Origin: Planctomycetota bacterium
GTDB taxonomy: Bacteria > Planctomycetota > Phycisphaerae > UBA1845
NCBI GenBank assembly: GCA_030616775.1
Contig: JAUWWQ010000040.1
Location: 1 to 40,239, forward strand
DNA: 40,239 bases
Direction of reading: 5' to 3'
Below the pieces are notes generated by a model. That model searched no databases, was not told where the DNA came from, and saw only the letters and a list, made by a program, of their open reading frames with translations. Position numbers and translations under genes: made by a program. Positions 1 through 40,239 of this stretch are shown here, in pieces (position 1 is the stretch's first letter; the number at the start of each line of letters is the position of its first letter).

Positions 1-92
1 AATCTTTCTTCCTCTATATGCGCTTTTACGGTCCGTTAAAACCGTATGACAAGCAGACGTATCAAATGAACAAAGTCCAGAAGATCAAATAG
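1..92 (+). CDS. DUF1254/DUF1214 family protein, 3' end only
   Basis: Only the last 29 codons are inside the window (frame starting at base 3, stop TAG at 90-92). The visible tail, with RFYGPLKPYDKQTY and a Lys-rich end, matches the C-terminal tails of the three complete DUF1254/DUF1214 proteins downstream (RLYAPTERYFDRSW, RLYAPLEPILDKTW, RLYSPTEAWYDKTW). This is therefore a fourth tandem paralogue truncated by the window edge. It ends 13 bp before the next start and is probably co-transcribed with it. Function unknown. Confidence 0.8.
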   Translation, partial: SFFLYMRFYGPLKPYDKQTYQMNKVQKIK

Positions 93-105
93 CGAGGAGA
101 AATAA

Positions 106-1572
106 ATGAAATCAATCAAATATATTATTACATGTTGTGCCTTAATGATTGTGATTGGGATGTCGGCTCATGCTCAACAGGAAGTGGTGACTTCCAAGGG
201 GAAATTCCCTTTAGATGCAAAGGGGGCCCCCGAAAAGGAAACTATTAAGGCGCTCTTTGACGAGATGGATTATCAGCGTGCGGTTCAGACCTATTTGTGG
301 GCGATGCCGCAGATGGTTGTTGCGGGTCAGCATAGGTTAAATCAGTTCTACGGCGCAAAGGGAAATCTGGATTTCCTTCACCAGTACAAAGACCCGTCGG
401 TTCCAGGCATGCTGACTCCGAACACGATCGTGAAGTACGTAGTGAACTTGTGCAACCTGACAGAGACGGGACCTGTTGTCCTGGAAATGCCCGGAGGACG
501 CCTAGTAGGGCTGATGATGGACTATCAGATGAGGTGGGTCACGGACCTTGGACTTGTATCCAAAGCAGGAGTTAGCCCGGAGAAGGTCGTGTTCATCGGC
601 CCAAACCAGACACCGCCGGACGGCGCCCTGGCTAAGGGTTGGCGAATTGAACGTGTGCAAACCCACGTTTCCTTCCTGGGCATCCGTGTGTTGAACCCTG
701 AAGAAGACAAGGGACTCGGTCGGAAAATTCGGCTCTACCCATGGTCGCAGCGTCAGAATCCCCCGAAAAACAAAGTCTTTCAGGCGAAACCGGATGACGA
801 GACCTTCTTCATCGCCCCGCCCAAGGGCATGGCCTATTGGGAGAGTCTGAACGAGATTGTGCAGCAGGAGCGCGTTCTGGAAGTAGACCGCTACTTCATG
901 AGCCATTTACAGGCGCTGGGGATCGAAAAGGGAAAGCGTTTCAATCCTACCGCGCGTCAGAAGGACATTATGAAGCGCGCAGCCTTCATCGGTGACAAAA
1001 TGGCCATGGTGGCGTCCTTCGTACCGCGCTCCCCCCAGGCTAAGTATCGGGATGATACGACCTGGACGCACCCACTCACCCTTCACCCGCTCCACATGAC
1101 GGAGTTTACACAGCAATTCGAAGAGCGCGTGGATTGGACTTACGAAGCTTACGGGCTATCTCCTGCGATGAAAGCAAAGGTTCCGGGGAAGGGCTCCACC
1201 TATCTGGCTGCCTATCGGGATTCTCAAGGAAACTGGTTGGACGGCGGGAAGGCCTACACGTTCAAGGTAGCGCCCAACCCTCCTGCAGCGCAGTTCTGGG
1301 CCTGTACGGCGTATGATTTCGACACGCGCGGCGTGCTTCTGAACGGAGAGGAACATCTCACGGAAATCAGCACGTACACGAAGGGGTTGAAAAGTAACGA
1401 GGATGGATCCGTGGACATCTATTTCGGCCCCAAGGCTCCCAAAGGAATGGAGTCTAACTGGATCAAGACCAATCCGGGGGGCTACTGGTTCGCGTACTTT
1501 CGGCTCTACGCCCCTACGGAACGCTACTTCGACCGCTCGTGGCCAATGTACGATATCGAGCGAATCAAATAA
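106..1572 (+). CDS. Secreted DUF1254/DUF1214 domain protein (paralogue A)
   Basis: A 488-aa protein with a Sec signal peptide (about residues 1-24, ending SAHAQQ), so exported to the periplasm or beyond. Next comes a DUF1254-type N-terminal half (about 50-180) and a DUF1214-type C-terminal half (about 340-485, with FWACTAYDFDTRG, DIYFGPKAP and the closing RLYAPTERYFDRSW block). Families PF06863/PF06742 have no settled biochemical role. The start is supported by GAGGAGA at 94-100. It is the first complete member of a tandem family; the next member starts 23 bp after its stop. Its 5' half looks more AT-rich than the rest of the cluster. Confidence 0.85.
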   Translation: MKSIKYIITCCALMIVIGMSAHAQQEVVTSKGKFPLDAKGAPEKETIKALFDEMDYQRAVQTYLWAMPQMVVAGQHRLNQFYGAKGNLDFLHQYKDPSVPGMLTPNTIVKYVVNLCNLTETGPVVLEMPGGRLVGLMMDYQMRWVTDLGLVSKAGVSPEKVVFIGPNQTPPDGALAKGWRIERVQTHVSFLGIRVLNPEEDKGLGRKIRLYPWSQRQNPPKNKVFQAKPDDETFFIAPPKGMAYWESLNEIVQQERVLEVDRYFMSHLQALGIEKGKRFNPTARQKDIMKRAAFIGDKMAMVASFVPRSPQAKYRDDTTWTHPLTLHPLHMTEFTQQFEERVDWTYEAYGLSPAMKAKVPGKGSTYLAAYRDSQGNWLDGGKAYTFKVAPNPPAAQFWACTAYDFDTRGVLLNGEEHLTEISTYTKGLKSNEDGSVDIYFGPKAPKGMESNWIKTNPGGYWFAYFRLYAPTERYFDRSWPMYDIERIK

Positions 1573-1595
1573 CAAATGAAAGAAGGGCCACAGAA

Positions 1596-3053
1596 ATGAA
1601 AACAAGCAAACTGCGACAAACTGCGAGCACCGTCATTGCCTTGGCGCTTACATTGAGTATGAGCACAACAGCCTTCGCACAAGATTTCGAACCGAAATAC
1701 ATCGGCGGGTATCCCACCGAGGAAACCGCAGAGGCCATGTTCGAGGAATACGACTATCAAGCCGCGGTGCAGTTCTACATCTGGGGTTATGCTTACCTCA
1801 ATAGTCTGGGTTGGGAAAAAGGCTGCGCCAGGATGGGTGGCGACGAGCGGTCGTTTTACCATTGGGACAAACGGGTTCAATCTCAACACGTCGTCATGAC
1901 AGCCAACGCCGAGGTCATCTACAACTGGGCTCGATACATTGACCTGTCGAAGGGGCCGGTCGTGTTTGAGGTGCCCCAGCGGTGCCGCGGCCATTTCTAC
2001 GACATGGGCATGCGCGCTTACGTCGATGTCGGGGATGTCGGCCCCGACAAAGGCAAGGGCGGGAAATACCTGGCTGTATCTGCCGACTACAAGGGGGAGA
2101 TTCCGAAGGGCTACTTCGAGGTGCGCTCGGAGTATTCGGACCGGATCCTCCTCGGTTTCCGCTCATTCCCGGCAGCCGAAGGAAGCGATGAAGCCGCAGT
2201 CGAGCTCGGCACGCAGGCCAAGTGGTACTACCTCTCCGAGGCTAAGAACCCACCGAAGAACAGCCACATAATGATCGGCGATCGGCCGTTCTCCCAGGAA
2301 TGGCCAAGGGACGAGGAGGCTTTCGCCTGGCTCGCCGAGGTGTTCAATATGGACAAGGTTCCCGCTTCGGGACTGGCGCACATGGGCAACATGCGCAGAC
2401 TTGGGCTAGAAAAGGGGAAGCCCTTTGCGCCCGACGCTCGTGCAAAGAAGATCCTGAAACGGGCAGCGAAGACCGCTGAAGCGATGGTCCTGTCGATGGC
2501 CTTCCGAAACCGGCAGGACGCCCGGATCTACGACAACCGCCAGTATGAGAGATATGCCCTCAACAGCAGTCCGATTTTCTTCCAGGAGCATTACGAAGAA
2601 GTAGAGGAGCGTGCCGGTGGATGGCATCAGCTGGTGGGGAACTTTGCCACCTACACGCCTGCCAAACCTGGCACGGGTCAGTTTTCGATGACTAACTACC
2701 GTGACAAGGACGGCAATGCCTTGATCGGCTCCCATACCTATAGAATACACGTACCTGCCAAGGTGCCGGTAAAACAGTTCTGGCAGATCCCCGTGTACGA
2801 AGTGGCAACGCGATCCATGATCGCCACCGACCAGAAGAAAAGCGCGCTCTCGAGCACGCAGGACCTGCAGAAGAACGCCGACGGCTCGGTCGATCTCTAT
2901 TTCGGCCCGGAACTGCCGGAAGGTGTGAGCGAGAAGAATTGGATCAAGACGATTCCGGGTGAGGGCTGGTTCACACTGCCCAGGCTCTACGCGCCCCTCG
3001 AACCGATTTTGGACAAGACGTGGCGGTGGAACGACATCGAGCGGTTAAAGTAA
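1596..3053 (+). CDS. Secreted DUF1254/DUF1214 domain protein (paralogue B)
   Basis: A 485-aa exported protein with the same DUF1254-DUF1214 architecture as its neighbours. I chose ATG 1596: it gives a clean signal peptide (basic MKTSK, hydrophobic core, cleavage near TTAFAQ) and has AGAAGG at 1581-1586. An upstream in-frame ATG at 1539 would overlap the previous gene and add a charged stretch before the signal. The C-terminal blocks FWQIPVYEVATRS, DLYFGPELP and RLYAPLEPILDKTW are shared with paralogues A and C. With the following barrel gene it forms the left copy of a duplicated DUF1254-barrel-cytochrome unit. Role unknown; probably a periplasmic enzyme or binding protein acting with the adjacent barrel. 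Confidence 0.85.
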   Translation: MKTSKLRQTASTVIALALTLSMSTTAFAQDFEPKYIGGYPTEETAEAMFEEYDYQAAVQFYIWGYAYLNSLGWEKGCARMGGDERSFYHWDKRVQSQHVVMTANAEVIYNWARYIDLSKGPVVFEVPQRCRGHFYDMGMRAYVDVGDVGPDKGKGGKYLAVSADYKGEIPKGYFEVRSEYSDRILLGFRSFPAAEGSDEAAVELGTQAKWYYLSEAKNPPKNSHIMIGDRPFSQEWPRDEEAFAWLAEVFNMDKVPASGLAHMGNMRRLGLEKGKPFAPDARAKKILKRAAKTAEAMVLSMAFRNRQDARIYDNRQYERYALNSSPIFFQEHYEEVEERAGGWHQLVGNFATYTPAKPGTGQFSMTNYRDKDGNALIGSHTYRIHVPAKVPVKQFWQIPVYEVATRSMIATDQKKSALSSTQDLQKNADGSVDLYFGPELPEGVSEKNWIKTIPGEGWFTLPRLYAPLEPILDKTWRWNDIERLK

Positions 3054-3264
3054 TCAGCTAACAAGGTCATGCACAGGATGGCTTCTGGGGGTCGAGCCTA
3101 GTCCATAGTGAGGATAAGCTCACGACAAGTTGCGCGGTTGGGCGATGAAGCGCCGCATAGTGGCCTGGAGCCATGCATCGGTTTACAACGAACGAAATCG
3201 AGATAGGGGAGTGTCCGGAACCGCCGCCAACGCTCCGGACCAGGGTCTTGCTCGGAGAAGGATC

Positions 3265-4164
3265 ATGCGAAAGCTGCGCACGACTGTTATTGGCGTTTGT
3301 TGTCTAGCCCTCACATGCTTTCCGGCTTTGGCTCAGGAAGGCGATGCAACAAGCGCCGGGGAAGCATCAGCCGGTGAGCTGGCCAAGAAGACGCAGAACC
3401 CGGTCTCCGATCTGATTAGCGTTCCGTTTGAAAACAGTTTCGGCTTCGGGGCGGGAGCCGACGGCGAGTTCCGGTACGACCTGATCATCAAGCCGGTCAT
3501 ACCGATGTCGATCAACGAGGATTGGAACTGGATCAACCGGGTCATTGTGCCCGTGTCATCCCAACCGAACATGGGGTCACCCGGCCGCCGCCCCTCCATC
3601 CTACGGGCGTTGCCGAGGCCGGTGGTCTCGGCGATCTCTCGCCAAGACTTCGGCGAGGCCTGCGGGCTTGGCGATGTCCAGTACCAGGGCTATCTATCAC
3701 CAGCCAAGCCGGGCAAGTTCATCTGGGGTCTCGGACCGGTGCTGGAGTTTCCGACCGCGAGCGAGGATGAACTCGGCACAGAGAAGTGGTCCGCGGGTGC
3801 CGGGTTTGTCGCCCTGCGCATGGACGGCCCGTGGGTGTATGGCGGGCTCATCAACAACATCTGGTCGTACGCCGGTGACGGCGATCGACAACATGTCAAT
3901 CGAATGACGCTCCAGCCCTTCGTCAACTACAACTTGCCGGAGGGATGGTACCTCACATCGTCGCCCGTCATCACGGCCAACTGGGAAGCTGACAGTGACG
4001 ATGCATGGACGATCCCGGTCGGCGGCGGATTCGGGCGGATCGTCCGGATTGGCAAGTTACCGGTGAACTTCAGCCTTCAGGGCTTTTACAACGTCGAGAA
4101 GCCCGACCCTGCGCCGGATTGGTCGCTTCGCTTCCAGTTTGCGTTTCTGTTTCCGAGGGGCTAG
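3265..4164 (+). CDS. Outer-membrane beta-barrel protein ('neuromedin U'-annotated transporter-like family)
   Basis: A 299-aa protein with a signal peptide ending PALAQ. The body has the alternating aromatic/polar pattern of an outer-membrane barrel: blocks like NPVSDLISVPFENSF, IKPVIPMSINEDWNWI, PGKFIWGLGPVLEFPT, ADSDDAWTIPVGGG and a C-terminal strand ending in FLFPRG. These blocks match a family often (misleadingly) labelled 'neuromedin U' and related to the MetA-pathway-of-phenol-degradation barrels, common beside DUF1254 genes. ATG 3265 was chosen over an in-frame ATG at 3130 because it is preceded by GGAGAAGG (3254-3261) and starts the signal peptide. Likely passive uptake of a hydrophobic or anionic substrate (inference). 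A deleted copy is at 6069-6224. Confidence 0.8.
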   Translation: MRKLRTTVIGVCCLALTCFPALAQEGDATSAGEASAGELAKKTQNPVSDLISVPFENSFGFGAGADGEFRYDLIIKPVIPMSINEDWNWINRVIVPVSSQPNMGSPGRRPSILRALPRPVVSAISRQDFGEACGLGDVQYQGYLSPAKPGKFIWGLGPVLEFPTASEDELGTEKWSAGAGFVALRMDGPWVYGGLINNIWSYAGDGDRQHVNRMTLQPFVNYNLPEGWYLTSSPVITANWEADSDDAWTIPVGGGFGRIVRIGKLPVNFSLQGFYNVEKPDPAPDWSLRFQFAFLFPRG

Positions 4165-4184
4165 AGCGGATGGACGGCTGAACC

Positions 4185-4283
4185 ATGTTTGATGTGCGTC
4201 GCATTCTGGGTGTGCACGTCTTCGCACTACTACTGGTGTCTACTCCGAGTGCGTCGCGTGCCAAGCCAACCGTCCCCGATTGA
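4185..4283 (+). pseudogene. Relic: 5' end of a duplicated octaheme-cytochrome gene
   Basis: An ORF of 32 codons whose first 25 or so align with the signal peptide of the cytochrome gene at 6228 (relic VFALLLVSTPSAS; intact VLALLLVSISSAL). Identity extends upstream through the end of the barrel gene: CTAGAGCGG follows the barrel stop here and recurs at 6204-6212. The copy stops at TGA 4281 and no heme motif follows, so it is a truncated duplicate rather than a functional peptide, although a short secreted peptide cannot be excluded. Confidence 0.7.
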
Positions 4284-4332
4284 ACGCTGATCATTGACAT
4301 GGTTCGCAACAACCCAAAAAAGGAGAACAACC

Positions 4333-5895
4333 ATGAGCTACTCTGAAAGCCGACGACACGAAACACGGGTCGGCGGCATGAGAAAGATTCTTCTAATCGC
4401 AGGATTGCTGGCGGCAGGGGGAGCTTCCAGCGTCGCTGGTCCGCCGACACCAGGCTACAACAACAAGATCCCAGAATCGATCATGACCCCGGACAAGGTG
4501 GAGACGAGGATCGGCACCCTCGAATTCTTCGACGGCATCCCCACCAAGAAGACTGCCGCGCTGCTCTACGACAATCTCGATTTTCTTCGCGGCGTGGAGA
4601 CTTTTCTGAACGGGCTGCCTGCCGCCTCGCTGGACGCGCTGCGGCTCGGTCTGGCGGCTCTCGGGGCCAGGAATTCGAACCAGGTCGTGATCTTTGATCA
4701 GCTGATGGACAGTAATCCCCTGTTTCTCACCGGCAACACCAGCACGGTCTACTGCGTCCCCTTTCTCGACCTCAAGAAGGATGGCCCGACGGTGGTCGAG
4801 ATCCCCGCGGGGGCCGGCCCGGGAACGGTCAACGACGCCTTCTTCCGCTTCGTGATCGACATGGGCCCTCCCGGTCCCGACAGGGGTAAAGGCGGCAAGT
4901 ACCTGATCCTTCCGCCCGATTACGAGGGTGACGTCCCTGACGGCTACTTCACCGCTAAGTCAACGAGCTGGGTGAACTGGGTCGCCCTGCGTGGATTCCT
5001 CGTTGACGGCAAGCCGGACGCAGCCACCAAGATGTGGAAAGAAGGCCTGAAAATCTATCCCCTCGCCAAGGCGGCGAATCCCCCGGCGATGGAGTTCATC
5101 AGCGGCTCCAAGAAGAAGTTCAACTCCATTCATGCCAATGACTACCAATTCTTCGAAGAACTCCACACCGTCATCGATCGCGAGCCGATCGAGATGCTCG
5201 ACCCCGAGTTGCGTGGACTCTTCTCGGCCATCGGTATCCAGAAAGGCAAGCCCTTTGCCCCGGATGCCCGGATGAAGAAGCTGCTGACTGAAGCGGTTGC
5301 GGTGGGCAACGCGACCTCGCGTACGATCTTCTGGTACGAACGCGAAGAGTCGGCGTTCCTTTATGAGGGCAGCTACTGGAAGAGGGGCTTCGTCGCCGGG
5401 AACTACGAGTACCTCGTGGACGAGGGCATGGGCGGGCGCAATCTGGATGCGCGCACCCAGTTCTACTACATGGCGACGGTCAACACGCCGGCCATGACGT
5501 GGAAGTTGATCGGCAAAGGCTCACAGTACGCCTGGGGCTATCTGGACGCGAAGGGCAACTACCTCGACGGCGGCAAGACCTACAAGCTGAACATACCCAA
5601 GGATCCTCCCGCCGAGAAGTTCTGGTCGGTGGTGGCCTATGACCCGCAGACCCGCTCCGAACTCCAGACCAGCCAGCCCTTCCCAAGCAAGCAAAGCCAG
5701 CGCGACAAGATGATCGTCAACGACGACGGGTCGATCGATCTCTATTTCGGACCCGAAGCACCAGCCGGCAAGGAGGCGAACTGGACCCAGACTGTTCGCG
5801 GCAAGGGCTGGTTTTCCGTCTTGCGTCTCTATAGTCCCACCGAGGCATGGTACGACAAGACTTGGCGCCCGGGCGAGATCGAGCTGGTGAAATGA
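4333..5895 (+). CDS. Secreted DUF1254/DUF1214 domain protein (paralogue C)
   Basis: A 520-aa member of the tandem family. ATG 4333 has AAGGAG about 9 nt upstream (an A-rich run then GGAG at 4321-4325); an in-frame upstream ATG at 4294 has no such site. The N-terminus has about 15 extra hydrophilic residues before a typical signal (MRKILLIAGLLAAGG), so an internal start at 4378 is possible. DUF1254-like half about 60-230, DUF1214-like half about 380-515 with FWSVVAYDPQTRS, DLYFGPEAP and RLYSPTEAWYDKTW. It belongs to the right copy of the duplicated unit and is followed by the barrel relic and the intact cytochrome gene. Biochemical role unknown. Confidence 0.85.
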   Translation: MSYSESRRHETRVGGMRKILLIAGLLAAGGASSVAGPPTPGYNNKIPESIMTPDKVETRIGTLEFFDGIPTKKTAALLYDNLDFLRGVETFLNGLPAASLDALRLGLAALGARNSNQVVIFDQLMDSNPLFLTGNTSTVYCVPFLDLKKDGPTVVEIPAGAGPGTVNDAFFRFVIDMGPPGPDRGKGGKYLILPPDYEGDVPDGYFTAKSTSWVNWVALRGFLVDGKPDAATKMWKEGLKIYPLAKAANPPAMEFISGSKKKFNSIHANDYQFFEELHTVIDREPIEMLDPELRGLFSAIGIQKGKPFAPDARMKKLLTEAVAVGNATSRTIFWYEREESAFLYEGSYWKRGFVAGNYEYLVDEGMGGRNLDARTQFYYMATVNTPAMTWKLIGKGSQYAWGYLDAKGNYLDGGKTYKLNIPKDPPAEKFWSVVAYDPQTRSELQTSQPFPSKQSQRDKMIVNDDGSIDLYFGPEAPAGKEANWTQTVRGKGWFSVLRLYSPTEAWYDKTWRPGEIELVK

Positions 5896-6068
5896 CGAGA
5901 TTCACCGCGGGATTGACGGTACCTGCAATATGCGCACCGAAAGGGGTAGACGGTCGTAGACATGAAGCGGGACTGGAGCGTGATCTATCCTGGCGATAAG
6001 CACGCAATGTAGATATACCACTAGCTACCGTATGAGGCGAACAAGACGGGCCTCTTTGGAGTATACGC

Positions 6069-6224
6069 ATGCGAAACCTGAATGCGATCATCGATGCTAT
6101 CTGCTATCTATCCGTGACCTGCCTTCAGGCACTGGCTCAGGAGGGCGATGCGCCAAGCGCCGGCGGCGATCTGCTTCCAGTTTTGGCTTCTGTTTCCGAA
6201 GGGCTAGAGCGGGTGGAGAAGTGA
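6069..6224 (+). pseudogene. Relic: internally deleted copy of the outer-membrane barrel gene
   Basis: A 51-codon ORF. Its first 34 or so codons match the signal peptide and mature N-terminus of the barrel gene at 3265 (here LAQEGDAPSAGG; intact LAQEGDATSAGE). It then jumps to nucleotide sequence matching the last 12 codons of that gene (TGCTTCCAG ... CTGTTTCCGAAGGGCTAG) in a shifted frame. Most of the barrel is missing. Both ends of the missing part in the intact copy carry GCGCCGG (3353-3359 and 4111-4117), and the relic has one GCGCCGG (6157-6163), consistent with a short-repeat deletion of about 0.75 kb. It ends 3 bp before the cytochrome start; whether it is translated as a leader is unknown. 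Confidence 0.75.
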
Positions 6225-6227
6225 AAC

Positions 6228-8609
6228 ATGCGTGATATGGCTCGTATGCTGAGTGTGCAGGTTCTCGCACTACTTCTGGTGTCTATCTCGAGTGCGTTGG
6301 GCACTGAGTCAGCGTTGGACCCTCCATCTGCACCGCCGGAGGGGCGGGATCCGTCGCAGCTTGCAGGGTCGGTAAGCTGCCGGAATTGCCATGAGCGCTT
6401 CTACGAGCTGTGGGCGCCCTCGCATCACGGCCTGGCGATGCAGCCCTATTCGGCTGAGTTCGCCCGACAGCACTTGAAGCCGCAGATTGAAGAAATCAAG
6501 ATCGGTGAGCACCGCTATCGCGCGGATATTCGACCCGATCAGGGCTGCGTGATCGAACGCGGCCCCAAGGGGCAGCGGAAGCTGAGCATCACCCACGTGC
6601 TCGGCGGTAAGAACGTCTATTACTTTCTGACGCCGGGCGAGCGTGGCCGGCTGCAGACGTTGCCGGTCGCGTACGATGTTCGGCGCCAGGAATGGTTCGA
6701 CACGGCCGGAAGTGGCATGCGGCATTCGTCCGCGGGGACAGAGGACGCTCCCCTGCACTGGACGGATCGCGAGTACATGTTCAACACGTCATGCCACTCC
6801 TGTCACGTAAGTCAGTTGTCAACGAACTACGATCTCAAGACGGATACGTACGCGACAGTCTGGGCGGAGCCCGGCATCAACTGCGAAACGTGCCACGACT
6901 CAGGTGTGGAACACGTGCGCGCCTGCAATGACGCCCCGAAAGGGCAACGGCCGGCGGATCTCAAGATCATCATCACCAAGGACTTTAGCGTTGATCAAAC
7001 GAACGCCCTGTGTGCACCATGCCATGCCCAGATGGTGCCGCTGACGTCGACGTTTCGACCCGGTGAGCGGTACCATGACCACTTCGATCTGATCACGCTG
7101 GAAGATCCGGATTTCTACCCGGATGGCCGCGACCTGGGCGAGAACTACACCTACACCTCGTGGCGAATGAGCCCATGTGTGAAGGCCGGCAAGTTTGACT
7201 GCGTGCACTGTCATACGTCGAGCGGCCGCTTCCGTTTTGCAGAGAAGCCGAATCGATCTTGCCTGCCCTGTCACGAGCAACGAGTCAAGAACGTGGTTGC
7301 TCACTCTCACCATCCGGCGGAGACCACCGGCAGCCAATGCATCGCATGCCACATGCCTATGACCGAGTTCGCCCGCATGACGCGCAGCGATCATTCAATG
7401 CTGCCGCCGACACCCGCAGCGACGATCGCCTTCAAGTCACCGAACGCGTGCAACATCTGTCACAAGGACAAGGACGCAGCTTGGGCGGATCAGGAAGTAC
7501 GCAAATGGCATGCCCGTGATTATCAGCGGCCGGTGCTTCATCGTGCGGGTCTCATCGCGGCGGCGCGCAAGGCGGACTGGTCGCTACTGCCGGAAATGCT
7601 CGCCTACATCGCCGATTCGAAGCGAGACGAGGTGTACACGACATCTTTGCTCCGCCTGCTCCGGCGGTGCGAGAATGACACGAAGTGGCCGGCGATTATT
7701 CACGCTCTCGATGACCCTTCGCCACTGGTACGCGCTGCGGCTGTGGAGGCGCTCGATGGATACATTACCCCGGACTCACTACATCCGCTCCTGAAGGCGA
7801 CACGCGACGAGCTCCGTCTTGTGCGTGTCCGTGCGGCCGCGACGCTCGCCGGCGTACCGCGCGACTGGCTGAAAGATGACCAGCAGAAGAGCCTAGCCGA
7901 CGCCACGGCCGAGTTCGTACTGGCAATGCGCGCCCGGCCGGATGACCACGCATCGCACTACAACTTGGGGAACTTCTACGGTGAGCGCGGGGAATACGAA
8001 AGGGCGGTTGCGTGCTACCAGACGGCAACGAAGCTCCAGCCGAACGACATCGCTCCGAGGGTGAACGCGTCGCTCGTATACAATGCCCTGGGTCGCAATG
8101 CCCAGGCCGAGAAGAGTCTACGCGAGGCGCTGCGGCTCAACCCGGCCAGTGTTCCCGCCAATCTCAACCTGGGCCTGCTGCTTGCCGAGATGGGACGACT
8201 CAGCGAGGCCGAGTCGGCGCTGCGCAAGGCCTTCGACACAGACCCGCGGAACGCCGTCGCGGCATACAACATCGGCATGCTGCGGGCCCAAGGTGATACT
8301 GCCGAGGCCATCATCTGGTTGCGGAAGGCCAGTGAGTTGCGCCCTGGCGAACCGAAGTATGCCTACACGCTTGCCTTTTACTTGCACGAAAACAGTAACG
8401 ACGACGGCGCCGTTCGGGTGCTGCAGAAGATGTTCGAGCAAAGACCAGCAATCGCCGACCCGTACGCCCTGCTGGGACAGATCTACGAGATTCGCGGCAA
8501 TAGGGACGATGCGATCGCCGTGTACCGGCGGGCGACGGATAACGAGAGCCTCCCGGCGCCAGAGCGCTACCGGTTCGCGCAGAGAGCCAAGACTCTGGAG
8601 AATAGATAA
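6228..8609 (+). CDS. Octaheme c-type cytochrome with HEAT and TPR repeats
   Basis: A 793-aa exported protein. After a signal peptide (about 1-25) come eight CxxCH heme sites, with first Cys at residues 51, 189, 219, 262, 325, 345, 371 and 408, as in cytochrome c554-like or octaheme families. About residues 440-555 are HEAT-like helical repeats (VRAAAVEALDG, VRVRAAATLAG) and about 560-790 are TPR repeats (HYNLGNFYGERGEYERAVAC and similar). Architecture and signal imply a periplasmic electron-transfer or redox enzyme held in a complex through its repeats; the substrate cannot be read from sequence. It is the intact right-hand copy of the duplicated unit, 3 bp after the barrel relic, and is followed by a sulfatase. 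Cytochrome c maturation genes are not in the window. Confidence 0.88.
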   Translation: MRDMARMLSVQVLALLLVSISSALGTESALDPPSAPPEGRDPSQLAGSVSCRNCHERFYELWAPSHHGLAMQPYSAEFARQHLKPQIEEIKIGEHRYRADIRPDQGCVIERGPKGQRKLSITHVLGGKNVYYFLTPGERGRLQTLPVAYDVRRQEWFDTAGSGMRHSSAGTEDAPLHWTDREYMFNTSCHSCHVSQLSTNYDLKTDTYATVWAEPGINCETCHDSGVEHVRACNDAPKGQRPADLKIIITKDFSVDQTNALCAPCHAQMVPLTSTFRPGERYHDHFDLITLEDPDFYPDGRDLGENYTYTSWRMSPCVKAGKFDCVHCHTSSGRFRFAEKPNRSCLPCHEQRVKNVVAHSHHPAETTGSQCIACHMPMTEFARMTRSDHSMLPPTPAATIAFKSPNACNICHKDKDAAWADQEVRKWHARDYQRPVLHRAGLIAAARKADWSLLPEMLAYIADSKRDEVYTTSLLRLLRRCENDTKWPAIIHALDDPSPLVRAAAVEALDGYITPDSLHPLLKATRDELRLVRVRAAATLAGVPRDWLKDDQQKSLADATAEFVLAMRARPDDHASHYNLGNFYGERGEYERAVACYQTATKLQPNDIAPRVNASLVYNALGRNAQAEKSLREALRLNPASVPANLNLGLLLAEMGRLSEAESALRKAFDTDPRNAVAAYNIGMLRAQGDTAEAIIWLRKASELRPGEPKYAYTLAFYLHENSNDDGAVRVLQKMFEQRPAIADPYALLGQIYEIRGNRDDAIAVYRRATDNESLPAPERYRFAQRAKTLENR

Positions 8610-8666
8610 ACAAGGACGGCCCGGTTCCCGGGTGTGAATGCAGGTGCTGATATAGGAGTTAATCGT

Positions 8667-10127
8667 ATGAGAAAACCCGGATGTTTTCTGCTTAGCGTTG
8701 TCGCGACATTGTTCATTATTTGCCCCATTGTTGCGGCCCAATCGGATGATCGCCCCAACATCGTCCTGATCTTCATGGACAACTTTGGCTGGGGAGAGCC
8801 CGGCTTCAACGGCGGGGGGATCATCCGCGGAGCACCGACGCCCCGGCTCGACACTTTGGCGTCCGAGGGTCTACGCCTGACGAACTTCAATGTCGAATCA
8901 CAATGTACGCCATCGCGGGCCGCGATCATGACGGGCCGGTACGCGATCCGAAGCGGCTGCGGCAAGGCGCCGCAGGGCGGGGGTGTGTACGGGCTCGTCC
9001 AGTGGGAATACACGATGGCCGAGATGCTTTCGGACGCCGGGTATGCCACGGGCATGTTCGGTAAGTGGCACCTGGGTCGCACGGAGGGCCGGTTCCCCAC
9101 AGACCAAGGCTTCGACGAGTGGTACGGGATACCCAACTCGACCGATGAAGCGCCATACACCGACCTGGAGGGATTCAACGAGAGCGGTCTTCCGGAAGCC
9201 TCGTTTGTCATGGAAGGGAAGAAGGGCGAGACGCCTGAGGAACTGCATCCATACCGTCTCGACTTCCGCCCCTTGATCGATAAGGTCATCACGGAAAAGT
9301 CGATCGCCTTCATGAAGAGGCAGGTGGATAGCAAGAAGCCGTTCTTCCTGTTTGTCCCCTATACCGCGACCCACTACCCGACGATGCCGCATCCGGAATT
9401 CAAGGGTAAGTCCGGCAACGGCGCCTGGGCCGACCTGCTAATGCAGATCGACGCGTATACGGGGATGATCCTGGATACGATCGACGACCTGGGTATTCGT
9501 GAGAATACCATCGTCATCTTCACCGCTGACAACGGGCCGGAAGCGTCACAGGGCACCAACACGCTGACCGTCGAGACCAGCTTCCAGGGCACTGCCGGCC
9601 CCTGGCGAGGGACGCTGTTCACTGGATTCGAGGGCGCCCTGCGCGTGCCGTTTGCCGTCCGATGGCCGGGTAAGATTCCTGCCGGGAGCGCGAGCGATGA
9701 GATCGTGCACGAGATGGATCTCTTCCCGACCCTCGCAAAGTTCGCTGGCGGCAACGTGCCGGACGACCGGCCGTTTGACGGAATCGACATGGCTGATTTC
9801 TTCCTCGGGAAGACAAACAAGTCCGGCCGCGAGTCTGTCATCGTCTACATGGGCAATGACGTCTACGGGGTCAAATGGCGCAACTGGAAGCTCAACTTCA
9901 AGGAACTGGATACCATATTCGGCGAAGTGAAAAGCTACGGCATGCCCAAGCTCTATAACCTGTACAAGGATCCGGGGGAGCGCGAGAACGTGTTGTTCCC
10001 CAATACGTGGGTGCCGAAGGCGGCCATGGCTCATCTGTTGCAGCATGTCGGTTCGCTGAGAGCCAACCCGCCCATTCGGCCCGGCACGCCGGACCCGTAT
10101 TCACCGCCTCAGGCGGGAAGGCAATGA
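8667..10127 (+). CDS. Sulfatase (arylsulfatase-like, formylglycine type), exported
   Basis: A 486-aa member of the sulfatase/alkaline-phosphatase superfamily (PF00884). Signal peptide about 1-24; the metal motif near residue 38 is the DN variant (FMDNFGWGE) instead of the common DD; active-site C80-T-P-S-R84 fits the C/S-x-P-S-R formylglycine-conversion motif; TGRYAIRSG follows it; a second metal motif reads FTADNGPE. It hydrolyses sulfate esters in the periplasm or outside; the particular substrate is unknown. ATG 8667 was chosen because AGGAG (8654-8658) sits 8 nt upstream and it begins the signal peptide; an in-frame ATG at 8634 has no such support. It needs a formylglycine-generating enzyme encoded elsewhere. 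Confidence 0.9.
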   Translation: MRKPGCFLLSVVATLFIICPIVAAQSDDRPNIVLIFMDNFGWGEPGFNGGGIIRGAPTPRLDTLASEGLRLTNFNVESQCTPSRAAIMTGRYAIRSGCGKAPQGGGVYGLVQWEYTMAEMLSDAGYATGMFGKWHLGRTEGRFPTDQGFDEWYGIPNSTDEAPYTDLEGFNESGLPEASFVMEGKKGETPEELHPYRLDFRPLIDKVITEKSIAFMKRQVDSKKPFFLFVPYTATHYPTMPHPEFKGKSGNGAWADLLMQIDAYTGMILDTIDDLGIRENTIVIFTADNGPEASQGTNTLTVETSFQGTAGPWRGTLFTGFEGALRVPFAVRWPGKIPAGSASDEIVHEMDLFPTLAKFAGGNVPDDRPFDGIDMADFFLGKTNKSGRESVIVYMGNDVYGVKWRNWKLNFKELDTIFGEVKSYGMPKLYNLYKDPGERENVLFPNTWVPKAAMAHLLQHVGSLRANPPIRPGTPDPYSPPQAGRQ

Positions 10128-10201
10128 CGGTTGGCGACCGGAACGAAACGCCGTGTCTATCGATACGGCTGTGGCCTAGAAACAAAGCAGAAAGGAAAAT
10201 C

Positions 10202-11116
10202 ATGCGAAATTATATGATGACATTGGGCATCGCGGTCCTGATGTTCGCCCCCGTCAGTGTGTGCGCTCAGGATGAGCCGCCGATTGAAGAGGAGGCCGAG
10301 AGCCAACTCGTCGACAAGTCGGACCAGACGGGAACCAACCCCATCAACTTCACGTTCGACTTGAGGCTCTACAACGAGTACCAGTGGCTGAACGTGGACG
10401 GTGACGGGAAGCAGAACACTACGACGCTAGAGTTACGTGTGCCGTTTGCGGACGGGAAGTGGCAGTTTCGGGTCCGGGCTCGCGGCAATTACGTCAACGC
10501 TGATCTGCCTGACGCCGGTCGCAGCCCCGGCATGTTTGCCAGGCGGGACCGCGCCCGAAGTGGAGGATTCCTCCGACGCGCCAGAGGGTTCTTGGGCTCC
10601 GATCGGGGAATAGACGACTGCGGCTTCGGTGACGTGGACTTTCGCCTCCTCACCGTGCCCTATTTCAATGTGGAGAAGAAGATGGCGATCGCGACTGGCT
10701 TGGAGGTGTTCCTGGACACAGCGTCCGAGGACTCACTCGGATCCGGGTCGTACTCCCTGGGCCCACAGGTCTTTGCCGTCTTCTTCAAACCCTTCGGCTT
10801 GAATCTCGATCTGTTTGCGCCCGCCTATCAGCACAAGTTTGACGTTGACGGGAACGACGTCAACCAGGGCTTGATCGATCTGTTCATCCTTAAGACGTCC
10901 GCCGACAAGACCCTCTGGCTGTTGCTCGATCCGCAGATTGTGCTCGACTACGAGAACGACAGGGAATTCTCGCTGATCGATGTCGAATTCGGAACCATGC
11001 TGGACAAGTACCTCGGAACGAAAGGGCACAGCTTCTACGTGCGACCCTCGGTCGGCATCGGAAACGATCGTCCGTACGATGCTTCCATCGAGGTCGGCTA
11101 CAAGATCGTCTGGTGA
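10202..11116 (+). CDS. Predicted outer-membrane beta-barrel protein
   Basis: A 304-aa exported protein: signal peptide (MMTLGIAVLMFAPVSVCAQ region), a short acidic linker, then alternating strands typical of a barrel (FDLRLYNEYQWLNV, MAIATGLEVFLDTASEDSLG, LNLDLFAPAYQHKF, HSFYVRPSVGIG, IEVGYKIVW end). It resembles the barrel at 3265 in block layout (a TASED block and an end-to-end barrel with no C-terminal domain) but is only distantly similar. ATG 10202 has GAAAGGA just upstream; longer in-frame starts overlap the sulfatase and would precede the signal. Probably a porin for the same pathway as the sulfatase and cytochrome (inference from neighbours). Confidence 0.7.
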   Translation: MRNYMMTLGIAVLMFAPVSVCAQDEPPIEEEAESQLVDKSDQTGTNPINFTFDLRLYNEYQWLNVDGDGKQNTTTLELRVPFADGKWQFRVRARGNYVNADLPDAGRSPGMFARRDRARSGGFLRRARGFLGSDRGIDDCGFGDVDFRLLTVPYFNVEKKMAIATGLEVFLDTASEDSLGSGSYSLGPQVFAVFFKPFGLNLDLFAPAYQHKFDVDGNDVNQGLIDLFILKTSADKTLWLLLDPQIVLDYENDREFSLIDVEFGTMLDKYLGTKGHSFYVRPSVGIGNDRPYDASIEVGYKIVW

Positions 11117-11176
11117 CAGCGCTAGGGCACGACCGTGGAGTCGATCCTCGGCGTCACTCCGGAGTAGATCCAAGCC

Positions 11177-11446
11177 ATGACCGCCTCGCGGCTTCATCTT
11201 CCGGTTGTCGTCTCTGCGCTTCTCGTGGCGTCGCTCGTCGCTTCAGCGCAGGTGCAGGACGAAGAGAGTGCTGCCGGTGCCTCAACGGGCATTCTGCAAC
11301 TGGGCGACTACTCGGGTGACCTGTGGGAACGCGGTTACCTGCTTGGCGACTTCGGTGGATCCCGGACTGTGGGAACCACCAGAACAAGCCGCGCTGGGGG
11401 GAGGACGATGATGCGATATTGGCACGAACGTGGGCGAACTACATGA
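11177..11446 (+). pseudogene. Relic: broken 5' end of an OprB-type porin gene
   Basis: An 89-codon ORF with a good signal peptide (VVSALLVASLVASAQ) followed by GDYSGDLWERGYLLGDFGG, which matches the mature start of the OprB protein encoded 13 bp downstream (LDYSGDLWERPALTGDWGG). After that the reading frame has no porin similarity and stops at 11446. A +1 shift gives a stretch (NKPRWGEDDDAILARTWANY) that may derive from another gene, so the rest of this porin copy appears deleted or replaced. The duplicate is best read as decay after tandem duplication of the porin. Confidence 0.7.
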
Positions 11447-11458
11447 GGAGTACTATAC

Positions 11459-12823
11459 GTGAGACTCAAACTGAAGCGGACAAGCACCTTGGCGCTTGTG
11501 AGCGCCGCCGTGGCGATAGCTATGAGCTCAATGGAAGCAGCCGGCCAGGAGCAACCAGAGACTGAAGTTCCGGCGAGCGAGACCGCGGAAACGGAAGCGC
11601 CGGCGTTCTTTCGGCTGGACTATTCGGGTGACCTTTGGGAACGGCCTGCCTTGACCGGCGACTGGGGTGGTCGGCGGAGTCAGCTCGCGCAGGAAGGAAT
11701 CTCCTTCGAGCTGGACCTCGAGCAGACCATTCAGGGTAACGCTCACGGGGGCAAAGACACGAACAATGCCTTTCGGTACTCGGGCTCCTGGGACTTGCGC
11801 TTGAAGTTCGACACCGGGCGAATGGAGCTGTGGCCCGGAGGGCTGCTCGAAGTCCACGGCGAGAGCTTTTTCGGTCAGTCCATCAACCGCAAGTCCGGCG
11901 GAACTCCCAACGATGACGCACTGTATCCGGTGCCCAGAAATCGGGACGTCATGCTCTCGCACGTCGTCTACACGCAGTTCCTTTCGGAGTCGTTCGGTGT
12001 CTTTCTCGGTAAGCTGGACACGACCACCGGAGACAAGAATGAATTCGCCTGGATCCACGGAGACAACTTCCTCCACAGTGCCTTGCGCTGGAACCTGATC
12101 AACGCGCGCACCACACCCTATTCCACCCTCGGGGCCGGCTTCTTCTTCCTGGGCGACTGGGGTATGTGGTCCTTCACCGCTTATGACACAGAAGGTGCGG
12201 CGAACGTCAGCGGATTCGACACGGCTTTCGACAGGGGAACTTCCCTGGCCACCGAGGCCCGGTTCAACTGGGAGCCCTTCGGCAAGCCCGGCCATCAACT
12301 GTTCGGCTTCACCTGGAGTGATAAGGACTTTGTCTCCCTGGAGCAGGATCTGCGCGCCGGTATCGGAATCCCCGCCAGTCCAATACTGAACCTGTTGACG
12401 CTGGACCTGTCTCTGGAGCGCGAATCGAGTTCCTGGTCATTCTATTACAACTTCGATCAGTACTTGTATGTTGAGACGGAGGATCCGACTCAAGGAGTCG
12501 GTATCTTCGGACGATTCGGCATATCCGACGGCGAAGCGAATCCGATCGAGACTTTCTATAGCGTGGGCGTCGGAGGCACCGGGATCATCCCGGAACGAGA
12601 TCAGGATACGTTCGGACTCGGATACTACTTCGTGGATTACGGCGGCGAGCTGCCCGATCGGCTTGGGGTCCGCTCGTCACAGGGCGTCGAACTTTTCTAC
12701 AACATCGAAGTAGCGCCGTGGCTCCACATCACACCGGATCTGCAAGTGATCATCAATCCCGGCGGATTCGAGGACCGCGACGTTGCGGTGGTGTACGGGT
12801 TAAGGGCACAGATGAGTTTCTAG
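11459..12823 (+). CDS. OprB family carbohydrate-type porin
   Basis: A 454-aa outer-membrane porin. It starts with GTG 11459, supported by GAGGAG at 11445-11450. Signal peptide about 1-28 and an acidic linker precede the family's characteristic N-terminal block (YSGDLWERPALTGDWGGRR, then LAQEGISFELDLEQTIQGN), followed by barrel strands to a C-terminal VYGLRAQMSF ending in Phe, as usual for outer-membrane proteins. OprB porins (PF04966) allow diffusion of sugars and other small solutes. Adjacent to a sulfatase and two other barrels, it plausibly brings a (desulfated) sugar or aromatic compound into the periplasm. A broken paralogue lies directly upstream. Confidence 0.88.
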   Translation: MRLKLKRTSTLALVSAAVAIAMSSMEAAGQEQPETEVPASETAETEAPAFFRLDYSGDLWERPALTGDWGGRRSQLAQEGISFELDLEQTIQGNAHGGKDTNNAFRYSGSWDLRLKFDTGRMELWPGGLLEVHGESFFGQSINRKSGGTPNDDALYPVPRNRDVMLSHVVYTQFLSESFGVFLGKLDTTTGDKNEFAWIHGDNFLHSALRWNLINARTTPYSTLGAGFFFLGDWGMWSFTAYDTEGAANVSGFDTAFDRGTSLATEARFNWEPFGKPGHQLFGFTWSDKDFVSLEQDLRAGIGIPASPILNLLTLDLSLERESSSWSFYYNFDQYLYVETEDPTQGVGIFGRFGISDGEANPIETFYSVGVGGTGIIPERDQDTFGLGYYFVDYGGELPDRLGVRSSQGVELFYNIEVAPWLHITPDLQVIINPGGFEDRDVAVVYGLRAQMSF

Positions 12824-12836
12824 CAGGAGTCGTCTC

Positions 12837-14012
12837 ATGAAGCAACGATTGCGATTTTCGATCGGCTTGGGCATGCTGTGTCTTGTGGTGGGATGCATCG
12901 ACATTGCTTTGCCCGAATCAGGGCTTTTCGCGGGCAGTGTCTCGGTCGTTCTCAAGGGCACGGCGGAAGCGGACGGCAATTGCGTGGTCTGGCGTTCCCA
13001 GGACGATCGCGTGTTCACCTTGTTTCAGGGGCTGCGGGTCGACAACGATGATTTTGATCTGGTGATCACGCCCGGGACGCAGTCACGTCTGGCGCTTGAT
13101 ATTCGCTCGGACCTCGGTGAACCGTGCCTGCCTGACGCACAGATTGCCAACGTGGACCGGGTTCTCGAGATCAACGGCGAAGACACGGGCCCCGCCGAAA
13201 GGGCCCTGGAGAGCGCGTCGAAGACCATCGACGCACTCAAGGCGGACCTGGCGGCGATCGTCGAGACTCAGCGGGAGCAGCTTCAAGACCGCGTAGGCGA
13301 GTTTGACGAGGGCGTTCGCACGTTCATCAACGATCTCGAAGCCCGAGTCACTGAGTCCGTGGAGAATCTCCGCGCGCAACTTGAAGAGCGCGAGATTCCC
13401 GATCGTGATCAGATTGTGGAAGATGTAAGAGCTTCGTTGGATGCATTCGTCAATGAAGTCGAGGGCCGCCTTGATGACACGCTCCATGACGCCCGGGACC
13501 GGATTCAGGGATTCGTAGAGACGATTCGCTCCGAGGTCGAGGAGCGGCGGAGCGAGACGGAAGGGCGGTTTGCGGAACGGTTGGAGGGAATCAAACAAGG
13601 CCTGGCTGAGCGGCTGGACGAGCTGCAGCCGAACCTTGACGATCTGAATGAACGGCTCGAACGACTGGCGGTCGAATTAAGGGAGCAACTTGAGGACGAA
13701 CTGGCGAACGTTCGCGGTGAGCTGCAGCAGCGCATTGAGGACGCCTTGGATGGGCTGAAGGAGGATGTTCGGCAGCGCCTCGAAGAATTGCTGGCGGGAA
13801 TCGATCCGGATCTGGGAGATATCGAAGGCCGTCTGGAAGAACTCATCGGGGCGATTCGTCCGATCATCGAGGATCGAGTGGAGCAGTTTCTAGAAGAGCT
13901 CGCCGAGCGGCTCGGGCTGTCGGAATTGCAACTGCAGATCCTGCGGAGAACGTTGCAGAACCTGATCGAGCAGCGGCTCGGTGGAGATTCCACGACGATC
14001 GAAACAGAATAG
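12837..14012 (+). CDS. Lipoprotein with small N-terminal domain and long amphipathic coiled-coil
   Basis: A 391-aa lipoprotein with lipobox LVVGC (lipidated Cys20). About residues 30-112 look like a small beta domain with two further Cys (49, 97). From about 117 to 385 the chain is almost wholly amphipathic helix, rich in Glu, Arg, Leu and Asp, with repeating segments (LRAQLEER, LREQLEDELANVRGELQQR, LKEDVRQRLEELLAG) that resemble coiled coils or exchangeable apolipoprotein helices. I recognise no family. AGGAG at 12825-12829 sets the start, and it lies 13 bp after the OprB gene, so probably in the same operon. Possible roles are tethering the outer membrane or porin, or lipid binding; neither is proven. 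Confidence 0.75.
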   Translation: MKQRLRFSIGLGMLCLVVGCIDIALPESGLFAGSVSVVLKGTAEADGNCVVWRSQDDRVFTLFQGLRVDNDDFDLVITPGTQSRLALDIRSDLGEPCLPDAQIANVDRVLEINGEDTGPAERALESASKTIDALKADLAAIVETQREQLQDRVGEFDEGVRTFINDLEARVTESVENLRAQLEEREIPDRDQIVEDVRASLDAFVNEVEGRLDDTLHDARDRIQGFVETIRSEVEERRSETEGRFAERLEGIKQGLAERLDELQPNLDDLNERLERLAVELREQLEDELANVRGELQQRIEDALDGLKEDVRQRLEELLAGIDPDLGDIEGRLEELIGAIRPIIEDRVEQFLEELAERLGLSELQLQILRRTLQNLIEQRLGGDSTTIETE

Positions 14013-14264
14013 GTAGCACTAGGGCGAGGGCTCGACTCCGCGGCGTTGGCGTCGTCGCAGGGTTCGCACGGGTCGTGGATGGGTTCGGGCATGGCAGTTG
14101 TCGATGGGCTTAGGACACGCGTTCGTTTGTAGCCCATTGCCGAGGCACAAAAGGCAGGTTACAGCCTATGGCCAGTAGACAAGCGAAACCCAGGTTTGTC
14201 GGCGCCGTCGTCGGCATTGTTCCGGTGGTCATTCCGTCGCCTTCAGAATGATTGAGGACCACCC

Positions 14265-15029
14265 ATGACAGCAGACGTTGGACATACGCACCATGGCAGG
14301 CACGGGGTGTGGACGGTGGTCCTCCAACACCGCTTTGCCGTTTTGCTCTGCGCGCTGGCGGTGCTGCTCATCGGTGCGCCGCTCGTGCGTATGTTCAGGC
14401 CGGGAACGCATCCGAAGCTGGCCGACTTGGTGATTCCACTGCTCTTCGCGGTGGTGCTGCTGTCGGCCATATTCGCGGTAAGCCGAACGCGCACGACCGA
14501 GATCATCGCACTATTGCTTGCTATCCCTGCAGCGGTTTTTCAAGGCCTGCAGACGTGGTTTGCCACAGATGGATTTGCGATTGCGGGTCATATCCTCGGT
14601 ATCTTGTTTCTTGGCTATGCGATCGTCCTTATTCTGAAGTTCCTGTTCGTTAGCCACCAGGTCAGCTCGGATATGATTTGTGCCTCGTTGTGCGTGTACC
14701 TGCTCCTCGGGATCTTGTGCGCCCTCGCCTACTCCTTGTTTTACTATCTGGACCCGACATCGTTCGTCTTCTCCCTCGCCGAGGATGGTGGATCTGGAGT
14801 AATACGGTTCGGCGGCGAGCGGACGTTCATTGCGATCTACTACAGTTTCGTGACCATGAGTACATTGGGATATGGTGACATCGTGCCGACTTCGTCGCTG
14901 GCCCGTACCTGCGCTGCCCTCCAGGCTGTCGTCGGGCAGCTTTACCTTGCGGTGTTGGTAGCGCGGCTCGTTGGGCTACATATCTCGCACTCGGCGGCTA
15001 CGAGTGCGGGAGGGCCGAATGCGAACTGA
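14265..15029 (+). CDS. Potassium-channel-like membrane protein (ion channel, VIC superfamily)
   Basis: A 254-aa integral membrane protein with about five or six hydrophobic helices (near 23-41, 53-71, 79-93, 106-126, 137-160 and 214-238). Between the last two is a pore loop with the K+ selectivity signature T200-L-G-Y-G-D205. No arginine-rich S4 and no cytoplasmic RCK or cyclic-nucleotide domain is visible, so it is probably a simple, perhaps ungated, K+-selective channel (Ion_trans_2 type, PF07885). GAGG at 14254-14257 supports the start. It stands alone between the porin cluster and the lipoproteins; a functional link to either is not evident. Confidence 0.85.
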   Translation: MTADVGHTHHGRHGVWTVVLQHRFAVLLCALAVLLIGAPLVRMFRPGTHPKLADLVIPLLFAVVLLSAIFAVSRTRTTEIIALLLAIPAAVFQGLQTWFATDGFAIAGHILGILFLGYAIVLILKFLFVSHQVSSDMICASLCVYLLLGILCALAYSLFYYLDPTSFVFSLAEDGGSGVIRFGGERTFIAIYYSFVTMSTLGYGDIVPTSSLARTCAALQAVVGQLYLAVLVARLVGLHISHSAATSAGGPNAN

Positions 15030-15169
15030 ACCACAGGAATCAACCATGAAGGAGTCTCGCGCACGTTGATTTGGACGGGCGCGATACAAGGAAATACGCA
15101 GAGTTCTTGGTGAGAATGGTCTTAAGCGACTTTGGAGCCCTGAATCAGGCAAAATGAAAGGAGTTTTCG

Positions 15170-15835
15170 ATGATGCAACGTAATAACAAAGGTAACACGG
15201 TGTTGTTGGTGTCGTGCATGGTCGTGCTGGCGGCCGTGTCCTCGGGTTTACTTGCGGGTTGTCAGGCCCAGAAGGCGGCGCACTCGGGATTCTTGGGAGA
15301 TTACTCGAAGCTGCGCCCAAGCCCTGAAGTAGAGGATGCCTTGTACTATCAGACCCCTGGGAAGAGCCTTAGAGATTATGACAAGTTCATGATCGATCCA
15401 GTCTTGGTGCATTTCGCGCCGAATGCGAAGGGTACTGCGCTCGACCCGGCCAAGCTGAAGAAGTTGACCGACTATGCCTACGACGAGGCGGCGAAGGCAT
15501 TGTCAGAGCGGTACGCGGTGGTCACCGCGCCGGGTCCGGGAGTACTGCGCCTGCGGGCCGCGCTGACCGACATCAAGAAGACGAAGCCGGCCATGAATAT
15601 CCACCCCGCGACGAAACTCTCGGGACTCGGCCTTGGGGGTGCATCGATGGAGGCCGAGGCACTTGACTCGCGAACGGGCGAGCGCGTCTTCGCGGTCGTG
15701 GATACTCGACAAGGGAACCGGCTTGCGATTGGCGCGGGACTCAGCGAGCTTGGTCACGCACAGCAGGTGATCAAGCATTGGATTGAGCGGTTCGTAAAGC
15801 GAGTGGACAAGGCGCACGGCTATAGCGGGAAGTAG
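15170..15835 (+). CDS. DUF3313-type lipoprotein
   Basis: A 221-aa predicted lipoprotein: hydrophobic signal with lipobox LLAGC (Cys31), then a mature domain with the features of the DUF3313 family (GFLGDYSKLRP near the start, YDKFMIDPV, YDEAAKALSERYAVV, MEAEALDSRTGERVFAVVD, C-terminal amphipathic helix around WIERFVKRVD). The family's function is unknown; members are envelope lipoproteins. AAAGGAG just upstream sets the start (tandem ATGs at 15170 and 15173). It leads a run of three lipoprotein genes directly before the MCE/Mla operon, so an envelope-maintenance role is plausible. Confidence 0.8.
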   Translation: MMQRNNKGNTVLLVSCMVVLAAVSSGLLAGCQAQKAAHSGFLGDYSKLRPSPEVEDALYYQTPGKSLRDYDKFMIDPVLVHFAPNAKGTALDPAKLKKLTDYAYDEAAKALSERYAVVTAPGPGVLRLRAALTDIKKTKPAMNIHPATKLSGLGLGGASMEAEALDSRTGERVFAVVDTRQGNRLAIGAGLSELGHAQQVIKHWIERFVKRVDKAHGYSGK

Positions 15836-15915
15836 GTGTCCACTGAATCCCGCGCAGTGACGGTGTGGGCGCTTTGCAGCACGAGTCGTTCGTGTTGATC
15901 GGGAGGGACTATCTG

Positions 15916-16353
15916 ATGGCGACAATCAAACAGGGACTGGCGCTTGGGCTCGTTCTGGCATTGCTGCCGGGGTGTGCACTGGTGGAGATCCGAAGCAAGT
16001 CCAAGGCTGGCCCGGAGTTCCGCCATCGCGGGTCCGATCGGACGGACAGCATACGCTGGTACGCGCAGCAGGGTTTTGAGTTCGTGTGGCGAGACGACGA
16101 CAACAACAAGATCACGACAGGCATCACGTATCGACGCCGTGATATCGACAACGGAAACAGCGACAACGACAATGGCGTCTGGCTGGATATCTCGTTCCCG
16201 GTTTGGAAAGCGGAGCAAGACGCTGATCGCGCTGCGCGGCGGATCGAGTTGCTTGAACGCCGGATCGCTGCTCTTGAAGCAGGGCGGAATCAGGCGTTAG
16301 CGCGAGCGTCAGCTCAGACGGAGCCTGCGGCGGTGGGGGCATCTTCGCAGTAG
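15916..16353 (+). CDS. Small lipoprotein with C-terminal coiled coil
   Basis: A 145-aa predicted lipoprotein, lipobox LLPGC (Cys20). The mature part contains a beta-rich segment (GFEFVWRDDDNNKITTGITY, RRRDIDNGNSDNDNGVWLDI) ending ISFPVWK, which resembles the closing strands of a small barrel or sandwich, followed by a heptad-like helix (ADRAARRIELLERRIAALEA). ATG 15916 has GGGAGG at 15901-15906. I recognise no family. Its stop overlaps the ribosome-binding site of the following 57-aa gene, implying translation in one operon. Confidence 0.65.
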   Translation: MATIKQGLALGLVLALLPGCALVEIRSKSKAGPEFRHRGSDRTDSIRWYAQQGFEFVWRDDDNNKITTGITYRRRDIDNGNSDNDNGVWLDISFPVWKAEQDADRAARRIELLERRIAALEAGRNQALARASAQTEPAAVGASSQ

Positions 16354-16363
16354 GAGCAAGTAC

Positions 16364-16537
16364 ATGAGTTTACGCAAACACCGCAAGGCCGTTCTCCTGA
16401 TGGCCATACTGACGGCCATGAACGGAGGATGCGTAGATCTCGTAACCGAGAGCGTCAAGGACGGCGTGGGCGCTGCGATCTCAGGGGCCGTTGCAGATGT
16501 GATCGCGTCGTTATTGCCAAGAGGCGAGGATCGGTAG
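16364..16537 (+). CDS. Very small lipoprotein (57 aa)
   Basis: A 57-codon gene. AGGAG at 16352-16356 overlaps the previous gene's stop and lies 7 nt before ATG 16364. The product has a basic N-terminus, a hydrophobic core and a lipobox-like NGGC (Cys23), followed by an alternating Val/Ala/Gly helix (VTESVKDGVGAAISGAVADV) and a short charged tail. It resembles, in plan and size, the N-terminus of the lipoprotein at 26890 (GGC then IIVDAARSSAKEAL). Function unknown; coupling to the preceding lipoprotein and position before the MCE operon suggest an envelope role. Confidence 0.6.
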   Translation: MSLRKHRKAVLLMAILTAMNGGCVDLVTESVKDGVGAAISGAVADVIASLLPRGEDR

Positions 16538-16660
16538 CGGTACCGGTTAGAGGTGGAGATAGACTGATGCGATGCAGCACGGCGTTGGATGATCTTGTCG
16601 ACAACGTCTTTCCTGACGTTGACCAGTTGCCGTCGTAACCGAGATTCTGCGAGTTCGTGA

Positions 16661-17851
16661 ATGGGAATAGGCGGAATAGTGACCAGTTCCAACAGAGCGA
16701 AACCCTCAGCTGCTACCAGCGACGCACGATGGCAGATGGACTTCAGTCTGCCCGCCGAAGATACACTGCTCGTCCGGTTGTCCGGGGACTGGAAGTTGCA
16801 GAATGAATTGCCATCCGCGACCGGGGTGAGCCAGCAGTTCGAATCGAGTCAGGCTATCCGTATCCTCACGTTCGATACGCAAGGGCTGACCGGTTGGGAC
16901 AGCGGCCTCGTCAGCTTCCTGCTCAACGTTCTCACTGAGTGCAAGAGTAGGGGACTCGAAGCAGAAAAAGGAGGGCTACCAGAGGGCGTACGGCGGCTCC
17001 TGGACCTCGCCACGGCCGTCCCGGAGAAGAAGGACATCGGCAAAGGGGTGAAGCACACCTCCTTCCTCGCTCTTGTCGGAGGAGAAGTCATCAGCGCGGT
17101 CGCGTCGACGGTGGAAATGGTGCGTTTCATCGGCGAGGCCACGATTGCGTTGGGGGCTTTTCTTCGGGGCAAGGCCAGCTATCGGCGATCGGACCTGATG
17201 TTGATCATCCAGGAGTGTGGCGCGCAGGCCCTGCCCATCGTATCACTGATCAGCTTTCTGGTCGGGTTGATCCTGGCGTTCGTGGGGGCGGTGCAGCTCC
17301 TGCAGTTCGGTGCGCAGATCTACGTGGCTAACCTCGTCGGGGTCGCCATGACGCGTGAGATGGGCGCGATGATGGCCGCCATCATCATGGCCGGGCGCAC
17401 CGGGGCGGCGTTTGCCGCTCAACTCGGCACCATGACGGTAAATGAAGAGATCGACGCACTGAAGACCTTGGGCATCTCGCCCATGGAGTTTCTGGTGTTG
17501 CCGCGGATGCTCGCTCTCATTCTGATGATGCCGCTGCTTTGTTTGTATGCGGATCTGGTGGGCATGATCGGCGGGTTGATCGTCGGTGTAGGCATGCTGG
17601 ACATCACCTTTGTCGAGTACTTCAACCAGACCATCGAGGGAGTCGGTCTCAACGACATCGCCATGGGAGTGGTCAAGGGCGCCGTGTTCGGTGTGCTCGT
17701 CGCCCTCTCCGGGTGCATGAGAGGCATGCAGAGCGGACGCAGCGCCTCGGCGGTTGGTATCGCGGCCACCTCGGCGGTGGTAACGGCGATTGTCTTCATC
17801 ATTGTGACCGACGCGATCTTCGCGGTTGTGACGAACATCATCGGCGTTTAA
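16661..17851 (+). CDS. mlaE: MlaE-family ABC permease with N-terminal STAS-like domain
   Basis: A 396-aa inner-membrane permease of an MCE-type lipid transporter. About residues 25-125 form a STAS-like domain (LVRLSGDWKL, ILTFDTQGLTGWDSGLVSFL), an arrangement known in many MlaE homologues. Residues about 140-396 carry the MlaE core: IQECGAQALPIVSLISFLVG, AMTREMGAMMAAIIMAGRTG, AAQLGTMTVNEEIDALKTLG and LGISPMEFLVLPR, with about five membrane helices. It works with the ATPase encoded 10 bp downstream and the MCE protein to move phospholipids between membranes. No clear ribosome-binding site precedes ATG 16661, so the exact start is uncertain (GTG 16679 is an alternative). Confidence 0.92.
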   Translation: MGIGGIVTSSNRAKPSAATSDARWQMDFSLPAEDTLLVRLSGDWKLQNELPSATGVSQQFESSQAIRILTFDTQGLTGWDSGLVSFLLNVLTECKSRGLEAEKGGLPEGVRRLLDLATAVPEKKDIGKGVKHTSFLALVGGEVISAVASTVEMVRFIGEATIALGAFLRGKASYRRSDLMLIIQECGAQALPIVSLISFLVGLILAFVGAVQLLQFGAQIYVANLVGVAMTREMGAMMAAIIMAGRTGAAFAAQLGTMTVNEEIDALKTLGISPMEFLVLPRMLALILMMPLLCLYADLVGMIGGLIVGVGMLDITFVEYFNQTIEGVGLNDIAMGVVKGAVFGVLVALSGCMRGMQSGRSASAVGIAATSAVVTAIVFIIVTDAIFAVVTNIIGV

Positions 17852-17861
17852 GGGCTAGTGT

Positions 17862-18644
17862 ATGGTTGTTGATGCGATGAAACAGGAAACCCATATCACG
17901 GTGCGGAACCTGACGATGGCGTACGGGGATTTCGTGATTCAGCGCGACTTGAGCTTCACCGTCAATCGCGGCAACGTGTTCATCATCATGGGCGGCAGCG
18001 GCTGTGGCAAGAGTACGCTCATGCGGCACCTGATAGGTCTCAAGGCTCCGGCAGAAGGAGAGGTGTTGTATGGAGACACGGACTTCTGGGCCGCCGACCT
18101 GGCTGACCGGCAGCGCATGATGAGGCACTTCGGAGTGCTTTACCAGAGCGGTGCCTTGTGGAGTTCCATGACGTTGGCTGAGAACGTCGGCCTTCCCTTG
18201 GGGGAGTATACCGATCTGAGTCCGAGCGACATCCGCGAAGTGACGTCTTTGAAACTCGCACTCGTCGGCCTGGCGGGGTTCGAGGAGTTCTATCCATCGG
18301 AGATCAGCGGCGGTATGCAGAAACGGGCCGGACTTGCCCGGGCGATGGCACTGGATCCCGACATCCTCTTCTTTGACGAGCCTTCGGCAGGTTTGGACCC
18401 CATCAGCGCCCGCCTGCTCGATGATCTAATACTCGAACTCAGGGACAGCCTCGGGGCAACCGTGGTTGTTGTAACGCACGAACTCGCCAGCATATTCGCC
18501 ATTGGGGACAACTCCGTCTTTCTCGATCCGGAGACACGGACCATGATTGCGGTCGGGAACCCAAAGGCGCTGCGCGACGAATCCAAGGACCCAAAGGTGC
18601 ATCGTTTCCTCACGCGGGGTGAGTCGACCTTGCCAGCGGAATGA
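17862..18644 (+). CDS. mlaF: MlaF-family ABC transporter ATPase
   Basis: A 260-aa ABC ATPase. Walker A GGSGCGKST, Q-loop region VLYQSGALWSSMTLAENV (typical of MlaF), signature ISGGMQKRAGLARA, Walker B ILFFDEPSAGLDP, and switch His in VVTHEL are all present. It powers the MlaE-like permease encoded 10 bp upstream and the MCE protein downstream. Translation could begin at ATG 17862 or at ATG 17877; neither has a strong ribosome-binding site, and coupling to the permease gene is likely. Confidence 0.93.
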   Translation: MVVDAMKQETHITVRNLTMAYGDFVIQRDLSFTVNRGNVFIIMGGSGCGKSTLMRHLIGLKAPAEGEVLYGDTDFWAADLADRQRMMRHFGVLYQSGALWSSMTLAENVGLPLGEYTDLSPSDIREVTSLKLALVGLAGFEEFYPSEISGGMQKRAGLARAMALDPDILFFDEPSAGLDPISARLLDDLILELRDSLGATVVVVTHELASIFAIGDNSVFLDPETRTMIAVGNPKALRDESKDPKVHRFLTRGESTLPAE

Positions 18645-18691
18645 AATGGAGGCATGGGCCGCCTTGGTAAGAGGACTGGCCTGGATAACCC

Positions 18692-19744
18692 ATGAGTAAG
18701 AGAGCAAATCCAGCAGTGATTGGCGGCTTCGTCGTGGGGGCTGTGGTCCTGGCCGTTGCCGGCCTCGCGTACTTCGGTGGCGGCGAGTTCCTCGCCAAGA
18801 AGTACACGTATGTGGCATTCTTCGAAGGCTCGCTGAAAGGCCTGAACATCGGAGCGCCCGTCACCTTCAGGGGGGTCAGGATCGGTACGGTGTCAAATGT
18901 CGTAGTTCGCTACGATAGTACCGACCAGAGTGTGCGACTACCCGTCTACTTCGAGCTCGAACAAGGTCGAGTGGATACGGTCCAGGAGCGTACCCGCGAT
19001 CCTCACCGGAACATACGCGCGCTGATCCATGATGGCCTCAGAGCGCAGCTCGTTACACAGAGCTTCGTCACGGGGCAGATCGCTGTGGAAATCGACTTTC
19101 ATCCCAATACGCCTGCGGTGTTTGTAGGTGCTGATACGCACTACCCCGAGTTTCCAACGATACCATCTACAGTGGAAAAGATGGGAAAGGCGCTCGAGGA
19201 TTTTGATCTCCAAGGACTGTTGAGCAACATCGAAAGTGCGGTAGAAGGCATTGACGAACTGGCCCAGTCCCCGAAGCTGAGAGATGCCATCGCTTCGCTT
19301 GATGAGACCATCAAGGACTTCGGAAAGCTTGCCCGAGACGTTAACGCCAAGGTGGATCCGATTGCCGGCGACATCGACGAAACGGCCACCGCCGCACGCC
19401 GGACCCTGGATCAGGTCACTGAGTCCATTGCGTCTGTGGAGGGTACCGTGAACCCAGCGATCGAGGACGCACGGAAACTCATTCAAGACGTCGACGGGCA
19501 CATCACTCCGGTCGTAACGAACTTTGTGCAGACCGCAGAAGCGGCACAAGCAGCGCTTGAACAAGCGAGAGAAGCGCTCGAGGTCGCGAAGAACGCCATA
19601 GCCGAGGATTCAGAGTTGTACTACTCGGTCGTTAACACTCTCAGGGAGCTAGCGGCGGCGGCCGGCTCCATCCGCATTCTGGTCGATTATCTTGAACAAC
19701 ACCCCGAAGCCTTACTACAAGGCAAGGGTGCACCAGGAGAATAG
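18692..19744 (+). CDS. MCE-domain (MlaD-like) lipid-transport protein
   Basis: A 350-aa protein: one N-terminal membrane helix (about 8-28), an MCE domain (about 38-125: YVAFFEGSLKGLNIGAPVTF, RGVRIGTVSNVVV, LRAQLVTQSFVTGQIAVEID), then a long amphipathic alpha-helical tail to the C-terminus (DLQGLLSNIESAVEGIDEL ... AAAGSIRILVDYLEQHPEAL). MCE proteins form hexameric rings; helical tails of this kind form a tunnel or needle towards the outer membrane, as in PqiB. The tail is longer than in E. coli MlaD (about 180 aa), nearer to a single-MCE PqiB-like or Mce protein. Its stop overlaps the potential GTG start of the next gene. Confidence 0.9.
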   Translation: MSKRANPAVIGGFVVGAVVLAVAGLAYFGGGEFLAKKYTYVAFFEGSLKGLNIGAPVTFRGVRIGTVSNVVVRYDSTDQSVRLPVYFELEQGRVDTVQERTRDPHRNIRALIHDGLRAQLVTQSFVTGQIAVEIDFHPNTPAVFVGADTHYPEFPTIPSTVEKMGKALEDFDLQGLLSNIESAVEGIDELAQSPKLRDAIASLDETIKDFGKLARDVNAKVDPIAGDIDETATAARRTLDQVTESIASVEGTVNPAIEDARKLIQDVDGHITPVVTNFVQTAEAAQAALEQAREALEVAKNAIAEDSELYYSVVNTLRELAAAAGSIRILVDYLEQHPEALLQGKGAPGE

Positions 19745-19746
19745 TG

Positions 19747-20355
19747 ATGCACGCTGCACGTTGGCGGGTTTTGGCAATCATCCTTACGCTTTCCTCGCTG
19801 CTCTTGGCTGGATGCGCGAAATCCAAGCCCGCGAGATTCTACATGTTGACCAGTGGTGTCGGGTTGCAGGCAGGTGCCCCGCCAGCGCCTGGCGAGAAAG
19901 GGATCTCGCTGACGGTCCGCCCCATCGAGTTCCCGGAGTATCTGAATCGCCCACAAATCGTGACACGCACGAGCCCCAATCGGATCGAGCTTGCGGAGTT
20001 CCATCGCTGGGCGGAGCCTTTGGGACAGAGCTTCGCGCGGGCGCTTACCGGGAATCTGTCGGCTCTACTATCGACCGAGCGCGTCGTTCTCCTTCCGTGG
20101 AGGGGCGGTGGCCCCGCAGACCACCGGATTACCATGGACGTTATTCGTTTCGATGGCACACCCGGAGGCGAAGTGTCACTGATTGCCCGGTGGACTCTTC
20201 TCGGCCCCGACGGAAACGAGCTTACTCCACCAAGACGGTCACGGATTACGGCGTCAACACGTCAGACCGGCTATGAGGGTGTAGCCGAAGCTATGAGCGA
20301 GGCGGTGGGCGAGCTCAGCCGTGAAATCGTTGCTGCAATCAGAGGCCATCGATGA
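19747..20355 (+). CDS. ABC-type transport auxiliary lipoprotein (PqiC-like)
   Basis: A 202-aa lipoprotein with lipobox LLAGC (Cys23) and mature start KPARFYMLT, the hallmark of the PqiC/DUF330 (ABC_trans_aux, PF03886) family. Other shared blocks are SLTVRPIEFPEYLNRPQIVT, EFHRWAEPLGQSFARALTGN and the C-terminal YEGVAEAMSEAVGELSREI helix. PqiC proteins are outer-membrane lipoproteins that dock MCE needles. The gene directly follows the MCE gene (stop at 19742-19744; a GTG at 19744 overlaps it, but ATG 19747 is equally good), completing a permease-ATPase-MCE-lipoprotein operon. It converges with the RND pump gene, leaving only 4 bp and no visible terminator. Confidence 0.88.
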   Translation: MHAARWRVLAIILTLSSLLLAGCAKSKPARFYMLTSGVGLQAGAPPAPGEKGISLTVRPIEFPEYLNRPQIVTRTSPNRIELAEFHRWAEPLGQSFARALTGNLSALLSTERVVLLPWRGGGPADHRITMDVIRFDGTPGGEVSLIARWTLLGPDGNELTPPRRSRITASTRQTGYEGVAEAMSEAVGELSREIVAAIRGHR

Positions 20356-20359
20356 TTCG

Positions 20360-23300
20360 TCAGCACGCGTGCGGAACCGGCGGGGCCGTGTCTGGCGGCA
20401 CGCCGCGTGCCCGCCGTCCACTGTGAGAGCCCACGTCGCCCGGACAGACGCTGCCATGCCAGAGCCAACATACCAAGCGTCTCGAGTCGTCGACGATCAA
20501 GAATAGAGCCGGGACGACGAGAAGTACGAGTATGGTGGCAAACGCAAGGCCGAAAGCGATGGACACGGCCATTGGGATCAGTGATTGCGCCTGTGCACTG
20601 CGTTCGATCAGCAGAGGAAACAGACCGGCGATGGTCGTGATCGATGTCACCGCCACAGCTCTGAATCGCGATTCCCCGGCATCCGCCACAGCGTCACGGA
20701 CACTCATACCTTCAGCCATATTCAAGCGGACACGATCCACCAACACCAGCGAATCGTTCACAACAATTCCTGCGAGGGCGGTCATGCCGAACACGCTCAT
20801 CAGCGTCAGGTCGTACCCGAGAACCGCATGGCCCAAAACCGCGCCAATAATGGCTAGGGGTATGGCAGCCATGATGACGATGGGCTGTATGTACGACCGT
20901 AGAATCGTCCCCAGCAGGGCAAACATCGCCACCGCAGCAATGGCGCCGGCACGAACGAGGCTTCTCAACGATTCTGCAATACGGCTGTGGTGTCCATCGA
21001 TGACATAGGTGATTCCAGGGTAGCGCTCGGCAAGCCCGGGCAGGAAATCCGAGACCAGATGCTGGACGATCCGCTCGCCGTTGGCTCTGCGCTCGTCCAC
21101 GTCGGCCTGGATCCTGACGCGCCTCAGGCCGTCTTGCCGCGTGATTTTGGCGTAGCCGCGCGCGAGTCTTGTATCGGCCACTTCCTGAAGCGGGATTTCA
21201 GCGCCGTTCGAGCTGCGAATGCGTAGGTTCTCAAAAGCGCCAAGGCTCTGCCGATCTGGATCGGCGTAGCTTACAACCACCTTCACCTCGCTTTGCCCGC
21301 GCCGCAGTCGGACCGCCTCCTGACCGTGGACGCTGTGACGAAGTTGAGCGGCCAGCTCGGCCACCGTCACGCCGACTGCGCGTGCCCCCGGCTTCGGCAG
21401 GACCTGCAACTCACGCTTACCAGGACGCAGGCTGATCTCCACGTCGAAGACCCCATCGTAGGAAGCCAGCTTGGCACGAACCTCGCCCGCCGCGCGCCGA
21501 AGCTCTTCCAGGTTCTCTCCCAGGAGACGAATCTCGACCGGTTTCACCGTTGGGCCGGGTTCCTGTCGCGTAACCGCCAACGTCTCGGCGCCGGGGATGT
21601 TGCCGATGCCTTCTCTCCAGCAATTGATGACCTCGGCGATGTCCACACGCCGCAGCTCGGCCGGCATCAGCTCGATCGAGACCTCACCAAGGGCACTACT
21701 GCGCTCGGGAATGAAGTCGGCCCACTCTCCCATAACAGTGTAAACCTGCTGCACAAGCTTGCCTGGCGCGGCGGGCGTCAGATGAGGATGAGAATTCAAC
21801 TCGTATGCTGCCTGCTCCATGCGGTCGACAGCGGCTTGTGTGACGGCGATGGGTGTGCCCTCAGGAAACTGCACACGGGCTCGCATGACGTTCGAATCAG
21901 TCTTGGAAAACATCACAAATGGCACTCTTCCCCCAAGGACCAGCCCCGTGCAGACCAGGAACATTGCGACGGCGGTGGCAAGGACCAAACGCCGAGCTGA
22001 AAGACAGTACCGCAGGGCCGGGCGGTACCAGCGCACGATGATCTCGTCGATCAAGGTGTCAAGGCGATGGCGGATCCTCCGGCGCAACGACGGCGGTGAG
22101 TCGGCAGCCCCGAGGTCCGTCGTCCACGCCTGCAGATGCGATGGCAGGATCAGAAACACCTCGACAGCAGATGCAGCGACAGCTGCAATCACCACGACGG
22201 GTAGAATGTAGATCAGCTTACCCATCACGCCTTCGACGAACATCAGAGGAATGAACGCGATGATTGTTGTGGCTGAGGATGCCAGCACCGGTATCGCCAT
22301 CCGCCTCGTACCTTCCACGGCTGCCAGATCGGGCGATAGCCCCCGCCGAGCCTGCGACCGAACGCTGTCTGCAATCACGATGGCGTCGTCAACGATGATG
22401 CCCGTGGCCATCAGCAGGCCCAGAAGGCTGATCATGTTCAGGGTTCCGCCCATCAGCCCAAGTGCGGCGGTGGCACCCGCGAGGGCCACGGGGATCCCCA
22501 GAGCGACGGCCAACGCCGATGGCAGGTTGACAAACAGCAGCAGAGATAGAATGACCAGAGCCATACCCATCACCGCATTTTGACCGAGCATCTGGAGTCG
22601 GGCTTCGACGTCACGGGAAGTGTCGCCCCAAATCGACAGTCTGATCCCCGCAGGAAGCTGTGTACGGTAGGTCTCGACAATGTCCCGAGCGGCCTCAGCG
22701 ACCGTACTGACGTCCTCGCGACTCGTCTTGAACACTTTGACCATTGCGCCAGGTTCGCCGTTGACGCGACCGGACACCGTCACCTCTTCAAACGAATCTC
22801 TGACCAATGCAATCTGTCCAAGCCGGACCGACGTGCCGTCCGGCAGTGTAATGACCGGAAGATCTTTGAAGTCCTGCGCGGTGTAACGCTGTCCAAGCGT
22901 CCGCACGTTGATCTCTTCCTCAGAAGCCCGGATGATCCCAGCCGGAAGATCCAGGCTATTTCGGGCTACCGCTTCGACGACGTGTTGCAGCTTCAATCCG
23001 TACCGACTCAGCGACTCCTGCGAAAGTCGAATGGACACTTCGTAGTCGCGAACTCCGGAAAGGCTTACCTGTGAGATGGCCGGGTGCCTCAACAGTCTCC
23101 TGCGGAGGCTTTCCGCCACATGCTTGACCGTACGCTCGGAAACTGGCCCATGCACACCGATATTCATGACCTGGTTACGGACGATGAATTCGGAGACCAC
23201 CGGCTCTTCCGTCTCCTCGGGAAAGGTGGTAATCGCGTTGACCCGTTGCTGAATCTGCCGGATGAGTTCGAGCGCCGGCGCGACCGACGGGTCAAACTCG

Positions 23301-23584
23301 GCATACACCTGACCGGTGTCCTCGCTGGCATACGAGGTTACCCGACGGACGCCGGCGATACCTTCGATGGCTTGTTCCACCTCCATGCAGACCGATCGTT
23401 CGACATCCTTCGGGCTTGCGCCCGGGTAGGGCACAGTAATCACCACATAGTCAAGCGACGTGTCGGGGAAGCTCTCGCGCGGAATGCCCAGGCCGACGAT
23501 GACACCCGTCACCAGAATGCCTACGGCAAGAAGGTTCCCGAAGACGTGATTGCCAGCGCAAGATGTCAATAACCCACGTACCAT
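20360..23584 (-). CDS. RND efflux pump, inner-membrane transporter (HAE1/AcrB family)
   Basis: About 1074 aa starting at ATG 23584, which gives the standard RND N-terminus (short, then GNLLAVGILVTGVIVG as TM1 and RESFPDTSLDYVVITVPYPG). Further family signs: the TM4 proton-relay pair in GIIVDDAIVIAD, the periplasmic PN/PC subdomains, and the second-half repeat with GIVVNDSLVLVDRV. It is a proton-driven exporter of drugs, metals or lipophilic compounds; sequence alone does not show which, and no metal-type (CusA) Met cluster was identified. It lies 13 bp after the membrane-fusion-protein gene. No TolC-type outer-membrane gene is in the window. The C-terminal 40 or so residues (Arg/Gly/Pro-rich) extend beyond the usual end and may be nonessential. 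Confidence 0.93.
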   Translation of the reverse strand: MVRGLLTSCAGNHVFGNLLAVGILVTGVIVGLGIPRESFPDTSLDYVVITVPYPGASPKDVERSVCMEVEQAIEGIAGVRRVTSYASEDTGQVYAEFDPSVAPALELIRQIQQRVNAITTFPEETEEPVVSEFIVRNQVMNIGVHGPVSERTVKHVAESLRRRLLRHPAISQVSLSGVRDYEVSIRLSQESLSRYGLKLQHVVEAVARNSLDLPAGIIRASEEEINVRTLGQRYTAQDFKDLPVITLPDGTSVRLGQIALVRDSFEEVTVSGRVNGEPGAMVKVFKTSREDVSTVAEAARDIVETYRTQLPAGIRLSIWGDTSRDVEARLQMLGQNAVMGMALVILSLLLFVNLPSALAVALGIPVALAGATAALGLMGGTLNMISLLGLLMATGIIVDDAIVIADSVRSQARRGLSPDLAAVEGTRRMAIPVLASSATTIIAFIPLMFVEGVMGKLIYILPVVVIAAVAASAVEVFLILPSHLQAWTTDLGAADSPPSLRRRIRHRLDTLIDEIIVRWYRPALRYCLSARRLVLATAVAMFLVCTGLVLGGRVPFVMFSKTDSNVMRARVQFPEGTPIAVTQAAVDRMEQAAYELNSHPHLTPAAPGKLVQQVYTVMGEWADFIPERSSALGEVSIELMPAELRRVDIAEVINCWREGIGNIPGAETLAVTRQEPGPTVKPVEIRLLGENLEELRRAAGEVRAKLASYDGVFDVEISLRPGKRELQVLPKPGARAVGVTVAELAAQLRHSVHGQEAVRLRRGQSEVKVVVSYADPDRQSLGAFENLRIRSSNGAEIPLQEVADTRLARGYAKITRQDGLRRVRIQADVDERRANGERIVQHLVSDFLPGLAERYPGITYVIDGHHSRIAESLRSLVRAGAIAAVAMFALLGTILRSYIQPIVIMAAIPLAIIGAVLGHAVLGYDLTLMSVFGMTALAGIVVNDSLVLVDRVRLNMAEGMSVRDAVADAGESRFRAVAVTSITTIAGLFPLLIERSAQAQSLIPMAVSIAFGLAFATILVLLVVPALFLIVDDSRRLVCWLWHGSVCPGDVGSHSGRRARGVPPDTAPPVPHAC

Positions 23585-23597
23585 CGTCAGACACTCA

Positions 23598-25091
23598 CTA
23601 TTCTTCCTGTGCAACTTGCCCCGCAGAGTTCGACAATGCCAGGCGCGCGACGTCCTGGCCCGTCGTTGCGAACTCGGCCGGTGCAGCGTGACCTGGCTTA
23701 TCCCATCCGTTCGGTGCGGAATCCAGCGTTTTCTGCAGTGCAACCTGCATCCCAACCACCGGGTCGGCCAGACGCGACACGACTAGCCGCTCGCCCGGCT
23801 TGAGCTGACTTCTGTGCGGATTGTTGTGGTCACGGTAGTCGACGAGGACTTCGTCGCCAATCGTGCGCAGGATACTCACTTCCCGGCGCCCGAGGTGACC
23901 AAGACCCTGATTGGATCCCTCGGCCGCCGATTCGAACACGTAGACCCAGCGATCCTCGTGGATAGCGTGCCAGGGGATCAGTACTGCCTCGGCAAGTGGT
24001 TCTGCTGGAAGTTCGGCTCGGCAGTGCATTCCGATCGAGATTGTGGGCGCAGCACCACGCGACCAGGCATTCCGACCTCCGGCCATGTCCGCGCCACGGA
24101 CCTCAACGATCATGCGGGCCGTCCGCGTCACCTCATCCATGCGTTCCAAGCGTGCCACGTGTCCGCGCCATGTGGCTTCTTGGCCTGAGACTGACCATGC
24201 GATCTTGACCTCAGGCCCCTGTTGATCCGAGTCTTGCCTGAGTGCCTGCGGCTGGACGTGTCGATCCAGCCAACGCAGCTCACGCGGATCCACGCTGATG
24301 GGAAGCTCAAAGGCCTCCATGTCGGTGAGCGTCGCGATGGACAGATGGGCGGTCACCATCTGCGACTGATATGCTTTGACCGATTCGACCCGCGCGGTGA
24401 ACGGGCAGAAGATCTTGGTGTGTTCCAGATCGTGCCGTGCCTGCAGCAGCCTGGCACGTGCTGCGTCGAGCCGGGCTTGTGTCTCTTGCTTCAGATGAGG
24501 CGCTGTGGCCCGGTGGTTCCTGAACTGCACGACCAGATCCTGCCTTTGCAGATACTTCTGATGGGTTGCGTCCAGACCCTGCCGTGTTCCAACGCTTTCC
24601 TGCTCCAGAAGTCGCTTTGAAGTCAGATAGTCCCGTTCGTCAATCGCCAGCATCTTCTGTGCAATGATGATGCGCGCATCCAGGTTGGCCATCTCCTGAT
24701 CGTGGCGTGCGAGTGCCGCCATAAGCGCCCGCACTTCCGCCTCAGCTTGCTGAACCCGCGCTTGATAGACTGATGGATCCAGTTCGAAGAGCAGCGTACC
24801 CTTGGCGATGATCTTCCCTTCGGCCAAGTCGGCATGCGAAAAGACCAGCTCGCCACTCACCTGTGGGACGATCTGAACCTGGTTCTTCGGCCGCACCGTT
24901 CCATAGCCGACAACCGGGATGACGGCGGTCCGTGGTACAACCGTCCGGACGGCCACAGCGGGCACGTGAGAGGTTACCACATGTGCCCCTGGCGCAGGTG
25001 TGGATTGCATCAGCCAAACCATGGCTCCGCCGCCACACAGGACAACGGCAAGGGGGAGGGCCAATCGGACACTACGGCGTAGCAGATCCAT
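23598..25091 (-). CDS. RND efflux periplasmic adaptor (membrane fusion protein, HlyD/AcrA type)
   Basis: A 497-aa adaptor: N-terminal membrane anchor (about 8-28), barrel-sandwich (lipoyl) halves (VQIVPQVSGELVFSHADLAE ... LFELDPSVYQARVQQAEAEV and KIFCPFTARVESVKAY), a central alpha-hairpin (about 125-235) and beta-barrel plus membrane-proximal domains. The lipoyl link TIFCPF-type block confirms the family. The start is fixed by a near-perfect AGGAGGTGA centred at about 25100 on the opposite strand. That site and the start lie inside the 3' end of the receiver gene (20-bp overlap), so translation is probably coupled. It connects the RND pump to an outer-membrane channel encoded elsewhere. Confidence 0.92.
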   Translation of the reverse strand: MDLLRRSVRLALPLAVVLCGGGAMVWLMQSTPAPGAHVVTSHVPAVAVRTVVPRTAVIPVVGYGTVRPKNQVQIVPQVSGELVFSHADLAEGKIIAKGTLLFELDPSVYQARVQQAEAEVRALMAALARHDQEMANLDARIIIAQKMLAIDERDYLTSKRLLEQESVGTRQGLDATHQKYLQRQDLVVQFRNHRATAPHLKQETQARLDAARARLLQARHDLEHTKIFCPFTARVESVKAYQSQMVTAHLSIATLTDMEAFELPISVDPRELRWLDRHVQPQALRQDSDQQGPEVKIAWSVSGQEATWRGHVARLERMDEVTRTARMIVEVRGADMAGGRNAWSRGAAPTISIGMHCRAELPAEPLAEAVLIPWHAIHEDRWVYVFESAAEGSNQGLGHLGRREVSILRTIGDEVLVDYRDHNNPHRSQLKPGERLVVSRLADPVVGMQVALQKTLDSAPNGWDKPGHAAPAEFATTGQDVARLALSNSAGQVAQEE

Positions 25092-25653
25092 CCTTCACCT
25101 CCTTCCCGATATGTGCCTGTCTGTGACGGCAGGTTCGGGCAACGTCAGACATGGAACGCAGATCAAGTGTACCCGCGCCGCAGCTCCGGATCTCCGCGAT
25201 GATTCGACGACACGAAGCGATCCGTACGGCCCTGTTCGTAAGGGACCTGACTTTCGTCACAAAGCCTGGCAACCCCAGAAAGACTGCCCACTTTGTGACA
25301 TACGCCTCACATCCAAGATGTCGGTATTCTTCAGCTTGCCGCCGGTCGTCTGTAGTGGTCATCATGATGACCGGCACCCAGCTATACCGCCAGTCGCTCT
25401 TGAGGGTTCCGAGCACGTCAAGAGCGCCCACCCTTGGAAGTCCGCAATCAAGAAGAACGAGTAACGGAGGCAACGTCACATCCTTGCAGCCTCTCCACGC
25501 GTCGCGAACCAACGCAAACGTCTCTGCGCCGTCGCGCCCCCTGTAGAGATTGTTGACGATACCGGTGTCCCGGAGACTTGCCTCCGCCAGTTCAGCGTGG
25601 CCGTCGCTAGCCTCTCCGATGAACACATCAATTGGCTTGATTCTCTTCTGCAT
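25072..25653 (-). CDS. Degenerate response-regulator receiver protein
   Basis: About 193 aa from ATG 25653 (GGAG 7 nt upstream; ATG 25695 is an alternative). Residues about 8-140 match the Rcp1-like single-domain receivers in layout: an ELAEASLRDTGIVNNLYRGR block, phospho-acceptor Asp in LLVLLDCGLPRVGALDVL, Thr in VIMMTTTDD, and the conserved Lys in CEAYVTKW. However, the acidic pair that binds Mg2+ after beta-1 (normally E-D or D-D) reads G-E-A-S here, so one acid is lost and phosphorylation may be weakened. There is no DNA-binding domain; a basic C-terminal tail of about 45 residues has no recognised fold. It overlaps the adaptor gene by 20 bp and so belongs to the efflux operon, perhaps as a protein-interaction regulator. 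Confidence 0.7.
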   Translation of the reverse strand: MQKRIKPIDVFIGEASDGHAELAEASLRDTGIVNNLYRGRDGAETFALVRDAWRGCKDVTLPPLLVLLDCGLPRVGALDVLGTLKSDWRYSWVPVIMMTTTDDRRQAEEYRHLGCEAYVTKWAVFLGLPGFVTKVRSLTNRAVRIASCRRIIAEIRSCGAGTLDLRSMSDVARTCRHRQAHIGKEVKDGSATP

Positions 25654-25974
25654 CTCCAAGCTCCGGTCAAAACCCTCCGGGAGGATCTCCTGCATCTGCG
25701 GAACCCGACGAGGCAACCATTGCCGTGAACGCCTCCTCTGTGCTGCGCTACGCAAGGATCCTGGCAAGAGGCGTTTCGTAGTAGGGCAACAGACCGATCT
25801 CGTGTTGAGAATCATGTTGCCCCGCGCGAACCTCCGTGCGATCTCTGTTGCAGGAAGCGTGTTGCGCCCCCTGATGCAAACCAGGTCAAAACGCAGCATG
25901 TACGAAAATCAACGTCCACCCGGAGCCGCGCCACCCCCAGGTGAACGCCAGGACAAGAGCCCCCGCGTCTCCCC

Positions 25975-26009
25975 TTGGATAAAACACGCTGCCCGGCTAG
26001 CCGAGCAGC
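25975..26009 (-). terminator. Rho-independent terminator of the 36-aa peptide gene
   Basis: On the minus strand a stem with arms GCTGCTCGGC and GCCGGGCAGC (one mismatch, 2-nt loop TA) is followed by GTGTTTTATC. It begins within the last codons of the 36-aa gene, and its TAG stop lies at the loop. This separates the small gene from the receiver-efflux operon downstream on the same strand. Confidence 0.6.
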
Positions 26010-26107
26010 CCGCCAAATAGACTGGAGATCAGCGATAGGATCTGGTTCACAAACACATCGCTGATCCCCGCAATCAACTGCTGGAAAATGGAACCAAAGT
26101 CGAACAT
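25997..26107 (-). CDS. 36-aa amphipathic/hydrophobic peptide
   Basis: A 36-codon gene with GGAG 8 nt before ATG 26107 and a terminator at its end. The product begins MFDFGSIFQQLIAGISD and ends in an alternating Leu/Ile/Ser/Phe/Gly run (SLISSLFGGLLG), with only three acidic residues and no basic one. It is too short for a signal peptide plus domain and looks like a membrane-surface helix, comparable in character to small membrane regulators or type I toxins. No antitoxin RNA was identified. The gene is convincing by its signals (start, stop, terminator), but no function can be named. Confidence 0.55.
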   Translation of the reverse strand: MFDFGSIFQQLIAGISDVFVNQILSLISSLFGGLLG

Positions 26108-26581
26108 GGTTCTATCTCCAAACACTAAGCGGAGATGCGCTACCCGGCATGCTCCGAGCACGTCCCTCGAACGGCCGGCTGGGAACATCCCAGCGCTTGA
26201 GGGCAGCTGTAAGTTCTGGCCGTCCGAGCAGTGGCGTCCGTCCGTAAACGCCGCGGCTGGCTCAACCGCAACAGACCATCCAGCTCCGCAATCGTCGAAT
26301 CCTGCAGCACCGGCGCGGGCCCCTTGGGCGTACCATCACCTCTAGATGGCGGTGCTGAAATCGTCCTACGCGGAGGGGATTCGGCGGTCTCGCCAAACCG
26401 TTCTCCACGGGTTGACGCGACAAAACCGCCAACGGTCCGCACGACAGAATGCGGTTTTCATCGAAGTTGCCCGGTTAACTGCTCCGTTGTCATCAGCCGG
26501 CAAAAAGACCGGTGCGGATTCGGGGCGGAGATGACGCGTTCTCCACGAGAAGCGCCGCACACTCAAGAAGGAGAGCACGCG
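26108..26581. other. 474-bp stretch without a convincing gene
   Basis: The only structure I can see is a perfect inverted repeat, GCTGGGA-ACA-TCCCAGC, at 26178-26194. It has no T-run, so it is not a typical terminator; it could be an operator or an RNA hairpin. Open frames on both strands here are rich in Arg and Pro, lack ribosome-binding sites and show no family features. The last bases carry the ribosome-binding site (AAGGAG, 26569-26574) of the double-CxxC protein. The promoter of the divergent 36-aa gene should also lie at the left end. Confidence 0.4.
26178..26194. repeat. Perfect 7-bp inverted repeat with 3-nt spacer
   Basis: GCTGGGA and TCCCAGC are separated by ACA. It lies about 70 bp upstream of the 36-aa peptide gene (minus strand) and about 390 bp upstream of the double-CxxC gene. 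It is palindromic enough for a dimeric repressor site or a short RNA hairpin; no regulator is identified. Confidence 0.35.
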
Positions 26582-26788
26582 ATGCAAGCAGACAAGACAT
26601 CAAGAAGTCCGACAAAACGCTGCCACAACTGTGGGCTGGCGTGCAACGGCATGTTCTGTTGCGATTGGTGTATGGACGCCTACTTGGCGCGGCGGGATGC
26701 CCATCAGGTTGCTCGCCGGCGCCGAGTGCGGTCGCAACCAAACGAAGGCTCGGCGCCAGGGGCCGGCGAAACCGCAGCCGGTGGCTAG
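26582..26788 (+). CDS. Small double-CxxC (zinc-ribbon-like) protein, 68 aa
   Basis: ATG 26582 is preceded by AAGGAG (26569-26574). The 68-aa product has a basic, Ser/Thr-rich start, then CHNCGLACNGMFCCDWCMDA (two CxxC pairs plus two more Cys), then a strongly basic helix (ARRDAHQVARRRRVRS) and a Gly/Ala tail. The Cys spacing fits a small zinc-binding ribbon or treble-clef-like knuckle; the basic segment could bind nucleic acid. A longer frame upstream (from 26231) is not supported by a ribosome-binding site. I recognise no named family. Confidence 0.6.
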   Translation: MQADKTSRSPTKRCHNCGLACNGMFCCDWCMDAYLARRDAHQVARRRRVRSQPNEGSAPGAGETAAGG

Positions 26789-26889
26789 CGACAGAGCTAT
26801 GATTCCGACCGATGTTGCCTCACTTGGCACGCTGACGGAAACGATCAGCGGAGAGGTCAGGCAGTACGGATCTGACGAGGAGATCGAAC

Positions 26890-27282
26890 ATGAATGGACC
26901 AGTGTTGTGTGGAAGATGGGTCGCATACGCAGCGTTGATGGCCGGAGGATGTGGGGCAATTCCGGACATCATCGTTGACGCAGCCAGGTCATCGGCAAAG
27001 GAAGCCCTTCAAGAAACTGTTGAGAATGTTATCGATGAGGTCATTGAGGACACAGTTGACGAACTGCTCGATCATGCTGACTTCGAGTTCCCATCCATCC
27101 GTGAGAGCGAGGACGAAGAGGACGGCGACGCGTTCGAAGAGGCAGGTGAGGACGTGAACGACAGCGATCAAGATACGGGCCGCAAGGGCAAAACGGCGGA
27201 GGATCATCGTCGGCACGACTCATCCCAACCCGTGAATTCGCGGCTGCCCCTTTGGGCAACGCATGACGCACTGGTAGTTTAG
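26890..27282 (+). CDS. Small acidic lipoprotein, 130 aa
   Basis: GAGGAG (26877-26882) precedes ATG 26890 by 7 nt. A hydrophobic start leads to a lipobox-like MAGGC (Cys21). Next come an amphipathic helix (IIVDAARSSAKEALQETVEN, then VIDEVIEDTVDELLDH) and a very acidic low-complexity tail (EDEEDGDAFEEAGEDVND) that turns basic and ends LWATHDALVV. The first 60 residues parallel the 57-aa lipoprotein at 16364 (GGC followed by a Val/Ala/Asp helix), suggesting one family of mini-lipoproteins. Function unknown; no operon partner. Confidence 0.55.
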   Translation: MNGPVLCGRWVAYAALMAGGCGAIPDIIVDAARSSAKEALQETVENVIDEVIEDTVDELLDHADFEFPSIRESEDEEDGDAFEEAGEDVNDSDQDTGRKGKTAEDHRRHDSSQPVNSRLPLWATHDALVV

Positions 27283-27329
27283 GCGACCCAACGAGTCACG
27301 AACGGCTCGGGCACGACGGAGCACCAATC

Positions 27330-27410
27330 ATGCCAGGACAGACGTTGGTCATTGTGGCAGTCGCCATATGTGTTGGCCTGATCCTCGGCGACATATTCAA
27401 CGGAGACTGA
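27330..27410 (+). CDS. Candidate 26-aa single-helix membrane peptide
   Basis: A 26-codon ORF with GGAG (27318-27321) 8 nt before ATG 27330. The product is one hydrophobic helix (TLVIVAVAICVGLILG) followed by DIFNGD. Size and plan fit a small membrane protein, but an ORF this short can occur by chance and there is no independent support. Confidence 0.3.
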   Translation: MPGQTLVIVAVAICVGLILGDIFNGD

Positions 27411-27596
27411 CCCGGAACCGCTTGCGGCGCTATGTTCTCTTTTTGCCGTAACCAAGGAATGCGTCTGCCAGGTCAAGGAACGAGCGCTGGAACACCTGCG
27501 ACTGCTCTTGGCCCGGACGGATGCAGCGGACCTCCTCGACGCCGCCTGACGGCCGCATCGTCGCTCTCGTAGGTCACGCCAGACGACGTTGCCCAG

Positions 27597-30434
27597 TCAG
27601 CGCGCAATCGACCCGGACCGGGCCGTGATAAAACCGTAGACTGCGAACGCAGTGACAATCGCAAGAACGTACAGCGATTGGTCCGCATACCAGGCCTGGA
27701 GATCGAACGTGATCGGGGAAGTATTCAGCACGAAGGTGACGTACAAGGCGACAGTCAACGTGAGCAGTCCGTAACGGGTCATCAGCCATACGCCCACCGC
27801 CACGCCGCCAATGCCGATCGCCAGCCACGACGTATAAACGTGAGCGCCGCGCGGCATCGTCATCGAGGCAATGATGACGCCTGCGATGACCGCCGCCAAC
27901 AGGGGACGGCGCACAAGCGCCCGCAGGACCGCGAGCAGCAGCATAAACAGCAGCCCACGAAACATCGCAAACGGAAGCGCGCTAAGATAGCCTGCCAGAG
28001 CGACGCGTCCTCCAAGCAGGTTGTTTGCCAGCGTGTCAGCGGTTAGAGAAGCTCGTACCTCCCAGCCAACGTAGCGCACCAACGCCGCCTCTCCGGCAGC
28101 AAGGAGCGCCCAGAGGCATCCGACACACACCCCAACGATTAGATGTTGTCCAACGATTGGGTCTCGCAGACGAAGGGACAACGCCCGGCTCCACGTGATC
28201 AGCATGTCAGGCCAGTAGCGACGCGCTAGAGGCTCCAGGGCGATGTAGAAGACGCCAAGAAGAGCAGCCACGCCAATCGCCTGCAGACCCGCCAGACAGA
28301 TGTTCAGAAGCTCAGTGTTGAATTCGGATACATGTTCGGCGCGCAGCAGCCAGGCGACGAACTGAATCACTACAACGAGGATCGCCAATCGCATGGCGCC
28401 CGTCCGATCGCTCCGCCCAGCGCGGTAGTTCAACCACGCCATGGGAATCGCCACAATGGTGATCAGCAGGAAGACGATACGAAGAGAACTGGTCACGACG
28501 GTTTCACGAGCGTCCATGGTCTTTGGATGCCGCGCCACCGCCCCATTTTCGGCGGCTCGGCCGACCGCGAAGAACAAGGGTCTTCCATCCCAAGCCATTG
28601 CCTCCGCGTGGACGGCGCCCGCGCCACCATTCGCGTGGGGTGCCCGCCAGGCAAACCGCTGGTCCGTCTGAAAAAGTGACTCAACGCCCGGCTCCTCGGC
28701 AACCATCTCCGCGGGGTCGAGCAGGGCGCGTTCGAGGAACGCGTTCCACTGCTCGCGCTCAGCGGCACTAGCCGGCTCCTCGCCGGACGAAACATGCTCA
28801 GGTGTCGCAGCGAACAGCAACAGCCTGCCGGAAAGATCAAACACTACCGAAGCCATGCCAGGCGTTCCCGGTGCCGGATCACTCGGTGTCACTCGCGCAG
28901 CCCCCAACATCACATTGCGGACCTCCGAGGGCGCGAGCTTCACCGGACTCTGGCGGTACCAGAAGACGAGTTCGGCCGCTGGGTCGACGGCAAGATGCGC
29001 CATCTTCTTGGGCAAGCGATAGCCGTGTGCCAGCAGGGCAGCATCGGCCACCTGGCAGAAACCGTAGGCCTGCTCACCCGTCTCGAACGAGTACCCCGCG
29101 GCCTTGACCAACTCTCGTGCCTGGTCGACTAACACGGTAGGTGGCTTGCTGTCTTCCGCCAGCCACGACGCGGGTGACAACCCTCGCACAAGGACCAGCG
29201 CCGCAAGCAGAGCCAGCGCCACGACAAGAAGTCTACCAGGCGTTGCAGTCCGCGCCGCCTTTGGCGTCGCCGCTGCAACCATCTCCGGTGTGGGTGTCAG
29301 ATTAGCGGCCAGGGCGGCTGCCAGCAGATTGCCACCGGGTAGCGCCGCCGCAACCTCCAGCGCGGAGTTCGGACGATCCTGAGCGTTCTTTTCCAAACAG
29401 CGAGCGACAATTCGGTCCACGTCCGGATGCGCGTCTTCTACAACGTCCGACAGTGGGGTGGGATGTGACTTCTCGTGAAGCTCTTTGTACTCTTGGATGG
29501 TATTCGCTTGAAACGCGGGCCTGCCTGCGAAGACTTCATACAGCACCAGACCCAGGGCGTATATGTCGCTTTGAACCGTGACTTCCCGGCCGGCCATCTG
29601 CTCCGGTGCCATGTAGGCGGGTGTCCCCGCTCGGATCTCCCCCGCCTTGATCTGCTCGGGCAGAGCTGCCAAGCCGAAGTCGGTGATGCGAACCTGACCT
29701 TGCCCATCCAGCATAACATTGGCCGGCTTTAGATCCCGGTGCAGAATGCCCGCACCGTGGGCAGCGGCAAGACCTATGCAAATCTGGCGCGCAATATACA
29801 CAGCCTTATCGCGAGGCAGCCGGCCGATGCGCCTGATCAGACTATCCAGGTCCTCGCCGTCCACGTACTCCATGGACAGGAAGTGCTCGCCGTCGGCCTC
29901 CGCGATGTCGTACATGCGGCATACGCACGGGTGCGTGACCTCACGTGCCAGGCGAACCTCATTGCGAAAGCTGGCCAGCCAAACCGGATTCGTGGCCATC
30001 GACGGATTGAGGAACTTCAACGCGACCGTCTGACCGAGCGTGAGGTCCTCGGCACGGTACACGACACCCATCCCACCGCTACCAACCTGCGACACAATGC
30101 GGTAGCGACCCGCAACGACAGCCCCGGGGCTGAAGTCTTGGCCTGCGGGAAGGCCGGATCGAGAAGGCGCTGAACGGGGTAGCCCCGTGGCCTCGTTCGC
30201 ATCCAGGTCGAGTTGTGGCCCCGCCTGACGCCACACATCCGTCGGCGATGTGCCAGCTCGAGAATCCGGCGTGATTGTCTGATCATCGTGATGCGCTATG
30301 AGGCGTTCAACTTCCCTTCGAAGCTCGTGATCGTCACCGCACCGCCGATCGAGGAACGCTGCACGTTCGTCGGGCGAAGACGACACCGCCGCAAGGAAGA
30401 TCTCTCTAATGAGGGCGTGACGCTCTGGCGTCAT
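27597..30434 (-). CDS. Transmembrane Ser/Thr protein kinase with large polytopic C-terminus
   Basis: 945 aa from ATG 30434. Residues 1-60 are the helical N-terminus common in planctomycete and acidobacterial kinases. Kinase domain about 111-370: glycine loop VGSGGMGVVY, Lys140, alpha-C Glu159, catalytic H232-R-D234 with HRDLKPANVML, D252-F-G, and GTPAYMAPEQ. All catalytic residues are present, so it should be active. A membrane helix (about 400-418) leads to an extracytoplasmic region (about 425-645), then about eight further hydrophobic helices to the end (650-945). The start shares ATGA with the stop of the sigma-factor gene, so the two are translationally coupled. It probably senses an envelope signal and phosphorylates the sigma factor or other cytosolic proteins (inference). 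Confidence 0.9.
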   Translation of the reverse strand: MTPERHALIREIFLAAVSSSPDERAAFLDRRCGDDHELRREVERLIAHHDDQTITPDSRAGTSPTDVWRQAGPQLDLDANEATGLPRSAPSRSGLPAGQDFSPGAVVAGRYRIVSQVGSGGMGVVYRAEDLTLGQTVALKFLNPSMATNPVWLASFRNEVRLAREVTHPCVCRMYDIAEADGEHFLSMEYVDGEDLDSLIRRIGRLPRDKAVYIARQICIGLAAAHGAGILHRDLKPANVMLDGQGQVRITDFGLAALPEQIKAGEIRAGTPAYMAPEQMAGREVTVQSDIYALGLVLYEVFAGRPAFQANTIQEYKELHEKSHPTPLSDVVEDAHPDVDRIVARCLEKNAQDRPNSALEVAAALPGGNLLAAALAANLTPTPEMVAAATPKAARTATPGRLLVVALALLAALVLVRGLSPASWLAEDSKPPTVLVDQARELVKAAGYSFETGEQAYGFCQVADAALLAHGYRLPKKMAHLAVDPAAELVFWYRQSPVKLAPSEVRNVMLGAARVTPSDPAPGTPGMASVVFDLSGRLLLFAATPEHVSSGEEPASAAEREQWNAFLERALLDPAEMVAEEPGVESLFQTDQRFAWRAPHANGGAGAVHAEAMAWDGRPLFFAVGRAAENGAVARHPKTMDARETVVTSSLRIVFLLITIVAIPMAWLNYRAGRSDRTGAMRLAILVVVIQFVAWLLRAEHVSEFNTELLNICLAGLQAIGVAALLGVFYIALEPLARRYWPDMLITWSRALSLRLRDPIVGQHLIVGVCVGCLWALLAAGEAALVRYVGWEVRASLTADTLANNLLGGRVALAGYLSALPFAMFRGLLFMLLLAVLRALVRRPLLAAVIAGVIIASMTMPRGAHVYTSWLAIGIGGVAVGVWLMTRYGLLTLTVALYVTFVLNTSPITFDLQAWYADQSLYVLAIVTAFAVYGFITARSGSIAR

Positions 30435-31009
30435 GACTGGCTTTCCGGGTCGAGCGCATTGCGAAGCCACGCCTTGGCGTGAGTCCAGTCGCCTTCGACC
30501 TTCCGCTTGGAGACTCCGAGAACGTGCGCCACCTCTTCCACCGTCAGGCCACCGAAGAATCTAAGCTCGACGATGCGCGCCTGCTGCTCATCCAGAGCCG
30601 CAAGGGATTCCAGTGCATCGTTTAGGGCTACCAGATCGACATCCTGCAGGTCCTGTGGCGTTTCTGCCTCGTCCAGCACTACGCGTTGCCAATCGCCGCC
30701 GCGTTTGCCGCGCCCACGAGCCCGCGCGTGATCAATCAGAATGCGGCGCATTGCCTCGGCCCCGACCGCATAAAAGTGCGTGCGCCCCTTCCAATCGACA
30801 CGGCTCTGGTCGACCAGGCGCAGGAAGGCTTCGTGGACCAGCGCGGTGGGCTGCAGCGTGTGCCCCCGGCGCTCGGCGCGAAGATATCGCGCGGCCAGCT
30901 CGCGGAGTTCTTCGTACACGAGAGGCATGAGCTTCTTAGCCACGTCGGCCGGTCGCTCACCACTCGCGTCGACCAGAATCTGGGTCAAATCAGAGGATCT
31001 ACCTTCCAC
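30431..31009 (-). CDS. ECF-type RNA polymerase sigma factor (PF07638-like)
   Basis: 192 aa. Region 2 is recognisable (LMPLVYEELRELAARYLRAE, PTALVHEAFLRLVDQ, HFYAVGAEAMRRILIDHAR) and so is region 4 (LAALDEQQARIVELRFFGGL, TVEEVAHVLGVSKRKVEGDW). These blocks are those of the 'ECF sub-family' sigma factors (PF07638/TIGR02999) abundant in planctomycetes and usually paired with Ser/Thr kinases instead of anti-sigma factors. It would direct transcription of an unknown regulon. The start is a GTG at 31009 with no strong ribosome-binding site, so the N-terminus is uncertain. It is the first gene of a two-gene operon with the kinase. Confidence 0.92.
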   Translation of the reverse strand: MEGRSSDLTQILVDASGERPADVAKKLMPLVYEELRELAARYLRAERRGHTLQPTALVHEAFLRLVDQSRVDWKGRTHFYAVGAEAMRRILIDHARARGRGKRGGDWQRVVLDEAETPQDLQDVDLVALNDALESLAALDEQQARIVELRFFGGLTVEEVAHVLGVSKRKVEGDWTHAKAWLRNALDPESQS

Positions 31010-31250
31010 CGCACTATGCTCGCACGTCCAGGAAGCCGCTCACGGTCCACGAATTGCGGCCACAGTTCAACGTCGCTTCACGTAGATGCTAGCGGAACCA
31101 CTGATCGTCCGCCATCCCCGCGCGTCGTGGGCGTTGGAGGGTGGCTGCGCCGCTGCCTCGATTCGGCGGAACCGAAGTGAGGGCGTGGCAACCGTACCCC
31201 ACAGCGTTCATCATTACTGTTTGGGAGCGTCGTGCGCGTTTTCGGCAGTG
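31010..31250. other. Non-coding stretch between the sigma-factor gene and the island
   Basis: About 240 bp without a credible ORF. It should contain the promoter of the minus-strand sigma-kinase operon; no clear sigma-70 -35/-10 pair was found, which would fit autoregulation by the ECF factor but does not show it. The island's left repeat begins at 31251. Confidence 0.4.
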
Positions 31251-31454
31251 GTTAGCGTAGAAGAGTTGGCCAAAAAGTTGGTCAGTCTCCACTTGGTGGT
31301 CACTTGTCAGCCACTCGGACTTCAGGTTGTCAATCAGTTGTAAACCTCATTTTCGGCCGAAAAACGCGTTGTAAGTCCTTGGAAACAAAGGACTTGCGCG
31401 CCGACTATCGGATTCCCAAGCTGGACGTCGGCGGTTCGAATCCGCTCGCCCGCT
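31251..31454 (+). repeat. Left 204-bp direct repeat (attachment-site copy with integrase 3' remnant)
   Basis: It aligns without gaps over 204 bp with 36130-36333; the last 96 bp (31359-31454) are identical and the first 108 have scattered changes. It ends with a 42-nt tRNA-Gly 3' half. Read on the minus strand it also encodes the integrase C-terminal tail found in the right copy (about 39 residues with the same TGA), but the upstream integrase gene is absent. It is therefore an attR-like junction left by an integrative element. Confidence 0.8.
31413..31454 (+). other. tRNA-Gly(CCC) 3' half (att core, left copy)
   Basis: 42 nt: anticodon loop TTCCCAA, anticodon-stem 3' strand GCTGG, variable loop ACGTC, T stem-loop GGCGG-TTCGAAT-CCGCT, acceptor 3' strand CGCCCGC and discriminator T. 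The 5' half is absent, because the preceding bases do not pair with GCTGG or CGCCCGC. This is a fragment, not a functional tRNA gene. CCA is not encoded. Confidence 0.8.
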
Positions 31455-31853
31455 ATCTTCTTTCATTTCAACGACTTACGCCAATCCCGGCCCGTTCGCC
31501 CTTGGCTCGGCGTCAGCCCGCAAACCGCCTTCTGAGTCCGTGAGGGGGGCTATACGACTGCCAGCTCGGGAGGCTGGACGTCGTCCCATTGCGCCGCACG
31601 AGACGTGGCCGTATCTCCTTGCCAGAAAACCACTTACAGTCAGGGTCCAGCGCCACTCTGAGGGCCACGAGAAACGAGTGGGTCAGTTTCCAACCGATCT
31701 GCGCAGCTCTGCCCCCTGGGCAGTCTGCCAACAGGCCACCGTCCCCTGAGAGCCGGTAAGCGATCATCGGCGAAGATCTCTGAGTAGTAACTGTCGCGGG
31801 AGGACTGGAGCGGCACGTGATGCGTCATGGCGGCCAGGGAGGCGACAAATATG
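31455..31853. other. Left arm of the 4.9-kb segment, no credible gene
   Basis: About 400 bp between the left repeat and the radical-SAM promoter. In a typical tRNA-integrated element the integrase would sit here. No recombinase motif is visible on either strand; minus-strand open frames (for instance around 31640-31990) have no ribosome-binding site or recognisable domain. This probably represents deleted element sequence. Confidence 0.4.
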
Positions 31854-31882
31854 TTGACAGTGCGTTCGGGATACGTTAGGAT
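31854..31882 (+). promoter_or_regulatory. Sigma-70-type promoter of the radical-SAM/methylase pair
   Basis: TTGACA (31854-31859), a 17-bp spacer and TAGGAT (31877-31882). The -35 is consensus and the -10 matches four of six positions (TAtaAT). It would give a leader of about 75 nt before GTG 31963. It is the best promoter-like sequence in the window and is within the repeat-bounded segment, so the two genes carry their own promoter. Confidence 0.5.
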
Positions 31883-31962
31883 GAATTGCTCCGGGCAGCC
31901 GTTCTGCACGAGGAGCGGGAGCGGCGTCGCAGTCGTTCGACTCGCCCCTGGGGACATAGCTG

Positions 31963-33156
31963 GTGACTCCACGACCTCCAGGACGCGCACGTACAGGATC
32001 TCAGCCCAGCGAGTCGCGCTTTGCGCATGCGGACTTCGCCGCCGATTACCGTCCTCGACGTCCAGCTCACTTCAATCCCAGACGCATCATCCTGACCAAG
32101 GGGAGCTTCAACTGTGCCACACGTCGAGACTTCATCGAACGGCTTTGCAGACTCTACCCCGAGGCCCAGGTCATCGAGCAACTGCACCTGCCGCACAACC
32201 GCGTAAACTTAGGGATCGCCGACCCCGTGGCGCTCCACCATTCGGGCAAGCAGACACTGGTCATCGGCGAGCATCGAACTGCGGTACGGCTCAGCGAAGA
32301 ACACGGGAACATGTGTCCCAACTACTGGCACTTCTCGCCGTATGGGTTTTGCCCCTTCGATTGCGCCTACTGCTACCTTGCGGCGACTCCAGGTGTGAGA
32401 TTCTCGCCAACCGTCAAAATCTTCGTAAACCTCTCCGAAATGCTCGCCAGTATCGATCGCATCGCACGGAAGCTCACTCAGCCAACCGCCTTTTACCTGG
32501 GGAAGCTACAGGACGGGCTGGCTCTCGACCCACTAACCGGGTATTCCCGAGTAATGGCCCCTTTCTTCGCGTCCCATCCGTACGCGCGTCTCGTCCTACT
32601 TACAAAGGCCTTGGATGTCCAAAACCTGATGGACATCGAACACCGAGGACAAACGATACTGTCTTGGAGCCTCAACCCTCCGGAGGTCTGTGGCCAGTTC
32701 GAAATCAACACTCCCGCGCCAGCGGAGCGTATCGAGGCGATGCGCCGGTGCGCCGCAGCCGGCTATCCCATCCGCGCGGTCATCATGCCGACCATCCCGA
32801 TCGGCGGTTGGCGCGTCGTGTACGGAGCGTTCCTACAAGAACTCATCACTGCTGTTCCCCTCGCGCGCATCACGCTCGGAGGCATATGCAGTTACGACGG
32901 AGCTCTGTCACTTACGGAAGCCAAGCTTGGGCCGGGAAACACCGTCTCTCAGGCAGTTGATCGTTCCAGGTCCAAATCGGTAGACGGTCGACGGCGTTAC
33001 CTGGTGAGCGAGCGAGTGGAGATGTACCGGCATTTGATCACGACAATTCGGCGTATCGATCCGCGTGTGGCAATCGCGTTATGTCTCGAGGAACGCACCG
33101 TCTTTGAGGCGTTGAAGATGACGGCCAGCGTCGGCCGCTGTAACTGCGTGCTCTGA
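31963..33156 (+). CDS. Radical-SAM protein of the spore-photoproduct-lyase (SplB/COG1533) family
   Basis: 397 aa from GTG 31963 (GGGGA about 8 nt upstream). The radical-SAM 4Fe-4S motif is C130-x3-C134-x2-C137 (CPFDCAYCYL). Flanking blocks align with spore photoproduct lyase: QTLVIGEHRTAVRLSEEH before the cluster; VKIFVNLSEMLASID, LDPLTGYSRVMAPFF, ARLVLLTKALDVQNLMDIEH, ILSWSLNPPEV and ERIEAMRRCAAAGYPIRAVI after it. The Cys that donates hydrogen in SPL (CTSD context, Cys141 of B. subtilis) corresponds to Lys181 here, so it is not expected to repair spore photoproduct in the known way. The C-terminus ends GRCNCVL, offering alternative thiols. It precedes the methylase-fold gene by 25 bp. Probable reaction: a radical modification or repair of a nucleic acid, unspecified. 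Confidence 0.85.
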   Translation: MTPRPPGRARTGSQPSESRFAHADFAADYRPRRPAHFNPRRIILTKGSFNCATRRDFIERLCRLYPEAQVIEQLHLPHNRVNLGIADPVALHHSGKQTLVIGEHRTAVRLSEEHGNMCPNYWHFSPYGFCPFDCAYCYLAATPGVRFSPTVKIFVNLSEMLASIDRIARKLTQPTAFYLGKLQDGLALDPLTGYSRVMAPFFASHPYARLVLLTKALDVQNLMDIEHRGQTILSWSLNPPEVCGQFEINTPAPAERIEAMRRCAAAGYPIRAVIMPTIPIGGWRVVYGAFLQELITAVPLARITLGGICSYDGALSLTEAKLGPGNTVSQAVDRSRSKSVDGRRRYLVSERVEMYRHLITTIRRIDPRVAIALCLEERTVFEALKMTASVGRCNCVL

Positions 33157-33181
33157 ACATATCGCTCACGGTCATTACCTG

Positions 33182-35599
33182 ATGAAGATGCCGTCTACTT
33201 CGAAAGTCGCGATTCCTGTGCACAGGGGCCTGCCGGCGCTTGTGGACGGTGCGGCCTGCATGGACCCCGCTCAGATGAGTCACTTTGTCGCTCTTCTCCG
33301 CAAAGTACGCACGAAAATGGCGGGTGACTGGGCCGATGCTTGCAGTAAAGCCCGTCGGCAGGCGACCGTCGTGCGGGCCGTGGATGACTTGATATCCTTC
33401 GTCCTTCTTACTGAGTACGTTCGCCAGCGCGACCGTGATGCGCTCCCATGTCTCAAGGATATCCTCTCGGCGGCCAGACCGCTATCAGCCCGTCGGTTGT
33501 TCACTACGGCCAAAAAGACAACACGATCGAAGCTACTCAGGGCGGTGTTCGCGGTGCGCAACCCTGTAAGTGGCCTTTCGATTCCAAAGTCATTGAGAGT
33601 GGACGAGCTGTGTGCCGGACTTGTAAGAGGGATCCACAGAGCCTTTCCATCAGGCATGCCGGTGTCGGCGTTTGGCACTTTTCGTCTTCTGAGTTTTGAG
33701 GACCCCATTCTCGCAGGAAGGGCGTGTGCCGCACCGAGGCGGCGTGTGAGCCCAGAACGTCACGCGAAGGGCATCTACTACACACCTCCGGCTCTGGCAG
33801 ATTACTTGACGCACACGTCGTTGGGACACGCGCTCGAGCAATCACATTACACCCCATTGGGCATTCGAGTCCTTGATCCAGCGTGCGGTTGCGGCGTGTT
33901 CTTGATTGCGGTGCTGCGACTTCTGATCGCGTGGCTTGTACGTGGCGAACGTGCCAACGATACGCATCGACGGCACATTCGGAACAAGACCGGCATGCAC
34001 AAGAACCAGCATTTGCGCACGCTCCTGCAGTCACTCGGCTCAACGATCCAAGGAGTAGACACTGATGGGCAAGCTCTTGAGTGGACTCGCCGCTGTCTGT
34101 ACCTGACGTTCTGGGAATCCACCCGGTGGTTTACGCTGGCTAACAGCCACACCTCCCCGCTGGTTGCGCCAGACTTCGGCAAGGCCCTTACCCAGCTCGA
34201 TTTCCTCGATGCAGAGGGAAGAGCGCGCGGCCGACGCCGACTTCGGTTGTTTGACAGGTTCGATGTTGTCCTCGGTGCTCCTCCCTTCCTTCGTATCGAG
34301 GAAGTGCATTCGCAGCAGTCCGACCACCTGCCAGAGTATCGACGGATGTTCCGCACCGCGCGTGCCGGCCAGTTTGACCTGTACATGCTGTTTGTAGAGA
34401 GGGCCATTAGGCTCCTGAAGCCTGGAGGAACATTGGGCTTTAGCATGTCCGGCAGCTTCCTGCGCAGCCGAACCGGCAAGGCTCTTCGAGATATTCTTGG
34501 ACGCGAAGGCCGCGTCAGTGAGATTGTCGAGTTTGAGAGTCGGAACATTTACCCAGACTGCACATCACATGTCTGCCTTTTGTCGTTTCAAAAGGGGCGG
34601 ACGCCACGGAGCCCGCGGTACGCGACTGTAAAGAGCAGCACTGACGTGCGAGCCACTCTCGCACGGTTTCGTCGGAGGAGGGGATCAGTGCGTGGCGTGG
34701 AGTCGCACCAGCCGCGCATTGATTTCGCGGATTCTGATGTTTGGAGGCTTGAGCCCTCCCGTGACGCCCGCCTACTTGCACGCTTGGAGAGGACCGGCAC
34801 AGCCCTCGCCGACCTTCCTATCGCCATCAATCTTGGCATCTGCACCGGGGCAGACGACGTCTTCGTTCTGCGTCGCATGTCCTCAGCCGCAGGGGATCTT
34901 CTGCGCGCGGAGCGGACGGTCGCTCGGGAGGAGCATGTGCTCGAGGTGGCCGCAACACGTCCCTTGCTGCGGGGAAGGGATCTTGCCGGCTATACCAAAC
35001 CGAAACCCCAATGGGTGTGCGTCTGTCCGGGCGATTACGAGGGAGTCTCGCCTGTCGAACATGACATTCGGGCCATGTACCCACGGGCGTTTGCGTACCT
35101 GAAGGATCATCGAAAGGTGCTTCTTCGCCTTGCCGCCTACACCCGTAGACCATGGTATACTCTGAAACGACCAGCACGTCCGTGCGTCAGGCGAAGGGAC
35201 ATCCTGCTGAGCGGCCTGATTGCGTCCGAAGGAAGTTTTACGATCGGTTGCCTGCGGAATGTCTTGTGTCATCAAAGTGCCCTCAGGATCTCCCCCGTAC
35301 CTGACTGGATCGATCCTTACTACCTGCTTGGCGCACTCAACAGCCGCGCTATCTGGACGTTTATACGGCATCGGATGCCAGCGGTCGGCGCCGGGAGACA
35401 CGCGCTGAGGACCGGCCAGCTCAAGAAGCTACCCATCCCGCTGCCGAAATCTCCTGAGGAGGCGAAACAGTGCCGGAGGATTGCCCGGTTGGCGAGATAC
35501 CTCATGTTGGAGAACCGCGAAGCGCGTGTACGATGGTGCTGGCGCAAGGAGATCAACACGCGGGTTCTTGCGCTCCTCAGGCTGGATTCCAGCAATTGA
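33182..35599 (+). CDS. N6-adenine methylase-fold protein with TaqI-like C-terminal part; motif IV altered
   Basis: 805 aa. Residues 1-190 are helical with no visible nuclease motif (VVRAVDDLISFVLLTEYVRQ resembles the connecting helix of Type IIG enzymes). The methylase core has motif X GIYYTPPALADYL (197-209), motif I LDPACGCGVFL (231-241) and motif II/III GVDTDGQALEW. Motif IV, normally (N/D)PP(Y/F/W), is G365-A366-P-P-F369 in the otherwise standard context FDVVLGAPPFLRIEE. Helices and strands follow (FDLYMLFVERAIRLLKPGG). The C-terminal 560-790 resembles a TaqI-like target-recognition region (LLRGRDLAGY, YYLLGALNSRAIWTFI, LKKLPIPLP). It should bind DNA and SAM, but without the catalytic Asn/Asp adenine methylation is doubtful. 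Likely partner of the upstream radical-SAM protein. Confidence 0.85.
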   Translation: MKMPSTSKVAIPVHRGLPALVDGAACMDPAQMSHFVALLRKVRTKMAGDWADACSKARRQATVVRAVDDLISFVLLTEYVRQRDRDALPCLKDILSAARPLSARRLFTTAKKTTRSKLLRAVFAVRNPVSGLSIPKSLRVDELCAGLVRGIHRAFPSGMPVSAFGTFRLLSFEDPILAGRACAAPRRRVSPERHAKGIYYTPPALADYLTHTSLGHALEQSHYTPLGIRVLDPACGCGVFLIAVLRLLIAWLVRGERANDTHRRHIRNKTGMHKNQHLRTLLQSLGSTIQGVDTDGQALEWTRRCLYLTFWESTRWFTLANSHTSPLVAPDFGKALTQLDFLDAEGRARGRRRLRLFDRFDVVLGAPPFLRIEEVHSQQSDHLPEYRRMFRTARAGQFDLYMLFVERAIRLLKPGGTLGFSMSGSFLRSRTGKALRDILGREGRVSEIVEFESRNIYPDCTSHVCLLSFQKGRTPRSPRYATVKSSTDVRATLARFRRRRGSVRGVESHQPRIDFADSDVWRLEPSRDARLLARLERTGTALADLPIAINLGICTGADDVFVLRRMSSAAGDLLRAERTVAREEHVLEVAATRPLLRGRDLAGYTKPKPQWVCVCPGDYEGVSPVEHDIRAMYPRAFAYLKDHRKVLLRLAAYTRRPWYTLKRPARPCVRRRDILLSGLIASEGSFTIGCLRNVLCHQSALRISPVPDWIDPYYLLGALNSRAIWTFIRHRMPAVGAGRHALRTGQLKKLPIPLPKSPEEAKQCRRIARLARYLMLENREARVRWCWRKEINTRVLALLRLDSSN

Positions 35600-35837
35600 A
35601 GGACGGTCGCCCTTCCTCGAGTGTACAGCGGTAATCGCAAGTAGCCGATGGTCGGGTGCGCATTCGAAAGGCGAACCGAATCCGCTTCCCCTTGGGCCTG
35701 TTCTTCAGGACCCGCTTCTCCACGTGGATGCATGCGATCACGCCCTGCTGCCGAAGGAAGAGTTTCTCCGCGGCCAACTCGGCTTGGCTGCGGAGAAGCG
35801 ATCGAAGAAAGATGAGGATCACCTGTATCCAACCCAT
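35577..35837 (-). pseudogene. Degraded N-terminal fragment of an IS-type transposase/integrase-core protein
   Basis: An 86-codon frame whose first 30 residues (VILIFLRSLLRSQAELAAEK, then LFLRQQ) match the common start of rve-type transposases (hydrophobic helix, then RS.....LALENLALRQQ). The catalytic DDE core is missing and the remainder has no similarity I recognise. It overlaps the last bases of the methylase-like gene on the other strand. Probably the stump of an insertion sequence; no terminal inverted repeats were found. Confidence 0.5.
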
Positions 35838-35961
35838 GCTTCGCTCAAAACCCCTTTACGTTAGTACAGACGTGAAGAGCCACGAACGTAGCGGCGTCCG
35901 AGGGCGGGTCGATTGCAGATGGCTGCGGACATGCCAGAGACCGCGGTTTTGATGCCCCGAT

Positions 35962-36017
35962 CGGGTCTTCAGGACCCACAGGTCGAGAGGTCGCTGGTTC
36001 GAATCCAGTCGGCCCGA
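35962..36017 (+). other. Second, different tRNA 3'-end fragment (relict att site)
   Basis: A T stem-loop GCTGG-TTCGAAT-CCAGT (35993-36009) is followed by an acceptor-type strand CGGCCCG and A (36010-36017). Upstream lies GGGTC-TTCAG-GACCC, but no matching 5' acceptor CGGGCCG or D arm exists in the preceding 80 bp, so it is not a complete tRNA. The minus-strand frame across it reads GPTGFEPATSRPVG, the kind of tail produced when an integrase gene reads through the complement of a tRNA. The tRNA identity is not determinable from this piece. Confidence 0.5.
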
Positions 36018-36129
36018 AAGGTGCGCTTGGGCGAGGAATCCAGAGCATGTCTTCGAGCAGACGTCGCTTGTCGATTAGCTACCGCCGTCATCAACCGCTC
36101 TGCGAGTGTTTTGTCTGGTTTAGGTAGAG

Positions 36130-36333
36130 GTTAGGGTAAAGGAGTTGGTCAGAAAGTTGGTCAGTCTCCACTTGGTAGTGACTTGTCAACCACTCGGACT
36201 GCAGCTTGTCAGTCAGTTGTAAACCTCGTTTTCGGCTGAAAAACGCGTTGTAAGTCCTTGGAAACAAAGGACTTGCGCGCCGACTATCGGATTCCCAAGC
36301 TGGACGTCGGCGGTTCGAATCCGCTCGCCCGCT
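36130..36333 (+). repeat. Right 204-bp direct repeat (attachment-site copy)
   Basis: Gapless counterpart of 31251-31454, identical over the last 96 bp (36238-36333). On the minus strand it encodes the last 39 or so residues and stop codon of the intact tyrosine recombinase. The sequence immediately right of the repeat differs completely from that right of the left copy, so the homology ends exactly at the tRNA 3' end. That is the expected point of site-specific integration. Confidence 0.8.
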
Positions 36334-37532
36334 GTTTCGCTAAGCTCTTGTGACGCCGACACTTGCGACTCGTCGGCGTTCTTTTTTGTGTTCGATTCCG
36401 CCTCATTTTTGCCGGGTTGTGTCACAGGTTGTGTCACAACGGGAGCCAAACGTGTTCTTGCCGCCCGCACGTACTCGCTCTCCGGCACCTGGAGATAGTA
36501 CCTATCCGTCGTGTTCAGGTCGCTGTGGCCAGCCCATTCCTTTACCACGTGTGCAGGATGTCTCGCAGCCCAGTCTCGGATACAGCTCTTGCGGAGGCTG
36601 TGGATCGGCTTGGAATATCGAGGAACACCCGCACGCTTGCACAGAACTCCAAAGTCCCGCCAGATGTTCCGCACATTGATGCCCTCCGCCGGGATTACCC
36701 TGGGTTCACCCTCGTTCGCACCCTCGAAAGCGGTCAGCAGCAGCTCGCGCAGCTCAGGACACACCGGCACGATGCGGGACTGCTTGTCCTTTACATCCCA
36801 GTCTTCCCGACTGATGATCTCCAACCGACTCGCAGACCAGTCGATCTTGTCCCAGGGCAGATTCAACGCCTCACCGCGGCGTAACGCTGCAAGTCGGGCC
36901 AGGGCCAACAGCAAACGCCAGGAGATCGTTGGCGTAGCCTCAACAAGGCATGCGAACTCCTCGGGAGCCACGTAAGGCCAGTCCCGAGCGACCGGAGTCG
37001 TTGTCGACAAGCGGTCAAACGGGTTGAAGAGGACAAGGTCATCGGCAAGGGCGTGGTTAAGGATCGTTCGAGCATGGCGGATGTGCTGGTCAACCGTCGC
37101 TGGCTTGGGAATCACTCGCTGCTTGCCAGTAGAACGCCATTCTCCGCTGGCAACAGCAGCCTTGAAGCTCCGGGCATCGGCCCGAGTGATCGTATCCAAT
37201 CGGACCGTCTTACCGAGGAAGGCCGTCATCAGGTCTGCGGTACGCCGGTAGAGTTCCAGGCTACCTGTGGACAATTCACCTTTCCTTGCGGCGAAGTAGA
37301 CCTCCAGAAACGCCTCCAGCTCTGGCCCACGGGACACATCACGTCGACCCGGATTGATGCCAAGCTCAATCTCCTTGACTCGCCGCAGCTTCTCGGCCTG
37401 ACGCTTTGACATCCTGTCAACCCGCCCGATTGTCTCCCCGCGACGCTTGCCGTTGCTGGTGAACCACCGGAGGCACCAGTAAGTGTGCCCCTTGCTCTTC
37501 TGCCTGCTGAGTGTGACTGTCTGCCTCGGCAT
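36213..37532 (-). CDS. Tyrosine site-specific recombinase (phage-type integrase)
   Basis: 439 aa. N-terminal arm-binding region, SAM-like core-binding domain (about 70-165) and catalytic domain (about 185-360) with Arg218 in AALRRGEALNLPW, H311-x-x-R314 in HSLRKS, His336 in EWAGHSDLNTTD and the nucleophile in the DRYYL motif (Tyr345 or Tyr346). All catalytic residues are present. The C-terminal tail (VTQPVTQPG..., then GERIRTADVQLG) is not part of the fold: residues from about 401 are encoded by the 204-bp repeat and the complement of the tRNA-Gly fragment, so the tail's sequence depends on what is integrated next to it. The enzyme presumably uses the tRNA-Gly 3' end as its att core. ATG 37532 has no strong ribosome-binding site. 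Confidence 0.92.
   Translation of the reverse strand: MPRQTVTLSRQKSKGHTYWCLRWFTSNGKRRGETIGRVDRMSKRQAEKLRRVKEIELGINPGRRDVSRGPELEAFLEVYFAARKGELSTGSLELYRRTADLMTAFLGKTVRLDTITRADARSFKAAVASGEWRSTGKQRVIPKPATVDQHIRHARTILNHALADDLVLFNPFDRLSTTTPVARDWPYVAPEEFACLVEATPTISWRLLLALARLAALRRGEALNLPWDKIDWSASRLEIISREDWDVKDKQSRIVPVCPELRELLLTAFEGANEGEPRVIPAEGINVRNIWRDFGVLCKRAGVPRYSKPIHSLRKSCIRDWAARHPAHVVKEWAGHSDLNTTDRYYLQVPESEYVRAARTRLAPVVTQPVTQPGKNEAESNTKKNADESQVSASQELSETAGERIRTADVQLGNPIVGAQVLCFQGLTTRFSAENEVYN
36292..36333 (+). other. tRNA-Gly(CCC) 3' half (att core, right copy)
   Basis: 42 nt identical to 31413-31454: anticodon loop TTCCCAA, T stem-loop GGCGG-TTCGAAT-CCGCT, acceptor CGCCCGC and T. The 5' half of the tRNA is missing. 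It lies antisense within the integrase 3' coding region and is followed after 19 bp by a terminator on the same strand. Confidence 0.8.
36353..36387 (+). terminator. Terminator-like hairpin downstream of the tRNA-Gly fragment
   Basis: Perfect 8-bp stem ACGCCGAC/GTCGGCGT with an 11-nt loop, followed by TCTTTTTTG on the + strand. It lies 19 bp after the tRNA 3' end, where a tRNA terminator would be expected, yet it is inside the reading frame of the minus-strand integrase (codons for KNADESQVSA). It may be the retained terminator of the original tRNA-Gly gene, or it may insulate the integrase from transcription entering the element. Confidence 0.6.
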
Positions 37533-37581
37533 GTTTGTATCTTCGTTGCTCGCGTACTTATGTCTTACATAAGTATACCAG

Positions 37582-37809
37582 CTATGGTCGTTTGGGTCTA
37601 CCTCGGACTCCGTCCGTCCGACTAAGCTTCAAGCCCAGATATTCGGCGAGCCGATCGACCTTGGCCAAACCGAGCCCACACTTGCCGTGGAGGAAGTTGT
37701 GGAGCTGTGATTCAGCAATGTCGCAATCCTCGGCCACCCGGTACACGCTCAGGCCACAGGACCGGATTTCACGCCGGAGTTGTTCTGTCAACGGAACTCG
37801 CTTGCCCAT
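37582..37809 (-). CDS. Cro/CI (XRE)-type helix-turn-helix regulator, 75 aa
   Basis: A single HTH domain: LTEQLRREIRSCGLSVYRVA (helix 1), EDCDIAESQLHNFLHGK (turn and recognition helix), LGLAKVDRLAEYLGLKL (helices 4-5), then a basic tail RTDGVRGRPKRP. Small proteins of this type control integrase or excisionase genes of mobile elements. It lies between the integrase (50 bp downstream) and the broken excisionase (about 16 bp upstream), all on the minus strand, so it is probably part of one recombination module. Confidence 0.8.
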   Translation of the reverse strand: MGKRVPLTEQLRREIRSCGLSVYRVAEDCDIAESQLHNFLHGKCGLGLAKVDRLAEYLGLKLSRTDGVRGRPKRP

Positions 37810-37824
37810 GCTATTTAGCTGCCC

Positions 37825-38085
37825 TCATCGAGGGTTCTGCTCGGTTGCACGCTCAAGGAACCGGTCCAGCTCGGCTCGCCGATAGAAGACTCGTTTACTG
37901 ACCTGCGTTCCGAGAAGCAAGCCCTTGTCCCGGTATCGCCTCAAGGTGTCGGACGGGTTGGCAATGTCGATAGTATCCAGCCGGAGTTACCGGATCGCTT
38001 CCTCTTCGGTGAGCAGCTCTGGACATGGCCCTGGTGGGTCGCCCGGAAGAATCACAGGCCCAATGATTTGATTCTTATCGTGCAT
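37825..38085 (-). pseudogene. Excisionase/MerR-like HTH gene with in-frame TAA
   Basis: From ATG 38085 the frame reads 32 codons, ending CPELLTEEEAIR, then TAA (37989-37987). It continues in the same frame with LRLDTIDIANPSDTLRRYRD, then KGLLLGTQVSKRVFYRRAEL and DRFLERATEQNPR to TGA 37825. Joined, it is an 85-residue winged-helix excisionase-type protein; the stop sits where the related sequences I know have Tyr (IRYLRLD), so TAC or TAT to TAA is the simplest history. Everything else is intact, which suggests a recent loss, a sequencing error or suppression. If real, the element would be impaired in excision. Confidence 0.75.
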
Positions 38086-38092
38086 CAGCCAG

Positions 38093-38425
38093 TTAACCCC
38101 GATCAGGTTTGAGCTCCAAGGCTCCGTCGATCGTTTGCAGTCGCTTGCGGATGCCGGTCACGTACATGCGGTTGATTTCGATCCCGATGGCGTGTCGGCC
38201 GTGTTTCAACGCTGCAGCAAGCGTTGTTCCGCTGCCTGCGAACGGATCGAGCACCACGTCCCCCGCGTTGGTGACGGCTCGAACGATGCGTTCCAAGATC
38301 TCCTCCGGCATCTGAGCGGGGTGCCATTTCTTCCGTCGTTTGAAGGTGCCGCAGATTCTCGGAAACTCCCACACATCTCCGGGAACCCGCCCTCTGGGGT
38401 TGGGCGCGTCTGCCGTCACCGTCAA
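38093..38425 (-). pseudogene. C-terminal half of an N4/N6 DNA methyltransferase
   Basis: 110 codons opening with a TTG; a TAG lies four codons further upstream. The visible part matches the C-terminal half of PF01555 methylases: VWEFPRICGTFKRRKKWHPA, QMPEEILERIVRAV, motif I LDPFAGSGTTLAAA and GIEINRMYVTGIRKRLQ. The N-terminal half with the catalytic DPPY-type motif and target domain is absent from all frames upstream, so this is a truncated gene. It belongs to the cargo or regulatory module of the right-hand element, with 7 bp before the broken excisionase. Confidence 0.7.
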
Positions 38426-38473
38426 TTCGTGTCGCTATCTCACCACTGCTCCAACGCCAACCGCCCCCACATC

Positions 38474-38668
38474 TTATTGCTTCCGATGCCCCGCCTTCCA
38501 CTTCGGGTCGTTCGGCTCGAAGACCGCGTCCATAAGCCAACGGATCGCAGCCTCAAGATCACCGTAGTAGGCCTGGACGTGCTCGTGGTCACGCTCAAAG
38601 TTCTCGATCAGCTTGGCTACGCGGCATAGGTCCACGGTGGGTAGCCTACTCCAGGGGTGGGTGCGCAA
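38474..38668 (-). CDS. Small hypothetical protein (64 aa)
   Basis: A TTG-started frame with GCGGGAA just upstream (weak). The product is mostly helical and charged (LCRVAKLIENFERDHEHVQA, AAIRWLMDAVF) and ends PKWKAGHRKQ; its residue pattern looks protein-like, not random. It ends about 50 bp before the truncated methylase on the same strand, where the missing methylase N-terminus would be expected, but it has no methylase motif. It could be a small accessory gene of the element or the tail of a deleted gene. Confidence 0.35.
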   Translation of the reverse strand: MRTHPWSRLPTVDLCRVAKLIENFERDHEHVQAYYGDLEAAIRWLMDAVFEPNDPKWKAGHRKQ

Positions 38669-38987
38669 TTCCCGCTACCGCCAAAAGGGCATGGAGCAGC
38701 AGTTTATCGCGGGCGTTCCGGGAAGGACTTGGGTTTTTCCTTGCATTCGCACCGTGAGTTTAGTATCCTGTGGAATCATCGGGTATGTCTCGGAGAGAGG
38801 ATCCAGGGGCGTAGCTGGTCGGACAGGGCCGGTTCGCCAAGTGTGGATCTGGAGTGTGCGCGATGAGCTTGTCGCCTCATATTCAGTCGACGGCACCGAT
38901 ATCTCCTGGGCGGCCGAACGTGCCGACTGAGCTCTGTCGTGACAGTGCGTGGCACTCTGTGTACGTCATATGTGGAGGTTGGAGATC
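38669..38987. other. 319-bp stretch without a gene
   Basis: It holds a promoter-like pair on the + strand (38741-38769, listed separately) and the leader of the secreted-protein gene. ORFs in both directions here lack ribosome-binding sites and recognisable motifs. No tRNA-Gly fragment is visible, so the right-hand end of the integrase-bearing element is not recognised in this interval. Confidence 0.4.
38741..38769 (+). promoter_or_regulatory. Possible sigma-70-type promoter upstream of the secreted protein
   Basis: TTGCAT (38741-38746), a 17-bp spacer and TATCCT (38764-38769), four of six consensus matches at each box. It lies about 220 bp before ATG 38988, giving a long leader; nothing else is between them on this strand. 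Confidence 0.35.
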
Positions 38988-40239
38988 ATGATTCCGTGCA
39001 CATATCGGTGGGTACCGTCTAATGCTGGTCTATCCAAGCACAAGCGAAGGATCGTTGTCTCCCATCGCAGACCTCTTCTGAGTGTGCTGGGTCTGGCGGG
39101 AGTGTTTCTAGCGGGTGCAGTCACCGTTGCCCATGGACAGTCATCTCCAGTGTTCACGGCCCCGGCAACACTGGATAACGGGAATGGCTCTGGCCATCCG
39201 ATCATCCCCAGTGATGGGATCTGGACGGAACCACCCGTCTTGCTTTCTCCCGATGTTCCCGTGCGCCGCGTCATTGTCATCGGGGGACCCGGCGGCGACA
39301 CCGTGGTCAGTAGGGCGGTCAGCAGCTTGGGTATCACCTGTGAGGAAGACCCGGGCGCCGGCTACTGCAATACCCTGGGCTCGTACATGTTCGGACCGTC
39401 GGGTGATCTGGCAGGTGCAAGGTTCGCCGACGACATTGCCCTGGCACGTGTCGGTGGATGCATCCTGGATCGCTATGTGATCAGAGTCACGGGCGATAAG
39501 GATCGCGACGGCTCCGGCGCGGCTCTGGGTGCTTACACGGTCAACTTCGGCCTGTACGAGGCGTGTCCGGGTGCCGGTGGGAATCCAATCCAAGATACCA
39601 CAGGCCAGATTACGGTTCCCGCCGAGGAAGCCGGCATCATCAAGGAGATCGTGTTCCATCCACCGGGCCAGGTGGAGCTACCGTCCAGCCTCTACTTGGG
39701 TGTGCGGTTCAGTCGAGAGAAGTGCGGCGTAGTTGTGGGTGCCCCGGCCACGTTGGGTCACTCCGTGGATCGATTCGACTTCCCGGGATTCGCCTGCGCA
39801 GCGGGATTAGGGGGGTTCCCCGATGGTCCCCATGCCAGCTTCTATGCCGAGATTTACGTCGAGGGTGACTGCCTGAATGCGTTCGTGGGCTACAAGAACA
39901 CTAATCATGCGGGTAGTTACTACTCCGCGGGTGTGCGAGAGCGCTTCGCCGATGACGTCACGCTGGACGTAATCGACTGCAACATGGTGGCCTACGAGAT
40001 CGCACACAGGGGAGACGGCATTATCGGGGTCGACCTTCGGAGCTTTCTCAGCAATACCGACCCTCGCTTCCACGGCGTGATTCCAGGCACCGCAATGTAC
40101 TGCTGGTCCGAAGGGGATGACGTTCAGATCTGTCGTAAGGAGTTCTACAAGTGCGATGGTGGTGAACGAGACGGAATGACGTGCGATCCCAATGAGCCAG
40201 TGAGCCAGGAATGTCCCGGAGGTAGCTGCGTCCTTGCCC
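38988..40239 (+). CDS. Secreted Cys-rich protein with repeated beta-sandwich-like domain (3' end beyond window)
   Basis: At least 417 codons without a stop, running off the right edge. GGAGG (38974-38978) lies 9 nt before ATG 38988. A long basic N-region precedes the signal core (LLSVLGLAGVFLAGAVTVAH), with cleavage near AHGQ. Two similar units follow: RFADDIALARVGGCILDRYV (near residue 145) and RFADDVTLDVIDCNMVAYEI (near residue 320), each with paired Cys. The first continues into AYTVNFGLYEACPGAGGNPI, a pattern typical of planctomycete extracellular proteins with ADD-type beta domains. The visible end turns Cys-rich (ICRKEFYKCDGG, MTCDPNE, QECPGGSC). Probably exported and disulfide-stabilised; function unknown. 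Confidence 0.8.
   Translation, partial: MIPCTYRWVPSNAGLSKHKRRIVVSHRRPLLSVLGLAGVFLAGAVTVAHGQSSPVFTAPATLDNGNGSGHPIIPSDGIWTEPPVLLSPDVPVRRVIVIGGPGGDTVVSRAVSSLGITCEEDPGAGYCNTLGSYMFGPSGDLAGARFADDIALARVGGCILDRYVIRVTGDKDRDGSGAALGAYTVNFGLYEACPGAGGNPIQDTTGQITVPAEEAGIIKEIVFHPPGQVELPSSLYLGVRFSREKCGVVVGAPATLGHSVDRFDFPGFACAAGLGGFPDGPHASFYAEIYVEGDCLNAFVGYKNTNHAGSYYSAGVRERFADDVTLDVIDCNMVAYEIAHRGDGIIGVDLRSFLSNTDPRFHGVIPGTAMYCWSEGDDVQICRKEFYKCDGGERDGMTCDPNEPVSQECPGGSCVLA

What the first reader, a model, noticed from the sequence alone, without database searches (positions are those of the whole stretch)
31251..36333. Two-gene cassette: SPL-like radical-SAM enzyme plus altered DNA-methylase-fold protein on a tRNA-Gly-integrated segment
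Seen: within direct repeats that end in tRNA-Gly 3' halves, a single good promoter precedes only two intact genes, a radical-SAM protein of the spore-photoproduct-lyase family and an 805-aa SAM-methylase-fold protein with a TaqI-like recognition region, 25 bp apart. Known: the second family reads specific DNA sites; SPL-type enzymes act on DNA bases by radical chemistry. Inference: the methylase-fold partner may target or present DNA to the radical enzyme, making a site-specific DNA modification or repair system, possibly anti-phage. No endonuclease gene is present, so classical restriction-modification does not explain it.
Basis: partly seen in the sequence, partly recalled or inferred. Interest (0 to 1): 0.85.

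Follow-up and report, generated by a model that had tools for sequence, protein, structure and literature searches.

The report
Radical-SAM enzyme paired with inactivated DNA methylase
A small mobile gene cassette beside a tRNA gene pairs a relative of a DNA-repair radical enzyme with a DNA-methylase look-alike that has lost its key catalytic residue, and the same pairing and the same loss recur in unrelated bacteria, which points to an undescribed two-part system that probably changes or repairs bases in DNA.

Summary
Between 233-nt direct repeats ending in tRNA-Gly(CCC) 3' halves lie two intact genes 25 bp apart: an SPL-fold radical-SAM protein (397 aa) and an 805-aa CamA/TaqI-type methylase-fold protein. 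The pair recurs, in the same order, in about a dozen other genomes.

In every linked methylase whose motif IV could be read, the catalytic Asn of NPPY/F is replaced (GGPPF; here GAPPF; once GSPPF). All 51 readable unlinked relatives keep Asn. In other genomes the same SPL subfamily sits beside an unrelated ParB-beta-class methylase whose motif IV is likewise GPPY (7 of 7); 60 viral motif-IV hits include no G or A. This convergence argues for a functional partnership that does not methylate amino groups. Both genes are under purifying selection.

The subfamily is not classical SPL: its H-donor Cys140 is an invariant Lys, and it has five extra invariant cysteines. It sits just downstream of tRNA/tmRNA 3' ends (21 of 21 within 2 kb), in several loci as a cassette of one or two genes between att repeats.

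Many copies lack the methylase, so the partner is optional. Substrate and product are unknown; a site-directed nucleobase modification or repair pair is my best guess. The anti-phage role is untested.

The parts
31222..31454 (+). left att-like direct repeat; the last 42 nt (31413-31454) are a tRNA-Gly(CCC) 3' half
31854..31882 (+). sigma-70-like promoter TTGACA-17-TAGGAT upstream of both genes (weak evidence: one expected by chance)
31963..33156 (+). SPL-fold radical-SAM gene, GTG start, 397 aa; CxxxCxxC at 32350-32373
   Evidence: dN/dS 0.19 against its 78% identical homologue
33182..35599 (+). DNA-methylase-fold partner, 805 aa, CamA/TaqI-like with C-terminal target-recognition region; motif I intact (33875-33895)
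34274..34288 (+). motif IV GAPPF: catalytic Asn replaced by Ala (Gly in most homologues, Ser in one)
36101..36333 (+). right att-like direct repeat with tRNA-Gly(CCC) 3' half (36292-36333)
36213..37532 (-). tyrosine integrase whose 3' end overlaps the right repeat; outside the two-gene segment, possible helper for mobility

Best explanation
A two-component nucleobase-modifying (or base-repairing) system carried as cargo on a small tRNA-targeted integrative cassette. Shown here by comparison: conserved pairing and order, co-inheritance, purifying selection, and loss of the amino-methylation residue in two unrelated methylase classes only when they sit next to this SPL subfamily. Inferred: the methylase-fold protein binds a specific DNA site and flips or presents a base without methylating its amino group. 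The SPL-like enzyme then makes a 5'-deoxyadenosyl radical and abstracts hydrogen from the presented base or lesion. An invariant cysteine (Cys118, or the C-terminal CxC) or an auxiliary Fe-S cluster replaces the missing Cys140 in completing the reaction. The SPL-like enzyme also works alone or with other partners, so the methylase-fold protein would set target choice rather than chemistry.
For: Pairing in about a dozen other genomes, same order, usually 25-200 bp apart. SPL and methylase distances correlate (Mantel r 0.67, p 0.0006, n 10). Linked gamma-class methylases: 11 of 11 without Asn (one of these, L112, frame-broken) against 0 of 51 unlinked relatives (Fisher 2e-12). Linked ParB-beta-class methylases: 7 of 7 have GPPY against none with G/A among 60 viral motif-IV hits, of which D/N/S 57. 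An N-to-A change in the NPPY motif of TspGWI nearly abolishes methylation (PMC3968444). Models: CamA-DNA complex top hit, E 2e-23; SPL top hit, TM 0.72/0.83. dN/dS: SPL 0.04-0.19, intact methylase pair 0.16. In L101 and L104, att repeats bound only SPL plus one partner gene.
Against: Thirty-five of 73 SPL-subfamily proteins placed in the tree have none of the recurrent partners nearby, and they are just as constrained. Fifteen such genomes (including a few with a second radical-SAM or DUF523 neighbour) lack a matching partner in trans. No substrate, product or physical interaction is known. The methylase model is only medium confidence (pLDDT 69.7, 8 sequences). Partner labels do not form clades on the SPL tree, so the history (one gain with many losses, or several gains) is unresolved.
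Confidence: 0.45

Rival explanations
1. The SPL-like enzyme is the only catalytic cargo; the methylase-fold protein is a catalytically dead DNA binder that regulates the cassette or masks sites from host methylases or restriction enzymes, with no shared reaction.
For: The SPL gene is often solitary and constrained; the partner is missing in trans and is truncated or broken next to an intact SPL in L115, L112, L089 and L125.
Against: Two unrelated methylase classes with the same motif IV change only beside this SPL suggests a specific catalytic relation; a mere DNA binder would not need the same substitution twice.
Confidence: 0.27
2. The altered methylase is still a SAM-dependent alkyl transferase, but on another atom or on an intermediate made by the radical enzyme, as the methyltransferase C10Q finishes the cyclopropane begun by radical-SAM C10P.
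For: SAM motif I is kept, in the form seen in active CamA, with conserved PP[FY]; a radical-SAM plus methyltransferase relay is a proven precedent in CC-1065 biosynthesis (PMC6050322).
Against: C10P is HemN-like, not SPL-like; no intermediate is known; solitary SPL copies would have no finishing step.
Confidence: 0.14
3. The real substrate is RNA (for example a tRNA or tmRNA), and the position near tRNA genes and the DUF523/TudS neighbours reflect RNA base chemistry.
For: Seven loci also carry DUF523, a family whose members desulfurate thiouridine (PMC11417400, PMC10611767).
Against: The position at tRNA 3' ends is explained by integration; the partners are DNA-methylase folds whose nearest structures are DNA-bound.
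Confidence: 0.1
4. Chance neighbours or decaying genes: a degenerate orphan methylase next to a passenger.
For: The segment has no other intact gene, and decayed SPL fragments exist elsewhere in the genome.
Against: Recurrence in many genomes, dN/dS well below 1, and the same substitution in two methylase classes.
Confidence: 0.03

Closest known systems
Spore photoproduct lyase (SplB, TIGR04070/PF20903)
   Same: Fold and CxxxCxxC cluster motif; best structural match 4fhc.
   Different: H-donor Cys140(Gt)/Cys141(Bs) aligns to invariant Lys181; five extra invariant cysteines; 123 bits against a cut-off of 400.
CamA / M.BseCI / TaqI / Eco57I-type N6-adenine DNA methyltransferases
   Same: Whole catalytic plus target-recognition architecture and SAM motif I.
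   Different: Catalytic Asn of NPPY replaced by Gly/Ala/Ser in all SPL-linked members; an extra helical N-terminal region of about 190 aa.
Radical SAM mobile pair proteins A/B (TIGR04471/TIGR04470)
   Same: Radical-SAM genes on mobile DNA with a partner; a neighbour in L091 and the second radical-SAM gene in L104 are remote relatives.
   Different: Far below the family cut-offs; the mobile pair is two radical-SAM proteins, not radical-SAM plus methylase fold.
C10P/C10Q two-component cyclopropanase (CC-1065)
   Same: A radical-SAM enzyme working with a methyltransferase fold that does not simply methylate (PMC6050322).
   Different: HemN-like enzyme and small-molecule substrate; no homology to this DNA-methylase class is claimed.
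BREX PglX / MADS Mad2 / type IIG restriction-modification
   Same: Related methylase domain.
   Different: No nuclease, no BREX or MADS partner genes, catalytic Asn lost.

Membership tests
Spore photoproduct lyase (repair of spore photoproduct) | Radical-SAM CxxxCxxC cluster motif and SPL fold | tested here: met
   CPFDCAYC at residues 130-137; Foldseek 4fhc E 2e-24
Spore photoproduct lyase (repair of spore photoproduct) | H-atom donor Cys at the Cys140(Gt)/Cys141(Bs) position | tested here: not met
   Lys181 in 48 of 48 sequences; a Cys in the loop near Ser76(Gt), where Clostridium SPL is reported to have its Cys74 (PMC5368176), is possible (Cys118) but the alignment there is uncertain
Spore photoproduct lyase (repair of spore photoproduct) | Family score above TIGR04070 cut-off (400 bits) | tested here: not met
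   123.5 bits
N6-adenine DNA methyltransferase (gamma class, Eco57I/TaqI) | SAM motif I and overall fold | tested here: met
   DPACGCG; PF07669 75 bits; CamA top structural hit
N6-adenine DNA methyltransferase (gamma class, Eco57I/TaqI) | Catalytic [N/D/S]PP[Y/F/W] motif IV | tested here: not met
   GAPPF here; GGPPF or GSPPF in linked homologues; Asn in all 51 readable unlinked relatives
Restriction-modification system | Cognate endonuclease gene or domain | tested here: not met
   No nuclease domain found in either protein and no other intact gene in the segment
tRNA-targeted integrative element | Displaced tRNA 3' half as direct repeat with an intact tRNA in the genome | tested here: met
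   similar in L080, L095, L101, L104
tRNA-targeted integrative element | Own integrase within the element | tested here: not met
   Integrase lies outside, to the right
Anti-phage defence system | Protection from phage in a host | not testable with these tools
   needs plaque assays

The most novel reading that the evidence does not exclude
A new class of site-directed nucleic-acid chemistry: methylase folds stripped of their methylation residue act as sequence-reading base presenters for an SPL-like radical enzyme, which installs or removes a non-methyl base modification. The same solution arose independently with gamma-class and ParB-fused beta-class methylases, and is spread as one- or two-gene cassettes at tRNA/tmRNA genes.
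Probability: 0.35. Interest if true: 0.93.

Novelty: new variant of a known kind. Interest (0 to 1): 0.74.

Why it matters
Known sequence-specific DNA base modification in bacteria relies mainly on methylases or on backbone and deazaguanine systems. A radical enzyme steered by a retired methylase would be a new way to place, or repair, a base change at chosen sites, and would give the many uncharacterised SPL-family proteins a testable role. The motif IV signature (GPP[FY] beside an SPL-like gene) is a simple marker for finding more members, and the small att-bounded cassettes give minimal units to clone. I found no description of the pairing in 5.39 million open papers by keyword, although subscription papers are not covered.

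Tried and rejected
SPL subfamily in viral contigs: none; in phage records only remote SPLs. Methylase in phages and viral contigs: only remote matches. Plasmids: only remote SPLs and methylases. PADLOC and PHROGs gave no specific system. A tRNA or known RNA in the window: none. An integrase remnant inside the segment: only the last 39 residues duplicated in the left repeat. An apparent 24,770-codon fused methylase in G420/L083 was an artefact of a run of N in the contig. Partner supplied in trans in genomes with no adjacent methylase: not found. One-clade origin of the pairing on the SPL tree: not supported. Idea that the cassette genes are themselves the integration machinery: rejected as unneeded, because tyrosine integrases occur beside some elements (window, L126, L141, L119).

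Full report
What is there. The window is a whole contig (C90) of a 4.4-Mb, probably planctomycete (Phycisphaerae-like) genome; the loci related to its SPL gene are mostly Planctomycetota records. From 31222 to 36333 two 233-nt direct repeats (90% identical) enclose two intact genes. The last 42 nt of each repeat are identical to the 3' half of an intact tRNA-Gly(CCC) on another contig of the same genome. The segment has no integrase of its own; a tyrosine integrase lies just right of it and its 3' end runs into the right repeat. Gene 1 (31963-33156) is a radical-SAM protein of the SPL fold; gene 2 (33182-35599) is a methylase-fold protein, 25 bp downstream.

The pair is conserved. A scan of 84,980 species genomes with an alignment of the SPL subfamily gave 78 loci. 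With the window and one more genome, 14 of 80 loci carry a homologue of gene 2 directly downstream; L112, L115, L089 and L125 are broken or truncated. Conversely, in a sample of 298 genomes of the same class every methylase homologue better than 1e-80 (window, G625, G515, G556, G420, G429), and the frame-broken G352 copy, lies next to an SPL gene; the weaker homologues are ordinary NPPY/W methylases. Pairwise distances of the two proteins correlate (Mantel r 0.67, p 0.0006, 10 pairs, driven partly by close pairs). dN/dS is 0.04-0.19 for SPL pairs and 0.16 for an intact methylase pair (L077/L067); it is about 0.3 where one methylase copy is broken.

The methylase has been re-tooled. Motif I is intact (DP[AS]CG[CTYG]G, the CGCG form also seen in active CamA), but motif IV, which should read NPP[YFW], is GGPPF in most linked copies, GAPPF in the window and GSPPF in one. 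In unlinked relatives it is Asn in 35 of the 36 readable class-level sequences (the exception, Ser, is the linked G420 copy itself) and in all 16 readable unlinked phylum-level relatives. Linked versus unlinked gives Fisher p about 2e-12; relatedness among the linked sequences makes the true figure less extreme. In other SPL loci, mostly Chloroflexota and others, the gene directly upstream is a ParB-domain fusion to a beta-class methylase (PF02195 + PF01555). Its motif IV reads GGPPY, AGPPY or SGPPY, so the residue before PPY is Gly in all seven readable copies, whereas 60 motif-IV hits in viral loci holding its relatives read D 43, N 7, S 7, C 2, V 1 and none G or A. Two unrelated methylase classes with the same substitution, seen only beside this SPL subfamily, is the strongest evidence for a functional link. 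That the Asn matters has a bench precedent: TspGWI N473A in NPPY is almost devoid of methylation (PMC3968444). Models: the 805-aa protein (pLDDT 69.7) matches CamA bound to DNA (E 2e-23), M.BseCI, PglX and TaqI.

The radical enzyme is SPL-like but not a classical SPL. The AlphaFold model (pLDDT 91) matches SPL structures (TM 0.72/0.83). In the gap-free part of the profile alignment the SPL hydrogen donor Cys140 of the Geobacillus enzyme falls on Lys181, which is invariant in 48 of 48 sequences; Cys118, Cys309, Cys374, Cys393 and Cys395 are invariant too, whatever the neighbour. SPL of Clostridium uses a differently placed cysteine, Cys74 (PMC5368176); Cys118 lies in the corresponding loop but the alignment is uncertain by several residues there, so this is a lead only. 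The extra cysteines could hold an auxiliary Fe-S cluster (inference).

The cassettes. Twenty-one of the 78 loci have a tRNA or tmRNA gene within 2 kb of the SPL gene (about 3 expected if a genome has 55 such genes in 4.5 Mb, an assumption), and in all 21 the 3' end faces the SPL gene. In L101, tmRNA 3'-end repeats bound exactly the ParB-methylase and SPL (2.9 kb); in L104, tRNA-Met-like halves bound exactly SPL and a second radical-SAM gene (3.3 kb); in L080, a tandem array of 1.6-kb units at the tmRNA holds an AAA_14/DUF4143 gene, SPL alone, and DUF523 plus a 220-aa gene. In L146, 50-nt direct repeats bound SPL plus methylase. The window segment is therefore one of a family of small att-bounded cassettes, apparently moved by integrases in trans (inference). 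The host genome has two decayed SPL fragments, one 0.6 kb from another copy of the same att core.

Limits. Thirty-five of 73 SPL proteins in the tree have none of the recurrent partners nearby, and pairs among them evolve under dN/dS 0.13-0.17. Fifteen genomes whose SPL gene has no adjacent methylase lack a matching partner elsewhere (for the gamma class only long type IIG-size matches, for the ParB family matches to the N-terminal half only; their motif IV was not read). The methylase is thus an optional partner. Nothing here shows the substrate, the product, SAM use by gene 2, a complex, or a benefit to the host.

Verdict. Observation confirmed; interpretation partly supported. The best reading is a nucleobase-modifying or base-repairing pair in which a methylase fold without its methylation residue supplies DNA targeting and base presentation to an SPL-like radical enzyme. 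Membership in classical SPL fails on the H-donor and on score; membership in N6 methylases fails on motif IV; restriction-modification fails for want of a nuclease. The nearest described mobile radical-SAM arrangement (radical SAM mobile pair A/B) is only remotely related to neighbours seen in two loci.

Noticed in passing
L080:186-5123: Tandem array of about 1.6-kb, one- or two-gene units between tmRNA 3'-end repeats, holding AAA_14/DUF4143, the SPL gene, and DUF523 plus an unknown 220-aa protein; looks like a cassette array at a tmRNA gene without an integrase in it.
   Followed up: partly
window 35987-36014: A third tRNA 3'-end-like sequence (79% to the repeat core) inside the segment, just left of the right repeat, perhaps from another tRNA and an earlier insertion.
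   Followed up: no
window 38093-38425: C-terminal part of another DNA methylase (PF01555, 102 bits) on the minus strand near the integrase, apparently truncated or frameshifted.
   Followed up: no
L274:2796-2888 and L275:5386-5532 (contigs C41, C18 of the same genome): Decayed fragments of the same SPL gene; the C41 one is 0.6 kb from another copy of the 42-bp tRNA-Gly att core.
   Followed up: partly
L102, L108, L123, L072, L074, L096, L080: DUF523 (2-thiouracil desulfurase family) recurs beside this SPL subfamily; L102 also has a ParB-like gene, a PAPS-reductase-like gene and a terminase-like gene (read by eye).
   Followed up: partly
L103, L106, L108, L113, L128, L139: A conserved small protein of about 135 aa without any Pfam match follows the SPL gene in the ParB-methylase type of locus.
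   Followed up: no
L146:5757-5806 and 9518-9567: 50-nt direct repeats with inverted arms (AACAGAG..CTCTGTT) exactly flank SPL plus methylase; not tRNA-like, possibly a different kind of recombination site.
   Followed up: no
window 106-5895: Three large proteins of about 490-530 aa in tandem (the first matches DUF1214, the others look alike by eye) with another gene between the second and third.
   Followed up: no
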